From Sulfuriferula sp. (GTDB taxonomy: Bacteria > Pseudomonadota > Gammaproteobacteria > Burkholderiales > Sulfuriferulaceae), in assembly GCA_013140765.1 (NCBI GenBank), contig JABFSE010000010.1, positions 62,001 through 126,000 of the forward strand: a stretch of DNA of 64,000 bases. The letters run 5' to 3'. How positions within the stretch are numbered: position 1 is the first letter of the stretch; the number at the start of each line of letters is the position of its first letter. The notes beneath the pieces were generated by a model. The model was not told the origin of the DNA. It did not search any database and worked only from the letters and a program-made list of their open reading frames with translations. The position numbers and the translations under genes are program-made. Below are positions 1-64,000 of this stretch, piece by piece.

Positions 1-10
1 TACCCGTGAT

Positions 11-47
11 AAGCCCTCCGTTGCCCGTAAGTGACGGGGGGCTTTTT
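11..47 (+). terminator. Rho-independent terminator at the left edge
   Basis: An 11-bp stem (11-21 with 34-44, one G-T wobble) is followed by a run of T. It lies 31 bases before cbbQ, so it probably ends a gene left of the window, plausibly the small RuBisCO subunit (inference). Some read-through would be needed if cbbQ shares that promoter. Confidence 0.75.
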
Positions 48-77
48 TATCTATCGTTCTATGTATAGGAATAAAAC

Positions 78-881
78 ATGAATGACATCATCAAACAGTA
101 TGTAATTGAAAAAGAACCCTATTATCGTCCTGTTGCGGACGAAGTCGAGCTGTACGAAGCTACTTACGCCGTGCGTATGCCGATGATGTTAAAAGGTCCG
201 ACAGGTTGCGGTAAAACGCGTTTTGTTGAACATATGGCATGGAAATTAAACAAGCCGCTGATTACGGTTGCTTGTAACGAAGATATGACAGCTTCTGATT
301 TAGTCGGTCGCTTTTTATTGGACGCATCTGGCACCCGTTGGCAAGATGGTCCGCTCGCAATAGCCGCCCGTCATGGCGCGATTTGCTACCTCGATGAAGT
401 GGTTGAAGCGCGTCAAGACACCACCGTGGTTATCCACCCATTAACCGATGCGCGTCGAGTATTGCCGTTGGAAAAAAAAGGTGAGCTGATACAGGCACAT
501 CCAGATTTTCAGTTGGTGATTTCGTATAACCCAGGCTATCAAAGTCTGATGAAGGATTTGAAACAGTCCACCAAGCAGCGTTTTGGCGCGTTAGATTTTA
601 ACTATCCAAATCATGAGATTGAGACTGAAATCGTATCTCATGAAACAGGTGTGACTAATGAAGTGGCGAGCAAATTGGTGTCTATCGCTGAACGTGCGCG
701 TAACTTAAAAGGCCACGGTCTGGATGAAGGCATTTCTACCCGTATGCTGATTTACGCAGGGTCGTTGATTGCAACGGGTGTGAACCCTCATGCGGCTTGC
801 CGTGTCGCACTGGTACGTCCGATTACGGATGATCCTGACATGCGTGATGCGCTGGACGCTGCGGTCACCACCTTCTTTTAA
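78..881 (+). CDS. cbbQ: CbbQ/NirQ/NorQ-type AAA+ ATPase (RuBisCO activase subunit)
   Basis: A MoxR-branch AAA+ ATPase of 267 residues, the usual length for CbbQ. Walker A (GPTGCGKT) is at residues 40-47, Walker B (AICYLDE) at 101-107 and a sensor-1 stretch (ISYNPGYQ) near 148-155. In this family the ATPase ring works with a VWA-domain partner to remodel an enzyme: CbbQO strips inhibitory sugar phosphates from RuBisCO, while NorQD activates nitric oxide reductase. The next gene is a CbbO-sized VWA protein, so the pair acts together. An AGGA ribosome-binding site is at 67-70, seven bases before the ATG. The CbbQ rather than NorQ reading is inferred, because the RuBisCO genes lie outside the window. 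Confidence 0.9.
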
Positions 882-957
882 TGCAGGTTGTAAGGCGGGT
901 GAGGGCGTGTGCCCTTGCTCGATTATATTGACAGCTTAAATAGGGTTAAAACCAACG

Positions 958-3285
958 ATGAGCATTAACCTCGAAGACTATCAAGACATATTAGGCGAGC
1001 TATCCGAGTCCTCGCAAAGCATACTCGACGCGTCTTGGCACGAAGCCACCAAAGTATTTAGTTCGCAAGGCTTGAGCCATTATTTGCAAGGTGCGCGTTC
1101 GCTTAAAAACTTAGGACGCGGCTGTGATTTAGTCGCGACCTATATACAAGAAGCCCCGCGAGTCGCTAAAGAAATCGGCGAAGACATCATTCCTGAGCTG
1201 GTACACACAGGCATGATGATGGCCTCTAAAACCAGTGGTGCAGTGATCGAGCGTATTTTCGCCACTGCCGCCACTGCCGCTAATCGTTTAGGCGATGAGC
1301 AAGTATTCCGTAGTTATCTGCAATTGCTGGACGTACTTATTTCGCAAGCGCCACGCGGTATGCGCCCTATGCTGGATAATCTGGAGCCGTTGTTGGCGCA
1401 ATTAACCTTGGGCGGATTACGTCGCTGGGCACTGTGGGGTGCGCAGGCGCATCGTACTGATTATCCTGAACAAACACGTTACTTTGGTTTAGAGAGTAAA
1501 GAATCGCAGGCGATGTTGCAAAAAGAGCGTAAAGGCACGCTGTTTGTCGATATGCAACGCCGTATCAATATGTATTTACGCGCATTGTGGGCACGGGATT
1601 TTTTCATGCGCCCGACCTCGGGTGACTTTGAAAACCGTCAAGGCTACAAACCCTATATCGAAAATTATTTGATGTTTTTGCCCGATGCAGTGGATGATTG
1701 CGAAGGTGTGGCGGGCATAGAAATCTATCGCGCCACTGCCGCGCATTGCGCCGCACACTTGGTTTATACGCAAAAACCTATTTCTGCAGAAAGCCTCAAC
1801 CCCATGCAAATGGCGGTGATTTCGGTGATAGAAGATGCGCGGGTTGAGCAGATAGCCATTAACGCTTTTCCTGGTATGCGCCAGTTGTGGGCTACCTTGC
1901 ATTTTGCCCAGCCTACGGATGCAAAAACTTTTGGCGATTATTTGAATCGCATTGCCCGTGCCTTATTGGATGCGAGCTACGCAGACACGCACCCGATTAT
2001 TATCAAGGCGCGTGAGTTATTTGCGGCTGAACAACATAGATTGACAGATAATCAGATGGCGTGGGACATAGGCGTGACTTTAGCGCATGAGCTGTCATTG
2101 TTACGCATACCATTCCAGCCACGCACAGATTTATTGACCTCGCCTTACCGCGACGATAACCGTTATTTTTGGGAATTTGAAGAATTCGACTTCAACCAAG
2201 CGCAAGCGGCAGGTTACGAGAGTATCAAGCAAGTGCGTAAATACGTCAGCGTGATGGAAATGGTCAATGAGATAGACTGTGAACTGGCAGGCGATGACGC
2301 ACAAGAAATCTGGGTGCTGGGCACTGAGCTACATCCTTACGAAGAAACAGGTCAGAGCTACAACGAAACCGAAGGTAAAGAGCCTATTTCTGACCCGTAT
2401 CATTATTCCGAATGGGATTACCAGATACAGTTAGAGCGTCCCGCTTGGGCGACCGTAATAGAAAAACGCGCTAAATCAGGCGAATTGCAGATTATCAATG
2501 ATATTGTAGCGCAACATAAACGCACCATATCGCGGATGAAATTTCTGTTAGAAGCGATGCAACCGCAAGGCGTGACGCGCATCCGCAAGCTCGAAGATGG
2601 CGACGAAGTGGATATCAATGCGGCTATTCGTTCGATGATAGACATACGCATGAATATACAGCCAGATACGCGCATCATGATGCGTTCAGTGCGTAAAGTG
2701 CGAGACATTTCGGTGATGGTGCTGATAGATTTATCCGAATCCACCAACGAAAAAGTAGCGGGGCAGGATTTCAGTGTGCTAGATTTAACGCGCCAAGCGG
2801 CGGTGTTATTGGCCGATGCGATTAACAAAGTGGGCGACCCATTTGCGATACATGGCTTTTGCTCAGACGGTCGGCATAATGTGGAATACCATAGATTCAA
2901 AGATTTTGACCAGCCTTATAACGATACGGCGAAAACCAAATTAGCGGGTATGACTGGGCAATTATCTACCCGCATGGGGGCGGCAATACGTCATGCTGGA
3001 CACTATTTGAAACAGCAGAAATCATCGAAAAAGCTATTATTAGTGATTACCGACGGTGAGCCAGCCGATATTGACGTGCGTGATCCGCAGTATTTGCGCT
3101 TTGATACCAAAAAAGCGGTAGAAGAGGTGGCGCGTTCAGGTGTAGTCACGTATTGTATGAGCCTCGATCCGCGTGCTGACCAATATGTATCGCGCATATT
3201 TGGTGCGCGGAACTTCATGGTGGTCGATCATGTCGAACGCCTCCCCGAAAAATTACCAGCACTTTACGCAGGGCTCACACGATGA
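958..3285 (+). CDS. cbbO: CbbO-type VWA-domain activase partner
   Basis: A 775-residue cytoplasmic protein with a C-terminal von Willebrand A domain. The MIDAS metal-binding signature is intact: D591, S593 and S595 in DLSES, and the later ITDGE motif around residues 697-701. The long helical N-terminal part matches the CbbO/NorD family, whose MIDAS domain contacts the substrate enzyme (for CbbO, RuBisCO) while CbbQ supplies ATP-driven remodelling. It lies 76 bases after cbbQ and overlaps the next small gene by ATGA, so the three are probably co-transcribed. NorD is the alternative name, but no nor genes are visible. Confidence 0.88.
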   Translation: MSINLEDYQDILGELSESSQSILDASWHEATKVFSSQGLSHYLQGARSLKNLGRGCDLVATYIQEAPRVAKEIGEDIIPELVHTGMMMASKTSGAVIERIFATAATAANRLGDEQVFRSYLQLLDVLISQAPRGMRPMLDNLEPLLAQLTLGGLRRWALWGAQAHRTDYPEQTRYFGLESKESQAMLQKERKGTLFVDMQRRINMYLRALWARDFFMRPTSGDFENRQGYKPYIENYLMFLPDAVDDCEGVAGIEIYRATAAHCAAHLVYTQKPISAESLNPMQMAVISVIEDARVEQIAINAFPGMRQLWATLHFAQPTDAKTFGDYLNRIARALLDASYADTHPIIIKARELFAAEQHRLTDNQMAWDIGVTLAHELSLLRIPFQPRTDLLTSPYRDDNRYFWEFEEFDFNQAQAAGYESIKQVRKYVSVMEMVNEIDCELAGDDAQEIWVLGTELHPYEETGQSYNETEGKEPISDPYHYSEWDYQIQLERPAWATVIEKRAKSGELQIINDIVAQHKRTISRMKFLLEAMQPQGVTRIRKLEDGDEVDINAAIRSMIDIRMNIQPDTRIMMRSVRKVRDISVMVLIDLSESTNEKVAGQDFSVLDLTRQAAVLLADAINKVGDPFAIHGFCSDGRHNVEYHRFKDFDQPYNDTAKTKLAGMTGQLSTRMGAAIRHAGHYLKQQKSSKKLLLVITDGEPADIDVRDPQYLRFDTKKAVEEVARSGVVTYCMSLDPRADQYVSRIFGARNFMVVDHVERLPEKLPALYAGLTR

Positions 3286-3584
3286 CACAACAATTTTATG
3301 TCGGTATCGACAACGATAACAAAGCAGGTTTAACCCATTTAGGGCGCATGGTGCGCGACGCTTGGGTGTTTGGCATTATTCCCGAAACGGAAACCTGTGA
3401 AGGTTGGGATGGTGCGCGTATGCAGGGTTTGTATGAAAAAGTATATGCCGCTTGGGAACCCTACGCGCATATTCCCAGCCGCTTGCCTGAAGATTTACGC
3501 GCTAAGCATACCGCGCTGTATGAGCAGGCTATCGTTAAGGCGCGTGCTGATGGCTGGGATGCTGAATTAGGCGACGATGAGTAA
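3282..3584 (+). CDS. Small conserved protein translationally coupled to cbbO
   Basis: A 100-residue soluble, acidic protein whose ATG overlaps the cbbO stop codon (ATGA at 3282-3285), so translation is probably coupled. It has no signal peptide, membrane segment or motif that I recognise; aromatic residues are frequent in the middle (EGWDGARMQGLYEKVYAAW). From memory, some autotrophic betaproteobacteria carry a short gene called cbbN after cbbO, and this may be that gene, but I cannot confirm homology. The position suggests a role in RuBisCO activation or in regulating the CbbQO complex. Confidence 0.7.
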   Translation: MTQQFYVGIDNDNKAGLTHLGRMVRDAWVFGIIPETETCEGWDGARMQGLYEKVYAAWEPYAHIPSRLPEDLRAKHTALYEQAIVKARADGWDAELGDDE

Positions 3585-3986
3585 TTAAGACGCGGGCAAT
3601 TTGATGATGCTTCCCGTTTGTACGGGACGTGATTTGCTGGCAAGTGCTTGGAGCGCAAGCGGCAATTCATGTTGCAAACGGCTCATCAACAAGCTCGACT
3701 CAGCTTGGTAATAAACAGCCTGATAAGCAACGGCATCACTCAAACTGTTGCGTTGCTGAGGCTGAAAATGTTGCCATGCAATATCCACCCAGCATTTACG
3801 CACACCGTCTAAAAATACCCATTCTTCATCATCCAATACAGCCAAGTATTGCATGGCGCGTATAGGTACAAACAGCACGCGCTGTGGCGTGTTGTGCAAC
3901 AGATTTAACGCCAAATTATAAACGTGAGCGGGTAGAGTGCGTGTTTCTTGCGCGTAAATGGAATCGCGGTAGCAAGTGATTTCCAT
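3585..3986 (-). CDS. Conserved hypothetical protein
   Basis: A 133-residue protein if started at the ATG beginning MEITCYRD. Upstream in-frame ATGs at 4001 and 4049 exist, but the first segment looks non-coding and no start has a convincing ribosome-binding site. The protein is soluble and rich in Gln and Ala; a central stretch (RVLFVPIRAMQYLAVLDDEE) reads like a beta-rich fold, followed by helices. Its stop abuts the stop of the cbbO-linked gene with no gap, and its start faces the aldolase gene, so any promoter lies within about 50 bases. I do not recognise the family. Confidence 0.6.
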   Translation of the reverse strand: MEITCYRDSIYAQETRTLPAHVYNLALNLLHNTPQRVLFVPIRAMQYLAVLDDEEWVFLDGVRKCWVDIAWQHFQPQQRNSLSDAVAYQAVYYQAESSLLMSRLQHELPLALQALASKSRPVQTGSIIKLPAS

Positions 3987-4030
3987 GATGGTGATTACCA
4001 TATAAAAAACATAGTTTGAGGATAACATAC

Positions 4031-4924
4031 GTGCCGCTAGTAAATACAACAGACATGCTAAATCACGCTTACCGTCACGGTTATGCGGTGTGTGCGTTCA
4101 ACTTGATTAACCTCGAGTTTTTAGACGGCGTATTATCTGCCGCTGAGTCTTGTCGTGCGCCGATAATACTGAGTTTTTCAGAGCCGCATCAAGCCTATTA
4201 CAGCGTTGAGTTATTGGTTGCCGCTGCGATTGCGGGTGCGCAACGAGCTTCCATTCCCGTTGCCATCGCATTCGATCACGCGTCTTCTGCCGTCAAGGCG
4301 CAAGCGGGCATAGCACTGGGGTGCAACGCTGTCATGCTCGATGTATCGGCATTGCCATTAGACGAGAACATACGCGCAACGCGGGAACTGGTAAAGTTTG
4401 CCCATGCCAACGGCGTGTCAGTAGAGGGCATACTCGGTTATGCGCCTATTAATCTGAACGAAGATGCTAATGTCACCGTCGAAGCAGACATCAATTTAAC
4501 CATGCCCGCCGAGGCCAAAGCCTATGTAGAGCGTACCGAAGTCAATAGCTTGGCTATCACCATAGGCACGCACCAAGGCATGTTACGCACCACACCCAAG
4601 CTAGACATACAACGCCTGAGCAAAATCAACGAAGCGGTGGGCATACCCTTGGTAATACATGGTGGCACGGGGCTAACCGACGATCAATTCAGAAAACTGG
4701 TAGCAAACGGTGTCGCCAAAGTGACCTACTACACCACACTGGCCGACGTGGCCGTGACCGCCATCCGTAATCAGCTCGCAACCCACAAAAACAGCAGTTA
4801 TCTCGCCTTAAATGGCGTTGCCCGCGCAGCGATTAGTGCCGAGTCTGAACGCATTTTCAAGCTGCTCGGCAGTGGTGGTCGAGCGGCAGAAGTATTGACC
4901 CAGTGCCGCTCCTATACGGCATAA
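4031..4924 (+). CDS. Divergent class II (ketose-bisphosphate) aldolase
   Basis: A TIM-barrel class II aldolase of 297 residues if begun at GTG 4031. That start is favoured by GAGGA at 4018-4022 and by the family-like N-terminus PLVNTTDMLNHAYRHGYAV. The FDHAS motif (D82, H83) supplies the catalytic Asp and a zinc His, and HGGTG carries H210. Other conserved sites differ: IGTHQGM has its His (H181) one place earlier than the usual IGTxHG, and KVTYYTTL replaces the usual phosphate-binding KINVNTEL-like motif. The substrate may therefore not be fructose-1,6-bisphosphate. Proximity to cbb genes makes a Calvin-cycle role tempting, but the changed motifs argue for caution. Confidence 0.8.
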   Translation: MPLVNTTDMLNHAYRHGYAVCAFNLINLEFLDGVLSAAESCRAPIILSFSEPHQAYYSVELLVAAAIAGAQRASIPVAIAFDHASSAVKAQAGIALGCNAVMLDVSALPLDENIRATRELVKFAHANGVSVEGILGYAPINLNEDANVTVEADINLTMPAEAKAYVERTEVNSLAITIGTHQGMLRTTPKLDIQRLSKINEAVGIPLVIHGGTGLTDDQFRKLVANGVAKVTYYTTLADVAVTAIRNQLATHKNSSYLALNGVARAAISAESERIFKLLGSGGRAAEVLTQCRSYTA

Positions 4925-5248
4925 TTAAGCAGTGCCGCGCTTACGCGGTGTCGCGTTTGATCGAGGTGCTAAATTGCTTGAGCGCTCTACCAGCCGCCCA
5001 GAAACAAACTTATGTAACACGCTTGCGATTAAAGTCTGGTAGGGCATCCCTTCTTCAAGCGCACGCGCTTGAATATCCATCAAATCTGGCGCAGTAAGGC
5101 GGATATTGACTCGCTTTTCTTTGAGAAAAGTGACAGTAGCGGTGGCTTTGAATTTTGCTAATTTAACTTTTGATAGTCCGCTGGGTTTGAGCCCACCATT
5201 GTCGTATTCAGCTAGAATTTCTTTTTCAAATTCATCAAGTGGTATCAT
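4925..5248 (-). CDS. CopG/BrnA-type antitoxin
   Basis: A 107-residue protein with a ribbon-helix-helix core near residues 46-80 (KRVNIRLTAPDLMDIQARALEEG), the fold by which CopG-type antitoxins bind their operator and neutralise the toxin. The basic C-terminus (PRSNATPRKRG) is probably disordered. It starts two bases after the toxin stop. Its strong AAGGAG ribosome-binding site lies inside the last toxin codons. The gene ends exactly where the convergent aldolase gene ends. Confidence 0.85.
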   Translation of the reverse strand: MIPLDEFEKEILAEYDNGGLKPSGLSKVKLAKFKATATVTFLKEKRVNIRLTAPDLMDIQARALEEGMPYQTLIASVLHKFVSGRLVERSSNLAPRSNATPRKRGTA

Positions 5249-5250
5249 TT

Positions 5251-5529
5251 TTACGACTCCTTAAACAAATAGTCTCTGGTTGCCTTCCTACTCGGAATTA
5301 TTGTTTTCAAAAAGTAATAATTAACTTCTTCAATATAAGGCACTAAGTAAGCATAATCATCAAGTGCCACGACAAAAACGAATTGATTAGGATATTTATC
5401 CAGATTGGGATGGCATAACTCATCTAACAATCCATCTGCTTCGATTGCCAGCACAATTTCCTCGAATGAAATGCGACGTTCGAGTTTCAATAGTTCATTT
5501 TTATCATGGTTCCAGCGGAATGCTTTCAT
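5251..5529 (-). CDS. BrnT-like toxin of a type II toxin-antitoxin pair
   Basis: A 92-residue protein with features of BrnT-like and related small toxins: an N-terminal FRWNHDKNELLKLERRISFEE segment, an acidic middle, and a C-terminal IIPSRKATRDYL segment. Family members are ribonuclease-like toxins of RelE type; cleavage by this protein is inference. Toxin-first order followed by a CopG antitoxin fits BrnTA. The transcript start predicted from the promoter upstream is at or next to the ATG, so the toxin may be translated from a leaderless message. Confidence 0.85.
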   Translation of the reverse strand: MKAFRWNHDKNELLKLERRISFEEIVLAIEADGLLDELCHPNLDKYPNQFVFVVALDDYAYLVPYIEEVNYYFLKTIIPSRKATRDYLFKES

Positions 5530-5565
5530 CTAGAGAATTCTAGTTTAATGTGTGCCTAATGTCAC
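5530..5565 (-). promoter_or_regulatory. Promoter and operator of the BrnT-like/CopG operon
   Basis: On the minus strand, a -35 GTGACA (5560-5565) is 17 bases from a -10 TAGAAT (5537-5542). An inverted repeat, CTAGA/TCTAG (5530-5534 and 5539-5543), overlaps the -10 and ends at the toxin start codon. That is where a ribbon-helix-helix antitoxin would bind to repress its own operon (inference). Confidence 0.6.
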
Positions 5566-5594
5566 CTTTTTAGTTTGGTTTTTAACATCAATTT

Positions 5595-5634
5595 TTGAGA
5601 AAAGTGACAGCAGCGACTGCTTTGAATTTTGTTA
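5595..5634. repeat. Degenerate second copy of an antitoxin segment
   Basis: These 40 bases match 5121-5160, inside the CopG antitoxin gene, at 35 of 40 positions in the same orientation, with the toxin gene lying between the copies. The similarity stops sharply on the right. It is best read as the remnant of a second antitoxin gene or of a duplicated module. Apart from this relic, the 5566-5750 interval holds only the ribosome-binding site of the next gene. Confidence 0.75.
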
Positions 5635-5750
5635 TTGTCCTTAAGTATCACCATATACTGTTATACTTATAAAAACACCTGATATATTGTGCCCGCGCTG
5701 TCGAGGCTGGGTTGTCATTACCTTCAACCACTTATTAAGCAGGAGTCACT

Positions 5751-6536
5751 ATGCAGCAACTCACGCCAGCAGGTCAAAATATAGTCAACGACTTATCCAA
5801 TAGATACAATCTCAGCCACGATGCCGTTATACATATGATTATCGCCGTGAGTAATGGCGGCGGTACGATGGCGCAGTTCAACTCGCCTGAGCTGGGCGGT
5901 TCAGGACAGTGGATGCAAGGCGGTATGACGATGGTGGGCGATATGTTCAACTATGGCCTCAAAAATACAGTCAATAACCTCTGTGCAGAGATTTCTAATG
6001 CCCTCGCAAATACGCAAATATTTCCTGTCATACCAGCAGGCACACCAGGTAGCATCCATTGGTGGCCAGCTGATTTAGGGAATCCTTTTAGCAGTGGCGG
6101 TCAAAACAATATCCGTTATGCGGCTTTTCCTCACAGACTAGCTGTTGAGATGAATGGGCAAGTCACCGTTTATGATACGCTGGATCATAATATTGGCGGG
6201 GTCAGTCAACAACAAGGCGGCGACACCTCGCTCACATTTTCCAGCCAATATGGAACCATATCCGTAGCCGCGTTGCCGATTATTTCTGGTGGCGTGAATG
6301 CGATGCCCGTGCCACCGCCACCCCAGACTAATTTTGCACAAGCTGTGTATGATAATGTTGCCCAGCCTGTCAATCAAAATCCTGCGCCCGTAGCAACGGA
6401 GATGCCCACGCTCAAAAATGACACTAGCGATACGATAGTCCAGCTGATTGAAAAACTGTCCAAGCTACGTGACGCAGGGGCACTGACGGACATTGAATTT
6501 AACACCAAAAAAATCGAATTACTCAATAGGCTGTAA
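5751..6536 (+). CDS. SHOCT-domain protein of unknown function
   Basis: A 261-residue protein with AGGAG at 5741-5745 giving a clear start. The last ~35 residues (VQLIEKLSKLRDAGALTDIEF) form a SHOCT domain, a short C-terminal oligomerisation module found on many unrelated proteins. The N-terminal half begins with a helical segment resembling a DNA-binding or dimerisation helix (IVNDLSNRYNLSHDAVIHMI), then a Gly-rich stretch and a beta-rich core around residues 95-185. A Pro-rich linker (VPPPPQTN) joins core and SHOCT domain. There is no signal peptide. Function is unknown, and the gene stands alone. Confidence 0.8.
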   Translation: MQQLTPAGQNIVNDLSNRYNLSHDAVIHMIIAVSNGGGTMAQFNSPELGGSGQWMQGGMTMVGDMFNYGLKNTVNNLCAEISNALANTQIFPVIPAGTPGSIHWWPADLGNPFSSGGQNNIRYAAFPHRLAVEMNGQVTVYDTLDHNIGGVSQQQGGDTSLTFSSQYGTISVAALPIISGGVNAMPVPPPPQTNFAQAVYDNVAQPVNQNPAPVATEMPTLKNDTSDTIVQLIEKLSKLRDAGALTDIEFNTKKIELLNRL

Positions 6537-6549
6537 TTTGCCATTATTG

Positions 6550-6583
6550 ACTAGCCTCGCCTCGCTTGATGAGTGAGGCTAGT
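6550..6583. terminator. Hairpin after the SHOCT gene
   Basis: A perfect 9-bp inverted repeat, ACTAGCCTC (6550-6558) with GAGGCTAGT (6575-6583), begins 14 bases after the stop codon. No T run follows on the plus strand, so it is a weak or Rho-assisted terminator, or an RNA-stabilising stem. The remaining bases to 6725 hold only minor dyads. Confidence 0.4.
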
Positions 6584-6725
6584 AGGGCGTGCCATCTATC
6601 GAGATAGAATGTGTAGTGCGTGGGATCACTTGTTCTGCGATGATTGCAGATGGTTTTGAATCTTTAGTCATCGTGTAGTCTTTCTCTGCAAGGACTAATG
6701 TTTAATAGGCTGCGCGACGCGTCGC

Positions 6726-8669
6726 TTACTTGTCAGCCAAGTGCTTGCTATGCTCGAAAAAAGCCAGCACTTCGTCTTCAACGCGGCTGCGTTTCATTGG
6801 CGGCAGGCTTTGCCAGATGCGGCGACCATAGTGTTTGCTGATTAAGCGCGGGTCGCAAATCATGAGTACGCCTCTGTCGTTTTCGTCGCGTATGAGTCGC
6901 CCTGCACCTTGTTTTAAGGTGATAACGGTGTGTGGCAGTTGGTAGTCCATAAAGGCGTTACCGCCATTTTCTTTGATTTGCTGGATACGGGCGGCGAGGA
7001 CGGGGTCGTCGGGCGGGGCAAAGGGGAGTTTGTCGATGATGACTAAGGAAAGTGCCTCGCCTTTTACGTCTATGCCTTCCCAAAAACTCTGGCTACCTAG
7101 TAATACGGCATTACCTAATTGACGAAATTGCGCTAATAATTCTGTGCGTGAGCTTTCACCTTGCATCAATATGGGGAAGCTCAATTGCAGTTGTTCAAAG
7201 TGCGCGGCGAGTAAGTCGCGCGCTTCTTTCATGGCACGTAATGAGGTGAATAACATGAATGCACGCCCCGCGCTGGCGATAATAACGGGCAGCGCGGCGG
7301 TGACGACGGCGGTGGTGTAATTAGGCGTATTCGGCTCGGGGATGGTGGTGGGGACGTAGAGCAGGGCTTGTTTGGCGTAGTCAAATGGGCTTTCCCAGCT
7401 ATGGCTGGTGCTGTCGAGTAGGCCTAGCTGGGCGCGATAATGGCTGAAATCGCCTTTTACCGATAAGGTTGCCGAGGTGAATATCCATGCGCGGGCATTG
7501 CTGGCGATTTGTTTGGCAAAAATATCGGCGACTGATAACGGTGTGGTGTTAAGTGTTAGGGCGTGGGTGTAGGCTTCAACCCAGCGTACACTGTCAGCGG
7601 GCGTGGGTAATTGCCATTTGCTTAATTGTTCGGCGAGCGCAATACCGCGTTGCCAGATGCTTTCTAAATCAGGCGAGCGTTGGGCTTGGCTTTCTAGGTG
7701 GCGATTGAGTTCATTTAACGCGTGGTCACTGGTTTTTAGTGCCTCGGCGTAGCCTGCGCGCAGGCTGACTTTATCCATTGCCCAGCGACCTGCGTCTTCT
7801 TCAAATACTAGGCGTAAATCACGTGCGGCTTTGTCTAATACGTGGGCGGCTTCGGTGAGCGCGGGGTAGTCTTTGCATGATACCAGTGCTTCATGGCGGG
7901 CATCGCGGGCTAATTCGATGATTTGTCCTGTTGAAATGGTCGTGCCAAAAAACAAGCCTGCTGTTTCAGGGAGCTGATGTGCTTCGTCGAACACAACAGT
8001 GTTGCAAGCAGGTAATAGCTCGGCAACGCCTTCGTCACGCAACCATACATCGGCAAAAAATAGATGGTGATTGACGACGATGATGTCGGCATCCATGGCT
8101 TTTTTACGCGCTTCTAGCACAAAGCATTGTTTATGTTGCGGGCAATCGCTACCTAGGCAATTGTCGCGGCTGGAGGTGACGTGTCGCCAAATCGCCGCGT
8201 CTTCAGGCACGCCTGATAATTCGGCTTTGTCACCTGTTTTGCTATATTCGGCAAAGCGCACGATTTGCGCTAGGTGCACGACATCTTCGCGTTGTGCAAA
8301 ATTACCTTGTTGCTGTGCTTGCGCTAGGTGGTGGTGGCAAACGTAATTAGCACGACCTTTGAGTAAGGCAATAATAGCAGGCACGCCCAACGCGCCACGG
8401 ACTGCGGGTAAGTCGCGATGAAATAGCTGGTCTTGTAAGTTTTTAGTGCCTGTGGAGATAATCACTTTACCACCCGCTAATAGCGCGGGAGTCAGATAAG
8501 CCAAGGTTTTACCCGTGCCTGTGCCTGCTTCTACTATCAATGTTGATTGATTAGTGATGGCATCATGCACGGCACGCGCCATGTCGATTTGTTGGGTGCG
8601 GGCGTGGAAATTGGGGATGACTGCCGCCAATGGTCCATCGGCGGCAAAAGCGCGTTCTATATCAAGCAT
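6726..8669 (-). CDS. DinG/YoaA-family Fe-S DNA helicase
   Basis: A 647-residue superfamily 2 helicase of the XPD-like, DinG/YoaA type. Walker A (AGTGTGKT) is at residues 48-55 and the DEAH box at 227-230. Four cysteines (C110, C170, C175, C181) are placed as in the Fe-S cluster domain. A late motif (LGSQSFWEGIDVKGE) carries helicase motif V/VI residues. Such 5'-3' helicases resolve forks, R-loops or damaged DNA. At about 640 residues it is nearer YoaA than E. coli DinG (716). Its start overlaps the end of lplT by 8 bases, so the two are co-transcribed. The cluster would depend on the isc system in this window. Confidence 0.9.
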   Translation of the reverse strand: MLDIERAFAADGPLAAVIPNFHARTQQIDMARAVHDAITNQSTLIVEAGTGTGKTLAYLTPALLAGGKVIISTGTKNLQDQLFHRDLPAVRGALGVPAIIALLKGRANYVCHHHLAQAQQQGNFAQREDVVHLAQIVRFAEYSKTGDKAELSGVPEDAAIWRHVTSSRDNCLGSDCPQHKQCFVLEARKKAMDADIIVVNHHLFFADVWLRDEGVAELLPACNTVVFDEAHQLPETAGLFFGTTISTGQIIELARDARHEALVSCKDYPALTEAAHVLDKAARDLRLVFEEDAGRWAMDKVSLRAGYAEALKTSDHALNELNRHLESQAQRSPDLESIWQRGIALAEQLSKWQLPTPADSVRWVEAYTHALTLNTTPLSVADIFAKQIASNARAWIFTSATLSVKGDFSHYRAQLGLLDSTSHSWESPFDYAKQALLYVPTTIPEPNTPNYTTAVVTAALPVIIASAGRAFMLFTSLRAMKEARDLLAAHFEQLQLSFPILMQGESSRTELLAQFRQLGNAVLLGSQSFWEGIDVKGEALSLVIIDKLPFAPPDDPVLAARIQQIKENGGNAFMDYQLPHTVITLKQGAGRLIRDENDRGVLMICDPRLISKHYGRRIWQSLPPMKRSRVEDEVLAFFEHSKHLADK

Positions 8670-9888
8670 GGTGTTTAGGGTTGATATGACGGTAATGGAT
8701 TTGTATGATTAACATGGAAACGCTGATAAACACGCCAAATACGATATTGATCGCGTGTATCGACCAATGGGCATGATCCATCAGGGCATACAGACCTAGC
8801 ATAATCAAAATAGAAAGGTTTTCATTAAAATTTTGCACCGCAATCGAATGCCCAGCCCCCATTAACAAATGCCCGCGATGTTGGAGCAAGGCGTTCATAG
8901 GGACAACGAAGAAACCGCCCAGTATGCCAATAATCGCCAATAAAATGCCAGCCACAATAGGGTTGGTAACGAACACCATGCTAATCACCACCAGCCCCAT
9001 AATGATGCCAGCAGGAATAACGCGTATCGCATCATTTAGTTTAACGTAACGCCCCGCAATGACAGCCCCAATTGCGATGCCGACGGCGACAGTAGCGGTC
9101 AATTGGGTGGCTTGCTGCATGTCAAACTTTAATACTAGCACCGCCCATGATAAAACCACTAAGCGTAATGTTGCACCAGCACCCCAAAATAAGGTGGTGA
9201 CGGCTAAGGAAACTTCGCCTAATGGGTCACGCCATAATTGCATAAAGCTATGCCAAAAATCGCGAACCAATGAAATCGGGTCGCGCTGTTTAGGTTTGTG
9301 GTCGGGTGCTGTTTTAGGGATGAATAAATTGAAAATAGCGGCAGAAATATATAGCCCTATTATAAAAATAATAGCGAATTTAGCTACGTCAAACCCAGCC
9401 AGTATAGGCAAATAATCGACTAAGCTCGGTAGTAAGGCTGGGTTAAGCAAAACACCGCCTATGATAGCCCCGAGTATGATGGCGAGCACGGTAGCACCTT
9501 CCATCCACGCATTTGCGGCAACTAATTTATCAGCAGGCAGGTATTCAGTGAGTATGCCGTATTTAGCAGGCGAGTAAGCCGCCGCGCCAAAGCCGACGAT
9601 ACCATAAGCATAGAGTGGATTAACGCCAGCCAGCATGGCGAAACAGCCGAGTAACTTGATGCTGTTGCTAATAAACATCACCCGTCCCTTAGGGTAGGCA
9701 TCTGCAAATGTACCGACAAAAGGGGCTAATAAGATGTATGAGAATACAAAAAATTGTTGCAACATGGGGGTGTGCCAGCTAGGGGCATTCAGCTCCGTGA
9801 GCAATGCAATGGCGGCAAAAAGTAGGGCGTTATCGGCTAATGCGGATAAAAACTGTGCGACGAGGATGATGTAAAAGCCAAAGTTCAT
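8662..9888 (-). CDS. lplT: Lysophospholipid transporter LplT (MFS)
   Basis: A 408-residue inner-membrane transporter of the major facilitator superfamily with about 12 hydrophobic segments. The N-terminus (MNFGFYIILVAQFLSALADN) and the loop with YSPAKYGILTEYLP match the LplT family, which flips lysophospholipids inward for re-acylation. The frame stays open upstream to 10128, but that extension overlaps the next gene in another frame and is not membrane-like, so the ATG at 9888 is chosen. No acyltransferase domain is fused. Function ties in loosely with the Mla lipid-transport operon at 14960. Confidence 0.88.
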   Translation of the reverse strand: MNFGFYIILVAQFLSALADNALLFAAIALLTELNAPSWHTPMLQQFFVFSYILLAPFVGTFADAYPKGRVMFISNSIKLLGCFAMLAGVNPLYAYGIVGFGAAAYSPAKYGILTEYLPADKLVAANAWMEGATVLAIILGAIIGGVLLNPALLPSLVDYLPILAGFDVAKFAIIFIIGLYISAAIFNLFIPKTAPDHKPKQRDPISLVRDFWHSFMQLWRDPLGEVSLAVTTLFWGAGATLRLVVLSWAVLVLKFDMQQATQLTATVAVGIAIGAVIAGRYVKLNDAIRVIPAGIIMGLVVISMVFVTNPIVAGILLAIIGILGGFFVVPMNALLQHRGHLLMGAGHSIAVQNFNENLSILIMLGLYALMDHAHWSIHAINIVFGVFISVSMLIIQIHYRHINPKHHA

Positions 9889-9895
9889 ATCAGTG

Positions 9896-10447
9896 TTACT
9901 GTGATGATTTATCAGTTTTGGCTTTAGCCATGGCATTAAGCATGGCTTCTTGCTCGGCAAATGAAGGCGCACGGCTACGGCTATTGAGCGCGGGGTCTTT
10001 GCCTGGCAGGACGTGACCACCGCGTTCTTGTTCTTTAACTTGCAAATACTCGTCCAGCCCTTCATCGGTATAACGTCCGCGATAATTTTTAGGCATTTGG
10101 GTGGCTGGTTTTGATTTATAGGCGGCAATGCGGAGTGCTTTGTTGATAGCTGCCACGCGGTCTTCTATCCAGCGTATATCGTAAATCGCAAAAGCACTGA
10201 TAGCAGCGAGTAATGCCAGCGCGATGTAGGTTTTTCCTAGTATCAATAAGGCAATAATGGCGATAGTTGCCAACCGATAAACCCACGCACCACGGACTTC
10301 ATCCAGATAATCACGATGTAAGCCCAATGGGAAAATAGCCAGTAATTGATAGGCTAATTTACGCTGTTTCATTTGTTCAACCAGCTTCATATTGGCTGAT
10401 TGCAAGCCTTCACCTGCCAAATCCAGTTTTTTCCATGCGTTACTCAT
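9896..10447 (-). CDS. Conserved membrane protein, TM2-like
   Basis: A 183-residue protein with two central membrane helices (about residues 52-95, WVYRLATIAIIALLILG and a second Ala/Leu-rich helix). Soluble charged segments lie on both sides. The lead-in FPLGLHRDYLDEVRGAW resembles TM2-domain proteins, whose function is generally unknown. The C-terminal third is polar and rich in Ala, Lys and Gln. It is 7 bases upstream of lplT, probably in one operon with lplT and the helicase, and is divergent from the LysR gene at 10518. Confidence 0.75.
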   Translation of the reverse strand: MSNAWKKLDLAGEGLQSANMKLVEQMKQRKLAYQLLAIFPLGLHRDYLDEVRGAWVYRLATIAIIALLILGKTYIALALLAAISAFAIYDIRWIEDRVAAINKALRIAAYKSKPATQMPKNYRGRYTDEGLDEYLQVKEQERGGHVLPGKDPALNSRSRAPSFAEQEAMLNAMAKAKTDKSSQ

Positions 10448-10517
10448 TATATGTACCTATCTTCATCACGCTAAATATGATTGAATGTAATCAATTATTA
10501 TAGATTGCAAATTCACT

Positions 10518-11417
10518 ATGGCCGATCGCCGATTACAAGTATTCTACACTGTCGCCAAGCACTTGAGCTTTACTAAAGCGGCAGAATGTTTGTGCATGAC
10601 GCAACCAGCAGTCACTTTTCAAGTGAAACAGCTAGAGTCGCAGTTGAATATCAGCCTATTTGAACGTAGCCCGAGCAAAATCAGCTTAACGGCGGCAGGC
10701 GAATTAGCAATGCGCTACGCTGAAAACATTTTGAATCTGACTGCCGAAATGGAAAGTCGCTTAGTCGAAATGAGTGACGAAGCCAGCGGCACATTGACGA
10801 TAGGCGCATCGACGACGATAGCGGATTATATGTTGCCGCAAATGTTGGGGTTATTTAAGGCGCGTTTTCCACAGGCGCAATTACGCTTATTTGTAGCCAA
10901 CTCGCAGACCATAGAAAACCGTGTTATCGATCATAGCTTGGATGTGGGCTTAGTTGAATCGCCGTCGCATCATTTGAATTTAGTCACACAACGATTTTAT
11001 CAGGATGATTTGGTGGTGATTTGTGCGCTAAATCACGCGTGGGCAAATTTAACGCATATACAAGCCAGTCAATTTGTCAGTGAGCCTTATATCAGTCGAG
11101 AGCCAGGCTCAGGAACGCGTGAGGTGGTGGATAAGTATTTGCACGAACATCAAATTCAGCCCGAAACTTTAGAAGTTGTCATGGAACTAGGCAGCCAAGA
11201 AGCGATTAAAGGCGCAGTTGAGGCAGGTTTGGGTGTGGCGGTGGTCTCTAAAAGTTCGGTGCTGAAAGAGCAGAAATTAGGTAAACTGTTGGCTATTCCG
11301 CTGAACCCGCCACTACGTCGTGACTTGACACTGGTTTACACGCAAGAAAAATTCCGTTCAAAATTATTGCAATCGCTGATAGATTTGATTGCAAAAGACC
11401 TTAACTTTAATTCATAG
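10518..11417 (+). CDS. LysR-type transcriptional regulator, CysL/CbbR-like
   Basis: A 299-residue LysR regulator. The N-terminal winged helix-turn-helix (RLQVFYTVAKHLSFTKAAE, then CMTQPAVTFQVKQLE) covers residues 5-65, and a periplasmic-binding-protein-like effector domain covers about 90-295. The effector domain resembles the CysL/CbbR side of the family by general pattern, but the ligand cannot be told from sequence. Because cbb genes occur in this genome, CbbR is a candidate; the distance of about 10 kb and the lack of an adjacent cbb promoter weigh against it. It is 9 bases upstream of the amidotransferase-like gene, so it may control or co-function with that gene. Confidence 0.85.
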   Translation: MADRRLQVFYTVAKHLSFTKAAECLCMTQPAVTFQVKQLESQLNISLFERSPSKISLTAAGELAMRYAENILNLTAEMESRLVEMSDEASGTLTIGASTTIADYMLPQMLGLFKARFPQAQLRLFVANSQTIENRVIDHSLDVGLVESPSHHLNLVTQRFYQDDLVVICALNHAWANLTHIQASQFVSEPYISREPGSGTREVVDKYLHEHQIQPETLEVVMELGSQEAIKGAVEAGLGVAVVSKSSVLKEQKLGKLLAIPLNPPLRRDLTLVYTQEKFRSKLLQSLIDLIAKDLNFNS

Positions 11418-11426
11418 GTATTTGTT

Positions 11427-12167
11427 ATGAAACGTTTTATGTTAGTGCAACACTCATATTCTGAGTTCTTGGGTATGGTCGAAAAACAATTAGAATCGCG
11501 TAATATAGGTTTTCAATATCAACGTCCATTTTTAGGCGTGGATTTACCCAGCACCGCTACTCAGCATGATGCGCTATGGTTGTTGGGTGGCGCATACCCT
11601 ATCACTGATGAAGATGCCTGCCCCTGGGTAGCGCAAGAATTGCGTTTATTAACTAATTTCAAAAAAATGAATCGTCCCGTTGTCGGCATCGGTTTTGGCG
11701 CATTGGTGATGATATTGCAAGCGGGCGGTGAGGTCACGGATGAACCTTATTTCAACGCTTACTGGACGACTTGCCATAAAACTGAGGCAGGTAAAGATGA
11801 TTTATTAGCTAATGCTGTCGATGGTAAAAAGCTGTTGGTCATGTATAACGGCGACGCGACCTTGCCTGCAGGCATGGAGCCTATTGTCGTTGACGATAAC
11901 GGGCATTGGCTGGCTGTGCGTCCTGATGATTTGAGTTACGCTATGTTGTTCCGCCCAGAAATCAAGCCTGGCATGATAGAAGATATGCTCATGGAAGATA
12001 ACCGCCCATTGCCTGATAATATAGGTGATATTCTAGCGGAAGCGCGAGAGCATTGGCCTGTTAATCAACAGGTTGCTGCTGATATTTGCCTTGCTTTGGT
12101 AACGTCGTTGGATTTGATGACTGAACGTCATAAAATGCCTGTATTTAACTTGAATGTGGTGAAATAA
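11427..12167 (+). CDS. Glutamine-amidotransferase-like protein lacking the catalytic Cys and His
   Basis: A 246-residue protein with the class I glutamine amidotransferase fold: LLGGAYPITDED-PW near residues 52-67, the nucleophile-elbow region GIGFGALVM at 87-95, and FRPE at 175-178. In active enzymes these read GxCxG and FHPE. Here the nucleophile Cys is Gly (position 89) and the catalytic His is Arg (176), while the Glu is kept. The protein should be unable to hydrolyse glutamine and is more likely a binding or regulatory protein (inference). It lies between a LysR regulator and a small unknown gene, with the next ATG immediately after its TAA. Confidence 0.85.
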   Translation: MKRFMLVQHSYSEFLGMVEKQLESRNIGFQYQRPFLGVDLPSTATQHDALWLLGGAYPITDEDACPWVAQELRLLTNFKKMNRPVVGIGFGALVMILQAGGEVTDEPYFNAYWTTCHKTEAGKDDLLANAVDGKKLLVMYNGDATLPAGMEPIVVDDNGHWLAVRPDDLSYAMLFRPEIKPGMIEDMLMEDNRPLPDNIGDILAEAREHWPVNQQVAADICLALVTSLDLMTERHKMPVFNLNVVK

Positions 12168-12527
12168 ATGATAGCGATAGAACGTGATTTGCTTCAGCAT
12201 TTCCGCGCACTAGATCCTATACAGCAACAAGGCGCATTGGATTATCTGGCTTTTCTCGCCAGCCGCCCATCTACGTTAGCGGCAGTTGATTTGCCGCAAC
12301 CTGTCGATATAGCCCGTCCCGAGCATGAGTCGGTGGTGAAAGGAATCAAACGCTTGCGTGCCACTTATCCTATGTTAGAGCCGAATAAGCTACTCAATGA
12401 TACGTCTAACCAAATGACTCGCCATATGATACACAGCGTGCCAGCAGATGAGGTGATAGACGAGCTGGAGCGCGTATTTCGTCAACATTATGATGCTTAT
12501 ATTGCGAAATTTAATACATGTGCCTAG
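12168..12527 (+). CDS. Conserved hypothetical protein
   Basis: A 119-residue soluble protein starting directly after the stop of the amidotransferase-like gene and overlapping the ArsR gene by 10 bases, so expression is coupled. It is largely helical. The N-terminus (LLQHFRALDPIQQQGALDYL) resembles small helical domains that pair with regulators, and the C-terminus (PADEVIDELERVFRQHYD) is an amphipathic helix. No catalytic motif or cysteine cluster is present. I do not recognise the family; the setting suggests it belongs functionally with the dead amidotransferase and LysR. Confidence 0.7.
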   Translation: MIAIERDLLQHFRALDPIQQQGALDYLAFLASRPSTLAAVDLPQPVDIARPEHESVVKGIKRLRATYPMLEPNKLLNDTSNQMTRHMIHSVPADEVIDELERVFRQHYDAYIAKFNTCA

Positions 12528-12865
12528 TCGCCGATTTTTTTGATGCCTTAGCCGATGAAACCCGCCGCCGTATGTTGGCGTTGATTACGCATGAAGGTGA
12601 GTTGTGTGTGTGCGAGTTGCATGAAGCATTGGCCGTCTTGCAACCTAAAGCCTCGCGCCACTTAGCGATTTTGCGTGATGCGCAAATTTTATCTATACGC
12701 CGTGACGGCACGTGGATATTTTATCGCGTTAATCCCGCATTGCCTGATTGGGCGGTGGGCATATTGCATACCTTAGACCCTGTTTGGCAGGCTATTCCTG
12801 AATATCAGCAAGACTATCAACGCTTATTAGCCATGGAAAATCGCCCTGTGCGTTGCTGTGGGTAG
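12518..12865 (+). CDS. ArsR/SmtB-family metalloid-responsive regulator
   Basis: A 115-residue ArsR-family winged-helix repressor. The ELCVCEL motif near residues 28-34 is the classic As(III)/Sb(III)-binding helix of ArsR, followed by a recognition region containing QPKASRHLAILRDA. The tail ends PVRCCG, a second Cys pair also seen in proteobacterial ArsR. Binding of metalloid releases such repressors from DNA. No arsenic pump or reductase is adjacent; downstream is a convergent SDR gene, so it is an orphan here or controls the upstream genes or distant ones. The start overlaps the preceding gene and lacks a strong independent ribosome-binding site. Confidence 0.88.
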   Translation: MCLVADFFDALADETRRRMLALITHEGELCVCELHEALAVLQPKASRHLAILRDAQILSIRRDGTWIFYRVNPALPDWAVGILHTLDPVWQAIPEYQQDYQRLLAMENRPVRCCG

Positions 12866-12888
12866 GTGCTGAAGCGTTACCTCAGCAC
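12866..12888. terminator. Weak hairpin between convergent arsR and SDR genes
   Basis: GTGCTGA (12866-12872) pairs with TCAGCAC (12882-12888). It sits at the convergence point of two genes but lacks a clear T run on either strand, so terminator function is only suggested. Confidence 0.3.
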
Positions 12889-13781
12889 GCCATAACGTTA
12901 CCTAATAGTATGTCCTGTGTTGCGTTCTCCGCTTGCCAGCCGAGAACACGTTGGGCTTTACTGCAATTTAATGTCAATGTGTTATGCACGCCATCTATCC
13001 AGCCAATTTCGCCACCTATACCCGTGGTGCGCCAAATCAAATTTAATGCGCTTTTTGCCAGTCGTGGCGATACGGCTATGGCATAACGGTGGCGTTGCTT
13101 AATGGCATCGCGAAAGCTAAAGCAGGGGTTAGATGCTAGGTTATAAGCACCTTGGGCTTGGTTCAGTAGCGCGGTCAGGATGGCGCGTGCAACATCGTTT
13201 TCATGCACGACTTGTAATTGCGGCTGTGGGTCGGGCAGTTTGACGTAAAAAGGCTGGCGTAAGATATTTACCAGTAAGGTTTGCGCATGTTGCCCCAAAA
13301 TAATATGTGGGCGTAGGCGGCAAATATGGGGATGATTTGCGATTAGCCAGTGCTCTAGCTCGGTTTTGTGTTGGGCGTATAAGAACCCTGCGATAGGGCG
13401 TAGCGGGGCATCTTCTTGCAACATGACACCGTCACCATAGACGGATGCGCTGGATAAATGCACGATGTGCGCTATACCCAAAGCAACGGCGGTATCGAAT
13501 AGGCGTTGTGTCGCACTGATGTTGATAGCACGCATGGCGGTGATAGGGGTTTTACCGCGTAGGACGATAAACGCGAGGTGTATAAGCCCATCGTGCTGGT
13601 GTAATAGTTTGCTTAAATCAACGCGCGTCAAATCGTCTTGTATGGCGGTAAATTTAGGGTGTTGATATACGGCAGGCTGTATGTCTATTCCTGTAACCTG
13701 TTGAATACTGGCGTGATTGCATAATAATGGTAGCAAGGCGCGGGCTAAGTGGCTACTACTGCCTGTGACTAATACGCGCAT
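12882..13781 (-). CDS. NAD(P)-dependent epimerase/dehydratase-like protein (extended SDR)
   Basis: A 299-residue extended short-chain dehydrogenase. The nucleotide-binding loop at the N-terminus is TGSSSHLA, a variant of the usual TGxxGxxG. An SSASVYG motif holds the catalytic Ser region near residue 111, and YAQHK gives the YxxxK catalytic pair. Such proteins modify nucleotide sugars or other carbonyl/alcohol substrates; the substrate is not evident. It is directly downstream of the LLM oxidoreductase with one base between, so both redox enzymes are probably expressed together. Confidence 0.78.
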   Translation of the reverse strand: MRVLVTGSSSHLARALLPLLCNHASIQQVTGIDIQPAVYQHPKFTAIQDDLTRVDLSKLLHQHDGLIHLAFIVLRGKTPITAMRAINISATQRLFDTAVALGIAHIVHLSSASVYGDGVMLQEDAPLRPIAGFLYAQHKTELEHWLIANHPHICRLRPHIILGQHAQTLLVNILRQPFYVKLPDPQPQLQVVHENDVARAILTALLNQAQGAYNLASNPCFSFRDAIKQRHRYAIAVSPRLAKSALNLIWRTTGIGGEIGWIDGVHNTLTLNCSKAQRVLGWQAENATQDILLGNVMAC

Positions 13782-13782
13782 G

Positions 13783-14835
13783 TTAGTTCTGTAGTGCAGG
13801 CATCACATCCTGCGCTAAACATTGCATGGATTCTTGTGTTATTTCTGTGCTCACCGCCCCTGCGCCAACTGCGCAGAGTAGATTCGTCACACCTGCTTCA
13901 CGGTACTTCTGGAGTTTATCAATACATTCGTCTGGCGTGCCTACTACGGCCATGCCAAAGGTTTCTAGTAAAGGTAGATTGATACCTAGTTTTAACAGGT
14001 TGCGGAATTTACCTAAATCATGGAAATGCTCATAACTGGGGTAGAGCTTTTCTAAAACGGGTAGGGTGGTGGCAAATAGCTGTTGGTAGAACCAAATGAA
14101 TGCGTCTTTGGCAATTTTTTTCGCCCGTTTACCATCTTCCAAACATAGTATGCCTACGGTCATGCCTGTGCGTGCAGGTTGGTCGTGTTGCCAAGCGGCT
14201 AGGTAGTGTTTTACATCTTGTTTAACCATGAGCCATGGCTTGAAAGGCCCTGCCAACATGCCGAGCTGAGATTGCGCCGCCCAAATAAATGTATCTGGGC
14301 TCACTGCCGCACTCCAGATGGGGGGGTGCGGTGTTTGTATGGGGTGCGGGAGTATGTCTAGCGCGTCTAGTTGATAATGTTGCCCGTGATAGGTGACAGG
14401 TTGACGCGCAAAAGCGAGCTTGATAATGTCTAGCGATTCGGCGGTCATGGTGCGACTGTGCGCCATATCTGCACCAAATGCGCGATATTCTTGCGGTGAA
14501 AACCCACGCCCTACGCCTAGCTCTAATCGACCATGAGAGAGTATGTCCAATGTCGCGGCGCGTTCGGCAACGTGAATAGGGTGATGGTAAGGCAGTGGCG
14601 TTATACCCAAACCTAATCGTATGTTTTGCGTGCGTTGACTTAATGCGGCCAATACTAAATCGGGCTTGGACGAATGCGAATAACCGCGCATAAAATGGTG
14701 TTCAACCAGCCATGCCGTGCCAAAACCCAAGCTGTCAGCCAGCACTATCTCTGCCATACATTGAGCGAAAGCCTGTGCTTCGGTACGCTGTATGCCAGGT
14801 GGTTGGGATATTTCGTAGAATAAGTCGAGTTGCAT
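13783..14835 (-). CDS. LLM-class flavin-dependent oxidoreductase
   Basis: A 350-residue member of the bacterial luciferase-like monooxygenase family, a TIM barrel using FMN or F420. Typical segments are LADSLGFGTAWLVEHHF near residues 33-49, a GLGITPLPYHHPIHVAE stretch, and LDILSHGRLELGVGRGF. Its substrate cannot be deduced. Length fits the family (about 330-380). It is probably first in an operon with the SDR gene. The 124-base gap to the divergent mlaF gene must hold the promoters of both, but I see no consensus pair. Confidence 0.82.
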   Translation of the reverse strand: MQLDLFYEISQPPGIQRTEAQAFAQCMAEIVLADSLGFGTAWLVEHHFMRGYSHSSKPDLVLAALSQRTQNIRLGLGITPLPYHHPIHVAERAATLDILSHGRLELGVGRGFSPQEYRAFGADMAHSRTMTAESLDIIKLAFARQPVTYHGQHYQLDALDILPHPIQTPHPPIWSAAVSPDTFIWAAQSQLGMLAGPFKPWLMVKQDVKHYLAAWQHDQPARTGMTVGILCLEDGKRAKKIAKDAFIWFYQQLFATTLPVLEKLYPSYEHFHDLGKFRNLLKLGINLPLLETFGMAVVGTPDECIDKLQKYREAGVTNLLCAVGAGAVSTEITQESMQCLAQDVMPALQN

Positions 14836-14959
14836 AGTGTGCTGGTGTCAGTTAATTTCATCAATAATGCCATTCTTCATGCAATTTACCAAGCAGGCTT
14901 TATGTTATGTCATGTTTAAGTCTGTTTCAGTTTGTCGTAATTTGCTTATTTAGGTTAGA

Positions 14960-15793
14960 ATGTCGTCATTATTCACTCGCATTTTTATCGTGTCCGCTGA
15001 CAATCTGATCGAAATCAATAACGTCTCATTTGCCTACGGCAGCCGCGCTATCCTAAAAGGTATCAACCTTGTTGCGCCACGCGGAAAAGTCATTGCGATT
15101 ATGGGTGGTAGCGGCTCAGGTAAGACGACGCTGTTACGCTTAATCGGCGGTCAATTGCGCCCCACGCACGGTGAAGTGCGCGTGGATGGGCAGGTCATTC
15201 ATCAGCTAAGTAATGATGCGCTGTATAAAATCCGTCGCAAAATGGGGATGCTATTTCAGTTTGGCGCATTATTTACCGACATGAGCGTGTTTGATAATGT
15301 GGCATTTCAGATGCGTGAACATACCGATTTATCTGAAGAGCTGATACATGATTTGGTGTTGATGAAGCTACATGCGGTGGGCTTGCGTGGTGCGCATGAT
15401 TTAATGCCTTACGAACTATCAGGCGGCATGGCTAGACGTGTGGCGTTGGCGCGTGCGGTGGCTTTAGATCCCCAGCTCATTATGTACGATGAACCATTTA
15501 CGGGGTTAGATCCTATTTCTTTGGATGTCATTGGCAATCTGATACGACGCATGACCGATGCGCTGGGGCTGACTTCTATTTTAGTTACGCATGACATACA
15601 CAAATCGCTGAATATCGCTGATTACGTTTACTTTATTTCAGATGGTATGGTTGAGGCTGAAGGTACGCCTGACGAAATTCGCGCGTCAACATTACCTTTC
15701 GTACATCAATTTATCCATGCGGAAGAAAACGGACCTGTGCCATTCCATTACCCAGCACCTGATTACGCAGTGGATTTAGGGGTGGCGCGATGA
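14960..15793 (+). CDS. mlaF: MlaF, ATPase of the phospholipid ABC transporter
   Basis: A 277-residue ABC ATPase. Walker A (GGSGSGKT) is at residues 49-56, the signature LSGGM at 153-157 and Walker B (LIMYDEP) at 173-179. It powers the inner-membrane MlaFEDB complex that moves phospholipids between inner membrane and periplasmic MlaC. ATG 14960 follows an AGGT ribosome-binding-like site; GTG 14990 would give a start closer to that of most MlaF proteins and is an alternative. It overlaps mlaE by ATGA and opens an operon that runs at least to murA and probably to the GT9 gene. Confidence 0.93.
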
Positions 15794-16581
15794 AGTCTCA
15801 GCCGAATGTGGTTAGCCGTATCGGGCATGGTGTCATTGACAGTATTTGGCGTTTAGGATCAGCGGCGCGGTTTTTAGGGCAGGTGTTGTGGCGTTCAGGG
15901 TTAAGCTGGCGGCGTTTTCAGCTGATTATGAATGAGGTTTACGCCAGCGGCGTGCTGTCGCTTATCATTATCGTGGTGTCGGGTTTGTTCGTGGGGATGG
16001 TGTTGGGTTTGCAAGGTTATCAAACTTTACAAACTTACGGCACGGAACAATCTTTGGGCGTATTGGTCGCATTGTCATTGGTACGTGAATTAGGTCCAGT
16101 CGTTGCTGCGTTATTATTCGCTAGTCGTGCAGGGTCGGCGATTACTGCTGAAGTTGGCTTAATGAAAACAACCGAGCAATTAAAAGCGATGGAGATGATG
16201 GCGGTTGATCCTATTGCCCGAGTTATCGCACCGCGTTTTTGGGCTGGTGTGATTTCCATGCCATTATTAGCTGCGATTTTTTCTATTGTGGGTGTGTTTG
16301 GCGGCTATTTGGTCGGCGTGGTGCTTATCGGTGTCGATGATGGCGCGTTCTGGTCGCAAATGCAGGCGGCTGTCGATGTGCGTAATGACGTGCTGAACGG
16401 CGTGATTAAAAGCGTGGTATTCGGTTTTGCGATTACCACGATTGCTTTATTTGAAGGTTATGATGCGATGCCGACTGCTGAAGGGATTTCGCGTGCGACC
16501 ACGCGTACAGTGGTAACGTCGTCGTTGGCCATACTGGCACTGGATTTTGTGCTGACGGCATTTATGTTTAAGGGGATTTAG
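15790..16581 (+). CDS. mlaE: MlaE, permease of the phospholipid ABC transporter
   Basis: A 263-residue inner-membrane permease of the MlaE/YrbE family. It has about five or six hydrophobic segments and the conserved block [21 protein letters not shown] in the middle. With MlaF and the hexameric MlaD it forms the lipid-transport channel. It starts inside the mlaF stop (ATGA) and is followed one base later by mlaD, consistent with strict co-translation. Confidence 0.93.
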
Positions 16582-16582
16582 G

Positions 16583-17086
16583 ATGGAAAGAGCCAAGCTG
16601 GATTTTTGGGTGGGGCTATTCGTGCTGGCTGGGTTTGCCGCACTGTTGGGATTGGCACTCAAAGTGGGTAATATGAGCAGCTTTAGCAGTGCGCCTACTT
16701 ATAACGTACAAGCTGATTTTAATAATATAGGTAGCTTAAAAGTACGTGCGCCGATAAAAAGTGCAGGCGTGGTGGTGGGACGGGTGAGTGCTATTCGTTT
16801 TGATAACCAGAATTTTGAAGCAACCGTGACACTGACTTTGGATGGTCAATACCAGTTTCCTAAAGACACTTCAGCCGCTATTATGACTTCAGGGCTATTG
16901 GGCGAGCAATTTGTTGCCTTGGATGCGGGCGGCGATGTGAAAAACTTAGCAACTGGTGATAAAATCAAGATTACACAATCGGCTGTCGTGTTGGAAAACC
17001 TAATTAGCCAATTTTTATATAATAAAGCGTCAGATGCACCTAAGACGGATGCCGCGCAAACACCTACTCAAGGGACACAGCCATGA
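16583..17086 (+). CDS. mlaD: MlaD, MCE-domain lipid-binding protein
   Basis: A 167-residue protein with one N-terminal membrane helix (about residues 8-28) and a single MCE domain spanning about 38-116 (PTYNVQADFNNIGSLKVRAPIKS onward). It is anchored in the inner membrane with the domain in the periplasm, where six copies form the ring that passes lipids to MlaC. The final 20 residues are Pro/Thr/Ala-rich and disordered. Its TGA overlaps the ATG of the TolC-like gene. Confidence 0.92.
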   Translation: MERAKLDFWVGLFVLAGFAALLGLALKVGNMSSFSSAPTYNVQADFNNIGSLKVRAPIKSAGVVVGRVSAIRFDNQNFEATVTLTLDGQYQFPKDTSAAIMTSGLLGEQFVALDAGGDVKNLATGDKIKITQSAVVLENLISQFLYNKASDAPKTDAAQTPTQGTQP

Positions 17087-18435
17087 ATAAAACCTTAATT
17101 AGCTTAATAGTCGCCGCCGCCATAGCCAGCCCCGTGGCGCAAGCGCAAACCATCAGCTTAAATGATGCCATTACTATGAGCTTAAGCGCTGATCCACGCA
17201 TCAAAGAACGTGAGCAATTGGTCGAATCCGCGCGCGCTTTGCTCGATGAAGCACAGGGCAGTGATGGCTTACGCTTGAGTGCTAATGTGTTTATTGGTTT
17301 ATCCCCTCAAGTTAAGGGCGGTTTTTACCAAAATGGTGCAACCTCAGGCACGACTCCGCGCTCTGATGGACCGTTCCCTGGCGGTTTGTCTGATTGGACT
17401 TCATTGCAGTTTTCCATTATCAAGCCGCTTTATACTTTTGGTAAAATTGAGCATTACAGCGAAGCCGCGAAAGGCAACATAGATGTAAAACGCGGTGACG
17501 TGCGCATTAGCCAAGCGGATACGGTGATAGATGTCAAACGTGCTTATTACGGCTATTTAACTGCGCGTGACAGTCGTCGCTTGCTTGATGATGTGCAAAA
17601 AAAGCTAAATGACGCGCTCGCTCGTGTAGAACGTAACTTAAAAGCGGATAAAGGCGAATCTAAACAATCTGATTTGTACGCATTGCAAGCAGCAAACGGA
17701 ATGCTGGCAAAGTATTTAAGCCAAGCACAAGCAATAGAAAAAATCAGCTTGGATGGCTTAAAACTGCTAACGGGTGTGGGCTTGGATAGCAAGCTGGAAG
17801 TGGCTGACGACGGTATTACGCCAGTGGCATTGCCTACAGGGACGCTGGTTGATTTTGAAAACACTGCCGTCGCTAATCGTCCAGAAATGGCACAATTAGA
17901 AGCAGGTATGCGTGCCCGTCGCGCTTTGGTTGCGGCTAAAAAATCCGAGAGCTATCCTAACATTTACGCGGGTGTAATCGGGCAGGCAAATTACGCTTCA
18001 CGTCGTGACACCTTAAATAATCCCTATCTTTATGACCCATTTAATAACGCAGGTTTAACACCAGTGGTGGGTATGAAATGGGATGTTGTTCCTGCTGTCG
18101 CCAGCGCACAAGTTGCACAGGCACAAGCTGACTTAGAAGCATTGAACTACAAAACGCAATTTGCGCAAGCAGGTATTCCTTTTCAGGTAGCAGAAGCGTA
18201 TAACCAAGTGCAAGCGAATTATTATGCCCAGCAGCAATTAGCAATAGGGGCAATGGCGGGCAGACGCTGGATGATAGCGGCATTGGCAGACTTTAGTGCA
18301 GGCTTGGAAAAAGCCGACAAAGTCGCGGACGCATTAAAAACTTACGCATTGACACAGGCGGAGTATCTGCGCACTGTCAATGATTACAATATGAACGTTG
18401 CACAATTAAACCGTGCGATTGGTGAGACTAAATAA
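17083..18435 (+). CDS. TolC-family outer-membrane protein embedded in the mla operon
   Basis: A 450-residue protein with a Sec signal peptide (cleavage probably after AQA near residue 22) and the repeated helical TolC/OMF architecture. Members form outer-membrane trimers with a periplasmic tunnel. It sits between mlaD and mlaC with ATGA coupling upstream and one base before mlaC downstream, where many betaproteobacterial mla operons carry mlaA (established knowledge). That suggests it serves as the outer-membrane element of this lipid pathway, or that the operon drives export instead (inference). It is distinct from the CusC-like protein at 32579. Confidence 0.87.
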   Translation: MNKTLISLIVAAAIASPVAQAQTISLNDAITMSLSADPRIKEREQLVESARALLDEAQGSDGLRLSANVFIGLSPQVKGGFYQNGATSGTTPRSDGPFPGGLSDWTSLQFSIIKPLYTFGKIEHYSEAAKGNIDVKRGDVRISQADTVIDVKRAYYGYLTARDSRRLLDDVQKKLNDALARVERNLKADKGESKQSDLYALQAANGMLAKYLSQAQAIEKISLDGLKLLTGVGLDSKLEVADDGITPVALPTGTLVDFENTAVANRPEMAQLEAGMRARRALVAAKKSESYPNIYAGVIGQANYASRRDTLNNPYLYDPFNNAGLTPVVGMKWDVVPAVASAQVAQAQADLEALNYKTQFAQAGIPFQVAEAYNQVQANYYAQQQLAIGAMAGRRWMIAALADFSAGLEKADKVADALKTYALTQAEYLRTVNDYNMNVAQLNRAIGETK

Positions 18436-18436
18436 A

Positions 18437-19066
18437 ATGAAAACTTTTTTGACAGCTTGTTTATTGATGTTGGCAAGCACAATGAGTTATGCCGATGTGA
18501 TTGCACCCGATGTTTTAGTTAAAACGACGACGATAGATGTCACGACTATCTTAAAGCGCGACAAAGCTATTTTTGCCAATGATAGCCAAAAACTCTATGC
18601 ACTCATTGATGCTAAAGTATTGCCTAATTTTGATTTTAATCAGATGACTATGCTGGCAGTAGGGCGTTATTGGCGGCAAGCAAATCCTGCGCAACAGCAA
18701 GCCCTTAGCAAAGAGTTCCGCACTTTACTCGTGCGCACATATGCTAACGCGTTAGCGGAGTTTAATAATCAAGTGATTGAATACAAACCGTTTGTAATGG
18801 CGGCAAATGCAACCGATGCGACCGTGCAAACCCAAGTAAAGCAACCAGGTGCGCAACCTATACCGATAGATTACAGTATGGAAAAAACTGCCGCTGGTTG
18901 GAAAGTTTATGATGTGAGCATAGACGGCGTGAGCCTAGTTACTAACTACCGTGGTTCATTTGCGACTGAAATCCGTAATGCAGGTATCGATGGCTTAATC
19001 CGCACCTTGGCAACGCGTAATCAGCAAAATGCGCCTGTGGCATCCAAAACCAGCACGTCTAAATAA
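18437..19066 (+). CDS. mlaC: MlaC, periplasmic phospholipid carrier
   Basis: A 209-residue protein with a clear signal peptide (MKTFLTACLLMLASTMSYAD). The mature MlaC/Ttg2D domain is marked by MTMLAVGRYWRQANPAQQQA. MlaC shuttles a phospholipid between the outer-membrane complex and MlaD. A GTG at 18413 in the same frame would put charged residues before the signal peptide, so ATG 18437 is chosen. The gene follows the TolC-like stop by one base and precedes mlaB by three. Confidence 0.92.
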   Translation: MKTFLTACLLMLASTMSYADVIAPDVLVKTTTIDVTTILKRDKAIFANDSQKLYALIDAKVLPNFDFNQMTMLAVGRYWRQANPAQQQALSKEFRTLLVRTYANALAEFNNQVIEYKPFVMAANATDATVQTQVKQPGAQPIPIDYSMEKTAAGWKVYDVSIDGVSLVTNYRGSFATEIRNAGIDGLIRTLATRNQQNAPVASKTSTSK

Positions 19067-19069
19067 CAC

Positions 19070-19342
19070 ATGTCAGATGCTTATCAAGTCACAGGTGAAT
19101 TGACTTTACACTCAGCCAGCCGTCAATTAACGGCTGGTTTGGCGGCGGTTAAACAAGGCCGTACGGTATTTGATTTATCCGCTATCACCCAACTGGATTC
19201 AACAGCTTTAGCTTTTATTCTGGCTTGCCAGCGCATGGCACTGAAACAAAAAAGCACCTTGCGTTGTACAGGCATCCCTGTCAATCTGACAAATCTTGCA
19301 ACACTGTATGGCGTTGCGCCCTTAATTTTCCCTAATTTATAG
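19070..19342 (+). CDS. mlaB: MlaB, STAS-domain regulatory subunit
   Basis: A 90-residue single STAS domain. The central TVFDLSAITQLDSTALAF motif matches the region that contacts MlaF. It binds the ATPase and is needed for MlaFEDB activity. It lacks membrane segments. Its position after mlaC and before ibaG is the same as in other proteobacteria. Confidence 0.88.
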   Translation: MSDAYQVTGELTLHSASRQLTAGLAAVKQGRTVFDLSAITQLDSTALAFILACQRMALKQKSTLRCTGIPVNLTNLATLYGVAPLIFPNL

Positions 19343-19351
19343 CAAAAAATC

Positions 19352-20853
<1,502 letters not shown>

Positions 20854-20862
20854 GGAGGCGAG

Positions 20863-21498
20863 ATGATTACGATAGCTTTATCCAAAGGGCGCATTTTTCA
20901 GGAAACTTTACCGTTATTGGCAGCCGCAGGCATCATCCCTAACGAAGATCCTGATAAATCACGCAAGCTCATTATCGGAACCAATAAGCCGAATGTGCGC
21001 CTGATTATTATTCGTGCCACTGACGTACCAACCTACGTACAACACGGCGCGGCTGATTTGGGCATAGCGGGTAAAGACGTGCTCATAGAGCACGGCGGTG
21101 AAGGTTTATATCAGCCACTAGACTTAAAAATCGCCCGTTGCAAAATGATGGTAGCCGCCCATCCAGCATTCGATTATGAACAAGCTGTACGCCAAGGTGC
21201 GCGTTTGCGCGTGGCAACCAAATACTTGAATACTGCACGCGAATACTTCGCGGCTAAAGGTGTGCATGTCGATTTAATTAAATTATATGGCTCTATGGAG
21301 CTGGCACCGTTGGTCAAATTAGCCGATGTGATCGTCGATTTAGTCAGCAGTGGCAGTACATTGAAAGCCAATGGCTTAATCAGCGTCGCAGAAATCATGG
21401 ACATCAGCTCACGCTTAGTCGTCAATCAAGCCTCGCTTAAGCTCAAACGTGCTGAAATTCAGCCCATGCTGGATACCTTCGCACTCGCCGTTCAATAA
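20863..21498 (+). CDS. hisG: ATP phosphoribosyltransferase HisG, short form
   Basis: A 211-residue catalytic subunit of the short HisG type, which lacks the C-terminal regulatory domain and needs HisZ to form the active hetero-octamer. The motif [14 protein letters not shown], which binds PRPP, is present. It makes the first committed step of histidine synthesis. GGAGG at 20854-20858 gives the start. Instead of hisD, a GT9 gene follows three bases later, so hisG here is separated from the rest of the his pathway. Confidence 0.93.
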
Positions 21499-21501
21499 AC
21501 C

Positions 21502-22569
21502 ATGCCATTAGATTTACCCAACGACCCCAGCATCCGCCGTATTTTAATCATCAAATGGAGTGCGTTGGGGGATTTAATCATGGCAACCAGCGTGATGGCA
21601 GACATAGCCCAGGCTTTTCCCAAGGCGCAGATTGATTTGAACACCTTGCCACCGTGGCATAAGCTATTTCAATACGATGCCCGTTTTAGCAACATTACTT
21701 ACATCAATGTGCGCCAACGCAAAGGCAAATGGCAGGCAATGTGGCAATGGATGCAAACCGTGCGTCGTGGGCGTTATGATTTAATTATTGATTTGCAAAC
21801 CACTGACAGATCACGCTTTATGTTGGGATTGTTACGGCTGACAGGCGGTGCGGCGCGATATTTAATCGGCAATAACTTACGCTGGCCATATCACATTAGT
21901 GCACCAGATGACTTTCCCAATCCCGCGCCTGTGCAACGTATGCGTGCAGGATTAAATGCCGCAGGTATCGCCACGACCCACCCGCGCCCAGTATTGCCTA
22001 TCTCGCCACATAACCAAGCACGCGCTCTGACATTCATGCAAACGCATGGCTTGCAAGAAAACCGCTACGCATTATTTTTCCCTGGTTGCCAAGCAGCAGG
22101 TTATTTGAAACGCTGGGGTGAAGAAAAGTATGCTGATCTTGCCCGCACGCTACTGCAGGGCGAAGTTGATCATGTTGTACTGATAGGTGGCAAAGATGAA
22201 ATAGATGACTGTCGGCGGATAACTGAACTGGTAGGGCAGGGGGTGGTGAATTTATGTGGCGAAACCGAAATACTGGACATCGTACCCTTAGCAAATACGG
22301 CCAAATTCATGTTTGGTAACGATACAGGGACAGCGCATATTGCCTCGGCCTCCAGTAAACAAATGGTCATCATCTGCGGCCCTACTGACCCGTATCGTGT
22401 CAAACCATTAGGCGATAATGTGGTAGCGGTACAAGCTGAAATGGCGTGCATGAACTGCTATTGCAAGCATCCGTGCGAACACCATTCGTGCATGAAAGCC
22501 ATCAACACCGAGCATGTAATGGCTATGTTGCAATATCATCATGCTGAAGTGATTATGGTGAAGCCATAA
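21502..22569 (+). CDS. Glycosyltransferase family 9 (heptosyltransferase-like)
   Basis: A 355-residue GT-B enzyme of family 9. The N-terminus (RRILIIKWSALGDLIMATSV) and the C-terminal FGNDTGTAHIASA motif match ADP-heptose transferases of the lipopolysaccharide core. A Cys-rich stretch near the end (MACMNCYCKHPCEHHSCM) is a metal-binding-like feature seen in some family members. Exact acceptor is unknown. It sits three bases after hisG and is the start of the surface-polysaccharide cluster that runs to 30128. Confidence 0.85.
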   Translation: MPLDLPNDPSIRRILIIKWSALGDLIMATSVMADIAQAFPKAQIDLNTLPPWHKLFQYDARFSNITYINVRQRKGKWQAMWQWMQTVRRGRYDLIIDLQTTDRSRFMLGLLRLTGGAARYLIGNNLRWPYHISAPDDFPNPAPVQRMRAGLNAAGIATTHPRPVLPISPHNQARALTFMQTHGLQENRYALFFPGCQAAGYLKRWGEEKYADLARTLLQGEVDHVVLIGGKDEIDDCRRITELVGQGVVNLCGETEILDIVPLANTAKFMFGNDTGTAHIASASSKQMVIICGPTDPYRVKPLGDNVVAVQAEMACMNCYCKHPCEHHSCMKAINTEHVMAMLQYHHAEVIMVKP

Positions 22570-22597
22570 AAAGTATTTAGCGTGAAATGAGATAGCT

Positions 22598-22648
22598 TTG
22601 TGACAAGCATGGATTGTTGTTATACTTTGATATAACTTATATGAGGTG
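22598..22648 (+). promoter_or_regulatory. Promoter, operator dyad and ribosome-binding site of mazEF
   Basis: TTGTGA (22598-22603) and TATACT (22621-22626) are 17 bases apart. Just downstream, a perfect inverted repeat ATATAA-C-TTATAT covers 22630-22642, followed by GAGGTG at 22643-22648 before the mazE ATG. Such a dyad is a plausible MazE/MazEF autorepression site (inference). Confidence 0.6.
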
Positions 22649-22653
22649 CTGTC

Positions 22654-22911
22654 ATGCATACGACGAATCTACGCAAAGTTGGCGGCTCAGTGATGCTGGT
22701 AGTACCGCCTGCGTTCTTAGAACAGCTGCACTTAAAAGCAGGCGAAAGTGTTGGGGTGGGGGTGGTCGATGGTCGCTTAATTATTGAACCTAAACCCAAG
22801 CCTCGCTATACACTCGCTGAATTACTGGCGATTTCCGATTACCCTTTAACACAAACAGCCGAAGAAAATGAGTGGGTCAACGCCCCCCCCGCTGGTGGCG
22901 AATTGCTATGA
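22654..22911 (+). CDS. mazE: MazE-type antitoxin
   Basis: An 85-residue antitoxin with an N-terminal AbrB/MazE swapped-hairpin DNA-binding domain (RKVGGSVMLVVPPAFLEQLHL) followed by a less ordered toxin-binding tail. It binds its own promoter and blocks MazF. Near the 3' end the coding sequence contains a run of eight C (22883-22890). The stop overlaps the mazF start by ATGA. Confidence 0.88.
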   Translation: MHTTNLRKVGGSVMLVVPPAFLEQLHLKAGESVGVGVVDGRLIIEPKPKPRYTLAELLAISDYPLTQTAEENEWVNAPPAGGELL

Positions 22912-23234
22912 AGCGTGGCGATATTTATTTGGTATCGTTGGATCCAAGTGCTGGGCATGAACAACGCGGTAGCCGCCCAGTGCTAATTGTCTCACCCACC
23001 GAATTCAACGAAGTGACTAAATTGCCTATCGTTTGCCCTATTACTAACGGCGGTGAATTTGCACAGCGCATTGGGCTTTCTGTCGCTATCTCAGGTATAA
23101 AAACAACAGGCGTAATTCGTTGTGATCAACCACGTGTGCTTGATCTCAATGCGCGTCATGCACGTAAGGTAGACAAATTGCCTGTGACGATTATGGATGA
23201 TGTATTGGCTAAGCTGGTGCTGCTTTTTGAATAA
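22908..23234 (+). CDS. mazF: MazF-type endoribonuclease toxin
   Basis: A 108-residue PemK/MazF toxin. The family motifs are seen: GDIYLVSLDPSAGHEQRGSR near the N-terminus, PVLIVSPTEFN, and the CDQPRVLD segment. MazF cleaves single-stranded RNA at short motifs; the exact site cannot be predicted. The frame is open upstream of the ATG to 22872, but the start at 22908 with ATGA coupling fits MazF proteins. It lies inside the polysaccharide cluster. Confidence 0.9.
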   Translation: MKRGDIYLVSLDPSAGHEQRGSRPVLIVSPTEFNEVTKLPIVCPITNGGEFAQRIGLSVAISGIKTTGVIRCDQPRVLDLNARHARKVDKLPVTIMDDVLAKLVLLFE

Positions 23235-23242
23235 ATAACCAT

Positions 23243-24058
23243 CTAGCAAGGTTTGTCGGATTCATAAACAGGCGGATTATCAGGTGCGCCAGGTGGCATC
23301 ATGGTTTTGCCATAGCGTTTGCGCTGATGATATTCGTATAACTTGGCGTATTTCAGAAATACATAAAACGCGCCGCAAAATGAAGTAATAAATCCACCCC
23401 AGCCATTCATAAAAGCACGCTTGAAAAAGTAGGCGCGTAAAAAATAGAACGGTGGGTAAAACACCAGCATCCAAGGGTTAGGGCGCGTGCCTTTAGCGAC
23501 TTTGTCCTTTACTAATCCTGTAGAATAGGCATTTAATTTACTCACTTTGACATCAATATCCGTCTCGCCGTAGTGGTAAAATACCGCATCGAGGCTTTTA
23601 ATCACGCCATCCACTTTAGGCGCGGCGTGGATGGGCATATCGGTAATATGTCCTTTATCCTTACGGAACAAACGTAAGAATTTATTGAGACGGGTATGCG
23701 GATTATTCATGCGCCAGAACATTTGCTCTAAGCGTGGAATATCATAGCCATCTGCGGTAGGTTGTTTAAGTATTTCGCGGATTTCCTGTTGCGCTTCGAG
23801 TGAAAGTGCTTCATCAGCATCGAGCAGCAATACCCACAGATGCGTGGTTTTAGTGAGTGCGAGTTGCTTTTGTTTGCCGTAGCCCAAAAACGGGTGATGA
23901 AAAATTTGGCAGCCATATTGTTCGGCGATTGCCAAGGTCTTGTCTGTGCTACCCGAATCCAGCAACACGATTTCGTCTGCCCATTTGACGCTCTCCAGAC
24001 AACTGGCTAAAGTACGATCGTTGTTAAAAGTGGTGACGAAAGCGGATAGTTTTTCCAT
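23243..24058 (-). CDS. Glycosyltransferase family 2 (WaaE/KdtX-like)
   Basis: A 271-residue GT-A enzyme if begun at the ATG encoding MEKLSAFVTTFNN. The frame is open further upstream to 24223 but that extension overlaps the next gene's promoter and looks random. Nucleotide-sugar-binding motifs are ADEIVLLDSGSTD near residues 27-39 and LLLDADEAL (the DxD motif) further on. The C-terminal hydrophobic part (WMLVFYPPFYFLRAYFFK) suggests membrane association. Members such as WaaE add glucose or similar sugars to the inner lipopolysaccharide core. Confidence 0.85.
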   Translation of the reverse strand: MEKLSAFVTTFNNDRTLASCLESVKWADEIVLLDSGSTDKTLAIAEQYGCQIFHHPFLGYGKQKQLALTKTTHLWVLLLDADEALSLEAQQEIREILKQPTADGYDIPRLEQMFWRMNNPHTRLNKFLRLFRKDKGHITDMPIHAAPKVDGVIKSLDAVFYHYGETDIDVKVSKLNAYSTGLVKDKVAKGTRPNPWMLVFYPPFYFLRAYFFKRAFMNGWGGFITSFCGAFYVFLKYAKLYEYHQRKRYGKTMMPPGAPDNPPVYESDKPC

Positions 24059-24114
24059 GATGCACGTACAAATTAAAAAGTGTGCATGACTATACCATAT
24101 TGAGGATGTGTAAG

Positions 24115-25161
24115 ATGAAAGTGCTGCATGTAATTGGCTCAGTGGGTGTGGGCGGGGCGGAGAAACATGTGCTGGATTTGTGTCTGCAACAGCAAGCACT
24201 GGGGCTGGCTGTGCATGTGGCATTGCCTGCAGTCGGCGCGTTGAGTGCTACTTTAGTACAGCATCATATTGCTTATACCATAGTCCGTGCAGGCAGTCGT
24301 TGGCATCCGTGGGCTTTATGGTCGTTGCGATGCGCCATTAAAGACGCGCAACCTGACATTATCCACGCCCATATGCTCAAATCCGCGACGATGGTCGGTC
24401 GCGTCAACCGCCATATACCCTGTGTAGCCACCGCGCACAACATCGTCAAACACACCAGCCCGTTTGTCCATTGCCAGCATGTTATTTGTGTATCTGAAAT
24501 GGTACGCGATAGTCTGTGCCAATTAGGCTACCCGCCAGAAAAATGCAGTGTGATACACAATGCCGTCGAAACCCATGCTTTCAGCACAGCCAAGCGAGAT
24601 GCTGTACGTCATCAAATGGGCTGGCAAGATGCACTAATAGTTAGCTGTGTGGCACGGTTAGTGCCTGCCAAAGGGCAAGTCTATGCGATTCAGGCATTGC
24701 CTGAGCTGGTGCAGGTCATACCCAATCTCAAATTAGTGTTAATCGGTGACGGCGGCGATCGTCATAAGCTGGAACAGCTTGCCGATACGCTCAACGTAAG
24801 CCAGCACATCGAGATGCTAGGCGCGCGAGCCGATGTGACCGACTTACTGGCGGCGACTGATATTTACTTGCAACCCAGTATTAAAGAAGGCTTCTGTATC
24901 GCTTTTTTAGAAGCCATGGCGACGGGGCTGGCATGTATAGGCACACAAACTGGCGCGATACCCAGTATGGTGGCAAATGATAGCGGCATACTCATCCCCC
25001 CCGCCGATGTGCCCGCTATTGTGGATACGGTGTTGCGGCTTACTCAGGATCTGGCATTACGCAAGCTATATGCGCAAGCGGCTAAAACTACCGCTAATAC
25101 GGTTTTTAGCCCAGAGAGGCAAGCTGAAGAGACTGTGGCAGTATATCAGTCTTTAGTTTGA
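24115..25161 (+). CDS. Glycosyltransferase family 4
   Basis: A 348-residue GT-B retaining glycosyltransferase. The N-terminus MKVLHVIGSVGVGGAEKH is typical of family 4, and the C-terminal EGFCIAFLEAMATGL motif binds the sugar nucleotide. GAGG at 24102-24105 supports the ATG at 24115 rather than the in-frame ATG at 24106. It is divergent from the WaaE-like gene, and its last 16 bases overlap the convergent O-antigen ligase gene. Confidence 0.87.
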   Translation: MKVLHVIGSVGVGGAEKHVLDLCLQQQALGLAVHVALPAVGALSATLVQHHIAYTIVRAGSRWHPWALWSLRCAIKDAQPDIIHAHMLKSATMVGRVNRHIPCVATAHNIVKHTSPFVHCQHVICVSEMVRDSLCQLGYPPEKCSVIHNAVETHAFSTAKRDAVRHQMGWQDALIVSCVARLVPAKGQVYAIQALPELVQVIPNLKLVLIGDGGDRHKLEQLADTLNVSQHIEMLGARADVTDLLAATDIYLQPSIKEGFCIAFLEAMATGLACIGTQTGAIPSMVANDSGILIPPADVPAIVDTVLRLTQDLALRKLYAQAAKTTANTVFSPERQAEETVAVYQSLV

Positions 25162-26420
25162 GGCTGTTGTTGGCTTAATGTTGCGAAAAATATAGCCAGC
25201 ATCCACCAAGTCATGGCTGATAATACGCTGGCATAAAACCCTATACCAGCGTTGATAGGCATAGTTGCCGCTAATACAGCAATACCAAATGGCACCGCAT
25301 GATGGTTATGTTGACGGACTGCTTGCCAGGTTAGTTTAATAATAAGGAATAAAAAAGCAAAATAGCCAATGACACCTATAATTCCTGTTTCCACTAATAC
25401 CTCTAGGAAAATTTGATGTGGATGATTTGGGCCCATATTAGGATTCATTTTTAGGAATACATCGTCTTTTTCAGCATATGGCGGGTAAGCATAACGAAAA
25501 CCGCGTGGCCCAACACCATTGATTAAATGGTCTCGGCTCATTTTCAGTGCAACTATCCATATAGGTAAACGTATGCTGGTTGCGGCATTTACTTTATCAT
25601 AGTTACCACTAAACAAGCCCGCAGTCGCTTCAACTTTGTGTTGGAAGGGGGGGTAGTGATACAAACCAAAACTCAACGGTATGATAAGGGTAGTAACAAT
25701 AACTAAATACTTCTTTATATTGCGTTGCGGATTCGTGTAATACATATACACAGCAAAACCTACCATGCTCGCGGCATATATTCCCCAAGATGCACGACTA
25801 CCTGATAGCAAAACAACAGCTGTATAAGGTGCGAGTAATAGCCAATACATCCAACCCAATCGACCAGCTTTGGCTAATTGGCGCACTTTTTCAAAGTAAA
25901 TCGCACCAAAAGGTGCTATCCATAATCCCAGCGATAATTTTGGATAAAATAAGCCACTAATTCGATCACCTATCATCGGTGAGCCTAATAGATTACTACC
26001 TGTCGCCGCTTGTAATAAAGCATCAATAACAACCAAGGTGAACATGGCAAATATAGCGGTATAGAGCTTGGTTTGGTGTTCGGTTTTTGACAGTGCATAA
26101 GTAGCAAACAGAATTGCAAATGGAAAACGTAAGAAAGCTAGCGCAGTACTGGCAGTAGGCTCTAACATCACCGCATCAGGTAGGGCTATTGCAATGGGTA
26201 TCCAGATACAAGCAAAAATGATAAGTGCCCAACGCATGTTGAAGCTATGCAAGGCCGCGCGTCCTTCTTTTGCTAACAAAACCATCCCACCTATCGCCAT
26301 GAGTGCCAAAGGAACTTCAAACCCCTTGCCAAATGGCATGGCAAACACAAATAAGGCTATCACCCACCAGCCATAATTAAGGGTAAAGTGTGTAAATTTA
26401 GAATTTGATGAGGTGTGCAT
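25146..26420 (-). CDS. O-antigen ligase family membrane protein (WaaL-like)
   Basis: A 424-residue polytopic membrane protein with about 10-12 hydrophobic segments and a large periplasmic loop. In the loop, a RDHLINGVGPRGFRYAYPPYAE stretch followed by NPNMGPNHPHQIFLEVLVETG matches the Wzy_C/WaaL domain, including the essential His of the NHPHN-like motif. Such enzymes attach undecaprenyl-linked O-antigen to lipid A-core in the periplasm; an O-antigen polymerase is the main alternative. It heads or ends a minus-strand polysaccharide operon reaching back to 30128. Confidence 0.85.
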   Translation of the reverse strand: MHTSSNSKFTHFTLNYGWWVIALFVFAMPFGKGFEVPLALMAIGGMVLLAKEGRAALHSFNMRWALIIFACIWIPIAIALPDAVMLEPTASTALAFLRFPFAILFATYALSKTEHQTKLYTAIFAMFTLVVIDALLQAATGSNLLGSPMIGDRISGLFYPKLSLGLWIAPFGAIYFEKVRQLAKAGRLGWMYWLLLAPYTAVVLLSGSRASWGIYAASMVGFAVYMYYTNPQRNIKKYLVIVTTLIIPLSFGLYHYPPFQHKVEATAGLFSGNYDKVNAATSIRLPIWIVALKMSRDHLINGVGPRGFRYAYPPYAEKDDVFLKMNPNMGPNHPHQIFLEVLVETGIIGVIGYFAFLFLIIKLTWQAVRQHNHHAVPFGIAVLAATMPINAGIGFYASVLSAMTWWMLAIFFATLSQQQPQTKD

Positions 26421-26432
26421 AAAGTGCCTTAT

Positions 26433-27419
26433 TTAATAACTGAGGGTACTTGCTTGTTGTAAACGATATTCAGCATCAGCAGGTAACCAACCATGTAACG
26501 CTTGCAATAAACGATGGTAATAAGTGTGTTGGCTCAATACGATTTGGCGTGCATAGACTGCCATTTCCTCTGCGTAAGCAGGATAATCTAATAAATAATG
26601 AATATGGCTCAACATCTGCGCAGGTTGTTCACTCACCATTAAAGCGTTTTCCTCAAAAAAACGGGACAAACCAGGTCGGGTATCTATTACTTGAGGAATT
26701 TGATAGGCGGCGCATTCAAAAGTACGCATATTCGTACCATCTTTAACCACTTTGGCGTGGATATTAATGCTTAGTTTATGTTGCGCGTAAATTTGTTGCA
26801 TGGCTTTATTTTGTACGCCCGCATGAACATGCAATGGATATTGCCAAAATAAAGGGGTACGTAAAAAATAATTCCCATATACCTGTACATCAATTTTTTG
26901 TTGTAACAAATAGCCTAAATGATGATCGCGAAACGGGTCTTTGTTACCAATAAAACAAGCATCCCGTGTTTTTATCTGTTTAAGTTGTGCTGGTTGATGT
27001 AGCTTAGGATAACAGGCAAACGCTAATTCGCCTTGATAGCGGTGCGCATCAATTTGCGTCAATAATCTTTGCTCATAACCGAGGTCAGAAATAAATATAC
27101 GTTCAAACGCAGTATCTTCACCTTGTTTGATATTTGGCGCATCAGTCATCCATAACAGATGCCGCCGATCGGCTCGTAATTTTTTGAAAATACTCAAATA
27201 GTTTACAAAAATTGCAACATCATAATCAGTTTGATTGATAGTCGTGACCAACTGATCTAACCAAGCAGATTTGTTTTGTCGATAGCGTAAATGTTCACTA
27301 AAACTATCAGGGTAGGTAGGCAACCACCTTACCTGATTAGGAAAAGCATCACTTAATGCCTGGAATAGGTACTTTGCTAAGCCACCTTTCCAAGGTTTGG
27401 CGACAAGTAGAATTTTCAT
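26433..27419 (-). CDS. Glycosyltransferase, CgeB/family-1-like
   Basis: A 328-residue putative GT-B glycosyltransferase. The N-terminal MKILLVAKPWKGGLAKYLF reads like a Rossmann sugar-transferase start, and the C-terminal GTNMRTFECAAYQIPQVID segment matches the CgeB-type glycosyl transferase 1_2 domain. Substrate is unknown. Its ATG overlaps the stop of the upstream GT2 gene by four bases (ATGA), so the two are coupled. Confidence 0.78.
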   Translation of the reverse strand: MKILLVAKPWKGGLAKYLFQALSDAFPNQVRWLPTYPDSFSEHLRYRQNKSAWLDQLVTTINQTDYDVAIFVNYLSIFKKLRADRRHLLWMTDAPNIKQGEDTAFERIFISDLGYEQRLLTQIDAHRYQGELAFACYPKLHQPAQLKQIKTRDACFIGNKDPFRDHHLGYLLQQKIDVQVYGNYFLRTPLFWQYPLHVHAGVQNKAMQQIYAQHKLSINIHAKVVKDGTNMRTFECAAYQIPQVIDTRPGLSRFFEENALMVSEQPAQMLSHIHYLLDYPAYAEEMAVYARQIVLSQHTYYHRLLQALHGWLPADAEYRLQQASTLSY

Positions 27420-28327
27420 ACTGCTTTTGCTAATCGCTCAGCGTAATAACGATAGTCCCGCGCTTCGGGTGTATGAAACGGGCTGAGTAACGCATCTTTG
27501 AGAATTAGCCATAGTAATGTAGGCTGATTTTTTCTGCTCCAACGATATAAACGATGTAAATTCTCACGGAAACTTTGCTTTTTTATTTGTGTAGAGATGA
27601 GCTCATTATGATTATCCAAAAACTTGGCAAATGTCCTTAACATTGCTTCCAACATTAATTGCTGATTGCGGCTGGTATTGTGCGGATGATAACGATAACT
27701 TGCTAATACTTCAGGCACACGTGCAATACTGTAATGAACGGATAGCCGTAACCAACAGTCCCAGTCTTCCAATTTCAATGTCTCATCAAAGCCACCAATC
27801 GCTAAAAATGCACTACGTTTTAAGGTGATGGTAGGATTTGTAATAGGGTTCTGTAAGAATAATTGACTGTAAGCCGAGTCAACCACACCCGCTTGAGGGC
27901 GATTTTTTTGAACCTTTGGGAGTGTTGTATTGTTTTCATCAATATAATTGGCATCAGCATAAACCAATGCTAGATTAGGATCTGCCCATGTTGTGATAGC
28001 GGCAAATTGTTGCGCTATTTTATTCGGGTATATCACATCATCAGATCCCAGTAAATGCACCCACTCCCCAGTACATAAACTGATTGCTTTATTGGATGTA
28101 GCACTTACACCTAGATTATTCTGCGTTTCAAAAACAACGCGTTGGAATCTATGTGCGTGTTCATTTAGGAATCTAGCAATGATAGCCGCTGTATTATCAG
28201 TTGAGCCGTCATCAATAATCACCAGCTCTAAATTTTGATAAGTTTGATTAACCACAGACTGCAGGCAAAGCTGTATATAGCGAGCATGATTGTAGGCTGG
28301 GATAGCAACGCTGATCAGGGTCTGCAT
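27416..28327 (-). CDS. Glycosyltransferase family 2
   Basis: A 303-residue GT-A enzyme. The start VAIPAYNHARYIQLCLQSV, VIIDDGSTDNT and the HLLGSDDVI region (a DxD variant) are typical of family 2. A WDCWLRLS motif in the middle is shared with many O-antigen transferases. It is two bases downstream of the methyltransferase gene and overlaps the next gene by ATGA, in the same minus-strand operon. Confidence 0.87.
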   Translation of the reverse strand: MQTLISVAIPAYNHARYIQLCLQSVVNQTYQNLELVIIDDGSTDNTAAIIARFLNEHAHRFQRVVFETQNNLGVSATSNKAISLCTGEWVHLLGSDDVIYPNKIAQQFAAITTWADPNLALVYADANYIDENNTTLPKVQKNRPQAGVVDSAYSQLFLQNPITNPTITLKRSAFLAIGGFDETLKLEDWDCWLRLSVHYSIARVPEVLASYRYHPHNTSRNQQLMLEAMLRTFAKFLDNHNELISTQIKKQSFRENLHRLYRWSRKNQPTLLWLILKDALLSPFHTPEARDYRYYAERLAKAV

Positions 28328-28329
28328 TA

Positions 28330-28965
28330 TTATTTATATGCAAGCGCGAAATACTGAACGGCGATAAATTCTTCTAATAAGTGATGCGGATACCACCACT
28401 TTAGATATTTACGTTTAATATTCGCTTGTGTTTTTTCTACTATCCATCCTGTTTCACTCAAAATATTAATTAAGCTAGAACGTGTAAAAAAATGCAAATG
28501 GGTTCTATCCATAATGCCCGAGTTTTGATATTCAAAACGCCCATGAAACAATAGTGGCAATAACACATTTTTTTCACGTATGTTAGGCACGCTCACTAAC
28601 AATCTAGTACCCACAACTGCATTTTTATGCAAATCAGTAAGAACCTGCCATGGGTCTGACAGGTGTTCTAAAGAATCTGCCATGGTAACTAGATCATAAT
28701 TACTTAACTCAATACTAGGTAAAACATTCTCAACGCTACCATGCCAGACTTTATGCAGTATCATTGCCGCTTGTTTGGCTACATCGGCATTGATTTCGAT
28801 ACCATCAACACAACTAACCAGTGATGCGGCTACCATTTGCCGCCCAAGCACACCAGCAGCACACCCAATGTCTAAAGCATGATTAAACACTTTATCGGTA
28901 GATAAAAATTGCAACAAATCGTTTCTGTCTGCATTGAAGTAGGCGTTGTTTTCGGTCATGTCCAA
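28330..28965 (-). CDS. SAM-dependent methyltransferase, class I
   Basis: A 211-residue methyltransferase. The SAM-binding motif I is ALDIGCAAGVLG near residues 31-42, followed by an acidic residue region (DGIEINADVA) and motif IV around DLVTMADSLEHLSD. Members of this type in polysaccharide clusters often cap or modify sugars of O-antigen, but the acceptor is unknown. It lies in line with the flanking glycosyltransferases. Confidence 0.84.
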   Translation of the reverse strand: MDMTENNAYFNADRNDLLQFLSTDKVFNHALDIGCAAGVLGRQMVAASLVSCVDGIEINADVAKQAAMILHKVWHGSVENVLPSIELSNYDLVTMADSLEHLSDPWQVLTDLHKNAVVGTRLLVSVPNIREKNVLLPLLFHGRFEYQNSGIMDRTHLHFFTRSSLINILSETGWIVEKTQANIKRKYLKWWYPHHLLEEFIAVQYFALAYK

Positions 28966-28997
28966 TAGGAAAGTTGCATTATCAAATAGATGTGTAA

Positions 28998-30128
28998 TTA
29001 TAATCTCGAATTTAGCAATTCATTATAAACAGCCAATGTTTTAATCTGCATCTTGGCGAGAGTAAAGTCAGTATTAGGCTTAATCGCGCTAGAGTCCGTC
29101 AATATTTTTTTTACATTTTCTTGTAAAAAATCTATTTTACCTAGTTCTACCAAGCCTTGGGGTAACATTCTCCCCAACACTTCACCAACGCCCCCATGAT
29201 TATAACCCACGACAGGCACACCCAAACTCAGTGCCTCGGGGGTGGTGCGTCCAAAGGCCTCAGGCTCTTGTGATAGTGACAGCACTAAATTTGAAACTGA
29301 CATAACTTCTTTCAAATCAGTCCTGTGACCAATCAAGCTAATTTCATTATTTAAGCCCAGTTCGTTTATTTTAGCGTGTATTTCTTGCAAAAAAGTTGCT
29401 TTTTTGGGGTCAGCTTCGCCTGCAATAATGCCATGTATATTCATGCCCGCTTTTTTTAGGCTGGCTATCAGTTGAATGAAATCCATTTGCCCTTTCCAGC
29501 GCGTAATCCGCCCAGGCAAGGTAATAATGGTTTTCCCTATAAACTGCGGATAATTCTGCCGCCATTTTTCCATCCATTCATCACTTGGCTGATAGCCGCG
29601 TGGGAATTCTTCTGGGTCAACGCCGCGATATATCAGGCGGATTTTATCGGGGTCAACCTTGGGGTAATTGCTTAAAATGTATTCGCGTATGGTATTGGAG
29701 ACAGCAATGACGCGCTCGCCTTTGGTCATGACTGCGCTGTAGGCGTTGACGCTGTATGCGCCGTGGACGGTGGTGACGAGTTTGGGACGGGTGAGGGGGT
29801 TCATGCCGTGCCAAGCTAAGTAGCCTATCCATGCGGGCATACGTGAGCGCAGGTGGAGGATGTCAACTTTTTGTTCGGTGAGGAATCGGCGTAATTTCCA
29901 GATGAGGCGTAAGGTTAATAGCGATTTTTTGCCGATAGACCAAGTAAAGTGCTCGCCACCTTCGGCAAGTAGTTGCGGCACCATGCGCCCGCCTGCGGAC
30001 ATGACTAATGAGCGATGCCCGTTTTGCACCAAGTAGCGTGAGATTTCCAGTGTGCCGCGTTCGACACCGCCAGCGTGCAGGGCAGGGAGGAGTTGTAATA
30101 CGGTAAGCGGCGAACGGACAGGGGGCAT
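28998..30128 (-). CDS. Glycosyltransferase family 4
   Basis: A 376-residue GT-B enzyme. The N-terminal VLQLLPALHAGGVERGTLE and the C-terminal EAFGRTTPEALSLGVPVVG motif, with the catalytic Glu pair, define family 4. It is the first gene of the minus-strand polysaccharide operon 30128-25146. It is 28 bases downstream of the response-regulator gene on the same strand, so expression together with the two-component genes is possible. Confidence 0.87.
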   Translation of the reverse strand: MPPVRSPLTVLQLLPALHAGGVERGTLEISRYLVQNGHRSLVMSAGGRMVPQLLAEGGEHFTWSIGKKSLLTLRLIWKLRRFLTEQKVDILHLRSRMPAWIGYLAWHGMNPLTRPKLVTTVHGAYSVNAYSAVMTKGERVIAVSNTIREYILSNYPKVDPDKIRLIYRGVDPEEFPRGYQPSDEWMEKWRQNYPQFIGKTIITLPGRITRWKGQMDFIQLIASLKKAGMNIHGIIAGEADPKKATFLQEIHAKINELGLNNEISLIGHRTDLKEVMSVSNLVLSLSQEPEAFGRTTPEALSLGVPVVGYNHGGVGEVLGRMLPQGLVELGKIDFLQENVKKILTDSSAIKPNTDFTLAKMQIKTLAVYNELLNSRL

Positions 30129-30156
30129 GAACGAGCTTAGACTAAGCGAAAAACGC

Positions 30157-30807
30157 TTATACTAAGCTATTTTTCATGGCGTAGCGCATAATTTCCGCAT
30201 TATTTTTGAGTTGCATTTTTTGTAACAGGCGTGCGCGGTACATGCTGACTGTTTTGACAGATAAATCTAACTCTATGGCAATATCGCTAACACATTTACC
30301 AGAGGCTATCATAATCATGGTTTGATATTCGCGGTGAGAAAGTTCTTCATGCGGTGCGATGGCGTTTTTTGCACTAACTTGGTTCGCCAGGGTTTGTGCC
30401 AAAGCGGGGGTGATGTATTTGCGTCCTGCGGCAACTTCACGAATCGCATCAACTAATTCAGTGGGTGCGCCTTGTTTGTTCAAATAGCCTGCCGCGCCTG
30501 CTTTGAGAGAGCGTATTGCGTACTGGTCTTCATCGTGCATAGATAACATGAGCACGGCGACAGTAGGTGACTCTTTTTTAATTTGCTTCAAAATATCCAA
30601 GCCATTACGTGCAGGCATGGTGATGTCTAGCAACAGGACGTTGTAAGCCTGTTGACGAGCGAGGATAAGTGCCTCGTCTGCCGTATCCGCATCGCCAGCG
30701 ACGGTGATGTCTGGCGTGTCAGCTAAAATTTGCTTGAGACCTTCGCGCACGATGGCGTGATCATCAATAATATAAACTTTAGTGGTTTGCGTCGTTGTCA
30801 TATTCAT
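30157..30807 (-). CDS. NarL/FixJ-type response regulator
   Basis: A 216-residue regulator with a receiver domain (acidic D15/D16, phospho-acceptor D61 in LLLDITMP, and K111) and a C-terminal LuxR-type helix-turn-helix from about residue 150 (EELSHREYQTMIMIASGKCVSDIAIELDL spans it). It probably binds DNA as a dimer when phosphorylated by the neighbouring kinase. A second ATG lies two codons in. The pair is adjacent to the copper efflux operon, but control of that operon is inference. Confidence 0.9.
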   Translation of the reverse strand: MNMTTTQTTKVYIIDDHAIVREGLKQILADTPDITVAGDADTADEALILARQQAYNVLLLDITMPARNGLDILKQIKKESPTVAVLMLSMHDEDQYAIRSLKAGAAGYLNKQGAPTELVDAIREVAAGRKYITPALAQTLANQVSAKNAIAPHEELSHREYQTMIMIASGKCVSDIAIELDLSVKTVSMYRARLLQKMQLKNNAEIMRYAMKNSLV

Positions 30808-30817
30808 TACTCAAAAA

Positions 30818-31897
30818 TTATAGTGGAAGTGCGATATTGAGCACCGTACCCATTTGCGGACTACTGTCGATATTGAATTGACCACCTAGCATACCAATAC
30901 GTTCACGCATACCACGCAAACCAAACCCATCTGATTTGAGTTGATCCGCAGATTGTATGCCGATACCGTTATCCGTGATACTGAGTAAGATGGTATTCAT
31001 TTCGTTTTTTTCAAGGTAAACATGCACCAGGCTGGCTTGCGCATGTTTACTGATGTTGGTTAATGCTTCTTGTGTTACGCGAAACAAGGCACTGGCTTGG
31101 TCAGCGGGGCAACTTATCTCATCGTCAGCACAAATCAATTCACAAGCGGTGCCTGTGTGGCGTACAAAGGCATCCACTTGCCACTGAATTGCCGCAACTA
31201 AGCCTAAATCCAGCACGCTAGGGCGTAAATCACTCGCGATTCTACGCACAGCGGTAATGGTGTTGTCGGCTAATTTATCAATATAATCAACTTTTTCGAC
31301 GCAAGCGTTAGTTACTTCGAGTTTGCGTTTAAGTAAGGAAATCGCCATTTTAATCGCGGTTAAATTGCCACCTAGTTCGTCATGAATTTCGCGCGCGATG
31401 CGGGTACGTTCTTGTTCTTTGACTTTTTCATCATGCACAGTTAGTTCAAGTAAACGCGCTTGCATTTGTTTAGCCGCTAATTCTTCTTGTTTCGTTTGTG
31501 TAACATTGGTAATGATGCCGTTCCATAACACGTTGTTGTCCGCATGTTGCATAGGCGTGGCGCGGATGGATACCCATTTAATATCCTGCCAGCTAGGGAT
31601 TTGAATGCGACCTTTCCAATACCAAGTTTGCAAAGTGTGTGCGGACTGCATCAAGGTATCAAAATAATCCTGTTTATCGTTCACCACAATTAAATCTGCC
31701 AATAAGCTGGCATTTTGCCGCAATGCGCTGGCATTCATGCCTAACACATCCATGCAACGTTCGTTGAGGTAAATGAATTTCAGCACACCATTAGCATCAC
31801 GAGACAATTGAAAAATCAAACCAGGTATTTGTTCAACCATTTGCTGGAATGGTATCGGATGCTCATCGTCGTGTGGTAATGCGGGCGGATTTGGCAT
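30818..31897 (-). CDS. Soluble PAS-domain histidine kinase (NarX/DegS type)
   Basis: A 359-residue sensor kinase from the ATG encoding MPNPPALPHDDEH; an earlier in-frame ATG at 31996 would add hydrophobic, unlikely residues. A PAS domain covers about residues 15-140. The HisKA_3 dimerisation domain has phospho-acceptor H172 (REIHDELGG). The HATPase_c domain contains NISKHAQ, DNGIGI and GFGLRGMRERI. There is no membrane segment, so it senses a cytoplasmic or small diffusible cue. It is 10 bases upstream of the response regulator gene. Confidence 0.87.
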   Translation of the reverse strand: MPNPPALPHDDEHPIPFQQMVEQIPGLIFQLSRDANGVLKFIYLNERCMDVLGMNASALRQNASLLADLIVVNDKQDYFDTLMQSAHTLQTWYWKGRIQIPSWQDIKWVSIRATPMQHADNNVLWNGIITNVTQTKQEELAAKQMQARLLELTVHDEKVKEQERTRIAREIHDELGGNLTAIKMAISLLKRKLEVTNACVEKVDYIDKLADNTITAVRRIASDLRPSVLDLGLVAAIQWQVDAFVRHTGTACELICADDEISCPADQASALFRVTQEALTNISKHAQASLVHVYLEKNEMNTILLSITDNGIGIQSADQLKSDGFGLRGMRERIGMLGGQFNIDSSPQMGTVLNIALPL

Positions 31898-32123
31898 AGT
31901 TTTATGACGCAACAGGCTTAATTTAAGATATAGAGGCGGTATTATAGCAATTCGTAGATGATAATGCAGTTTGCTTAAATTAAGCTTAATACACACTTAA
32001 ACTTTAATGATTTATTACATTTAACATAATGTACATTATAGGAAGTTAATGGGGTATGGTAATACCTAGTAACGCGCATTTAATTTAGTTGCTTCTGAAT
32101 GTTATCATCGTTACACTTAATAA
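31898..32123. promoter_or_regulatory. Divergent regulatory region between the kinase and copper genes
   Basis: This AT-rich gap between divergent operons holds several palindromes. Two copies of CTTAAWTTAAG sit at 31917-31927 and 31974-31984. A perfect 14-bp palindrome, ATAATGTACATTAT, covers 32026-32039. An inverted repeat, GGTAT/ATACC, covers 32053-32066. A -35/-10-like pair, TTGCTT (32089-32094) and TACACT (32112-32117) with 17 bases between, precedes the small copper-type gene. None is assigned to a regulator with confidence. Confidence 0.5.
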
Positions 32124-32513
32124 ATGGCTATTTTTAATCGAAAATATCTCGTTCAGCTTGCCCGTTTATTACTGACGGTGATGCTGTTCGCGCAGTATTC
32201 GCTGGCGACGCAAGCGTGCATGATGCCTGAGCCTGCGCCTGCTATGGCATTTATGGCGAGTGCTATGCCTAATTGCGCTATGCACGATATGGGCAACCCT
32301 AATCCTAATGCGTGTTTTGTGCATTGCACGTCAGATTATCAAACGCTGGACAGTCATCATGCTGGATTAGATTTGCCTGCGATGTTGCCTATATTGCTAT
32401 TATTCTCTGCTGTATTGGTTGTTCCGCCACCTCAATTGGCTCATCACCCTGCTTTCGTCGCTCGTGTCACAGGGCCGCCACCTTATTTACTGCATCAAAA
32501 TTTCCGCATTTAA
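32124..32513 (+). CDS. Small Met/His/Cys-rich protein heading the copper efflux operon
   Basis: A 129-residue protein with an N-terminal hydrophobic signal-like segment (VQLARLLLTVMLFAQYSLATQA), then a Met/His/Cys-rich stretch (about residues 32-75, including NCAMHDMG) and a second hydrophobic segment. The tail ends PPPYLLHQNFRI. Such composition suits periplasmic or membrane copper/silver binding, in keeping with the cusCBA genes downstream. No ribosome-binding site precedes the ATG, and the predicted transcript start is next to it, so the mRNA may be leaderless. The named family is unknown to me. Confidence 0.75.
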   Translation: MAIFNRKYLVQLARLLLTVMLFAQYSLATQACMMPEPAPAMAFMASAMPNCAMHDMGNPNPNACFVHCTSDYQTLDSHHAGLDLPAMLPILLLFSAVLVVPPPQLAHHPAFVARVTGPPPYLLHQNFRI

Positions 32514-32578
32514 CTGCTGGTCGATTTGACTTATTGCGGGCGTAGGCTCGTGTTTGTTTATTATTGACAGAGGTAGTT

Positions 32579-33802
32579 ATGTTTTCAAAATTAGTATTAT
32601 TATTCATTGCTTTGTGCGTTGCTATGCCTGTTTATTCTGAGGTATTGACTTTGGATAAAACGATGCAACTGGCACTGGATCATCAACCTCAGCTCGCCGC
32701 TCAACAAGGCTTAATTGACGCGCGTCGTGCCAGTATTACGGCTGATCAGCAGTTGCCTGATCCTAAATTAAAATTCGGCGTAAGTAATGTGCCGCTGGAC
32801 ACTTTGAGCCTGACCAAGGATGCGATGACGCAGACTTCGGTTAGTGTCGAACAACGTTTTCCAGGTGGCAATAAGCGTGCTTTGCGGGGGCAGTTGGCGA
32901 CGCTTAATAGCGAGCAAAGTCTGGCCGATTTTGATAATAATCGCCGTGAAATAAGGCGTGCGGCTGGTTTGGCTTGGCTAGATGTGTATCTTGCTGAACA
33001 GTCTTTGCGCCTATTACACGAGCAACAAGCAGCTTTCCAGCAACAAATCGCAGCCGCTAATATCGCTTATCGTAATGCCCAAGCGACACAAGATGCGGTA
33101 TTGAGTTTACAAAATGGCTTAACGCAATTGATGGATGATGAATTAGCCAAACAAGCACAAATCAATACCGCGCGGGCGCGTTTGGCGCGTTGGATAGGTA
33201 ATGTGGCACAAGCGGATATGCCGAAAACTATGCCTAATTTGCCCGCTATTTTATCGTTAAATCAGTTGCTTAAAGGGCTAATCAACCACCCACAAATACG
33301 CAAATATGAGCTAACCATAGCACTGGCACAAACCGAGATGGATTTGGCTCAAGCCGATAAAATCCCTGATTGGACCGTGGAATTAGGCTATGCCAAACGC
33401 GGTTCAGCCTATCCTGACATGATTGCGGCGCAAGTGTCGGTTGATTTACCCGTGTTTCCTAAGAATCGCCAGGATAAAAACATAAGCGGCAAGCAAATGA
33501 TGCTAGAAAGCGCACGCTATCAGCGTGAAGACGCGCTACGCAATTTAACGGCTGAATTAACAGGCTATTACAGTGATTGGGAAATCAGCCAACGCCGTAT
33601 CAACTTACTCGCAAATAGTGCCCTGCCCGTTGCCCAGCAACGCATGGCCGCTGTTTTAATTAGTTACCAAAATAATCAATCCAGCATGACTAATGTCATC
33701 GAGGCGCACCATGCTGAATTGAATTTACGCCTGCAATTACTCGAACAAAACATCGCGCATGAACGTGCACAACTACAAATTGCCTATTATGCTGGGGAAT
33801 AA
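32579..33802 (+). CDS. cusC: CusC/CzcC-like outer-membrane factor
   Basis: A 407-residue TolC-family protein of a heavy-metal RND system. The N-terminus (MFSKLVLLFIALCVAMPVYSE) is a signal peptide. The paired outer-membrane efflux repeats are visible, with DPKLKFGVSNVPLDTLSL typical of the Czc/Cus type. AGAGG at 32569-32573 supports ATG 32579; a TTG at 32564 in the same frame is less likely. It forms the outer-membrane exit duct for the CusBA pump. Confidence 0.86.
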   Translation: MFSKLVLLFIALCVAMPVYSEVLTLDKTMQLALDHQPQLAAQQGLIDARRASITADQQLPDPKLKFGVSNVPLDTLSLTKDAMTQTSVSVEQRFPGGNKRALRGQLATLNSEQSLADFDNNRREIRRAAGLAWLDVYLAEQSLRLLHEQQAAFQQQIAAANIAYRNAQATQDAVLSLQNGLTQLMDDELAKQAQINTARARLARWIGNVAQADMPKTMPNLPAILSLNQLLKGLINHPQIRKYELTIALAQTEMDLAQADKIPDWTVELGYAKRGSAYPDMIAAQVSVDLPVFPKNRQDKNISGKQMMLESARYQREDALRNLTAELTGYYSDWEISQRRINLLANSALPVAQQRMAAVLISYQNNQSSMTNVIEAHHAELNLRLQLLEQNIAHERAQLQIAYYAGE

Positions 33803-33804
33803 CC

Positions 33805-35019
33805 ATGAATAAAATCAAACTATTAAGTGCCATTGTTGCACTCACCAGTACGGCGGCAGTTGCTTATTACCTAGGGCAACACCATACACCGCCTGCGACC
33901 ACCACTGTTGCCTCAAAAACGCCCAAGGTGCTGTATTGGTATGATCCTATGGTTCCCAATCAGCATTTTGATAAGCCTGGTAAATCGCCCTTCATGGATA
34001 TGGATTTAGAGCCTATGTATGATGAAATGCCTGATGCGCCAGGTGGCGTGAGCGTTGCGCCACAGACGATACAGAGTATGGGCGTGCGCACTGCGCTGGT
34101 GAGTTTGGGGCAGTTTAATCAACAATTAACTGCGGTGGCAAGCATTACGCCTGATGAGCACAATGTACAAGTCGTGCAAACGCGGGCAACAGGCTGGGTT
34201 GATAAGCTCTATGTGCGTGCGCTCAATGATAGTGTTAAATCAGGGCAATTGTTGCTATCGCTTTATGCGCCTGATCTGGTTGCCGCGCAAGAAGAATACC
34301 TGCTTGCGCTACGCAGTGCTAACGATAGCCTCACGGTTGCAGCGGCTAATAAACTCGCCCTGCTGGGTTTTTCACCCACACAAATTACGCAATTAAAAAA
34401 CAGCCAACACGCGAGTCGCCTCGTGAATTATTACGCACCCAGCGCAGGCGTAGTCACTGAAATCAATGTTAAACAAGGCGCACAAGTTAGTCAGGGCATG
34501 AGCTTGTTTACGCTAACTAATTTATCCAGCGTCTGGTTAATTGCAGAAATCCCTGAAGCACAAAGCGCATTATTGCATATTGGAGATAAAGCAAAAATCG
34601 CTGTGCCTAGTTATCCAGATCAGTTTTATCAAGGGCAAGTGGATTATATCTATCCCAAGCTCAACGACACGGCGCGTACTTTACAAGTGCGTATCAAGCT
34701 GGCAAATCCACATGGTTTACTCAAGCCTGGCATGTATGCCAATGTGATATTCAATGAGCGCAACGCGTCAGCTAGTTTACAAGTGCCTAGCGAAGCGGTG
34801 ATTAGCACAGGGCAACGCAATGTGGTGATCGTCGCAGATGGTGGTGGCAAGTTCCACCCAGCTGAAGTCAAGCTAGGACGCGAAGCTAATGGGCAGTATG
34901 AGATTTTGCATGGCTTAGCCGAGGGCGACACCATCGTTATTTCAGGACAGTTCATGATAGATTCTGAGAGTAATCTCAAGACGGCTATCGACAGACTAAC
35001 AGTAGGGAGCAAGCAATGA
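33805..35019 (+). CDS. cusB: CusB-like periplasmic adaptor
   Basis: A 404-residue membrane-fusion protein. After an N-terminal membrane anchor (about residues 5-23), a heavy-metal-binding domain is present ([11 protein letters not shown] then [15 protein letters not shown], near residues 46-76), the feature typical of Cu/Ag adaptors. Barrel-sandwich and beta-barrel parts follow ([19 protein letters not shown] and [12 protein letters not shown]). The stop overlaps the cusA start by ATGA. It hands metal ions to the RND pump. Confidence 0.9.
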
Positions 35020-38000
35020 TAGCCAAGTTTATTAACTGGTCGTTGCAGAACCGCTTTTTAGTCATCGTTGCCACCTTGATAGTGACTTTATGGGGCGTGC
35101 ACGCCGTCACACAAACGCCGCTGGATGCGATTCCTGATTTGTCCGATGTGCAAGTTATTATCAAAACCAGCTATCCAGGGCAAGCACCGCGTATCGTCGA
35201 GGATCAAATCACCTACCCGCTCACCACCACCATGATGTCTGTGCCTGGTGCAAAAGTGGTGCGTGGTTATTCATTTTTTGGGGATTCTTATATTTATGTT
35301 TTATTTGAAGATGGCACAGATCAATACTGGGCACGCTCACGGGTGCTGGAATACCTCAATCAAGCAGCCAGCAAGCTACCCGCAGGCGTTAAACCTGAGC
35401 TAGGACCTGATGCCACGGGCGTGGGCTGGATTTATGAATATGCTTTAGTTGATAGAACCAACCACCATGATTTAAGCCAATTACGCAGCTTGCAAGACTG
35501 GTTTTTGAAATATGAATTACGCAGTGTGCCTGGTGTCGCCGAGGTAGCTACTTTGGGTGGCATGGTGAAGCAATATCAAATTGTGCTCAATCCTGACGCG
35601 CTCCGCGCTTATCGCATCACCGTGCAACAAGTGATTAGTGCCGTGCAAGCCGCGAATCAAGAGGCTGGTGGCTCTGTGGTTGAAATGGGCGAAGCGGAGT
35701 ACATGGTACGCGCCACTGGCTATTTGCAATCAATAGACACGATTAAGGAAATACCTTTGGGTACGGGTGCGAATGGCACGCCGATTAGCGTAGGCGATAT
35801 TGCGCGGGTGCAGGTAGGTCCGCAATTACGTCGCGGTATCGCAGAATTAAACGGCAATGGTGAAGTCGTGGGTGGCGTGGTTATTATGCGCTCAGGTAAA
35901 AATGCGATGGACACCATAGCCGCTGTTAAAGCCAAATTAGCCAGTTTGAAACAAGGTTTGCCAGCAGGTGTGGAAATCGTACCGACCTACGACAGATCTG
36001 ATTTAATCCAACGCGCAGTGGATAGTTTAAGCTATAAACTACTTGAGGAATTTATAGCTGTTGCTTTGATTTGTTTTGTATTTTTATTTCATATCAGATC
36101 AGCCTTAGTCGCGATTATTGCGTTGCCTATAGGCGTGCTCATGGCGTTTGTGGTGATGCACTGGCAAGGCATTAACGCTAATATCATGTCGTTAGGTGGT
36201 ATCGCGATTGCCATAGGGGCGATGCTGGATGCCGCGATTGTGATGATAGAAAATGCGCATAAACACTTAGAAGCCTGGCACCAACAATCGCCCAATACGC
36301 CGCCAACGGCACAACAACACCTGCGTTTAATCAGTGATGCGGCGATAGAGGTAGGTCCTGCGCTATTCTTCAGCCTACTGATTATTACCGTTAGTTTTGT
36401 GCCTATTTTTACGCTACAAGCGCAAGAAGGACGTTTGTTCGCCCCGCTTGCTTATACCAAAACTTACGCCATGGCGGCGGCGGCAGGTTTATCGGTGAGT
36501 GTGATTCCCGTGCTCATGTCGTATTTTATACGCGGAAAAATCAATAGCGAACACAGTAACCCCCTCAATCGCTGGCTCATTGCGTTCTATCGTCCTGTTA
36601 TTGCACGGGTATTACACCACCCTAAAGCCACTTTAGCGGTTGCAGCACTACTGTTGGCAACTACTTTTATCCCGCTATCTCAGCTAGGGAGTGAGTTTAT
36701 GCCGCCGCTAGAAGAAGGCGATTTACTCTATATGCCTACCGCCCAACCTAGCATTTCAGCTGGCAAGGCGGCCGAACTACTACAGCAAACAGATAGGCTT
36801 ATCGCCACTGTGCCTGAAGTAGCACGGGTATTCGGCAAAGCAGGTCGGGCAGAAACAGCAACCGACCCCGCACCACTGGAAATGTTTGAAACCACCATAC
36901 AGTTCAAACCAAAATCACAGTGGCGAGCAGGCATGACAGAAGAAAAGCTCATCGCCGAATTGGATAAGGTGACTAAAATCCCAGGTCTATCCAATGTCTG
37001 GGTGCAGCCGATACGTAACCGCATTGATATGTTAGCGACAGGGATTAAAACCCCTGTGGGCATTAAAATATCCGGCCCCGATATCAAGGTCATAGAACAA
37101 ATAGGCGAGCAAATCGAGGGTTTAATCAAACCTATTGTAGGCACACGCAGTGCTTTGGCGGAGCGATTAACAGGTGGGCGTTACATCACGATAGATATTA
37201 ACCGCCCCGCCGCCGCACGTTATGGTCTCAATATCGCTGATTTACAAAGCATTATCGCCAGCGCAGTGGGCGGTGAAAATATCGCAACGACGATAGAAGG
37301 GTTGGAACGTTATCCGATTAACATTCGTTATCCGCAAGCCATGCGTGACTCGGTGAGCGCATTGCGTAACCTGCCGATTATCACCAGATCGGGCGTTACT
37401 TTGCCGCTGTCTAGCGTGGCGGATGTGAACATTACCGATGGTCCAGCCATGTTGCGCAGTGAAAATAGCCGACCTAGCGGTTGGGTGTATGTCGATATTA
37501 CAGGGCGTGATTTAGGTTCATTTGTACATGAAGCGCAACAAATTGTGGCGGCTAAGGTAAAACTACCTGCAGGTTATGCCATTGCGTGGTCAGGGCAATT
37601 CGAGTATCTGGAACGCGCCAGCCAGCGGCTGAAACTGGTTATCCCATTGACTTTAAGTATTATTTTTATGTTGCTATATCTGACTTTCCGTCGCGCAGTT
37701 GAGCCAGTCATTATCATGAGCACCTTACCATTCGCACTGATAGGCGGGCTTTGGTTAGTGTATGGACTGGGTTATAACTTCTCAATTGCAGTGGCTGTTG
37801 GCTTTATCGCATTGGCAGGGGTGGCGGCAGAGTTTGGTGTGATTATGTTGCTGTATTTGAATCAGTCCATTAGTAAATATGAAACCGCTAACGCGCTGAA
37901 TAGTCGCGCTCAACTTATCAATGCGATTATAGACGGCGCAGTATTACGCGTGCGTCCTAAAGCAATGACGGTAGCCGTGATTATCGCAGGCTTAGTGCCG

Positions 38001-38144
38001 ATTATGATAGGGCATGAAACAGGATCAGAAGTGATGCAACGCATCGCCGCACCTATGATAGGCGGGATGATTACCGCCCCACTGCTGTCCATGCTGGTGA
38101 TGCCAGCGGTGTATTTGTTGTGGAAAGGACGTAAGCTAAAATAA
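35016..38144 (+). CDS. cusA: CusA-like heavy-metal RND efflux pump
   Basis: A 1042-residue RND transporter with 12 predicted membrane helices and two large periplasmic loops. The membrane-helix-4 motif [20 protein letters not shown] includes the Asp of the proton relay and is characteristic of heavy-metal RND pumps. The family exports Cu(I)/Ag(I) from periplasm or cytosol through CusB and CusC. The CusB metal-binding domain and the Met-rich leader gene favour Cu/Ag over Co/Zn/Cd, but the metal is inferred. It is closed by a strong terminator. Confidence 0.92.
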
Positions 38145-38145
38145 G

Positions 38146-38175
38146 AAAACGCCCGTTACGATTAACGGGCGTTTT
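38146..38175. terminator. Bidirectional terminator between cusA and iscX
   Basis: A perfect 13-bp stem (38146-38158 with 38163-38175) with loop CGAT is flanked by A and T runs, so it can stop transcription of both cusA (+) and the isc operon (-). Confidence 0.9.
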
Positions 38176-38179
38176 GGTT

Positions 38180-38374
38180 TTACTCAGCTTCGTCTATCCA
38201 AGCCTGCTGTATCGCTTCAAGGATTTTTTCGTTGGAGTGTTCAGCGTGGTCATTAAAATCAGGCAATGCCATGACCCAAGCATGTAAATCAGTGAAGCGT
38301 ATGTACTGCGGATCGACATCTGGATGCGTTTCATATAGCTCGATAGCAATGTCTAAAGTATCAGTCCATTTCAT
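38180..38374 (-). CDS. iscX: IscX, Fe-S assembly regulator
   Basis: A 64-residue acidic protein of the IscX/YfhJ family (MKWTDTLDIAIELYETHPDVDP is the conserved N-terminus). It binds iron and IscS and tunes cluster assembly. It is the last gene of the isc operon, one base after fdx, and is followed directly by the terminator. Confidence 0.92.
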   Translation of the reverse strand: MKWTDTLDIAIELYETHPDVDPQYIRFTDLHAWVMALPDFNDHAEHSNEKILEAIQQAWIDEAE

Positions 38375-38375
38375 G

Positions 38376-38714
38376 TTAATGCCCCTCTTTAACCATATTG
38401 ACCGTATATTTTGGGATTTCTATGACTAGATTTTGGTTCGTCATTATTGCTTGGCAAGATAAACGTGAATTAGGCTCTAAACCCCAAGCCTTGTCCAGCA
38501 TATCGTCTTCTAATTCATCCGATGGCGCAAGCGAATTAAAGCCTTCGCGCACAATGACGTGGCAAGTTGTGCAAGCGCAGGATTTTTCACAAGCGTGCTC
38601 TATATCTATATCGTTAGTCAATAATACGTCACAAATGCTAATACCAGCATCAGCTTCTAGCACTGCGCCATCGGGACATAATTCTGCGTGTGGGAGTACG
38701 ATAATTTGGGGCAT
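38376..38714 (-). CDS. fdx: [2Fe-2S] ferredoxin of the isc operon
   Basis: A 112-residue adrenodoxin-type ferredoxin. Cluster ligands are C42, C48 and C51 (in CEKSCACTTC) and C87. It supplies electrons for cluster assembly by IscS/IscU. It is eight bases downstream of hscA. Confidence 0.93.
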   Translation of the reverse strand: MPQIIVLPHAELCPDGAVLEADAGISICDVLLTNDIDIEHACEKSCACTTCHVIVREGFNSLAPSDELEDDMLDKAWGLEPNSRLSCQAIMTNQNLVIEIPKYTVNMVKEGH

Positions 38715-38722
38715 ATAATTCT

Positions 38723-40585
38723 CTATAATGTGTCGATACGTTGACCAGCTAAAACCTGCTTGACGCTATTATCCATGCGTTTAGCGGCAAAGTTGCTGGT
38801 GGTTTGATTTAGGGCTTCAGTCGCATCTATGATGACACGATGATTGTCCGCCGCAATGTAGCTTTGTAACTGCGTGATTTCAGCGTTAATTTGTTGTATC
38901 TCTGCGTCGCTCAATAAGCTATCGCCGTTTTCTGCCAACGCGCTATGTATTGCGTCTATGAGTCGTTGCGCTTCTACGCGGGCTTCTTGCAGAGCGCGTA
39001 ACTGCATATCCAGGCTGGCGTTTTCGTTCGATGATTTAAGCATTTTGGTAATGTCATCATCAGATAAACCATAGGCTGGTTTGACTACGATGGTGGCTTG
39101 CACACCGCTTTTGAGTTCTTCTGCCGATACCGACAGCAAGCCGTCCGCATCAACCTGAAAAGTTACGCGAATACGCGCCGCACCTGCCACCATAGGCGGT
39201 ATGCCGCGCAATTCAAATTTAGCCAGTGAGCGGCAATCGCTGACTAATTCACGTTCACCTTGCACCAGATGTATGCTCATTGCAGTTTGACCATCTTTAT
39301 AAGTGGTGAACTCTTGAGCGCGACCTGCGGGGATGGTGGTATTGCGTGGAATGATTTTTTCTGCCAAGCCACCCATCGTTTCTATGCCTAAAGACAATGG
39401 GATCACATCTAACAATAGCCAATCATCTGCCGCGCGATTACCTGCCAGCACATTGGCCTGGATTGCCGCGCCGAGTGCGACCACTTTATCAGGGTCAAGA
39501 TTAGTTAAAGGTGCTTGCTGAAAAAACTCAGCCACTGCCGACTGTATGCGCGGCATACGGGTAGAGCCACCAACCATCACCACACCCTTGACATCCTCCA
39601 CCGTCAATCCTGCGTCACGCAAGGCTTTACGCGTGGGTGACAAAGTTTTATTGACCAAGCTCGCGGTAATTTCGTTAAAAATAGCGGTAGTGAGTTCTAA
39701 GTTAATCATTTCGCCTGAGGCTAATAATGCGCTGATATTTACCTGCGTATGGTCGGTCAGTGTTTCCTTAGCCGCTCGTGCTTTAGTCAGTAACAAACGC
39801 GTATCGCCTGCGGTTAAAATCGGAAATTTAGCCTGTTCTAACACCCAGCAATAAATTCTATGGTCAAAATCATCACCACCCAATGCCGCGTCGCCATTGG
39901 TTGCCAAGACTTCAAACACGCCTTGCGACAAGCGTAAAATAGAAATATCAAACGTGCCGCCACCCAAGTCAAACACGGCGTAAACACCTTCGCTGGCATT
40001 ATCCAAACCGTAAGCGATTGCCGCCGCAGTGGGTTCATTGAGCAAGCGCAATACGTTTAAGCCTGCAAATTTTGCCGCGTCTTTGGTCGCTTGACGTTGT
40101 GCATCATCAAAATACGCAGGCACGGTAATCACCGCGCCGACTAATTCGCCACCCAGCGAACGTTCGGCACGATCGCGCAACACCCGCAAAATATCGGCAG
40201 ACACGGCTACAGGGCTTTTTACCCCCGCGCAAGTTTTCAACTGCACCATACCAGGCGCATCGACAAACTGATAAGGAAAGCTGGCGGCATCGACAATATC
40301 AGCCAAACCACGCCCCATGAAACGCTTAATGGAAACCAGCGTATTATGCGGGTCTGCGCTTTGTAAGGCGAGTGCGGCATAACCGACAGTAACGGTTTGG
40401 TCGGCTTGATAATGAACCACAGATGGCAGTAATGCCCTACCATCTTCATCATTGAGCACCACTGCCACGCCATTACGCACGCTGGCTACTAGTGAATTTG
40501 TTGTACCCAAGTCTATCCCCACCGCCAATCTGTGTTGGTGCGGCGCAGTGCTCATACCTGGCTCTGAAATTTGCAATAATGCCAT
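38723..40585 (-). CDS. hscA: HscA, Hsp70-type chaperone for Fe-S transfer
   Basis: A 620-residue Hsp70 homologue. The nucleotide-binding domain begins [12 protein letters not shown], with [14 protein letters not shown] and [13 protein letters not shown] further on; the substrate-binding domain follows from about residue 390. With HscB it releases Fe-S clusters from IscU to acceptors. Length matches the family. It is three bases after hscB. Confidence 0.95.
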
Positions 40586-40588
40586 GCG

Positions 40589-41122
40589 TTAAACGTCCAT
40601 TGCTGCATAAGCGTCGTCGATTTCGCTCATGATTTTTTCTATGAATTTAAGTTGGCGCACGTTGTCTGTCGCCGCACGCCAATCTTGCTGTTGATCTAAT
40701 TGTGTTAATAATTGCTCACGCCAGCGTTTGCCATGCGTCGCTACGTCGGCTTCTACTTGTTGCAAAGCGGTCATGTCGGCAGCTTGTTGCGCGTCTTGTA
40801 TTGCCTCGCGCCAGTCAATTTGTTGCATCAAAAACGCCATAGGTAATTGTGTATTGGTTTGCGCCAATGCCTCTATGCCGTGTAATTGTAGTAAATAAAT
40901 AGCACGATTTAGCGGTGATTTTAAGGTTTGATAGGCTTCATTTACGCGGGTGGACCATTGCATGGAAACGCGCTTTTCAGCATCCGATAAATGGGCAAAT
41001 TTATCAGGGTGAACTTGATTTTGCAGGCTACGGAAAGTGGCATCTAACGCCGCATTATCTAATTCATAACGCGGTGTCAGCCCAAATAATTCAAAATGAT
41101 TTTGGTGGAAATCGAGTGCCAT
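40589..41122 (-). CDS. hscB: HscB, J-domain co-chaperone
   Basis: A 177-residue co-chaperone with an N-terminal J domain (HPD at residues 38-40) and a C-terminal three-helix HscB domain from about residue 90. It delivers IscU to HscA and stimulates its ATPase. It is 15 bases after iscA. Confidence 0.93.
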   Translation of the reverse strand: MALDFHQNHFELFGLTPRYELDNAALDATFRSLQNQVHPDKFAHLSDAEKRVSMQWSTRVNEAYQTLKSPLNRAIYLLQLHGIEALAQTNTQLPMAFLMQQIDWREAIQDAQQAADMTALQQVEADVATHGKRWREQLLTQLDQQQDWRAATDNVRQLKFIEKIMSEIDDAYAAMDV

Positions 41123-41137
41123 TCGTTAAATCAAATA

Positions 41138-41461
41138 CTAAACGTTAAAACTCTCGCCACAACCGCAGGCATCTTTGACGTTAGGGTTATTAAATTTGAA
41201 GCCTTCGTTAAGCCCTTCCCGTGTGAAATCCAGCTCCATACCATCAATATAAGGCAGGCTTTTCGGATCAACAATCACGGTTACGCCGAATTGTTCAAAC
41301 GTTAAATCATCGTCATCCAGCACATCGGCGAATTCCAGCTTATAAGCCATCCCCGAACAACCGCTGGTACGCACGCCTAAGCGCAAACCCACGCCTTTGC
41401 CGCGTTTAACAAGGAAATTAGCAATATGCTTGGCCGCACTCTCGGTCACTGTAATCGTCAT
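41138..41461 (-). CDS. iscA: IscA, A-type Fe-S carrier
   Basis: A 107-residue A-type carrier with the three conserved cysteines: one in [10 protein letters not shown] and two in DACGCGE near the C-terminus. It binds iron or clusters and passes them to target proteins. It is 18 bases after iscU. Confidence 0.93.
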
Positions 41462-41479
41462 GATTTATTCCTTTTAATA

Positions 41480-41875
41480 CTAATGCGCACTCACAGCACC
41501 ATGTTTGGCTTTGTAATCATCGACAGCCGCTTTAATTGCGTCTTCAGCCAAAATTGAACAGTGGATTTTAACAGGCGGCAAGGCTAATTCTTCTGCGATA
41601 GCCGTGTTTTTGATTTCCATTGCTTGGTCTAGTGTCTTGCCTTTAACCCACTCGGTCACTAATGAGCTAGATGCAATCGCTGAACCGCAACCGTAAGTCT
41701 TAAATTTAGCATCTTCGATAATGCCATCTTTATTGACTTTGATTTGTAGTTTCATGACGTCGCCGCAAGCAGGCGCGCCAACCATGCCTGTGCCGACTTC
41801 ATCATCATCTTTTGCAAATGAACCCACATTACGTGGATTTTCGTAGTGGTCTAAAACTTTATCGCTGTATGCCAT
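41480..41875 (-). CDS. iscU: IscU, Fe-S scaffold protein
   Basis: A 131-residue scaffold with the three conserved cysteines in PACGD, YGCGSAIASS and KIHCSILAE, plus the Asp next to the first. It receives sulfur from IscS and assembles [2Fe-2S] and [4Fe-4S] clusters. The ATG encoding MAYSDKVLDHYENPRN is the family start and has AGGAG nine bases upstream; a longer in-frame start (41908) would overlap iscS and is rejected. Confidence 0.95.
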   Translation of the reverse strand: MAYSDKVLDHYENPRNVGSFAKDDDEVGTGMVGAPACGDVMKLQIKVNKDGIIEDAKFKTYGCGSAIASSSLVTEWVKGKTLDQAMEIKNTAIAEELALPPVKIHCSILAEDAIKAAVDDYKAKHGAVSAH

Positions 41876-41892
41876 GATATTTCTCCTAAAAT

Positions 41893-43104
41893 TTAGTGCG
41901 CGGCCCATTTAACGGTGTTCAAATCTATACCGTCTTGGAACATTTCCCACAAAGGTGACAACTCGCGCAGCTTGCCGATTTTTTGATGTAACAATTCAAT
42001 TGCGTAATCCACATCTTGTTCAGTGGTGTAACGACCGATAGAGAAGCGGATAGAGCTGTGCGCTAATTCATCTGAACGCCCCAGTGCCCGCAATACATAT
42101 GAAGGCTCTAAGCTCGCTGAAGTACATGCAGAACCTGACGACACGGCCAAGTCTTTAATTGCCATCAACAAGGATTCGCCTTCAACAAAATTGAAGCTGA
42201 TATTCAGATTGTGCGGCACGCGTTTTTCCATGTCACCGTTGATATGGACTTCTTCGATGTCAGATAAACCTGTTAATAAACGATCACGTAAGGCACGAAT
42301 ACGCACGTTTTCAACCGCCATTTCTTCACGCGCAATACGGAAAGCCTCGCCCATGCCGACGATTTGATGCGTTGCCAACGTACCTGAACGCATACCGCGC
42401 TCGTGACCGCCGCCGTGCATTTGCGCTTCTATACGCACACGCGGTTTGCGACGTACATACAACGCACCTACACCTTTAGGGCCGTAAGTTTTATGTGCTG
42501 AAAACGACATTAAATCGACTTTCAATTTACTCAAATCTATCTCGATTTTACCTGTAGCTTGCGCCGCATCCACATGAAAAATAATGCCTTTTTCACGGCA
42601 AATTTCGCCAATAGCCGCAATATCTTGTATGACACCGATTTCATTATTGACTAACAATATCGAAATAACGATGGTATCAGGACGAATAGCTGCTTTTAAT
42701 TTTTCTATATCCAGCAAACCGTCCGATTCAGGCGTGAGGTAGCTGACTTCATAACCTTCACGCTCTAATTCGCGCATCGTATCCAGCGTCGCTTTGTGTT
42801 CAGTTTGCAAGGTAATCAAATGCTTACCTTTGCCTTTATAGAAATGCGCTGAACCTTTAATGGCTAAATTGATAGATTCCGTCGCGCCTGAAGTCCATAC
42901 GATTTCTTTAGCATCGGCATTGACTAAGGCCGCAACCTGTTCACGCGCGGTTTCTACCGCTTTATCTGCTTCCCAGCCAAAATAATGTGAACGACTGGCT
43001 GGATTGCCGTATTGTTCAGTTAAATACGGTATCATTTTTGCGGCAACCCGCGCATCCACTGGGGTTGTTGCTGAATAATCCAAATAAATCGGTTTGTCTA
43101 ACAT
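41893..43104 (-). CDS. iscS: IscS, cysteine desulfurase
   Basis: A 403-residue PLP enzyme that takes sulfur from cysteine as a persulfide. The PLP lysine is K205 in [10 protein letters not shown], and the active-site cysteine is C327 in [12 protein letters not shown], on a loop typical of group I desulfurases. It feeds IscU and tRNA thiolation. It is 15 bases after iscR. Confidence 0.95.
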
Positions 43105-43119
43105 GCTTTACTCCAAAAA

Positions 43120-43590
43120 TTAAGCGGCTATCGCTTTATCACTTTTCACGCGGCAATCATCCATCACTGCCACATTTGCTAATTTTGCCTGTTGTTGCTG
43201 AACCAAACTCGCCAGCGTCACGGTGGTTAAATAATCTTGTATGCAGGCATTCAGGTTATGCCATAAATCATGTGTCATACAACGACCGTCATCTTTACAA
43301 TTTTGCTTACCTGCGCATTGCGTTGCGTCTAAAGGCTCATCTACTGCTTGCACAATTTGCGCAACCGAAATATCAACCAAAGCACGTGCAACGCGATAAC
43401 CGCCGCCTGGGCCACGCACACTGTCCACTAACTCACGGCGGCGCAATTTACCAAACAATTGCTCTAAATACGATAGCGAAATTTTTTGTCGCTCGCTAAT
43501 AGCCGCCAAGGTCACAGGACCTTGTTCATGATTTAATGCTAAATCTATCATTGCAGTTACTGCAAATCGTCCTTTAGTCGTTAAGCGCAT
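43120..43590 (-). CDS. iscR: IscR, Fe-S-sensing Rrf2-family repressor
   Basis: A 156-residue Rrf2 regulator with an N-terminal winged helix (residues 1-65) and the [2Fe-2S] ligands C92, C98, C104 and probably H107. Holo-IscR represses its own operon through type 1 sites, and such a site lies just upstream (43629-43653). It is the first gene of the isc operon, so the system is autoregulated. Confidence 0.95.
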   Translation of the reverse strand: MRLTTKGRFAVTAMIDLALNHEQGPVTLAAISERQKISLSYLEQLFGKLRRRELVDSVRGPGGGYRVARALVDISVAQIVQAVDEPLDATQCAGKQNCKDDGRCMTHDLWHNLNACIQDYLTTVTLASLVQQQQAKLANVAVMDDCRVKSDKAIAA

Positions 43591-43653
43591 TGTCCAACCT
43601 CTCTACGTTACGTGGGTTGGACAATACAATACCCGATAAATTCAGTCAACTAT
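43590..43653 (-). promoter_or_regulatory. iscR promoter with IscR type 1 site and a second dyad
   Basis: On the minus strand, -35 TTGACT (43644-43649) and -10 TATTGT (43621-43626) are 17 bases apart. A stretch matching the E. coli IscR type 1 consensus at 23 of 25 positions covers 43629-43653 and overlaps the -35. A separate perfect 10-bp inverted repeat, TTGTCCAACC/GGTTGGACAA (43590-43599 and 43615-43624), overlaps the -10 and reaches the start codon. The type 1 site overlaps the end of cysE. Confidence 0.85.
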
Positions 43654-44394
43654 TTTATTTAAGTATGCCGCGTCAAATTCAGCCGCTTGCGACGCGGGGC
43701 AAGTTGTTTCTACACCCAAGGCTTGCAGTTGTGTCACTATCCACGTAATACGCTCATCCATATCAACAGAATGATCAATTAAGCCGTGCATCGCCTTAAC
43801 CATAGGGTCGTTCATGTCAGCACTAATCGCATACGCGGTAAAGCCTAACTTCTTAACGGTCGTGCCTGTTTCGTCAGCGGGTGCATCAGTCAATATCCGT
43901 GCGGGTATGCCCACCGCTGTCGCACCTGCTGGCACATCTTTCACCACGACGGCATTTGAGCCGATTTTTGCATTCGCACCCACTGTCAGTGGGCCGAGTA
44001 TTTTTGCGCCTGCGCCGACGACAACACCGTTTTCTAATGTCGGATGACGCTTGCCTTTATTCCATGACGTACCGCCTAGCGTTACCTGATGATAAAGCGT
44101 GCAATCATCACCGATAACCGCCGTTTCGCCTATCACCACGCCCATGCCGTGATCAATAAAAACACGCCGCCCAATTTGTGCGCCTGGGTGTATTTCTATC
44201 CCTGTCGCCCAGCGACCAAAATAGGCAGTAAATCGCGCCAGCCATTTCCAATCCCAACGCCAGAATCTAGCTGCCAGCCTATGCAACAAAATCGCATGTA
44301 TGCCAGGATAAGTGGTCAACACCTCCCACACTGACCGCGCCGCTGGGTCACGGTCAAATACAACAGCGACATCTTCACGTAATTGTTTTAACAC
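43642..44394 (-). CDS. cysE: Serine O-acetyltransferase CysE
   Basis: A 250-residue hexapeptide-repeat acetyltransferase that makes O-acetylserine for cysteine synthesis. It carries the left-handed beta-helix motifs ([23 protein letters not shown] and following) and catalytic His/Asp residues in FIDHG. It is next to iscR on the same strand, and its promoter carries a match to an IscR type 1 site, so cysteine supply and Fe-S assembly seem to share control. Confidence 0.95.
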
Positions 44395-44435
44395 GGCATC
44401 CTCTGAGTGATGAGCATCATGCTCTACGAGTGATT

Positions 44436-44468
44436 ATTATGCAATACCCGACTAATTTAGTCAAGTTT
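44436..44468 (-). promoter_or_regulatory. cysE promoter overlapped by an IscR type 1 site
   Basis: On the minus strand, -35 TTGACT (44459-44464) and -10 CATAAT (44436-44441) are 17 bases apart. The type 1 IscR consensus is matched at 24 of 25 positions over 44444-44468, overlapping the -35 and spacer, as at the iscR promoter. It lies in the last codons of trmJ. Confidence 0.85.
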
Positions 44469-45197
44469 TGTCGCTTCATTGATTTGCGCTGGATGGCGAA
44501 TTAACTTCACCATACCCATGAGGATATTTAGCTCCTCTTTTTCTAACTGCGCACGCGAATATAAACGCCTGAAACGCGTCATTAAGCGTCGTGGGGCAGC
44601 TAAGTTTAAGAAACCTATAGCAATCAAAGATTGCTCTAATTCCTGATAAAAACGTTCCAAATCTTCGTGTTTCGCCAGCTCTACAGCTGCTGCGGCTGGC
44701 ATATCGACTAATGCGCTACGCAATTCGTAGCATAAAATCTGCACCGCAGAAGCCAGATTCAGCGAGCTATAATCAGGATTGGCAGGAATATGCACCAGCA
44801 TCTGGCATTGTTCTAATTCAGCATTGGTCAAGCCTGACATTTCGGTGCCAAAAACCAACGCCACAGGATTATGTTGTGCGTGCGCCATTAACATCGGGGC
44901 TAATTCACGCGCACTCACCATTTTATGCGACAAATCTCGCCGCCGCGCAGTACAGCCAACAACCAGCGTCGCACCTTGCAACGCGCTGGCTAAATCCACC
45001 GTCACTTGTGCGGCATCCAGCACATCAGTAGAGCCCGCGCACATCGCAATAGCAACAGGGTCAGGGAACTGCTTGGGCGACACCAAACGCAAATCATGCA
45101 CGCCCATGGTTTTCATGGCGCGTGCCGCCGAGCCTATATTGCCAGGATGGCTGGTGTGACTTAATACAATACGAACATTATTTAACGAGGCTAACAT
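44457..45197 (-). CDS. trmJ: tRNA (cytidine/uridine-2'-O) methyltransferase TrmJ
   Basis: A 246-residue SPOUT-class RNA methyltransferase. The N-terminal NVRIVLSHTSHPGNIGSAARAM and the knot motif FGTEMSGLTNAELEQCQ are characteristic. It methylates position 32 of several tRNAs. It is divergent from suhB. Its 3' end holds the cysE promoter. Confidence 0.92.
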   Translation of the reverse strand: MLASLNNVRIVLSHTSHPGNIGSAARAMKTMGVHDLRLVSPKQFPDPVAIAMCAGSTDVLDAAQVTVDLASALQGATLVVGCTARRRDLSHKMVSARELAPMLMAHAQHNPVALVFGTEMSGLTNAELEQCQMLVHIPANPDYSSLNLASAVQILCYELRSALVDMPAAAAVELAKHEDLERFYQELEQSLIAIGFLNLAAPRRLMTRFRRLYSRAQLEKEELNILMGMVKLIRHPAQINEATKLD

Positions 45198-45269
45198 ATC
45201 TTTATCATTAGGGAAAAGTGGCTAATTTGGGTTAAAATACAAATGTTTTTTGCTCATTGACATACAGCC

Positions 45270-46067
45270 ATGCAACCTATGCTTACCATAGCGGTTAAAG
45301 CCGCACGCCGCGCCGCCAGTATTATTACCCGCGCGTCGCAAGACACTAACTTACTGCAAGTACACCACAAAGATCATAATGACTACGTCACCGAAGTCGA
45401 TCGTGCCGCTGAAGCGAGCATTATCGAAACCTTACTCGATGCCTATCCAAACCATGCTATTTTAGCAGAAGAGAGCGGTCAACAAGGGGAATCTGAATAT
45501 CAGTGGATAATTGATCCCCTTGATGGTACAACCAATTTCCTGCATGGTTTCCCCCAATACAGCGTTTCCATTGCCTTGGTGCATAACGGTCAGCTAGAAC
45601 AAGGCGTGATTTACGACCCTAGCCGCAATGACCTATTTACCGCATCACGCGGGCAAGGCGCTTATTTGAATGACAGACGTATCCGCGTCTCCAAAACACT
45701 GAAACTCGCTGACGCGCTTATCGGTACAGGCTTTCCTTATCGTGACTTCACTCACTTAGACACCTACATGGCGATGTTGCGTGAAGTCTTACAAAAATCA
45801 GCAGGCGTGCGCCGCCCAGGCTCTGCCGCGCTGGATTTAGCCTATGTTGCGGCAGGACGCTTAGATGGGTTTTGGGAAATTGGCTTGAGCAAATGGGATA
45901 TTGCCGCAGGATGCTTGCTGGTCAAAGAAGCAGGCGGATTAGTAGGTGATTTCCAAGGCGACGACAGCTATATAGATAGCGGCAATATCGTCGCAGGCAA
46001 TCCGAAAGTATTTGCCCAGCTATTACAAACCATCGCCCCACACGTGAGTGAAACGTTAAAAGGCTAA
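45270..46067 (+). CDS. suhB: Inositol-1-monophosphatase SuhB
   Basis: A 265-residue member of the IMPase family. The metal-binding motifs are [15 protein letters not shown] and the late WDIAAG. In proteobacteria SuhB also assists rRNA transcription antitermination. The length and start match. It is divergent from trmJ and is followed by lysC. Confidence 0.92.
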
Positions 46068-46131
46068 TGCCCTACTCGCCAATTAAACCACACTCAGTTA
46101 CAATTTATTTTTGCAACATTAACGAAACTAT

Positions 46132-47358
46132 ATGGCACTTATCGTACAAAAATACGGCGGCACGTCCGTCGGTAGCGTAGAACGCATCAAGCAAGTCGCT
46201 GAACGCGTCGCAAAATTCAAAATGCTAGGACACCAAGTCGTCGTCGTCCTCTCTGCCATGAGCGGAGAAACCAATCGCTTAATCGCGCTGGCAAAATCAA
46301 TACAGGCTGAACCCGATCCGCGTGAGCTGGACGTATTAGTATCCACGGGCGAACAAGTCACCGTTGCTTTGCTGGCAATGGCATTAAAAGATTTAGGTCT
46401 GAAAGCCAAAAGTTACACAGGTAGCCAAGTACGCATACTAACCGACGACGCTCACACCAAAGCACGCATAATCGACATTGATGAAACCAATCTACGCGCC
46501 GACTTAAACGCAGGCAAAGTCGTTGTCGTCGCAGGCTTTCAAGGTGCGGACGAAAAAGGCAACATCACCACCCTAGGTCGTGGTGGCTCTGACACCACAG
46601 GCGTTGCCCTCGCCGCCGCACTCAAAGCCGACGAGTGCCAAATCTACACCGACGTGGACGGCGTTTACACCACCGACCCCCGCGTCGTACCCGAAGCCCG
46701 CCGCCTCACCAGCATTACTTTTGAAGAAATGCTAGAAATGGCCAGCCTAGGCTCCAAAGTCTTGCAAATTCGCTCAGTCGAATTCGCAGGCAAATATAAA
46801 GTTAAATTACGTGTACTTTCCAGCTTTCAAGACGAAGGCGAAGGCACACTCATCACCTTTGAGGAAGAAAATAACATGGAACAAGCGATTATCTCTGGCA
46901 TCGCCTTCAACCGCGACGAAGCCAAGATTACCGTGCTCGGCGTACCCGACACCCCAGGCATCGCCTATCAAATACTCGGCCCAGTCGCTGATGCAAACAT
47001 CGACGTGGACATGATTATCCAAAACGTAGGTGCAAATAAAACCACCGACTTCACCTTCACCGTTCACCGCAACGACTACAGCCGTACATTACAGCTACTC
47101 AACGCCATGCAGCCACAAATCGGCGCACAACAAATTATCGGCGACGACAAAATCACCAAAGTCTCCATCGTCGGCGTAGGTATGCGCTCACACGTCGGCA
47201 TCGCCAGCACCATGTTCAAAACACTGGCTGAGGAAAGCATTAACATCCAAATGATTTCCACTTCAGAAATCAAAATATCCGTCGTCATCGACGAAAAGTA
47301 TCTAGAACTAGCCGTGCGCGTCCTGCACAAAGCATTTAATCTAGAAAAAGCAGGATAA
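46132..47358 (+). CDS. lysC: Aspartate kinase LysC
   Basis: A 408-residue aspartokinase that phosphorylates aspartate for lysine, threonine and methionine. The kinase domain begins KYGGTSVGSVERIK, and two ACT domains cover about residues 265-405. An internal ATG at 46876 (residue 249) is preceded by GAGGAAG at 46861-46867 and begins MEQAIISGIAFN, the place where alpha/beta-type aspartokinases start their regulatory subunit, so a second product of about 160 residues is plausible. Confidence 0.95.
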   Translation: MALIVQKYGGTSVGSVERIKQVAERVAKFKMLGHQVVVVLSAMSGETNRLIALAKSIQAEPDPRELDVLVSTGEQVTVALLAMALKDLGLKAKSYTGSQVRILTDDAHTKARIIDIDETNLRADLNAGKVVVVAGFQGADEKGNITTLGRGGSDTTGVALAAALKADECQIYTDVDGVYTTDPRVVPEARRLTSITFEEMLEMASLGSKVLQIRSVEFAGKYKVKLRVLSSFQDEGEGTLITFEEENNMEQAIISGIAFNRDEAKITVLGVPDTPGIAYQILGPVADANIDVDMIIQNVGANKTTDFTFTVHRNDYSRTLQLLNAMQPQIGAQQIIGDDKITKVSIVGVGMRSHVGIASTMFKTLAEESINIQMISTSEIKISVVIDEKYLELAVRVLHKAFNLEKAG

Positions 47359-47360
47359 AG

Positions 47361-47389
47361 TTGACGTAAGCCGCGCTATCAGCTATGAT
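47361..47389 (+). promoter_or_regulatory. Promoter of tRNA-Ser
   Basis: TTGACG (47361-47366) and TATGAT (47384-47389) are 17 bases apart, followed by a GC-rich discriminator (GCGCCC), the pattern of growth-rate-regulated stable-RNA promoters. The tRNA begins 36 bases after the -10. Confidence 0.8.
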
Positions 47390-47424
47390 GCGCCCTGTTT
47401 GGAATTGCGTAACAATAGCAATTA

Positions 47425-47517
47425 GGAGAGATGGCCGAGTGGTCGAAGGTACTCCCCTGCTAAGGGAGCGTAGGGTTTATAGCCTTACCGAGGGTTCGAA
47501 TCCCTCTCTCTCCGCCA
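47425..47517 (+). tRNA. tRNA-Ser (GCU)
   Basis: A class II tRNA with a long variable arm. The acceptor GGAGAGA pairs with TCTCTCC, CCA is encoded, the anticodon loop CTGCTAA shows anticodon GCT, and the T arm holds GGTTCGAATCC. It decodes AGC/AGU. Confidence 0.96.
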
Positions 47518-47549
47518 ACTACCCCATCAGCAGAAATGTTGATTAGAAG

Positions 47550-47578
47550 TTGATTTTAGCAAGTAGCAATGTTATAAT
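47550..47578 (+). promoter_or_regulatory. Promoter of tRNA-Arg
   Basis: TTGATT (47550-47555) and a perfect TATAAT (47573-47578) are 17 bases apart, 16 bases before the tRNA. It shows that tRNA-Arg need not depend on the tRNA-Ser promoter. Confidence 0.8.
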
Positions 47579-47594
47579 CTTATGCTTCAACGAT

Positions 47595-47671
47595 GCGCCC
47601 GTAGCTCAGCTGGATAGAGTACTCGGCTACGAACCGAGTGGTCAGGAGTTCGAATCTCTTCGGGCGCACCA
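47595..47671 (+). tRNA. tRNA-Arg (ACG)
   Basis: The acceptor GCGCCCG pairs with CGGGCGC, CCA is encoded, and the anticodon stem CTCGG/CCGAG holds the loop CTACGAA with anticodon ACG (read as ICG after deamination). It decodes CGU, CGC and CGA. Confidence 0.96.
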
Positions 47672-47709
47672 CCATTTTGCACCAGTGATAACCCCCACTG
47701 ATGCTATAT

Positions 47710-47741
47710 AAAAACGCCGTTCAGTGATGAACGGCGTTTTT
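47710..47741 (+). terminator. Terminator after the tRNA genes
   Basis: A perfect 14-bp stem (47710-47723 with 47728-47741) with loop GTGA, bounded by A and T runs. It ends the tRNA transcript. Between this and 47924 I see no supported gene. Confidence 0.9.
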
Positions 47742-47923
47742 ACGTTTACCCCGCTTGTCGCGATTCTTACCTAACCCAACAGCAATCACCTGTGTGCCCA
47801 TAAACCGCAATTACAAAGCCACTGCCAAACCCTTACTCGTTTGCTATACTCCAGCTATGGACATCAACCGAACTTTGTTTACATTTATTTGCTTAGCGGC
47901 AATCACTGCCACTGGCTTAACGT

Positions 47924-48282
47924 GCTTTATTTTCCGTTTTCTGAGACGACCCCGTCATGGCGCAAAGTCTGGCTGTCATTGCCATCTTCATAGCCTGAGG
48001 CAATTTGAAAGATGCGTTGGGTGAGCAAGTCCTGCATGGGGTGTTGGACATAACCCGGATGTCGGCGATCTGCTATGGCTGAAGTGAGTCGCTTGGTCAG
48101 ACCAATTTGCCGATCCATGCCACGCAACAGCAGTGGCCCAAGATCAGATGATAATCCGCCACCCGCGAAATCGGCACGTATGGAAAATCCAGCGGAAGGT
48201 GCAAAACGAAGCTGAGTTGGGGTAGAATTCGACAATTAAAGCATCCAGACTACAGATGCTTGGAAATCGGTTAAAATAAGCG
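47924..48282 (-). mobile_element. Internally deleted IS1380-type insertion-sequence remnant
   Basis: A minus-strand reading frame from 48235 to 47927 encodes the first ~88 residues of an IS1380-type transposase (the family-like DLGPLLLRGMDRQIGLT and RIFQIASGYEDGNDSQTLRHD). It then runs into 14 unrelated codons, so most of the transposase is missing. Near the two edges are similar sequences in inverted orientation (47924-47943, and the complement of 48263-48282), sharing TTATTTT, CCG and TTTC with a two-base gap. They may be imperfect terminal repeats, which would make this a miniature, non-autonomous derivative. It ends about 23 bases before the mfd start. Confidence 0.7.
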
Positions 48283-48305
48283 GTTTAATTCATGTCATTT
48301 CATCC

Positions 48306-51300
48306 ATGCTAATCAATTCCGCCTTACCTCATGCTGGTCAACGTTTGCAAATTGGGGGCTTGGTTGGCTCTGCCGATGCGCTGGCTATTAGTGAGCTGGC
48401 GGATAGCACGCGCCCTATCGTTGTACTCACGGCAAACGCGCTGGATGCGCAACGTTTATTAGATGAAATACGCTGGTTTGCACCTAAATTAACGGTTAGC
48501 CTTTTGCCTGACTGGGAAACGCTACCTTACGATCATTTTTCGCCGCATCAGGATTTGATTTCGGAGCGGTTGGCGACGTTGTATCAGATTTCGCAAAGCC
48601 AATGCGATATTGCCATTGTGCCTGTCACCACCGCGCTGTATCGACTTGCGCCGCCTAGTTATCTGGGTGCTTATACGTTTTTTCTGCAACAAGGGCAAAA
48701 GCTCGATGTAGATGCGTTACGCAAGCAAATGGCAACGTCGGGTTATACGGCGGTCAGCCAAGTGTTGTCGCCAGGCGAATTTAGCGTGCGCGGCGGCTTG
48801 CTGGATTTGTTTCCCATGGGTAGCGCGTTGCCTTATCGGGTGGATTTATTCGACGATGAAATCGAGAGCATACGCACTTTTGATGTGGATACTCAGCGTA
48901 GTATTTACCCTGTTAAAGAGATACGTTTATTGCCTGCGCGTGAGTTTCCGCTGGATGAGGCAGGCATGGCGTTGTTTCGGCAAAATTTCCGTGATTGTTT
49001 TGAGGGCGATGCGTCCAAACGGCAGATTTATAAAGATGTCAGCAACGGGCTTGCGCCTGCGGGGATAGAGTATTATTTGCCGCTATTTTTTGAGCAAACA
49101 GCGAGCTTATTTGATTATGTACCTGAAAACGCGCTAGTTTGCTTGCATGGCGACATAGAAACTGCGACGCGAACTTTTTGGCAAGAAACCGAAACTCGTT
49201 ACAAGCTCATGCGTGGTGATCCGCAACGGCCGATATTGCCGCCTGCGGATTTGTTTTTAGCCACCGATGCGTTATTTGGCAATCTCAAACGTTATGCGCG
49301 TATCGACATTAACACGCAAACATTAGACAACCCGCAAACTGCCCCGCTCCCCGCGCTGAATGTGGAACGCCGTGAAGACCAGCCTTTGCACCGTATTATT
49401 GCGTTTTTGGCGAGCTTTAAGGGCACGGTTATGCTCTTTGCCGAAAGCCTAGGGCGGCGCGAAACGATGGCGCAATACTTTGCCGAACATGGTATTAAAT
49501 TGCCGCTATGCGAAGATTACACGAGTTGCCATTCTGATAATAGCGTCGCCAAGCTAGGTGTTGCACCGCTGGCGCATGGTTTTATTTTGCAATCTCAGCC
49601 ACCCGTGGCTTATATCACCGAGGCTGAACTTTACGCCAGTACGGTGCGCACGCGGGGGCGAAATAGCCACCGCCGTAGCCAAGTCGATGGTATGTTGCGG
49701 GATTTATCTGAGGTCAAAGTTGGCGACCCTGTGGTTCACGCCGATCACGGCATAGGTCGTTATTTAGGCTTAGTGAGTATGGATTTAGGCGATGGCGAAA
49801 CTGAGTTTTTATTGCTGGAATACGCTGGCGACGACAAGCTCTATGTGCCTGTGTCGCAATTACATCTTATCGGTCGTTACAGCGGCGGCGCACCTGATTC
49901 TATTGCGCTATCTCGATTAGGTAGCGGGCAATGGGAAAAAGCCAAACGCCGCGCGATGGAGCAAGCACGTGATACGGCCGCCGAATTGCTTAATTTATAC
50001 GCCCGCCGCGCTGCTCGTCAAGGCTATGCGTTTACGCTGAAACAACATGATTATGAGGCATTTGTTGAGGGTTTTGGCTTTGAAGAAACGATAGACCAAG
50101 CCAGCGCGATTACTGCTGTGATTGACGACCTGTGCTCGCCGCGCCCTATGGACAGGCTGGTGTGCGGCGATGTTGGCTTTGGCAAAACCGAGGTTGCACT
50201 ACGCGCCGCTTTCGTTGCGCTGATGGATGGTAAGCAAGTTGCTGTGCTCGTACCGACGACGCTGTTAGCTGAACAGCATTTTCAAAACTTCTCCGATCGC
50301 TTTGCCGATTGGCCTGTACGCATTGCCGAATTATCGCGCTTTCGCTCTGCCAAAGAACAAACGCAAGCCTTGGCAGGATTAGCCGCTGGCACGATAGATA
50401 TTGTGATAGGTACGCATAAGTTACTGCAAAAAGATGTCGTATTCAAAAATCTGGGGCTGGTCATTATCGACGAAGAGCACCGTTTTGGCGTGCGTCAGAA
50501 AGAACAGATGAAGGTCTTGCGTGCCGAAGTCGATATGCTCACCCTCACCGCCACGCCGATACCGCGCACGCTGGCGATGTCGCTGGAGGGCATACGCGAT
50601 TTTTCAGTGATTACCACGCCGCCGCAAAAACGCTTGTCGATTAAAACCTTTGTCTCGCGTTATTCTGACGGCGTGATTCGTGAGGCGGTATTGCGCGAAC
50701 TCAAGCGCGGCGGGCAAATTTACTTTCTGCATAATGAAGTCGATACCATTTATAACATGGAAGCGCGGTTGGCAAAACTGTTGCCCGAAGCGCGTATCCG
50801 CGTCGCCCACGGACAAATGCCTGAACGCGAGTTAGAGCACGTCATGCGTGATTTCCATCAACAGCAAGTTAATCTGTTACTGTGTACGACCATCATAGAA
50901 ACGGGTATCGACATTCCTACGGCTAATACTATCATCATGAATCGCGCCGATAAATTCGGCTTGGCGCAATTGCATCAATTGCGTGGTCGGGTTGGGCGAT
51001 CGCACCATCAAGCCTACGCCTATTTGCTCACACCTGAAGAAGATGCCATCACCCCTGCCGCAAAAAAACGGCTGGAAGCATTGCAGATGATGGAGGATTT
51101 AGGCGCGGGCTTCCACCTTGCCATGCACGATTTAGAAATACGCGGCGCAGGTGAAGTGCTGGGTGATTCGCAAAGCGGCAGTATGCAGGAAATTGGTTTT
51201 AGCATGTATAACGACATGCTCAACCATGCCGTCGCCGCGCTGAAAAAAGGGCTAGAACCCGATATGAATCAGCCGTTAGGGGTCACCACAGAAATCAATC

Positions 51301-51713
51301 TACATACCCCTGCACTGTTGCCGAACACTTATTGCGGCGATATTCATGAGCGCTTAGTTATCTACAAACGCTTCGCTAACTGTAGCGAACAAGATGCGTT
51401 AAATGACTTGCACGCTGAGTTAGTCGATAGGTTTGGCCTGCTACCCGAACCCGCGCAAGCCTTACTAGAATCGCATCGTTTACGTTTGCTCGCCAAGCCG
51501 TTGGGGATAATTAAGCTAGACGCATCGAATGAGGCTATCGGCTTACAATTCATCGCTAAACCGCCTATCGACCCTATGCGCCTGATAGAATTGATACAAA
51601 CGCGCCGCCATTACAAACTGGCTGGTCCCGATAAATTGCGCGTCACACTCACCAGCAAAGACTTATTTGAGCGTGTTAAAAACGTGAGAAACTTATTGAA
51701 AGAACTGAGCTAA
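48306..51713 (+). CDS. mfd: Transcription-repair coupling factor Mfd
   Basis: A 1135-residue SF2 translocase. It has the UvrB-like N-terminal module, an RNA-polymerase-interacting domain (VGDPVVHADHGIGRYLG near residue 477), helicase domains with Walker A in CGDVGFGKTEVALRA and a DEEH box (IIDEEHRFGVRQKE), and a C-terminal autoinhibitory domain. It displaces stalled RNA polymerase and recruits UvrA. The start is close behind the IS remnant, so its native promoter may have been altered. Confidence 0.95.
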   Translation: MLINSALPHAGQRLQIGGLVGSADALAISELADSTRPIVVLTANALDAQRLLDEIRWFAPKLTVSLLPDWETLPYDHFSPHQDLISERLATLYQISQSQCDIAIVPVTTALYRLAPPSYLGAYTFFLQQGQKLDVDALRKQMATSGYTAVSQVLSPGEFSVRGGLLDLFPMGSALPYRVDLFDDEIESIRTFDVDTQRSIYPVKEIRLLPAREFPLDEAGMALFRQNFRDCFEGDASKRQIYKDVSNGLAPAGIEYYLPLFFEQTASLFDYVPENALVCLHGDIETATRTFWQETETRYKLMRGDPQRPILPPADLFLATDALFGNLKRYARIDINTQTLDNPQTAPLPALNVERREDQPLHRIIAFLASFKGTVMLFAESLGRRETMAQYFAEHGIKLPLCEDYTSCHSDNSVAKLGVAPLAHGFILQSQPPVAYITEAELYASTVRTRGRNSHRRSQVDGMLRDLSEVKVGDPVVHADHGIGRYLGLVSMDLGDGETEFLLLEYAGDDKLYVPVSQLHLIGRYSGGAPDSIALSRLGSGQWEKAKRRAMEQARDTAAELLNLYARRAARQGYAFTLKQHDYEAFVEGFGFEETIDQASAITAVIDDLCSPRPMDRLVCGDVGFGKTEVALRAAFVALMDGKQVAVLVPTTLLAEQHFQNFSDRFADWPVRIAELSRFRSAKEQTQALAGLAAGTIDIVIGTHKLLQKDVVFKNLGLVIIDEEHRFGVRQKEQMKVLRAEVDMLTLTATPIPRTLAMSLEGIRDFSVITTPPQKRLSIKTFVSRYSDGVIREAVLRELKRGGQIYFLHNEVDTIYNMEARLAKLLPEARIRVAHGQMPERELEHVMRDFHQQQVNLLLCTTIIETGIDIPTANTIIMNRADKFGLAQLHQLRGRVGRSHHQAYAYLLTPEEDAITPAAKKRLEALQMMEDLGAGFHLAMHDLEIRGAGEVLGDSQSGSMQEIGFSMYNDMLNHAVAALKKGLEPDMNQPLGVTTEINLHTPALLPNTYCGDIHERLVIYKRFANCSEQDALNDLHAELVDRFGLLPEPAQALLESHRLRLLAKPLGIIKLDASNEAIGLQFIAKPPIDPMRLIELIQTRRHYKLAGPDKLRVTLTSKDLFERVKNVRNLLKELS

Positions 51714-51717
51714 CATT

Positions 51718-52566
51718 ATGCTTTATAATTTAATTATTCAAGGCAAGCATGTCCCAACGCAAAGCCTGAAACAAATCGCGAAGCTCGCTAAGGTGAGTGC
51801 AATAGAGGCGATTAACCAGCAAGCATTTTGTTTGAGTCAAGCCGATGATACGCTATCCGCAGCTATCGCTACGCTATGCGCTGAACAGCAATTGGATTAC
51901 GCTTTTATCCCTTTTCATCGCTATGTTAAAGATTTTAAGCTGGTCGTGATGGATATGGATTCGACCTTGATTACCATCGAGTGCATAGATGAAATCGCCG
52001 ATATGATAGGCGTAAAGCCCGAAGTCGCCAGTATTACTGAAGCCGCCATGCGGGGTGAAATCGGCTTTGCTGAAAGCCTGACCCGCCGCGTCGCCCTGCT
52101 TACGGGCTTGGATGCCAGCGCATTGCAACGCGTTTACGATGAGCGCCTGCAACTGACACCAGGGGCTGAACAGCTGATTGCCACTTGCCAAAAAAACGGC
52201 ATTAAAACATTGCTGGTTTCAGGTGGCTTTACTTTTTTCACCGACAAACTCAAAGCGCGATTAAACTTAGATTATGCTGCAGCAAATAGCCTTGAAATTA
52301 TCGACGGCAAGCTCACAGGGCGCGTTTTGGGCGATATTTTAGACGCACAAGCCAAAGCTGACTGGCTGAACAAAATTCGCGCCGAAATCGACTGCACTCA
52401 AAAACAAACTATGGCAATCGGCGATGGTGCAAATGATTTATTGATGATGGCGGCGGCGGGCGCATCCGTTGCTTATCACGCTAAACCTATCGTGCGCGAA
52501 CAAGCGAGTTGCGCACTCAGTTACAATGATTTAAGCGCAGTTATCCCACTATTAGGTAAGGAGTAA
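51718..52566 (+). CDS. serB: Phosphoserine phosphatase SerB
   Basis: A 282-residue HAD phosphatase. The DxDxT nucleophile motif is D79-M-D81-S-T, with later motifs LLVSGGFTFFTDKL and MAIGDGANDLLMM. It makes serine from phosphoserine. The N-terminal 70 residues are an extra domain as in other beta/gamma SerB. It starts four bases after mfd. Confidence 0.93.
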   Translation: MLYNLIIQGKHVPTQSLKQIAKLAKVSAIEAINQQAFCLSQADDTLSAAIATLCAEQQLDYAFIPFHRYVKDFKLVVMDMDSTLITIECIDEIADMIGVKPEVASITEAAMRGEIGFAESLTRRVALLTGLDASALQRVYDERLQLTPGAEQLIATCQKNGIKTLLVSGGFTFFTDKLKARLNLDYAAANSLEIIDGKLTGRVLGDILDAQAKADWLNKIRAEIDCTQKQTMAIGDGANDLLMMAAAGASVAYHAKPIVREQASCALSYNDLSAVIPLLGKE

Positions 52567-52569
52567 ACC

Positions 52570-52773
52570 ATGCAACACACTATTATCAACATCAAAGGTA
52601 TGACTTGCGGTGGCTGTACAGGCAGCGTTACCCGCGTATTAAGCGCAGTAGCAGGCGTAAGCGCGGTGCAGGTGTCGCTGGAACATGCCAATGCCGAAAT
52701 CACTTTTGACCCTAGCATAACCACCATAGCGGCATTACGCAGTGCTATCGAAGATGCGGGATTCGAGGTGTGA
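52570..52773 (+). CDS. CopZ-like heavy-metal-associated protein
   Basis: A 67-residue ferredoxin-fold HMA domain with the copper-binding GMTCGGC motif near residues 10-16. Such proteins shuttle Cu(I) to P-type ATPases or sensors. No copper ATPase lies nearby; it is three bases behind serB, so co-expression with serB is likely. The Cus operon in this window is the nearest related system. Confidence 0.88.
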   Translation: MQHTIINIKGMTCGGCTGSVTRVLSAVAGVSAVQVSLEHANAEITFDPSITTIAALRSAIEDAGFEV

Positions 52774-52851
52774 ATTAGTAAGTAGGCTACATGCACCATG
52801 CCAAAAACGCTTATTTACCTAGTATTAAGCTACTAATCCGCATGAAAACGT

Positions 52852-52880
52852 TTGACGCAACCCCGCAAAATCGTTATGTT
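52852..52880 (+). promoter_or_regulatory. Promoter of the lipoprotein gene
   Basis: TTGACG (52852-52857) and TATGTT (52875-52880) are 17 bases apart, about 70 bases before the ATG, which has GAGGGG at 52939-52944. The region between carries no other feature I recognise. Confidence 0.65.
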
Positions 52881-52953
52881 TATGCAATCTAGTTAAATCG
52901 CATAACTAGTGTACGCATGATGAAACCAATTAACGTTTTGAGGGGATAAAAAG

Positions 52954-53331
52954 ATGTCTAAATTACTAATCGCAGTGTTGGCAATGTCAGCTGTATTCAT
53001 GGCAGGTTGTGCCAGCACCGCTACCAAAACGGCTACCGCGCCTGCACCAGCACCTGTTGCTGTTGTAGCACCCGCCGCTAAACCAGCACCAGCACCGACT
53101 TTAAGCGTTGATGCACAAGCCGCATTGGCTGAAGCAAAATCTTACGTTGCCGCTGCTAAATCCAAAGACGCACTATGGACCAAAACAGCTGAAGCGATGA
53201 CTGCCGCTGAAGCCGCCGCTAAAGCATTTGACAATGCGGCTGTCATCAAGCAAGCTACTTTCGCTATCGAAACAGCCAAAACCAGCATTGCACAATTAGA
53301 TTTGCCTAGCACCAATCATTTCAAAAAATAA
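52954..53331 (+). CDS. Small Ala-rich lipoprotein (SoxXA-binding-protein-like)
   Basis: A 125-residue lipoprotein. The signal peptide ends in the lipobox FMAGC with the lipidated cysteine at C19. An Ala/Pro linker (about 20-50) leads to an amphipathic helical repeat (AALAEAKSYVAAAKSKDALWTK). The pattern recalls small lipoproteins that bind SoxXA, but no sox genes are near, and the resemblance is general. A structural envelope role similar to Lpp is the alternative. It has its own promoter and a terminator. Confidence 0.78.
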   Translation: MSKLLIAVLAMSAVFMAGCASTATKTATAPAPAPVAVVAPAAKPAPAPTLSVDAQAALAEAKSYVAAAKSKDALWTKTAEAMTAAEAAAKAFDNAAVIKQATFAIETAKTSIAQLDLPSTNHFKK

Positions 53332-53341
53332 TGCCTGAAAC

Positions 53342-53370
53342 GCGATACGGTTTTACCGCCGTATCGCTGT
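53342..53370. terminator. Terminator between the lipoprotein and rnfH genes
   Basis: GCGATACGG (53342-53350) pairs with CCGTATCGC (53359-53367), followed by TGTTTT. It stops the plus-strand lipoprotein transcript and sits at the convergent end of rnfH. Confidence 0.75.
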
Positions 53371-53371
53371 T

Positions 53372-53707
53372 TTATAGGGTGCTATCCTCAACTTTACTTA
53401 AATCGCCCCCACCTTTTTTCATTGCTTTACCTTCATCTGCACGTTGGCGGCGCACTTCTTTAGGGTCGGCTATCAGTTTGCGATAAATTTCCACTCTGTC
53501 TTTATCACGCAATATCGTATCCATTTTGACTAACTTGCCGAATACGCCTACTTTGTTTTGCGCTAAGTCTATTTCTGGAAATTTCGTTAATATACCTGAG
53601 CTTGCTATCGCTGTTGCAACTGTCGTCCCTGTTTGCGCGACGATAGGTATTATCACTTGTTCGTCAGGTTTAGCGTAGGCCACTTCTAAATTGATTTGCT
53701 CTGTCAT
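53372..53707 (-). CDS. rnfH: RnfH-family ubiquitin-fold protein
   Basis: A 111-residue small protein with a beta-grasp (ubiquitin-like) fold. Conserved segments are EVAYAKPDEQVIIPI near the start and KDRVEIYRKLIADPKEVRRQRA near the end. RnfH is usually linked with RatA; its function is poorly defined. Its start overlaps the ratA stop by one base. Confidence 0.9.
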   Translation of the reverse strand: MTEQINLEVAYAKPDEQVIIPIVAQTGTTVATAIASSGILTKFPEIDLAQNKVGVFGKLVKMDTILRDKDRVEIYRKLIADPKEVRRQRADEGKAMKKGGGDLSKVEDSTL

Positions 53708-54144
53708 TATGATGCTCCATAAACTTGTTCTGCTCGCACAATAAACGCCTCTACAAAACTGTTCGCAATATAACTAAATACTGGACCTAGCACCGTATCT
53801 AGCAATTTACTAGAGAACTCGTAATGCAATATAAACTCAATTTTACAAGCCTCTGCATTGAGTTCTTTGAAACGCCATTCACCGTCTAATTGCTTAAATG
53901 GACCATCAAGCAACTGCATTTGTATTAAATTAGGTGGTGTATTGATATTGCTGGTGCTGAAACTTTGTTTGATGTGCATATAGTCAATATGTACTGCCGC
54001 AACCATCTGCTCACCTTCCCGACTTTTGACTTCACTGCCCCCGCACCACGGCAAGAACTCAGGATAATGCTCAACTTGGTCAACTAAATCAAACATTTGT
54101 TGTGCGCTGTGTCCGACTAAAACACTTTTGTGAACGAGTGCCAT
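53707..54144 (-). CDS. ratA: RatA/START-domain (YfjG-like) protein
   Basis: A 145-residue START/SRPBCC protein of the ubiquinone-binding Coq10 type. SAQQMFDLVDQVEHYPEFLPW is the family motif near the N-terminus. In E. coli the gene is next to rnfH and smpB and has been reported as a ribosome-association toxin; other work ties the family to quinone handling. Here it is divergent from smpB, the same order. Confidence 0.9.
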   Translation of the reverse strand: MALVHKSVLVGHSAQQMFDLVDQVEHYPEFLPWCGGSEVKSREGEQMVAAVHIDYMHIKQSFSTSNINTPPNLIQMQLLDGPFKQLDGEWRFKELNAEACKIEFILHYEFSSKLLDTVLGPVFSYIANSFVEAFIVRAEQVYGAS

Positions 54145-54191
54145 AAACCGCCTATAAAACTGTTAAAATAATGGATACGATAGGAAAAACC

Positions 54192-54647
54192 ATGAGCATC
54201 GCACAAAACAAAAAAGCATACCACGATTACTTCGTTGAAGAAAAGTACGAAGCGGGCATCATGCTCGCAGGCTGGGAAGTCAAAGCCATACGCGCAGCCC
54301 GTGTGCAACTCAAAGAAGCCTACGTCATCGTTAAAAATGGCGAGGTATTTTTAATTGGCGCACACGTAAGCCCCCTGGCAACCGCCTCCACCCACGTCAA
54401 CCCTGAAGCAACACGTTCGCGCAAGCTACTCTTACACGCCGCTGAAATCAGCAAACTCATAGGCAAAATAGACCGCGCTGGCTACACCTTAGTGCCGATA
54501 GACCTGCACTATACACGCGGTCGCATCAAACTAACCATAGGTCTCGCCAAAGGTAAAAAACAACACGACAAACGCCAGTCCGAAAAAACCCGCGAAGGCA
54601 ATTTAGAAGTGCAACGAGCCATGCGTAGCCATAATAAATTCGCTTGA
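54192..54647 (+). CDS. smpB: SsrA-binding protein SmpB
   Basis: A 151-residue RNA-binding protein that brings tmRNA to stalled ribosomes. The OB-fold core includes [20 protein letters not shown] and GWEVKAIR, and the basic tail ([14 protein letters not shown]) is typical. AGGA at 54182-54185 supports ATG 54192 over an in-frame ATG at 54171. Confidence 0.95.
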
Positions 54648-54698
54648 TGTTTATTATGGCGCAGCAAATTAAGCTCGGCGTAGCTTGAAATAAACGGC

Positions 54699-54980
54699 TT
54701 AACCAAAAAGCTCACTATGCGAACCCAGCCGCGCTAATTTTAGCGTGTCGATATTCTGATTTGCGATAGATTAGCAATAGGTCGGGCTTAACATGACACT
54801 CACGATAGCCTGCCAATCGCCGCTCAGGTCATGGTCGCGGTATTTTATATCTAGCGACTGGTCATTCACTAATGCGACGAGAATCTGTCTCAAATCACTA
54901 TCAAGTACGGTTCGATACCGCCCCTTGAGTTCACGCTTATAGTCGCGTTTGAAAGGCGAGGCGCGATCAATCGTCCGCAT
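54699..54980 (-). pseudogene. yafQ: Frameshifted YafQ-type toxin
   Basis: The first ~56 codons read a normal YafQ toxin (RASPFKRDYKRELKGRYR ... HDLSGDW). A single lost base after DWQ shifts the frame; the expected YRECHVKPDLLLIYRKS follows in the next frame. A second, compensating change restores the original frame, which then reads NIDTLKLARLGSHSELFG and stops, the canonical YafQ end. In the unshifted frame a stop occurs after 69 residues. The His and other catalytic parts of the RelE-fold RNase lie in the disrupted segment, so the toxin is inactive unless these are sequencing errors. Confidence 0.85.
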
Positions 54981-55233
54981 TCAGGTCTGCCATCAGGTCA
55001 TCAACACTGGCGAACTGCTTACCCTTCCCGGCCTCAAGATCGGCAATAGCTTTGCGTGTGTTAACGTTGGGCACTTTTATATCAAACGGCAAACGACGCT
55101 CATCAGCTATGCGTAACATCAACAAACGAATAGCGTCAGAAATAGACAAACCCATTGCCTCGAGTGCGTCGGCGGCGCGTTCCTTGGTATGCGTATCTAT
55201 GCGGGCGCGTACATATGTATCGGCAATGCTCAT
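54967..55233 (-). CDS. dinJ: DinJ/RelB-type antitoxin
   Basis: An 88-residue ribbon-helix-helix antitoxin (YVRARIDTHTKERAADALEAMG at the N-terminus) with a C-terminal toxin-binding region. It appears intact, with AAGGAG before the ATG. It overlaps the toxin gene by 14 bases. It probably represses its own promoter at the dyad 55268-55290. Confidence 0.9.
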   Translation of the reverse strand: MSIADTYVRARIDTHTKERAADALEAMGLSISDAIRLLMLRIADERRLPFDIKVPNVNTRKAIADLEAGKGKQFASVDDLMADLNADD

Positions 55234-55266
55234 AGCAAACTCCTTTGAGTTGGTTTTAGTGTATTT

Positions 55267-55295
55267 ATTGTAGTCTCGTTGCGACTACAAATCAA
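55267..55295 (-). promoter_or_regulatory. Promoter and operator of dinJ-yafQ
   Basis: On the minus strand, -35 TTGATT (55290-55295) and -10 TACAAT (55267-55272) are 17 bases apart. A perfect 8-bp inverted repeat, TTGTAGTC/GACTACAA (55268-55275 and 55283-55290), overlaps both elements, as expected of a RelB/DinJ operator. Confidence 0.7.
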
Positions 55296-55322
55296 TGAGC
55301 AAGTAGTCGGCGAAACCAATAA

Positions 55323-58300
55323 CTACTCTGCCAAGCTCACCGCTTCAGTTAAATCAACCGACACCGTACGGGATACGCCTGATTCTTGCATGGTCACGCC
55401 GATTAGCTGTTCGGCGGCTTCCATGGTGATGCGATTATGGGTAATGAACAAGAATTGCACCTGCGCCGACATTTGTTTTACCAGCCGCGCGTAACGTTCA
55501 GTATTGGTGTCATCTAACGGCGCATCGACTTCATCTAGCAAGCAAAACGGTGCAGGTGTGAGTTTGAATAATGCGAATACCAATGACAGTGCAGTTAAGG
55601 CTTTTTCGCCGCCTGATAATAAGTGTATTGAGCTGTTTTTTTTGCCTGGTGGTTGCGCGAATACTTGTACGCCAGCGTCGAGCAAATCATCGCCTGACAA
55701 TATCAATTCTGCTCGTCCGCCGCCAAATAGAGTGGTGAATAGTTCAGACATCGAGCGATTAACTATATCGAAAGTGGATTTCAATAAATCACGTGTTTCA
55801 CCGTCTATGGTGGTCATGACTTCGGTCAGCGTATTCATGGCTAAATTCAAATCATCCGCCTGTGCTTGCAAGTAATTAACGCGCTCTTCGGCACTTTCTA
55901 ATGCTTGCATCGCCGCCAAATTAACCGCACCTAGTGCTTCAATTTCAGCTGTTAATTTATTGATTTCTTGGTTTAATCCTGCCGTTCTAAAGCCTGAATT
56001 TAAGACTAAAGCAAGTGCTGTTTCATCCGCTTGTAATGCGACTAATTGAGCATCACTTTGTTGCAATAATAATGCGGCCTCTTGATGTTTTAATCGCAAG
56101 TTTTCTAATGTGGCTCGCAATGGCGCAAGGCTATGCTCTAACTGCATACGCGTTTCTTCTTGCTGGCGCAGAAGTGCGTTACGCTGTTCCAGCTGGTCGC
56201 GCAGTGCCGCAAGCTGTTGCTCTGCATCCACACGATGCGCAATTGCTACTTGCAATGCCGCGCTTTGCTCAGCCGTATCTAGTGCTAATAATTCTATACT
56301 AATGCTTTCATGCTGTTCCAGCAAAGTAGCTTGTTGCGATTGATTTAATTCAATTGCACGCGCTAAATCATGAATTTTTTGATGCTGAGTTTGGGCTGTG
56401 AATTTTAGCGTTTGTAATTTACGCTCTGCTTGTCGCTGTAATTCACGCTGTTGCTGTAGCAACCCATCGGCATCTTGGCGTGCGCGACGAGCATCGTCTA
56501 ATTGTGCTTGTAATAACGTAATTTGCTCGTGGTGTAAGGTAAATTGCACTTGCGCTTCCGTGATGGCACGGCCTTCTTGCTGTATTTGCGTGTCGATTTC
56601 GGCTTGTTCAGCCGTAATTTGCGCACGACGATAATCAACACGTTCGGCTTCTTGCTGGCGACGCGATAAATTTAATTGCGATTGATGTAGTTGCTGTTGC
56701 GTTTGCGTGTGTTGCGTGCGCAGTTGGGTCTGGGTGTGCTGACAGTCGTTAATAGTGGCTTGCAACTCATCTGCGAGAGCTGTGTTAATCGCTAATTCGC
56801 TGGTAATGCTGGCGTGCGCTTGTGTAAGTCGTTCTATCTCATTTTGCCGCGCCAGTATGCCCTGTGCGGCATCTTGCTCGGCGTAAAACTGCAGGCTATG
56901 ACGGGTCAATATATGCCCTGCTGGGCTGACTATTTGCGCACCTAACGGCAAATCATGTTGCATGGCGCGGGCGGTACTGATGTCGTCAGTAATATAAACT
57001 TGCGCTAACCAATCATGCAACGCACCGTGCAATGGCGATTTCAGCGTGATTTTATCTAATAAGCGGGGCAGACCAAACGCACCCACTGTTGCCACTGCTA
57101 ACGGCGGCGTGACGTTATCGAACAAGATGACGCGACTATCAGCGACCGCCTGCATCGTTGCCAAATCAGCGGCAACTGCTTGCATACGGTGATTGAGCAC
57201 GGCTTCCAGCGCGGTTTCCCAACCGTTTTCTATATGCAAAGTTTGCCAAATGCGCGGTGCATGGTGCAAATCATGCTGTTGTAGCCATGCGTCCACGGCG
57301 TTATTGCGGCTTAAACTTTGTTGAATTTTATTTAGCCCCGCCAATTCACCTGCGGTTTGATGATGTTGCCGATTAAGCTGTTCGACGTGCTGTTGCAATG
57401 GTAGCCGTTGCGCGATTAAATCGGCTAGCGTTTGTTGGTTGTCCGCTAATTGCTCGGTCAGTATTGCCAAAGATTCATTGAACTCATCTAGCATCGCTGA
57501 CATCTCGGCAATGGCCGTGCTATCGACGGCGGTTAAGCCACCTAACTCTTGATGTAATCGGGCTTGCCGTGTCTGTAATTGTTGCACAGTTTTTTCTGCA
57601 TGTTGACCATGCGCACTGGCTAATTGGTGTGCTTGTTCGGCAGTTATCAGAGCCTGTTGGCTAGTGTGGACACGCTGTGTCGTGCTGGCGACGATGTCTG
57701 TAATTTCGGGCAAGCTATCGTTTATCTCCTGCCCCTCATATTCGGCGGCTTCGATAATTATGGCAGATTCGGCATACGCCTCTGCTGTATCTGCGTACTG
57801 TTGCGTGAGTGCTTGATGCTGTTGGTCAAACGACGCATGTTGTTTACTTAACAAGGCCGATTGCGCCTCTAAACGAGCGCGGGTTTCTTGCAAATGACGT
57901 GCGGATTGCTCCAGTCTAGATACTTCTGCTACCGCCGCATAATAAACACCTTGCGCGTCATTCAGCGTGTGATTAGCCTGCAATACATCACCACGCTGGG
58001 ATTCTAGTTGATACACCAGACCGCGCAAGCTGTCTTCTTGTGCGGCTAATTGCTGTTCAGCGAGGCTGATTTGTTCGGCATGGCGTTGTTGATTAGCAAG
58101 CGCATCGCGTTTCTTGACTAGCCACAGTAATTGTTGAGCGCGTTTGAGCTGATCTTGTAATGTAAGATAGTGTTGCGCGGTGATGGCTTGTTCGCGTAAC
58201 AGCCCAATTTGTTCGTCTAATTCACGGCGTATGTCATCCAGACGCAGTAAATTATCACGCGTGTCTTTTAGCCGCGATTCTGTTTCACGCCTGCGTTCTT

Positions 58301-58823
58301 TGTATTTTGAAATACCAGCGGCTTCTTCTAAAAACCCCCTTAGCTCTTCAGGTTTCGCCTCGATAATGCGCGAAATCATGCCTTGTTCGATAATTGCGTA
58401 AGAGGTTTTTGTGCCCAAGCCTGTGCCCAAAAATATATCTACTAAATCACGGCGGCGTACATGGGTATTGTTGATGTGGTAGCTAGATTCGCCATTGCGC
58501 GTCAATATGCGTTTAACCGAAATCTCAGCATATTGCGCCCATTGTCCAGGGGCTGAAGCATCGCTGTTGTCGAACGTTAACTCGACCGATGCCCGCGATA
58601 CAGCTTTGCGCGTGCTTGAGCCGTTAAATATCACATCAGCCATGCTCGCGCCGCGTAGCTGTTTAGCTTGAGATTCGCCTAATACCCAACGCACCGCGTC
58701 AATAACATTGGATTTACCGCATCCATTCGGCCCGACCACACCGACCATATTGCCCACAATAGGGATATTAGTAGGGTCAACGAAGGATTTGAAACCAGCC
58801 AGTTTGATAGCAGTTAAGCGCAA
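55323..58823 (-). CDS. smc: Chromosome segregation SMC ATPase
   Basis: A 1166-residue SMC protein. Walker A (GPNGCGKS) is at residues 31-38; long coiled coils flank a hinge around residues 500-640; the C-terminal head carries the LLSGGEKALTAL signature and the FCLLDEVDAPLDDTN Walker B. It condenses and segregates the chromosome, working with ScpA/ScpB, which are not in the window. Length matches the family. Confidence 0.95.
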   Translation of the reverse strand: MRLTAIKLAGFKSFVDPTNIPIVGNMVGVVGPNGCGKSNVIDAVRWVLGESQAKQLRGASMADVIFNGSSTRKAVSRASVELTFDNSDASAPGQWAQYAEISVKRILTRNGESSYHINNTHVRRRDLVDIFLGTGLGTKTSYAIIEQGMISRIIEAKPEELRGFLEEAAGISKYKERRRETESRLKDTRDNLLRLDDIRRELDEQIGLLREQAITAQHYLTLQDQLKRAQQLLWLVKKRDALANQQRHAEQISLAEQQLAAQEDSLRGLVYQLESQRGDVLQANHTLNDAQGVYYAAVAEVSRLEQSARHLQETRARLEAQSALLSKQHASFDQQHQALTQQYADTAEAYAESAIIIEAAEYEGQEINDSLPEITDIVASTTQRVHTSQQALITAEQAHQLASAHGQHAEKTVQQLQTRQARLHQELGGLTAVDSTAIAEMSAMLDEFNESLAILTEQLADNQQTLADLIAQRLPLQQHVEQLNRQHHQTAGELAGLNKIQQSLSRNNAVDAWLQQHDLHHAPRIWQTLHIENGWETALEAVLNHRMQAVAADLATMQAVADSRVILFDNVTPPLAVATVGAFGLPRLLDKITLKSPLHGALHDWLAQVYITDDISTARAMQHDLPLGAQIVSPAGHILTRHSLQFYAEQDAAQGILARQNEIERLTQAHASITSELAINTALADELQATINDCQHTQTQLRTQHTQTQQQLHQSQLNLSRRQQEAERVDYRRAQITAEQAEIDTQIQQEGRAITEAQVQFTLHHEQITLLQAQLDDARRARQDADGLLQQQRELQRQAERKLQTLKFTAQTQHQKIHDLARAIELNQSQQATLLEQHESISIELLALDTAEQSAALQVAIAHRVDAEQQLAALRDQLEQRNALLRQQEETRMQLEHSLAPLRATLENLRLKHQEAALLLQQSDAQLVALQADETALALVLNSGFRTAGLNQEINKLTAEIEALGAVNLAAMQALESAEERVNYLQAQADDLNLAMNTLTEVMTTIDGETRDLLKSTFDIVNRSMSELFTTLFGGGRAELILSGDDLLDAGVQVFAQPPGKKNSSIHLLSGGEKALTALSLVFALFKLTPAPFCLLDEVDAPLDDTNTERYARLVKQMSAQVQFLFITHNRITMEAAEQLIGVTMQESGVSRTVSVDLTEAVSLAE

Positions 58824-58883
58824 TGGATTAGGGAATTAGCGTAAAATTGAACATCGTATTTTACCTTAAATTTAATCACTATC

Positions 58884-60062
58884 ATGTACTACTTAGGTTT
58901 GGATTTTGGCACATCGGGTGCGCGTGCGGTCATTATTGACAACACGACAACCACGCTGTGGGCGCAACACACCCACTATACCCAATTTGACAACCCTATT
59001 AGCTGGCGAGATGCGCTATTTTGGCTCATCAATGCGATACCGCCAGCCTTGCGTTCAGGCTTATCGGCTATTGCCATTGATGGCACGTCAGGGACGGTAT
59101 TGCTGGCTGATGATGCGTTTCAACCCGCAAGCCCCGTATTGATGTACAACCACCACTTGGCTGGGCAGCCACTAGCCAAGCTCGATTGGCTTACACAACA
59201 CGCGCTCGCGCCGCGTTATCTCATGCACCAAGTGGATTACCTTAACGCGCAATTAACAGGCACGGCAGGCGTGACCGACTATCACAATGCGCTCAAGAGC
59301 GGCTATGACGTGCGACAAATGGAATGGCCAGCGACATTAGCCCCTTACGCCGTTCTATTGCCCAACGTCGTCACACCTGGTGTGCTGTTGGGCAAATTAC
59401 AGCGGCGTATTGCTCGCCATTACAATCTTAGTCCCAATTGTCGCATACACGCAGGCACGACGGACAGCATAGCGGCTTTTATAGCGACGGGGGTCAATCA
59501 AACAGGCGTAGGCGTGACTTCGTTGGGAAGCACGCTAGTGCTTAAATTACTCAGCCAGCAATATATCAACGTGGCTGAATACGGCATTTACAGCCATAAA
59601 TATGGCGATTTGTGGCTAGTTGGCGGCGCGTCCAATAGTGGCGGCGCGGTGTTGCGGCAGTATTTTACAGACGATGAATTACGTGACTTGAGTACGCAAA
59701 TTGATTTAGCACACGCCAGTCCTTATCACTATTATCCACTACCCTGCGCTGGTGAACGCTTCCCCATCGCTGATACCCATTACTCGCCACGCATGGAACC
59801 GCGCCCCGAGCATGATGTGGATTTTTTATATGGCTTATTGACAGGCATAGCGCGTATCGAACAACAAGGCTATGCGAAATTAGTGGCGTTGGGTGCAGAC
59901 ACAGTCACGCAGGTAGTCACCGCTGGTGGCGGTAGCCATAATCCGACATGGCAGGCTATCCGTCACCAACAAATGCAAATCTCCACAGCTAGCGCAATAC
60001 ATACTGATGCCGCTTTTGGCAGTGCATTACTGGCTAAACGTGGCAACTTAATCGTAACGTAA
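58884..60062 (+). CDS. FGGY-family carbohydrate kinase
   Basis: A 392-residue sugar kinase of the FGGY type. Phosphate-binding motifs are GLDFGTSGARAVIID at the N-terminus and HAGTTDSIAAFIATG, with TAGGGSHNPTWQ near the C-terminus. It is shorter than glycerol or xylulose kinase (about 490) and similar in size and pattern to D-ribulose-kinase-like proteins; the substrate is a guess. It lies divergent from smc and overlaps trpS by 15 bases at the 3' ends. Confidence 0.82.
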   Translation: MYYLGLDFGTSGARAVIIDNTTTTLWAQHTHYTQFDNPISWRDALFWLINAIPPALRSGLSAIAIDGTSGTVLLADDAFQPASPVLMYNHHLAGQPLAKLDWLTQHALAPRYLMHQVDYLNAQLTGTAGVTDYHNALKSGYDVRQMEWPATLAPYAVLLPNVVTPGVLLGKLQRRIARHYNLSPNCRIHAGTTDSIAAFIATGVNQTGVGVTSLGSTLVLKLLSQQYINVAEYGIYSHKYGDLWLVGGASNSGGAVLRQYFTDDELRDLSTQIDLAHASPYHYYPLPCAGERFPIADTHYSPRMEPRPEHDVDFLYGLLTGIARIEQQGYAKLVALGADTVTQVVTAGGGSHNPTWQAIRHQQMQISTASAIHTDAAFGSALLAKRGNLIVT

Positions 60063-61250
60063 ACCCATCGCCTCACGCACATCACGCATGGTATCGCGAG
60101 CGTGCTCTCTGGCTTTTTCACAGCCGTCGGCGATAAGATTGCGTACCAATGACGGGCTGTCCATATACATATTGGCGCGTTCACGCATAGGCTCTTGCTC
60201 TTTTAACACGCCTTCGATAACAGGCTGTTTGCATTCTATACAGCCTATCCCTGCGCTGACACAGCCATTTTTAACCCAGTCGCGAGTGCTGTCGTCTGAG
60301 TAAATTTGGTGCAATGCCCACACGGGACATTTTTCTGGCGTGCCAGGGTCGGTACGGCGAATACGCGCAGGGTCGGTCGGCATGGTGCGTATTTTCTTGG
60401 TGACACTGTCAACATCTTCACGCAGGCTGATGGTGTTGTGATAAGACTTGGACATTTTTTGCCCATCCAGACCTGGCATACGTGAAGCCACTGTCAGCAA
60501 AGATTGCGGCTCTGCCAATATCACCTTACCGCCACCCTCTAAATAACCGAATAAACGTTCTCTGTCGCCCAATGACAAATTTTGTTGCTCGTTAATCAAG
60601 GCTTGACCTGCCGACAAAGCCTCGTCGTCGCCCTGCTCTTGATAACGCTTGCGCAAGTCTTCATACAAGCGTGATTTTTTGCCGCCCATTTTTTTAATCG
60701 CGGCTTCGGCTTTTTGCTCAAAGCCGACTTCACGCCCGTACAAATGGTTAAAGCGACGCGCCATTTCACGGGTGAACTCGATATGTGGCACTTGGTCGTC
60801 GCCCACGGGCACTAAATTAGCGCGATAAATCAAGATATCCGCACTTTGTAGCAATGGGTAGCCTAGAAAGCCGTAAGTCGATAAATCTTTTTCGGTCAAT
60901 TTTTCTTGCTGGTCTTTGTAGGTAGGCATACGTTCTAGCCAGCCTAAGGGCGTAATCATCGACAATAGCAAATGCAACTCAGCGTGCTCAGGCACTTGCG
61001 ACTGTATGAATAAGGTTGCATGATTAGGATCGACACCCGCCGCCAGCCAATCTATGACCATCTCCCAAACATTATTTTGTATTATTTCTGGGCTGTCATA
61101 ATGCGTGGTGAGCGCGTGCCAATCGGCGACAAAAAACAAACACTCATGCTCATGCTGGAGCTGTACCCAGTTTTTGAGCACGCCATGATAATGACCTAAA
61201 TGTAGGTTGCCCGTAGGGCGCATCCCTGATAAAACACGATTTGCGTACAT
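60048..61250 (-). CDS. trpS: Tryptophanyl-tRNA synthetase TrpS, long form
   Basis: A 400-residue class I aminoacyl-tRNA synthetase. The HIGH-type motif is HLGH at residues 17-20 and KMSKS is at 265-269. It is about 65 residues longer than the E. coli enzyme because of an insertion between roughly residues 175 and 255, a form common in betaproteobacteria. It is six bases after the M50 protease gene, in an operon with yciO and the PHP gene. Confidence 0.95.
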   Translation of the reverse strand: MYANRVLSGMRPTGNLHLGHYHGVLKNWVQLQHEHECLFFVADWHALTTHYDSPEIIQNNVWEMVIDWLAAGVDPNHATLFIQSQVPEHAELHLLLSMITPLGWLERMPTYKDQQEKLTEKDLSTYGFLGYPLLQSADILIYRANLVPVGDDQVPHIEFTREMARRFNHLYGREVGFEQKAEAAIKKMGGKKSRLYEDLRKRYQEQGDDEALSAGQALINEQQNLSLGDRERLFGYLEGGGKVILAEPQSLLTVASRMPGLDGQKMSKSYHNTISLREDVDSVTKKIRTMPTDPARIRRTDPGTPEKCPVWALHQIYSDDSTRDWVKNGCVSAGIGCIECKQPVIEGVLKEQEPMRERANMYMDSPSLVRNLIADGCEKAREHARDTMRDVREAMGLRYD

Positions 61251-61255
61251 AATAA

Positions 61256-61960
61256 TTACTGTGTGATGATTTGAATTAACATAATGAGCTCGCTATGCGA
61301 TACCCCTGAAAACAAGCTGGTGAACACCAAAGTAAAGGCCAGGATAGGGCTTAATATCAACCCTAGCCAGCCAATAAACATGAGTGCCAGTAAAATATAA
61401 AAACCGTAAGGCTCTAACTGCGCGTATTTGTATGCCCATTTATTCGGCAACAAGCTCACCGCAATGCGCCCGCCATCGAGTGGCGGTAGCGGCAATAAAT
61501 TAAGTGCCATCAATATCGCATTGATAAAAATACCTGCCGCGCCCATCAGTGCCATCGGTTGCGTATAAACATCGCCTAAACTAACACCCAGCTTAATCAC
61601 TAATGCCCAAAACACAGCCATCACTAAATTAGCCGCAGGCCCCGCTAAAGCAACCCATAGCATATTCCGTTTAGGGTCGCGCAAAGCACCAAAATTAACA
61701 GGTACGGGCTTGGCCCAGCCAAATAATATAAAGCCACCACCCAGTAGTTTACTCATCAGCAATATCGTCAGCGGCACTAATATCGTGCCCACTGGATCTA
61801 TGTGCTTAATCGGGTTTAGCGTCACGCGACCTAACATCCACGCGGTTTTATCGCCAAAAAATTTAGCTACATAGCCATGCGCTGCTTCGTGTAAAGTAAT
61901 AGCGAAAATCACGGGGATAGCCCAAACAGTGATTTTTTGTATGATATTAAGTTCTTCCAT
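61256..61960 (-). CDS. Site-2-type membrane metalloprotease (M50)
   Basis: A 234-residue polytopic membrane protein of the small S2P subfamily. The zinc motif HEAAH is at residues 24-28 (H24, E25, H28), and a second ligand region LLPLPPLDGGRI lies in the later helix. About five or six membrane segments. No PDZ domain, so it differs from RseP. Substrate unknown. Its start overlaps the yciO stop by one base. Confidence 0.9.
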   Translation of the reverse strand: MEELNIIQKITVWAIPVIFAITLHEAAHGYVAKFFGDKTAWMLGRVTLNPIKHIDPVGTILVPLTILLMSKLLGGGFILFGWAKPVPVNFGALRDPKRNMLWVALAGPAANLVMAVFWALVIKLGVSLGDVYTQPMALMGAAGIFINAILMALNLLPLPPLDGGRIAVSLLPNKWAYKYAQLEPYGFYILLALMFIGWLGLILSPILAFTLVFTSLFSGVSHSELIMLIQIITQ

Positions 61961-62586
61961 TAGTCTAGTCCAAATGGCGTGAGTGCGCCCCGCCCTGCTC
62001 GCATGAGCTGAGGCTCACCGTGGGTTAAATCTATCACTGTGGTAGGCTCTATGCCACACGCGCCAGCATCTATAATCAAATCCAGTTGATGCTCCAGTTG
62101 CTCACGTATGCTATCCGCCTCGTGCATAGGCATGGTTTCATCAGGCAAAATCAGCGTCATTGTCAATAACGGCTCGTCTAACTCAGCCAACAATGCCAAG
62201 GTGATAGGATGATCAGGCACGCGCAAGCCTATGGTGTTGCGCTTAGGGTGTTGTAACCGTTTAGGCACTTCACGGGTGGCCTCGAGGATAAAGGTATAGC
62301 TACCTGGCGTGTTCGCTTTTAATAAACGAAACTGCTGATTGTCTATCCGTGCATACACTGCGATTTCGGTCAAATCACGGCACATTAAAGTAAAATGGTG
62401 CTTATCGTCCACTGCTCGTATTGCACGGATTTTGTCTTGCGCGGCTTTGTCGCCTAAATGACAAGCCAGCGCGTAGCTGGAATCTGTAGGCAATGCCACA
62501 ACCCCACCATCACGTAAAATGGTAGCCGCCTGCTTGATTAGGCGCGGCTGTGGATTATCGGGATGTAGCGTAAAAAACTGTGACAT
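61960..62586 (-). CDS. yciO: YciO/YrdC/Sua5-family protein
   Basis: A 208-residue protein with the RNA-binding Sua5/YrdC fold (GGVVALPTDSSYALACHL near residue 28, and LRVPDHPITLALLAELDEPL). YciO-type proteins resemble the threonylcarbamoyl-AMP synthase but have weaker or different activity. One-base overlaps on both sides show tight operon coupling with the PHP and M50 genes. Confidence 0.9.
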   Translation of the reverse strand: MSQFFTLHPDNPQPRLIKQAATILRDGGVVALPTDSSYALACHLGDKAAQDKIRAIRAVDDKHHFTLMCRDLTEIAVYARIDNQQFRLLKANTPGSYTFILEATREVPKRLQHPKRNTIGLRVPDHPITLALLAELDEPLLTMTLILPDETMPMHEADSIREQLEHQLDLIIDAGACGIEPTTVIDLTHGEPQLMRAGRGALTPFGLD

Positions 62587-63440
62587 TATTTATTCCAATC
62601 ATACCAAATCGGCCTGCAATTATCGGGGAGTGGCGGCAAACGCCCTATATCACGATAACCTTCACCAGGCGCATGAAAATCAGAGCCGCGTGAGCAAAGC
62701 AGGGCAAACCGATTGGCTAAATTTGCAAAATGCGGATACTGCTCAGGCGTGTGACTACCTGTCACCACTTCTATGCCTGCGCCGTCTAATGACTTAAACT
62801 GTTCCAATAGCTCGTGCATTTTAGCACTGCCCATTTGGTAACGCCCTGGATGCGCAATCACCGCTTGTCCACCACTGGCGTTAATCCAGCCCACTGCATC
62901 GGTCAAACTCGCCCATTGATGCGGCACATAGCCTGGTTTACCTTTGACTAAATACTTTTTGAAAACAGTCCGCGTATCTTTTACTAAACCCTGCGCAACC
63001 AAATATCGGGCAAAGTGCATACGGCCGATAAGGTTAGGATTGCCCGCATGTAAATAAGCCCCTGCCAAACTATCGACTATGCCGACCTTGCGCAAGCCTT
63101 CAGCCATTTTAACCGCACGCTCGCCACGTCCTGCACGAATCGCGGCTAATCCTGCCACTAAAACAGGATGTTCAGGGTCGATATTCAAACCGACGATGTG
63201 TAGCGTATGCGCACCCCAAGTCACTGAGATTTCCACGCCGTTGACAAATTTCATACCCAAACTCTCGGCTACTACTCGTGCGGGCGCAAGCCCGACCACA
63301 TCATCGTGGTCGGTCAGTGCCAATGTCGTCACGCCTTGACCATGCGCACGTGCAACCAAATCTGCAGGGGATAAGCCACCATCAGAGGCGTTAGAATGGC
63401 AATGTAAATCGTAATTTTCAGGGGGTGCAACAAGATTCAT
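62586..63440 (-). CDS. PHP-domain phosphoesterase (YciV/RNase AM-like)
   Basis: A 284-residue PHP-domain metallohydrolase. The N-terminal DLHCHSNASDGGLSP holds the metal-binding His pair, with DHDDVVG and later GSDFHAPGE. The family includes E. coli RNase AM (YciV/TrpH), a 5'-3' exonuclease that matures rRNA and recycles 3',5'-bisphosphonucleotides. It is first in the operon with yciO, the M50 protease and trpS, and divergent from the next gene. Confidence 0.9.
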   Translation of the reverse strand: MNLVAPPENYDLHCHSNASDGGLSPADLVARAHGQGVTTLALTDHDDVVGLAPARVVAESLGMKFVNGVEISVTWGAHTLHIVGLNIDPEHPVLVAGLAAIRAGRGERAVKMAEGLRKVGIVDSLAGAYLHAGNPNLIGRMHFARYLVAQGLVKDTRTVFKKYLVKGKPGYVPHQWASLTDAVGWINASGGQAVIAHPGRYQMGSAKMHELLEQFKSLDGAGIEVVTGSHTPEQYPHFANLANRFALLCSRGSDFHAPGEGYRDIGRLPPLPDNCRPIWYDWNK

Positions 63441-63512
63441 GATGTAATAACTTGTGGAATTAGGCTAAATCATAGCAAAATACGGGCTTACTCACTAATG
63501 TTAGTTGAAAAC

Positions 63513-64000
63513 ATGACCATTCCAGTTGAAATTCGTAGCACATTTGAAGAAGCCAGCCGCATTATTCAAGAGACTTTTTTACAATCTGACATACAGTCTG
63601 GTTCACAAGTCACGCCCGACCAGCTCATAGAAGCAGTCAGCCAGTTTTTATTTGTATTCGACAAGCTCGATGCTGAAAATGGCGAAACGGGAGCTATTTT
63701 ATTCGACGATGTAAACCAACTAGGCGACCATGCCATCGGTTTTTTAATGGATTTGGCCTATTGGGCGGATAGGTTACGCTTACCTAAATCAAAAATGGAT
63801 GTCGAAAAAACCGCTTTAGGTGTCGCGCATTGGCTAATCCGTCACGAAGGCGAGCTACGCACTCTAGAACCATTGGTCAACAGCCTCGCCGCGAGTGCCA
63901 ATCTCACACAAGAGCCCGCCACACTCAAAGCCTTAGCGCAAGTAATGGGCGATACTATTAGTCACACAGCACCTAGCATACAGGCTGATTTAGAAAAAAA
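63513..64000 (+). CDS. Partial conserved hypothetical protein (runs off the right edge)
   Basis: An uninterrupted frame from ATG 63513 (MTIPVEIRSTFEEASRI...) to the last base. An in-frame ATG at 63498 is an alternative start; neither has a good ribosome-binding site. The visible 162 residues are helical and soluble, acidic, with no motif I recognise; segments include SQFLFVFDKLDAENGETGA and GFLMDLAYWADRLRLP. It is divergent from the PHP gene. Function unknown. Confidence 0.72.
   Translation, partial: MTIPVEIRSTFEEASRIIQETFLQSDIQSGSQVTPDQLIEAVSQFLFVFDKLDAENGETGAILFDDVNQLGDHAIGFLMDLAYWADRLRLPKSKMDVEKTALGVAHWLIRHEGELRTLEPLVNSLAASANLTQEPATLKALAQVMGDTISHTAPSIQADLEK

Follow-up and report, generated by a model that had tools for sequence, protein, structure and literature searches.

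A putative IscR type 1 operator in the promoter of cysE at the head of an isc gene cluster

The cysE-isc locus

The window, by which is meant the whole stretch of 64,000 nucleotides that was analysed, carries on its minus strand the genes trmJ, cysE, iscR, iscS, iscU, iscA, hscB and hscA, in this order. The features on which the analysis rests are the following.

44457..45197, minus strand: gene of a trmJ family methyltransferase (TIGR00050, 7e-69, above cut-off), the 3' end of which overlaps the site upstream of cysE by 12 bases
44444..44468, minus strand: IscR type 1 site upstream of cysE, AAACTTGACTAAATTAGTCGGGTAT (24/25 match, matrix score, genus alignment)
44459..44464, minus strand: -35 hexamer TTGACT of the cysE promoter, within the type 1 site
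44436..44441, minus strand: -10 hexamer CATAAT of the cysE promoter, after a 17-base spacer (promoter scan)
43642..44394, minus strand: cysE, serine O-acetyltransferase, GTG start (TIGR01172, 7.1e-76)
43629..43653, minus strand: second IscR type 1 site, upstream of iscR, ATAGTTGACTGAATTTATCGGGTAT (23/25 match), overlapping the cysE stop
43621..43649, minus strand: iscR promoter TTGACT-17-TATTGT (9/12), its -35 hexamer inside the iscR-upstream site
43120..43590, minus strand: iscR (TIGR02010, 1.8e-64, above cut-off), ligands and E43 kept
41893..43104, minus strand: iscS (TIGR02006, 1.1e-222)
41480..41908, minus strand: open reading frame of iscU (TIGR01999, 2.4e-69), in which the iscU model starts at residue 14
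41138..41461, minus strand: iscA (TIGR02011, 7.6e-53)
40589..41122, minus strand: hscB (NF002935, 2.4e-66)
38723..40585, minus strand: hscA (TIGR01991, 6.6e-268)

The cysE product exceeds the curated cut-off of TIGR01172 (253.7 bits, cut-off 210.65) and likewise that of the EpsC model NF041874. It is the sole strong serine acetyltransferase match in its own genome, the next CysE-like match being at 6.5e-7; in four genomes of the same genus (G008, G012, G014, G015) another CysE-like match reaches 2e-70 or better. The product of trmJ reaches 251.6 bits with the TrmJ model NF011694, below the cut-off of 280. Alignment of the window's IscR to E. coli IscR reveals that E43, C92, C98, C104 and H107 are all retained. 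About 50 bases separate cysE from iscR, and the site upstream of iscR lies 815 bases beyond that upstream of cysE. In a region scan the stretch between cysE and iscR showed no terminator-like site on the minus strand, and the cysE-upstream site may therefore serve the whole cysE-iscRSUA unit.

The type 1 site and the cysE promoter

The site upstream of cysE agrees with the type 1 consensus ATASYYGACTRWWWYAGTCRRSTAT, taken as printed in PMC3899308, at 24 of 25 positions, the sole mismatch being at position 2. With up to three mismatches allowed, the pattern occurs in the window only twice, before cysE and before iscR, and 100 dinucleotide shuffles of the window gave a mean of 0.00 occurrences. 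Four places match at this stringency in the 2,175,092 bases of the window's own genome, and the reversed control pattern matches nowhere in it. Scored with the matrix described below, the cysE-upstream site reaches 32.2 against a null maximum of 8.75, a score attained by none of 3280 shuffled regions.

The interval 44436-44468 given in the sequence-only reading covers both the type 1 site and the -10 hexamer. The promoter, TTGACT-17-CATAAT, agrees with consensus at 10 of 12 hexamer positions, and the site spans its -35 hexamer and spacer. Since the region scan returned three promoter-like sites and shuffled sequence a mean of 1.8, the promoter match alone is weak. The sequence-only reading had claimed a near-perfect IscR type 1 site before cysE that overlaps the -35 hexamer and the spacer, as at iscR. 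Both parts were confirmed, the first by the 24/25 agreement, the shuffles and the rarity of the pattern in the genome, the second by the promoter scan, in which TTGACT lies within both sites. The type 1 site before cysE is very likely functional.

Type 1 sites elsewhere in the genome

The four genomic sites lie before cysE, before iscR, before grxD (L002) and at L004. The site before grxD (L002 1501-1525, C28:26246-26270 in the own genome) is situated just 5' of a gene whose product is a Grx4-type glutaredoxin (TIGR00365, 2.3e-43), and sites flanking grxD also occur in six other genomes of the genus (G004, G008, G012, G013, G014, G015). The fourth site, at L004 1501-1525 (L216 5943-5967, C28:42942-42966 in the own genome), is IscR-like with a matrix score of 31.3. 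It is flanked on one side by a 137-residue open reading frame and a CbbQ-type ATPase cluster and on the other by a 107-residue open reading frame; neither of the two reading frames matches a Pfam or NCBIfam family at 0.001. All 25 bases of this site are identical in the own genome and five relatives of the genus, and the intergenic stretch around it is likewise conserved. The L004 site may mark a new IscR target.

Conservation of the site in related genomes

The loci compared were drawn from four sources: the best 80 of a named-genome scan, for which the record titles alone decided membership of the order group; 29 more from relatives; 18 further matching genomes of the relatives scan, 12 others with weak, short or truncated matches being left out; and the 92 matching genomes, other than the own genome, of a phylum sample, which include G048, shared with the 18. 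The phylum sample was fetched in two parts, 43 first and 49 later. The first 170 loci, window included, were reduced to 164 once duplicates had been removed, and from the second part L248 and L260, both with iscR adjacent, were dropped because of their short upstream sequence. The matrix was trained on 92 distinct iscR-upstream sites of the order group, the best per locus with at least 20/25 agreement, with the window excluded and no cysE-upstream site among them. It was run over the 200 bases that precede each cysE with a threshold of 7.3, the 99.9th percentile of 3280 shuffled regions.

The search upstream of cysE in related genomes that the sequence-only reading had proposed succeeded in the order of the window, where 64 of 109 loci with adjacent iscR have a site above threshold, and outside the class, where 26 of 43 such loci do, but not in the other orders of the class (0/16, made up of 0/13 adjacent and 0/3 non-adjacent loci); as relatives are not independent, these counts are not probabilities. 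The other 45 of the 109 order loci have no cysE-upstream site above threshold. Thiobacillus thioparus DSM 505 (L018), which can be cultivated and has both sites, scores 31.4 before cysE; in Novimethylophilus kurashikiensis (L058) the score at this place is below threshold. Where iscR is not adjacent, the site was found in 2 of 15 loci of the order and in none of 28 outside the class (0/7 in the first part of the sample, 0/21 in the second). Real-sequence controls above threshold were nil: 0/164 for cysE interiors, 0/134 for stretches upstream of iscS and 0/120 for trmJ interiors. The conservation of the site in relatives is tied to cysE adjoining iscR.

Outside the class, the adjacent loci split into 14/17 in the first part and 12/26 in the second. 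The first outside-class sample (24 loci) was biased to higher-ranking matches, and its rate of 14/17 fell to 26/43 with the remaining 49 loci because of one large family, f64, in which only the iscR-upstream site occurs. All 14 adjacent loci of the second part that lack the cysE-upstream site belong to this family and all have the site upstream of iscR. With L161, its single adjacent locus in the first part, included, the family totals 0/15 adjacent loci, as against 26/28 in the other outside-class families. At two outside-class loci, L163 and L165, alignment shows proline or serine in place of C98, the second cluster cysteine of IscR, while the other ligands are kept, and the type 1 site before cysE is present despite this substitution.

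Of 15 relatives from the genus, 12 have a cysE-upstream site above threshold; L100, L101 and L103 do not. When the window and these relatives were aligned (16 sequences), conservation between trmJ and cysE was concentrated mainly in one block, made up of the site and the -10 hexamer. The first 12 bases of the cysE-upstream site are the last three codons of trmJ and its stop, and coding conservation of the trmJ 3' end was considered as the cause of the block. It was rejected because the sequence of the block is constant in the genus while its spacing from the stop codon of trmJ and from the start of cysE varies. When 64 positive loci were aligned, the -10 columns, which had played no part in their selection, proved to be conserved, with flanks near background.

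A -35 hexamer such as TTGACT is close to the promoter consensus and at the same time part of the IscR motif, so that an ordinary constitutive promoter whose -35 region resembles half of that motif, and which is free of IscR control, might pass for an operator. This explanation bears on the right arm of the motif, which lies outside the promoter consensus. For the first 164 loci, the place of the site was chosen by the left arm alone and the right arm was then scored. It exceeded the 99th percentile of the null in 67 of the 109 adjacent order loci and in 14 of the 17 such loci tested outside the class; in non-adjacent loci it did so once in 15 (order) and once in 7 (outside the class), and in the other orders of the class in 0/13 and 0/3. 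A bare -35 hexamer does not account for conservation of this kind, and together with the window's score, unmatched in the shuffled regions, it makes a constitutive promoter very improbable.

Three promoter layouts

When both promoters are considered, three layouts emerge among the adjacent loci. The 109 loci of the order divide into 64 with a site before each of the two genes, 44 with the site upstream of iscR alone and one without either. The other orders of the class have the iscR site only (12 loci) or neither (1). Outside the class the site stands before cysE alone in 26 loci and before iscR alone in 16; one locus lacks both, and in none do the two occur together. In the 14 outside-class loci of the cysE-only layout that were measured, the median gap from cysE to iscR is -4. 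iscS follows the adjacent unit in all 17 outside-class loci of the first part and is also carried by all 26 scored adjacent loci of the second. Because the site upstream of cysE is the sole one in the cysE-only loci, cysE shares the autoregulation of IscR there, provided that the site works.

This arrangement can be read in another way: the cysE-upstream site would mainly serve the isc genes as an additional, distal promoter, and cysE would be a passenger, with little effect on cysteine flux. The short distance between cysE and iscR in the window and the lack of a terminator-like site between them on that strand fit such a promoter, as do the median gap of -4, the 26 of 43 adjacent outside-class loci in which the site is the only one, and its scarcity in loci without adjacent iscR, both in the order and outside the class. 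Against it stand the 64 order loci that keep both sites, since iscR already has a promoter of its own in these, and the genome G027 of the order, which retains a strong site before cysE (29.0) with iscR on a different contig. On balance a distal isc promoter with cysE as passenger is a doubtful, though serious, explanation.

We incline, with confidence slightly above even, to a broader reading, namely that the supply of the cysteine precursor is widely placed under IscR control, through three promoter layouts: at cysE only (most outside-class families), at cysE and iscR (the order), and at iscR only (the other orders of the class and one outside family). The first two would co-induce the supply of the sulphur donor and cluster assembly, opposite to the small-RNA logic at cysE of E. 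coli.

The claim that IscR control extends to cysteine biosynthesis in this lineage gained comparative support as regards the site, but the lineage is not special in this respect. A scope confined to it is too narrow: the site recurs across the order, and outside the class it is the sole site of cysE-iscR units. Nor is cysE a separate, distant target, since it lies directly before iscR. The sequence-only reading makes no mention of its place at the head of the isc genes, through which the control of cysE may belong to the autoregulation of isc.

Proposed regulation of cysE

The reading that we favour, with a probability of roughly 0.85, is that a functional IscR type 1 operator lies in the sigma-70 promoter of cysE, from which transcripts probably extend into iscRSUA-hscBA, and that repression by holo-IscR is lifted when clusters are short. 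The locus is best understood as a gene cluster that begins with cysE and is autoregulated by IscR. While [2Fe-2S] clusters are plentiful, holo-IscR would bind over the -35 hexamer and the spacer and thereby repress transcription. Under iron limitation or in the presence of oxidants, conditions in which clusters are short, repression would be lifted at the cysE and iscR promoters alike. The product of cysE, the only strong serine O-acetyltransferase match of the genome, would then rise along with the cysteine-consuming IscS, and transcription from the cysE promoter would probably continue into iscRSUA-hscBA.

IscS takes sulphur from cysteine, and for this reason the cell must provide cysteine when cluster assembly quickens. 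An IscR operator on the gene of the committed step would link cluster status directly to cysteine supply in a feed-forward manner, a benefit that we infer along with the binding of IscR, the sign of regulation and the read-through. If this is the sole serine acetyltransferase, its strong repression would risk a shortage of cysteine, and either partial repression or another promoter would be needed.

With respect to the sign, cysE might instead be activated by IscR or be acted on by apo-IscR. The position of the site over the -35 hexamer and the spacer is that of repression at the isc promoter of P. aeruginosa, and the window's IscR has E43, a residue reported in PMC3899308 to exclude apo-IscR from type 1 sites; activation or a role of apo-IscR is accordingly improbable. 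Predicted repression by holo-IscR through the type 1 site in the cysE promoter is strongly supported by the comparison of genomes. The relatives offer natural experiments, in which the site is present or absent and one or two promoters occur.

Comparison with known systems

The closest parallel is the autoregulation of isc by IscR in E. coli and, through sites A and B, in P. aeruginosa, with which the locus shares the 25-base motif, its position and the ligands of the regulator. It differs in that cysE stands behind the promoter and in that a second site and promoter precede iscR. According to PMC3899308 and PMC6599224, the mapped iscR promoter of P. aeruginosa is TTGACC-18-CATAAT, its site B (ATAGTTGACCTAATTACTCGGATAA) has been footprinted, and IscR represses the isc operon in this species. 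The geometry of the cysE promoter in the window is nearly identical to that of this iscR promoter. The word cysE is absent from the P. aeruginosa isc papers PMC6599224, PMC3899308 and PMC11559095.

In E. coli, cysE follows secB-gpsA far from isc, whereas it adjoins iscR here. The E. coli K-12 locus contains a 20/25 type 1 match (L118 2223-2247), located in the 3' end of gpsA some 160 bases before cysE, which the matrix scores at 18.1 on the strand opposite cysE and at 8.0 on the cysE strand (threshold 7.3). The same matrix recovers the E. coli sites at iscR (32.4 and 27.9), at nfuA (24.6) and near erpA (16.2); the nfuA match is also stronger on the opposite strand (24.6 versus 9.3). erpA and nfuA are type 1 targets in E. 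coli, in agreement with the genes listed in a motif search in Yersinia.

The Yersinia search looked for the type I motif upstream of iscRSUA, cysE, erpA and nfuA, and ChIP gave no significant peaks at the predicted type I sites (PMC8262890). A link between IscR and cysE had been considered there already, and because the motif was searched upstream of cysE, the idea of IscR at this gene is not wholly new. Beyond that search, no statement of such a link was found in the openly licensed literature, represented mostly by titles and the opening lines of abstracts.

Iron status is tied to cysE in E. coli by another route, in that RyhB represses the translation of cysE, as described in PMC12889586. 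Both systems connect cysE to iron, but in opposite directions: when iron is limiting, RyhB lowers cysE, and derepression from IscR at the locus described here would raise it.
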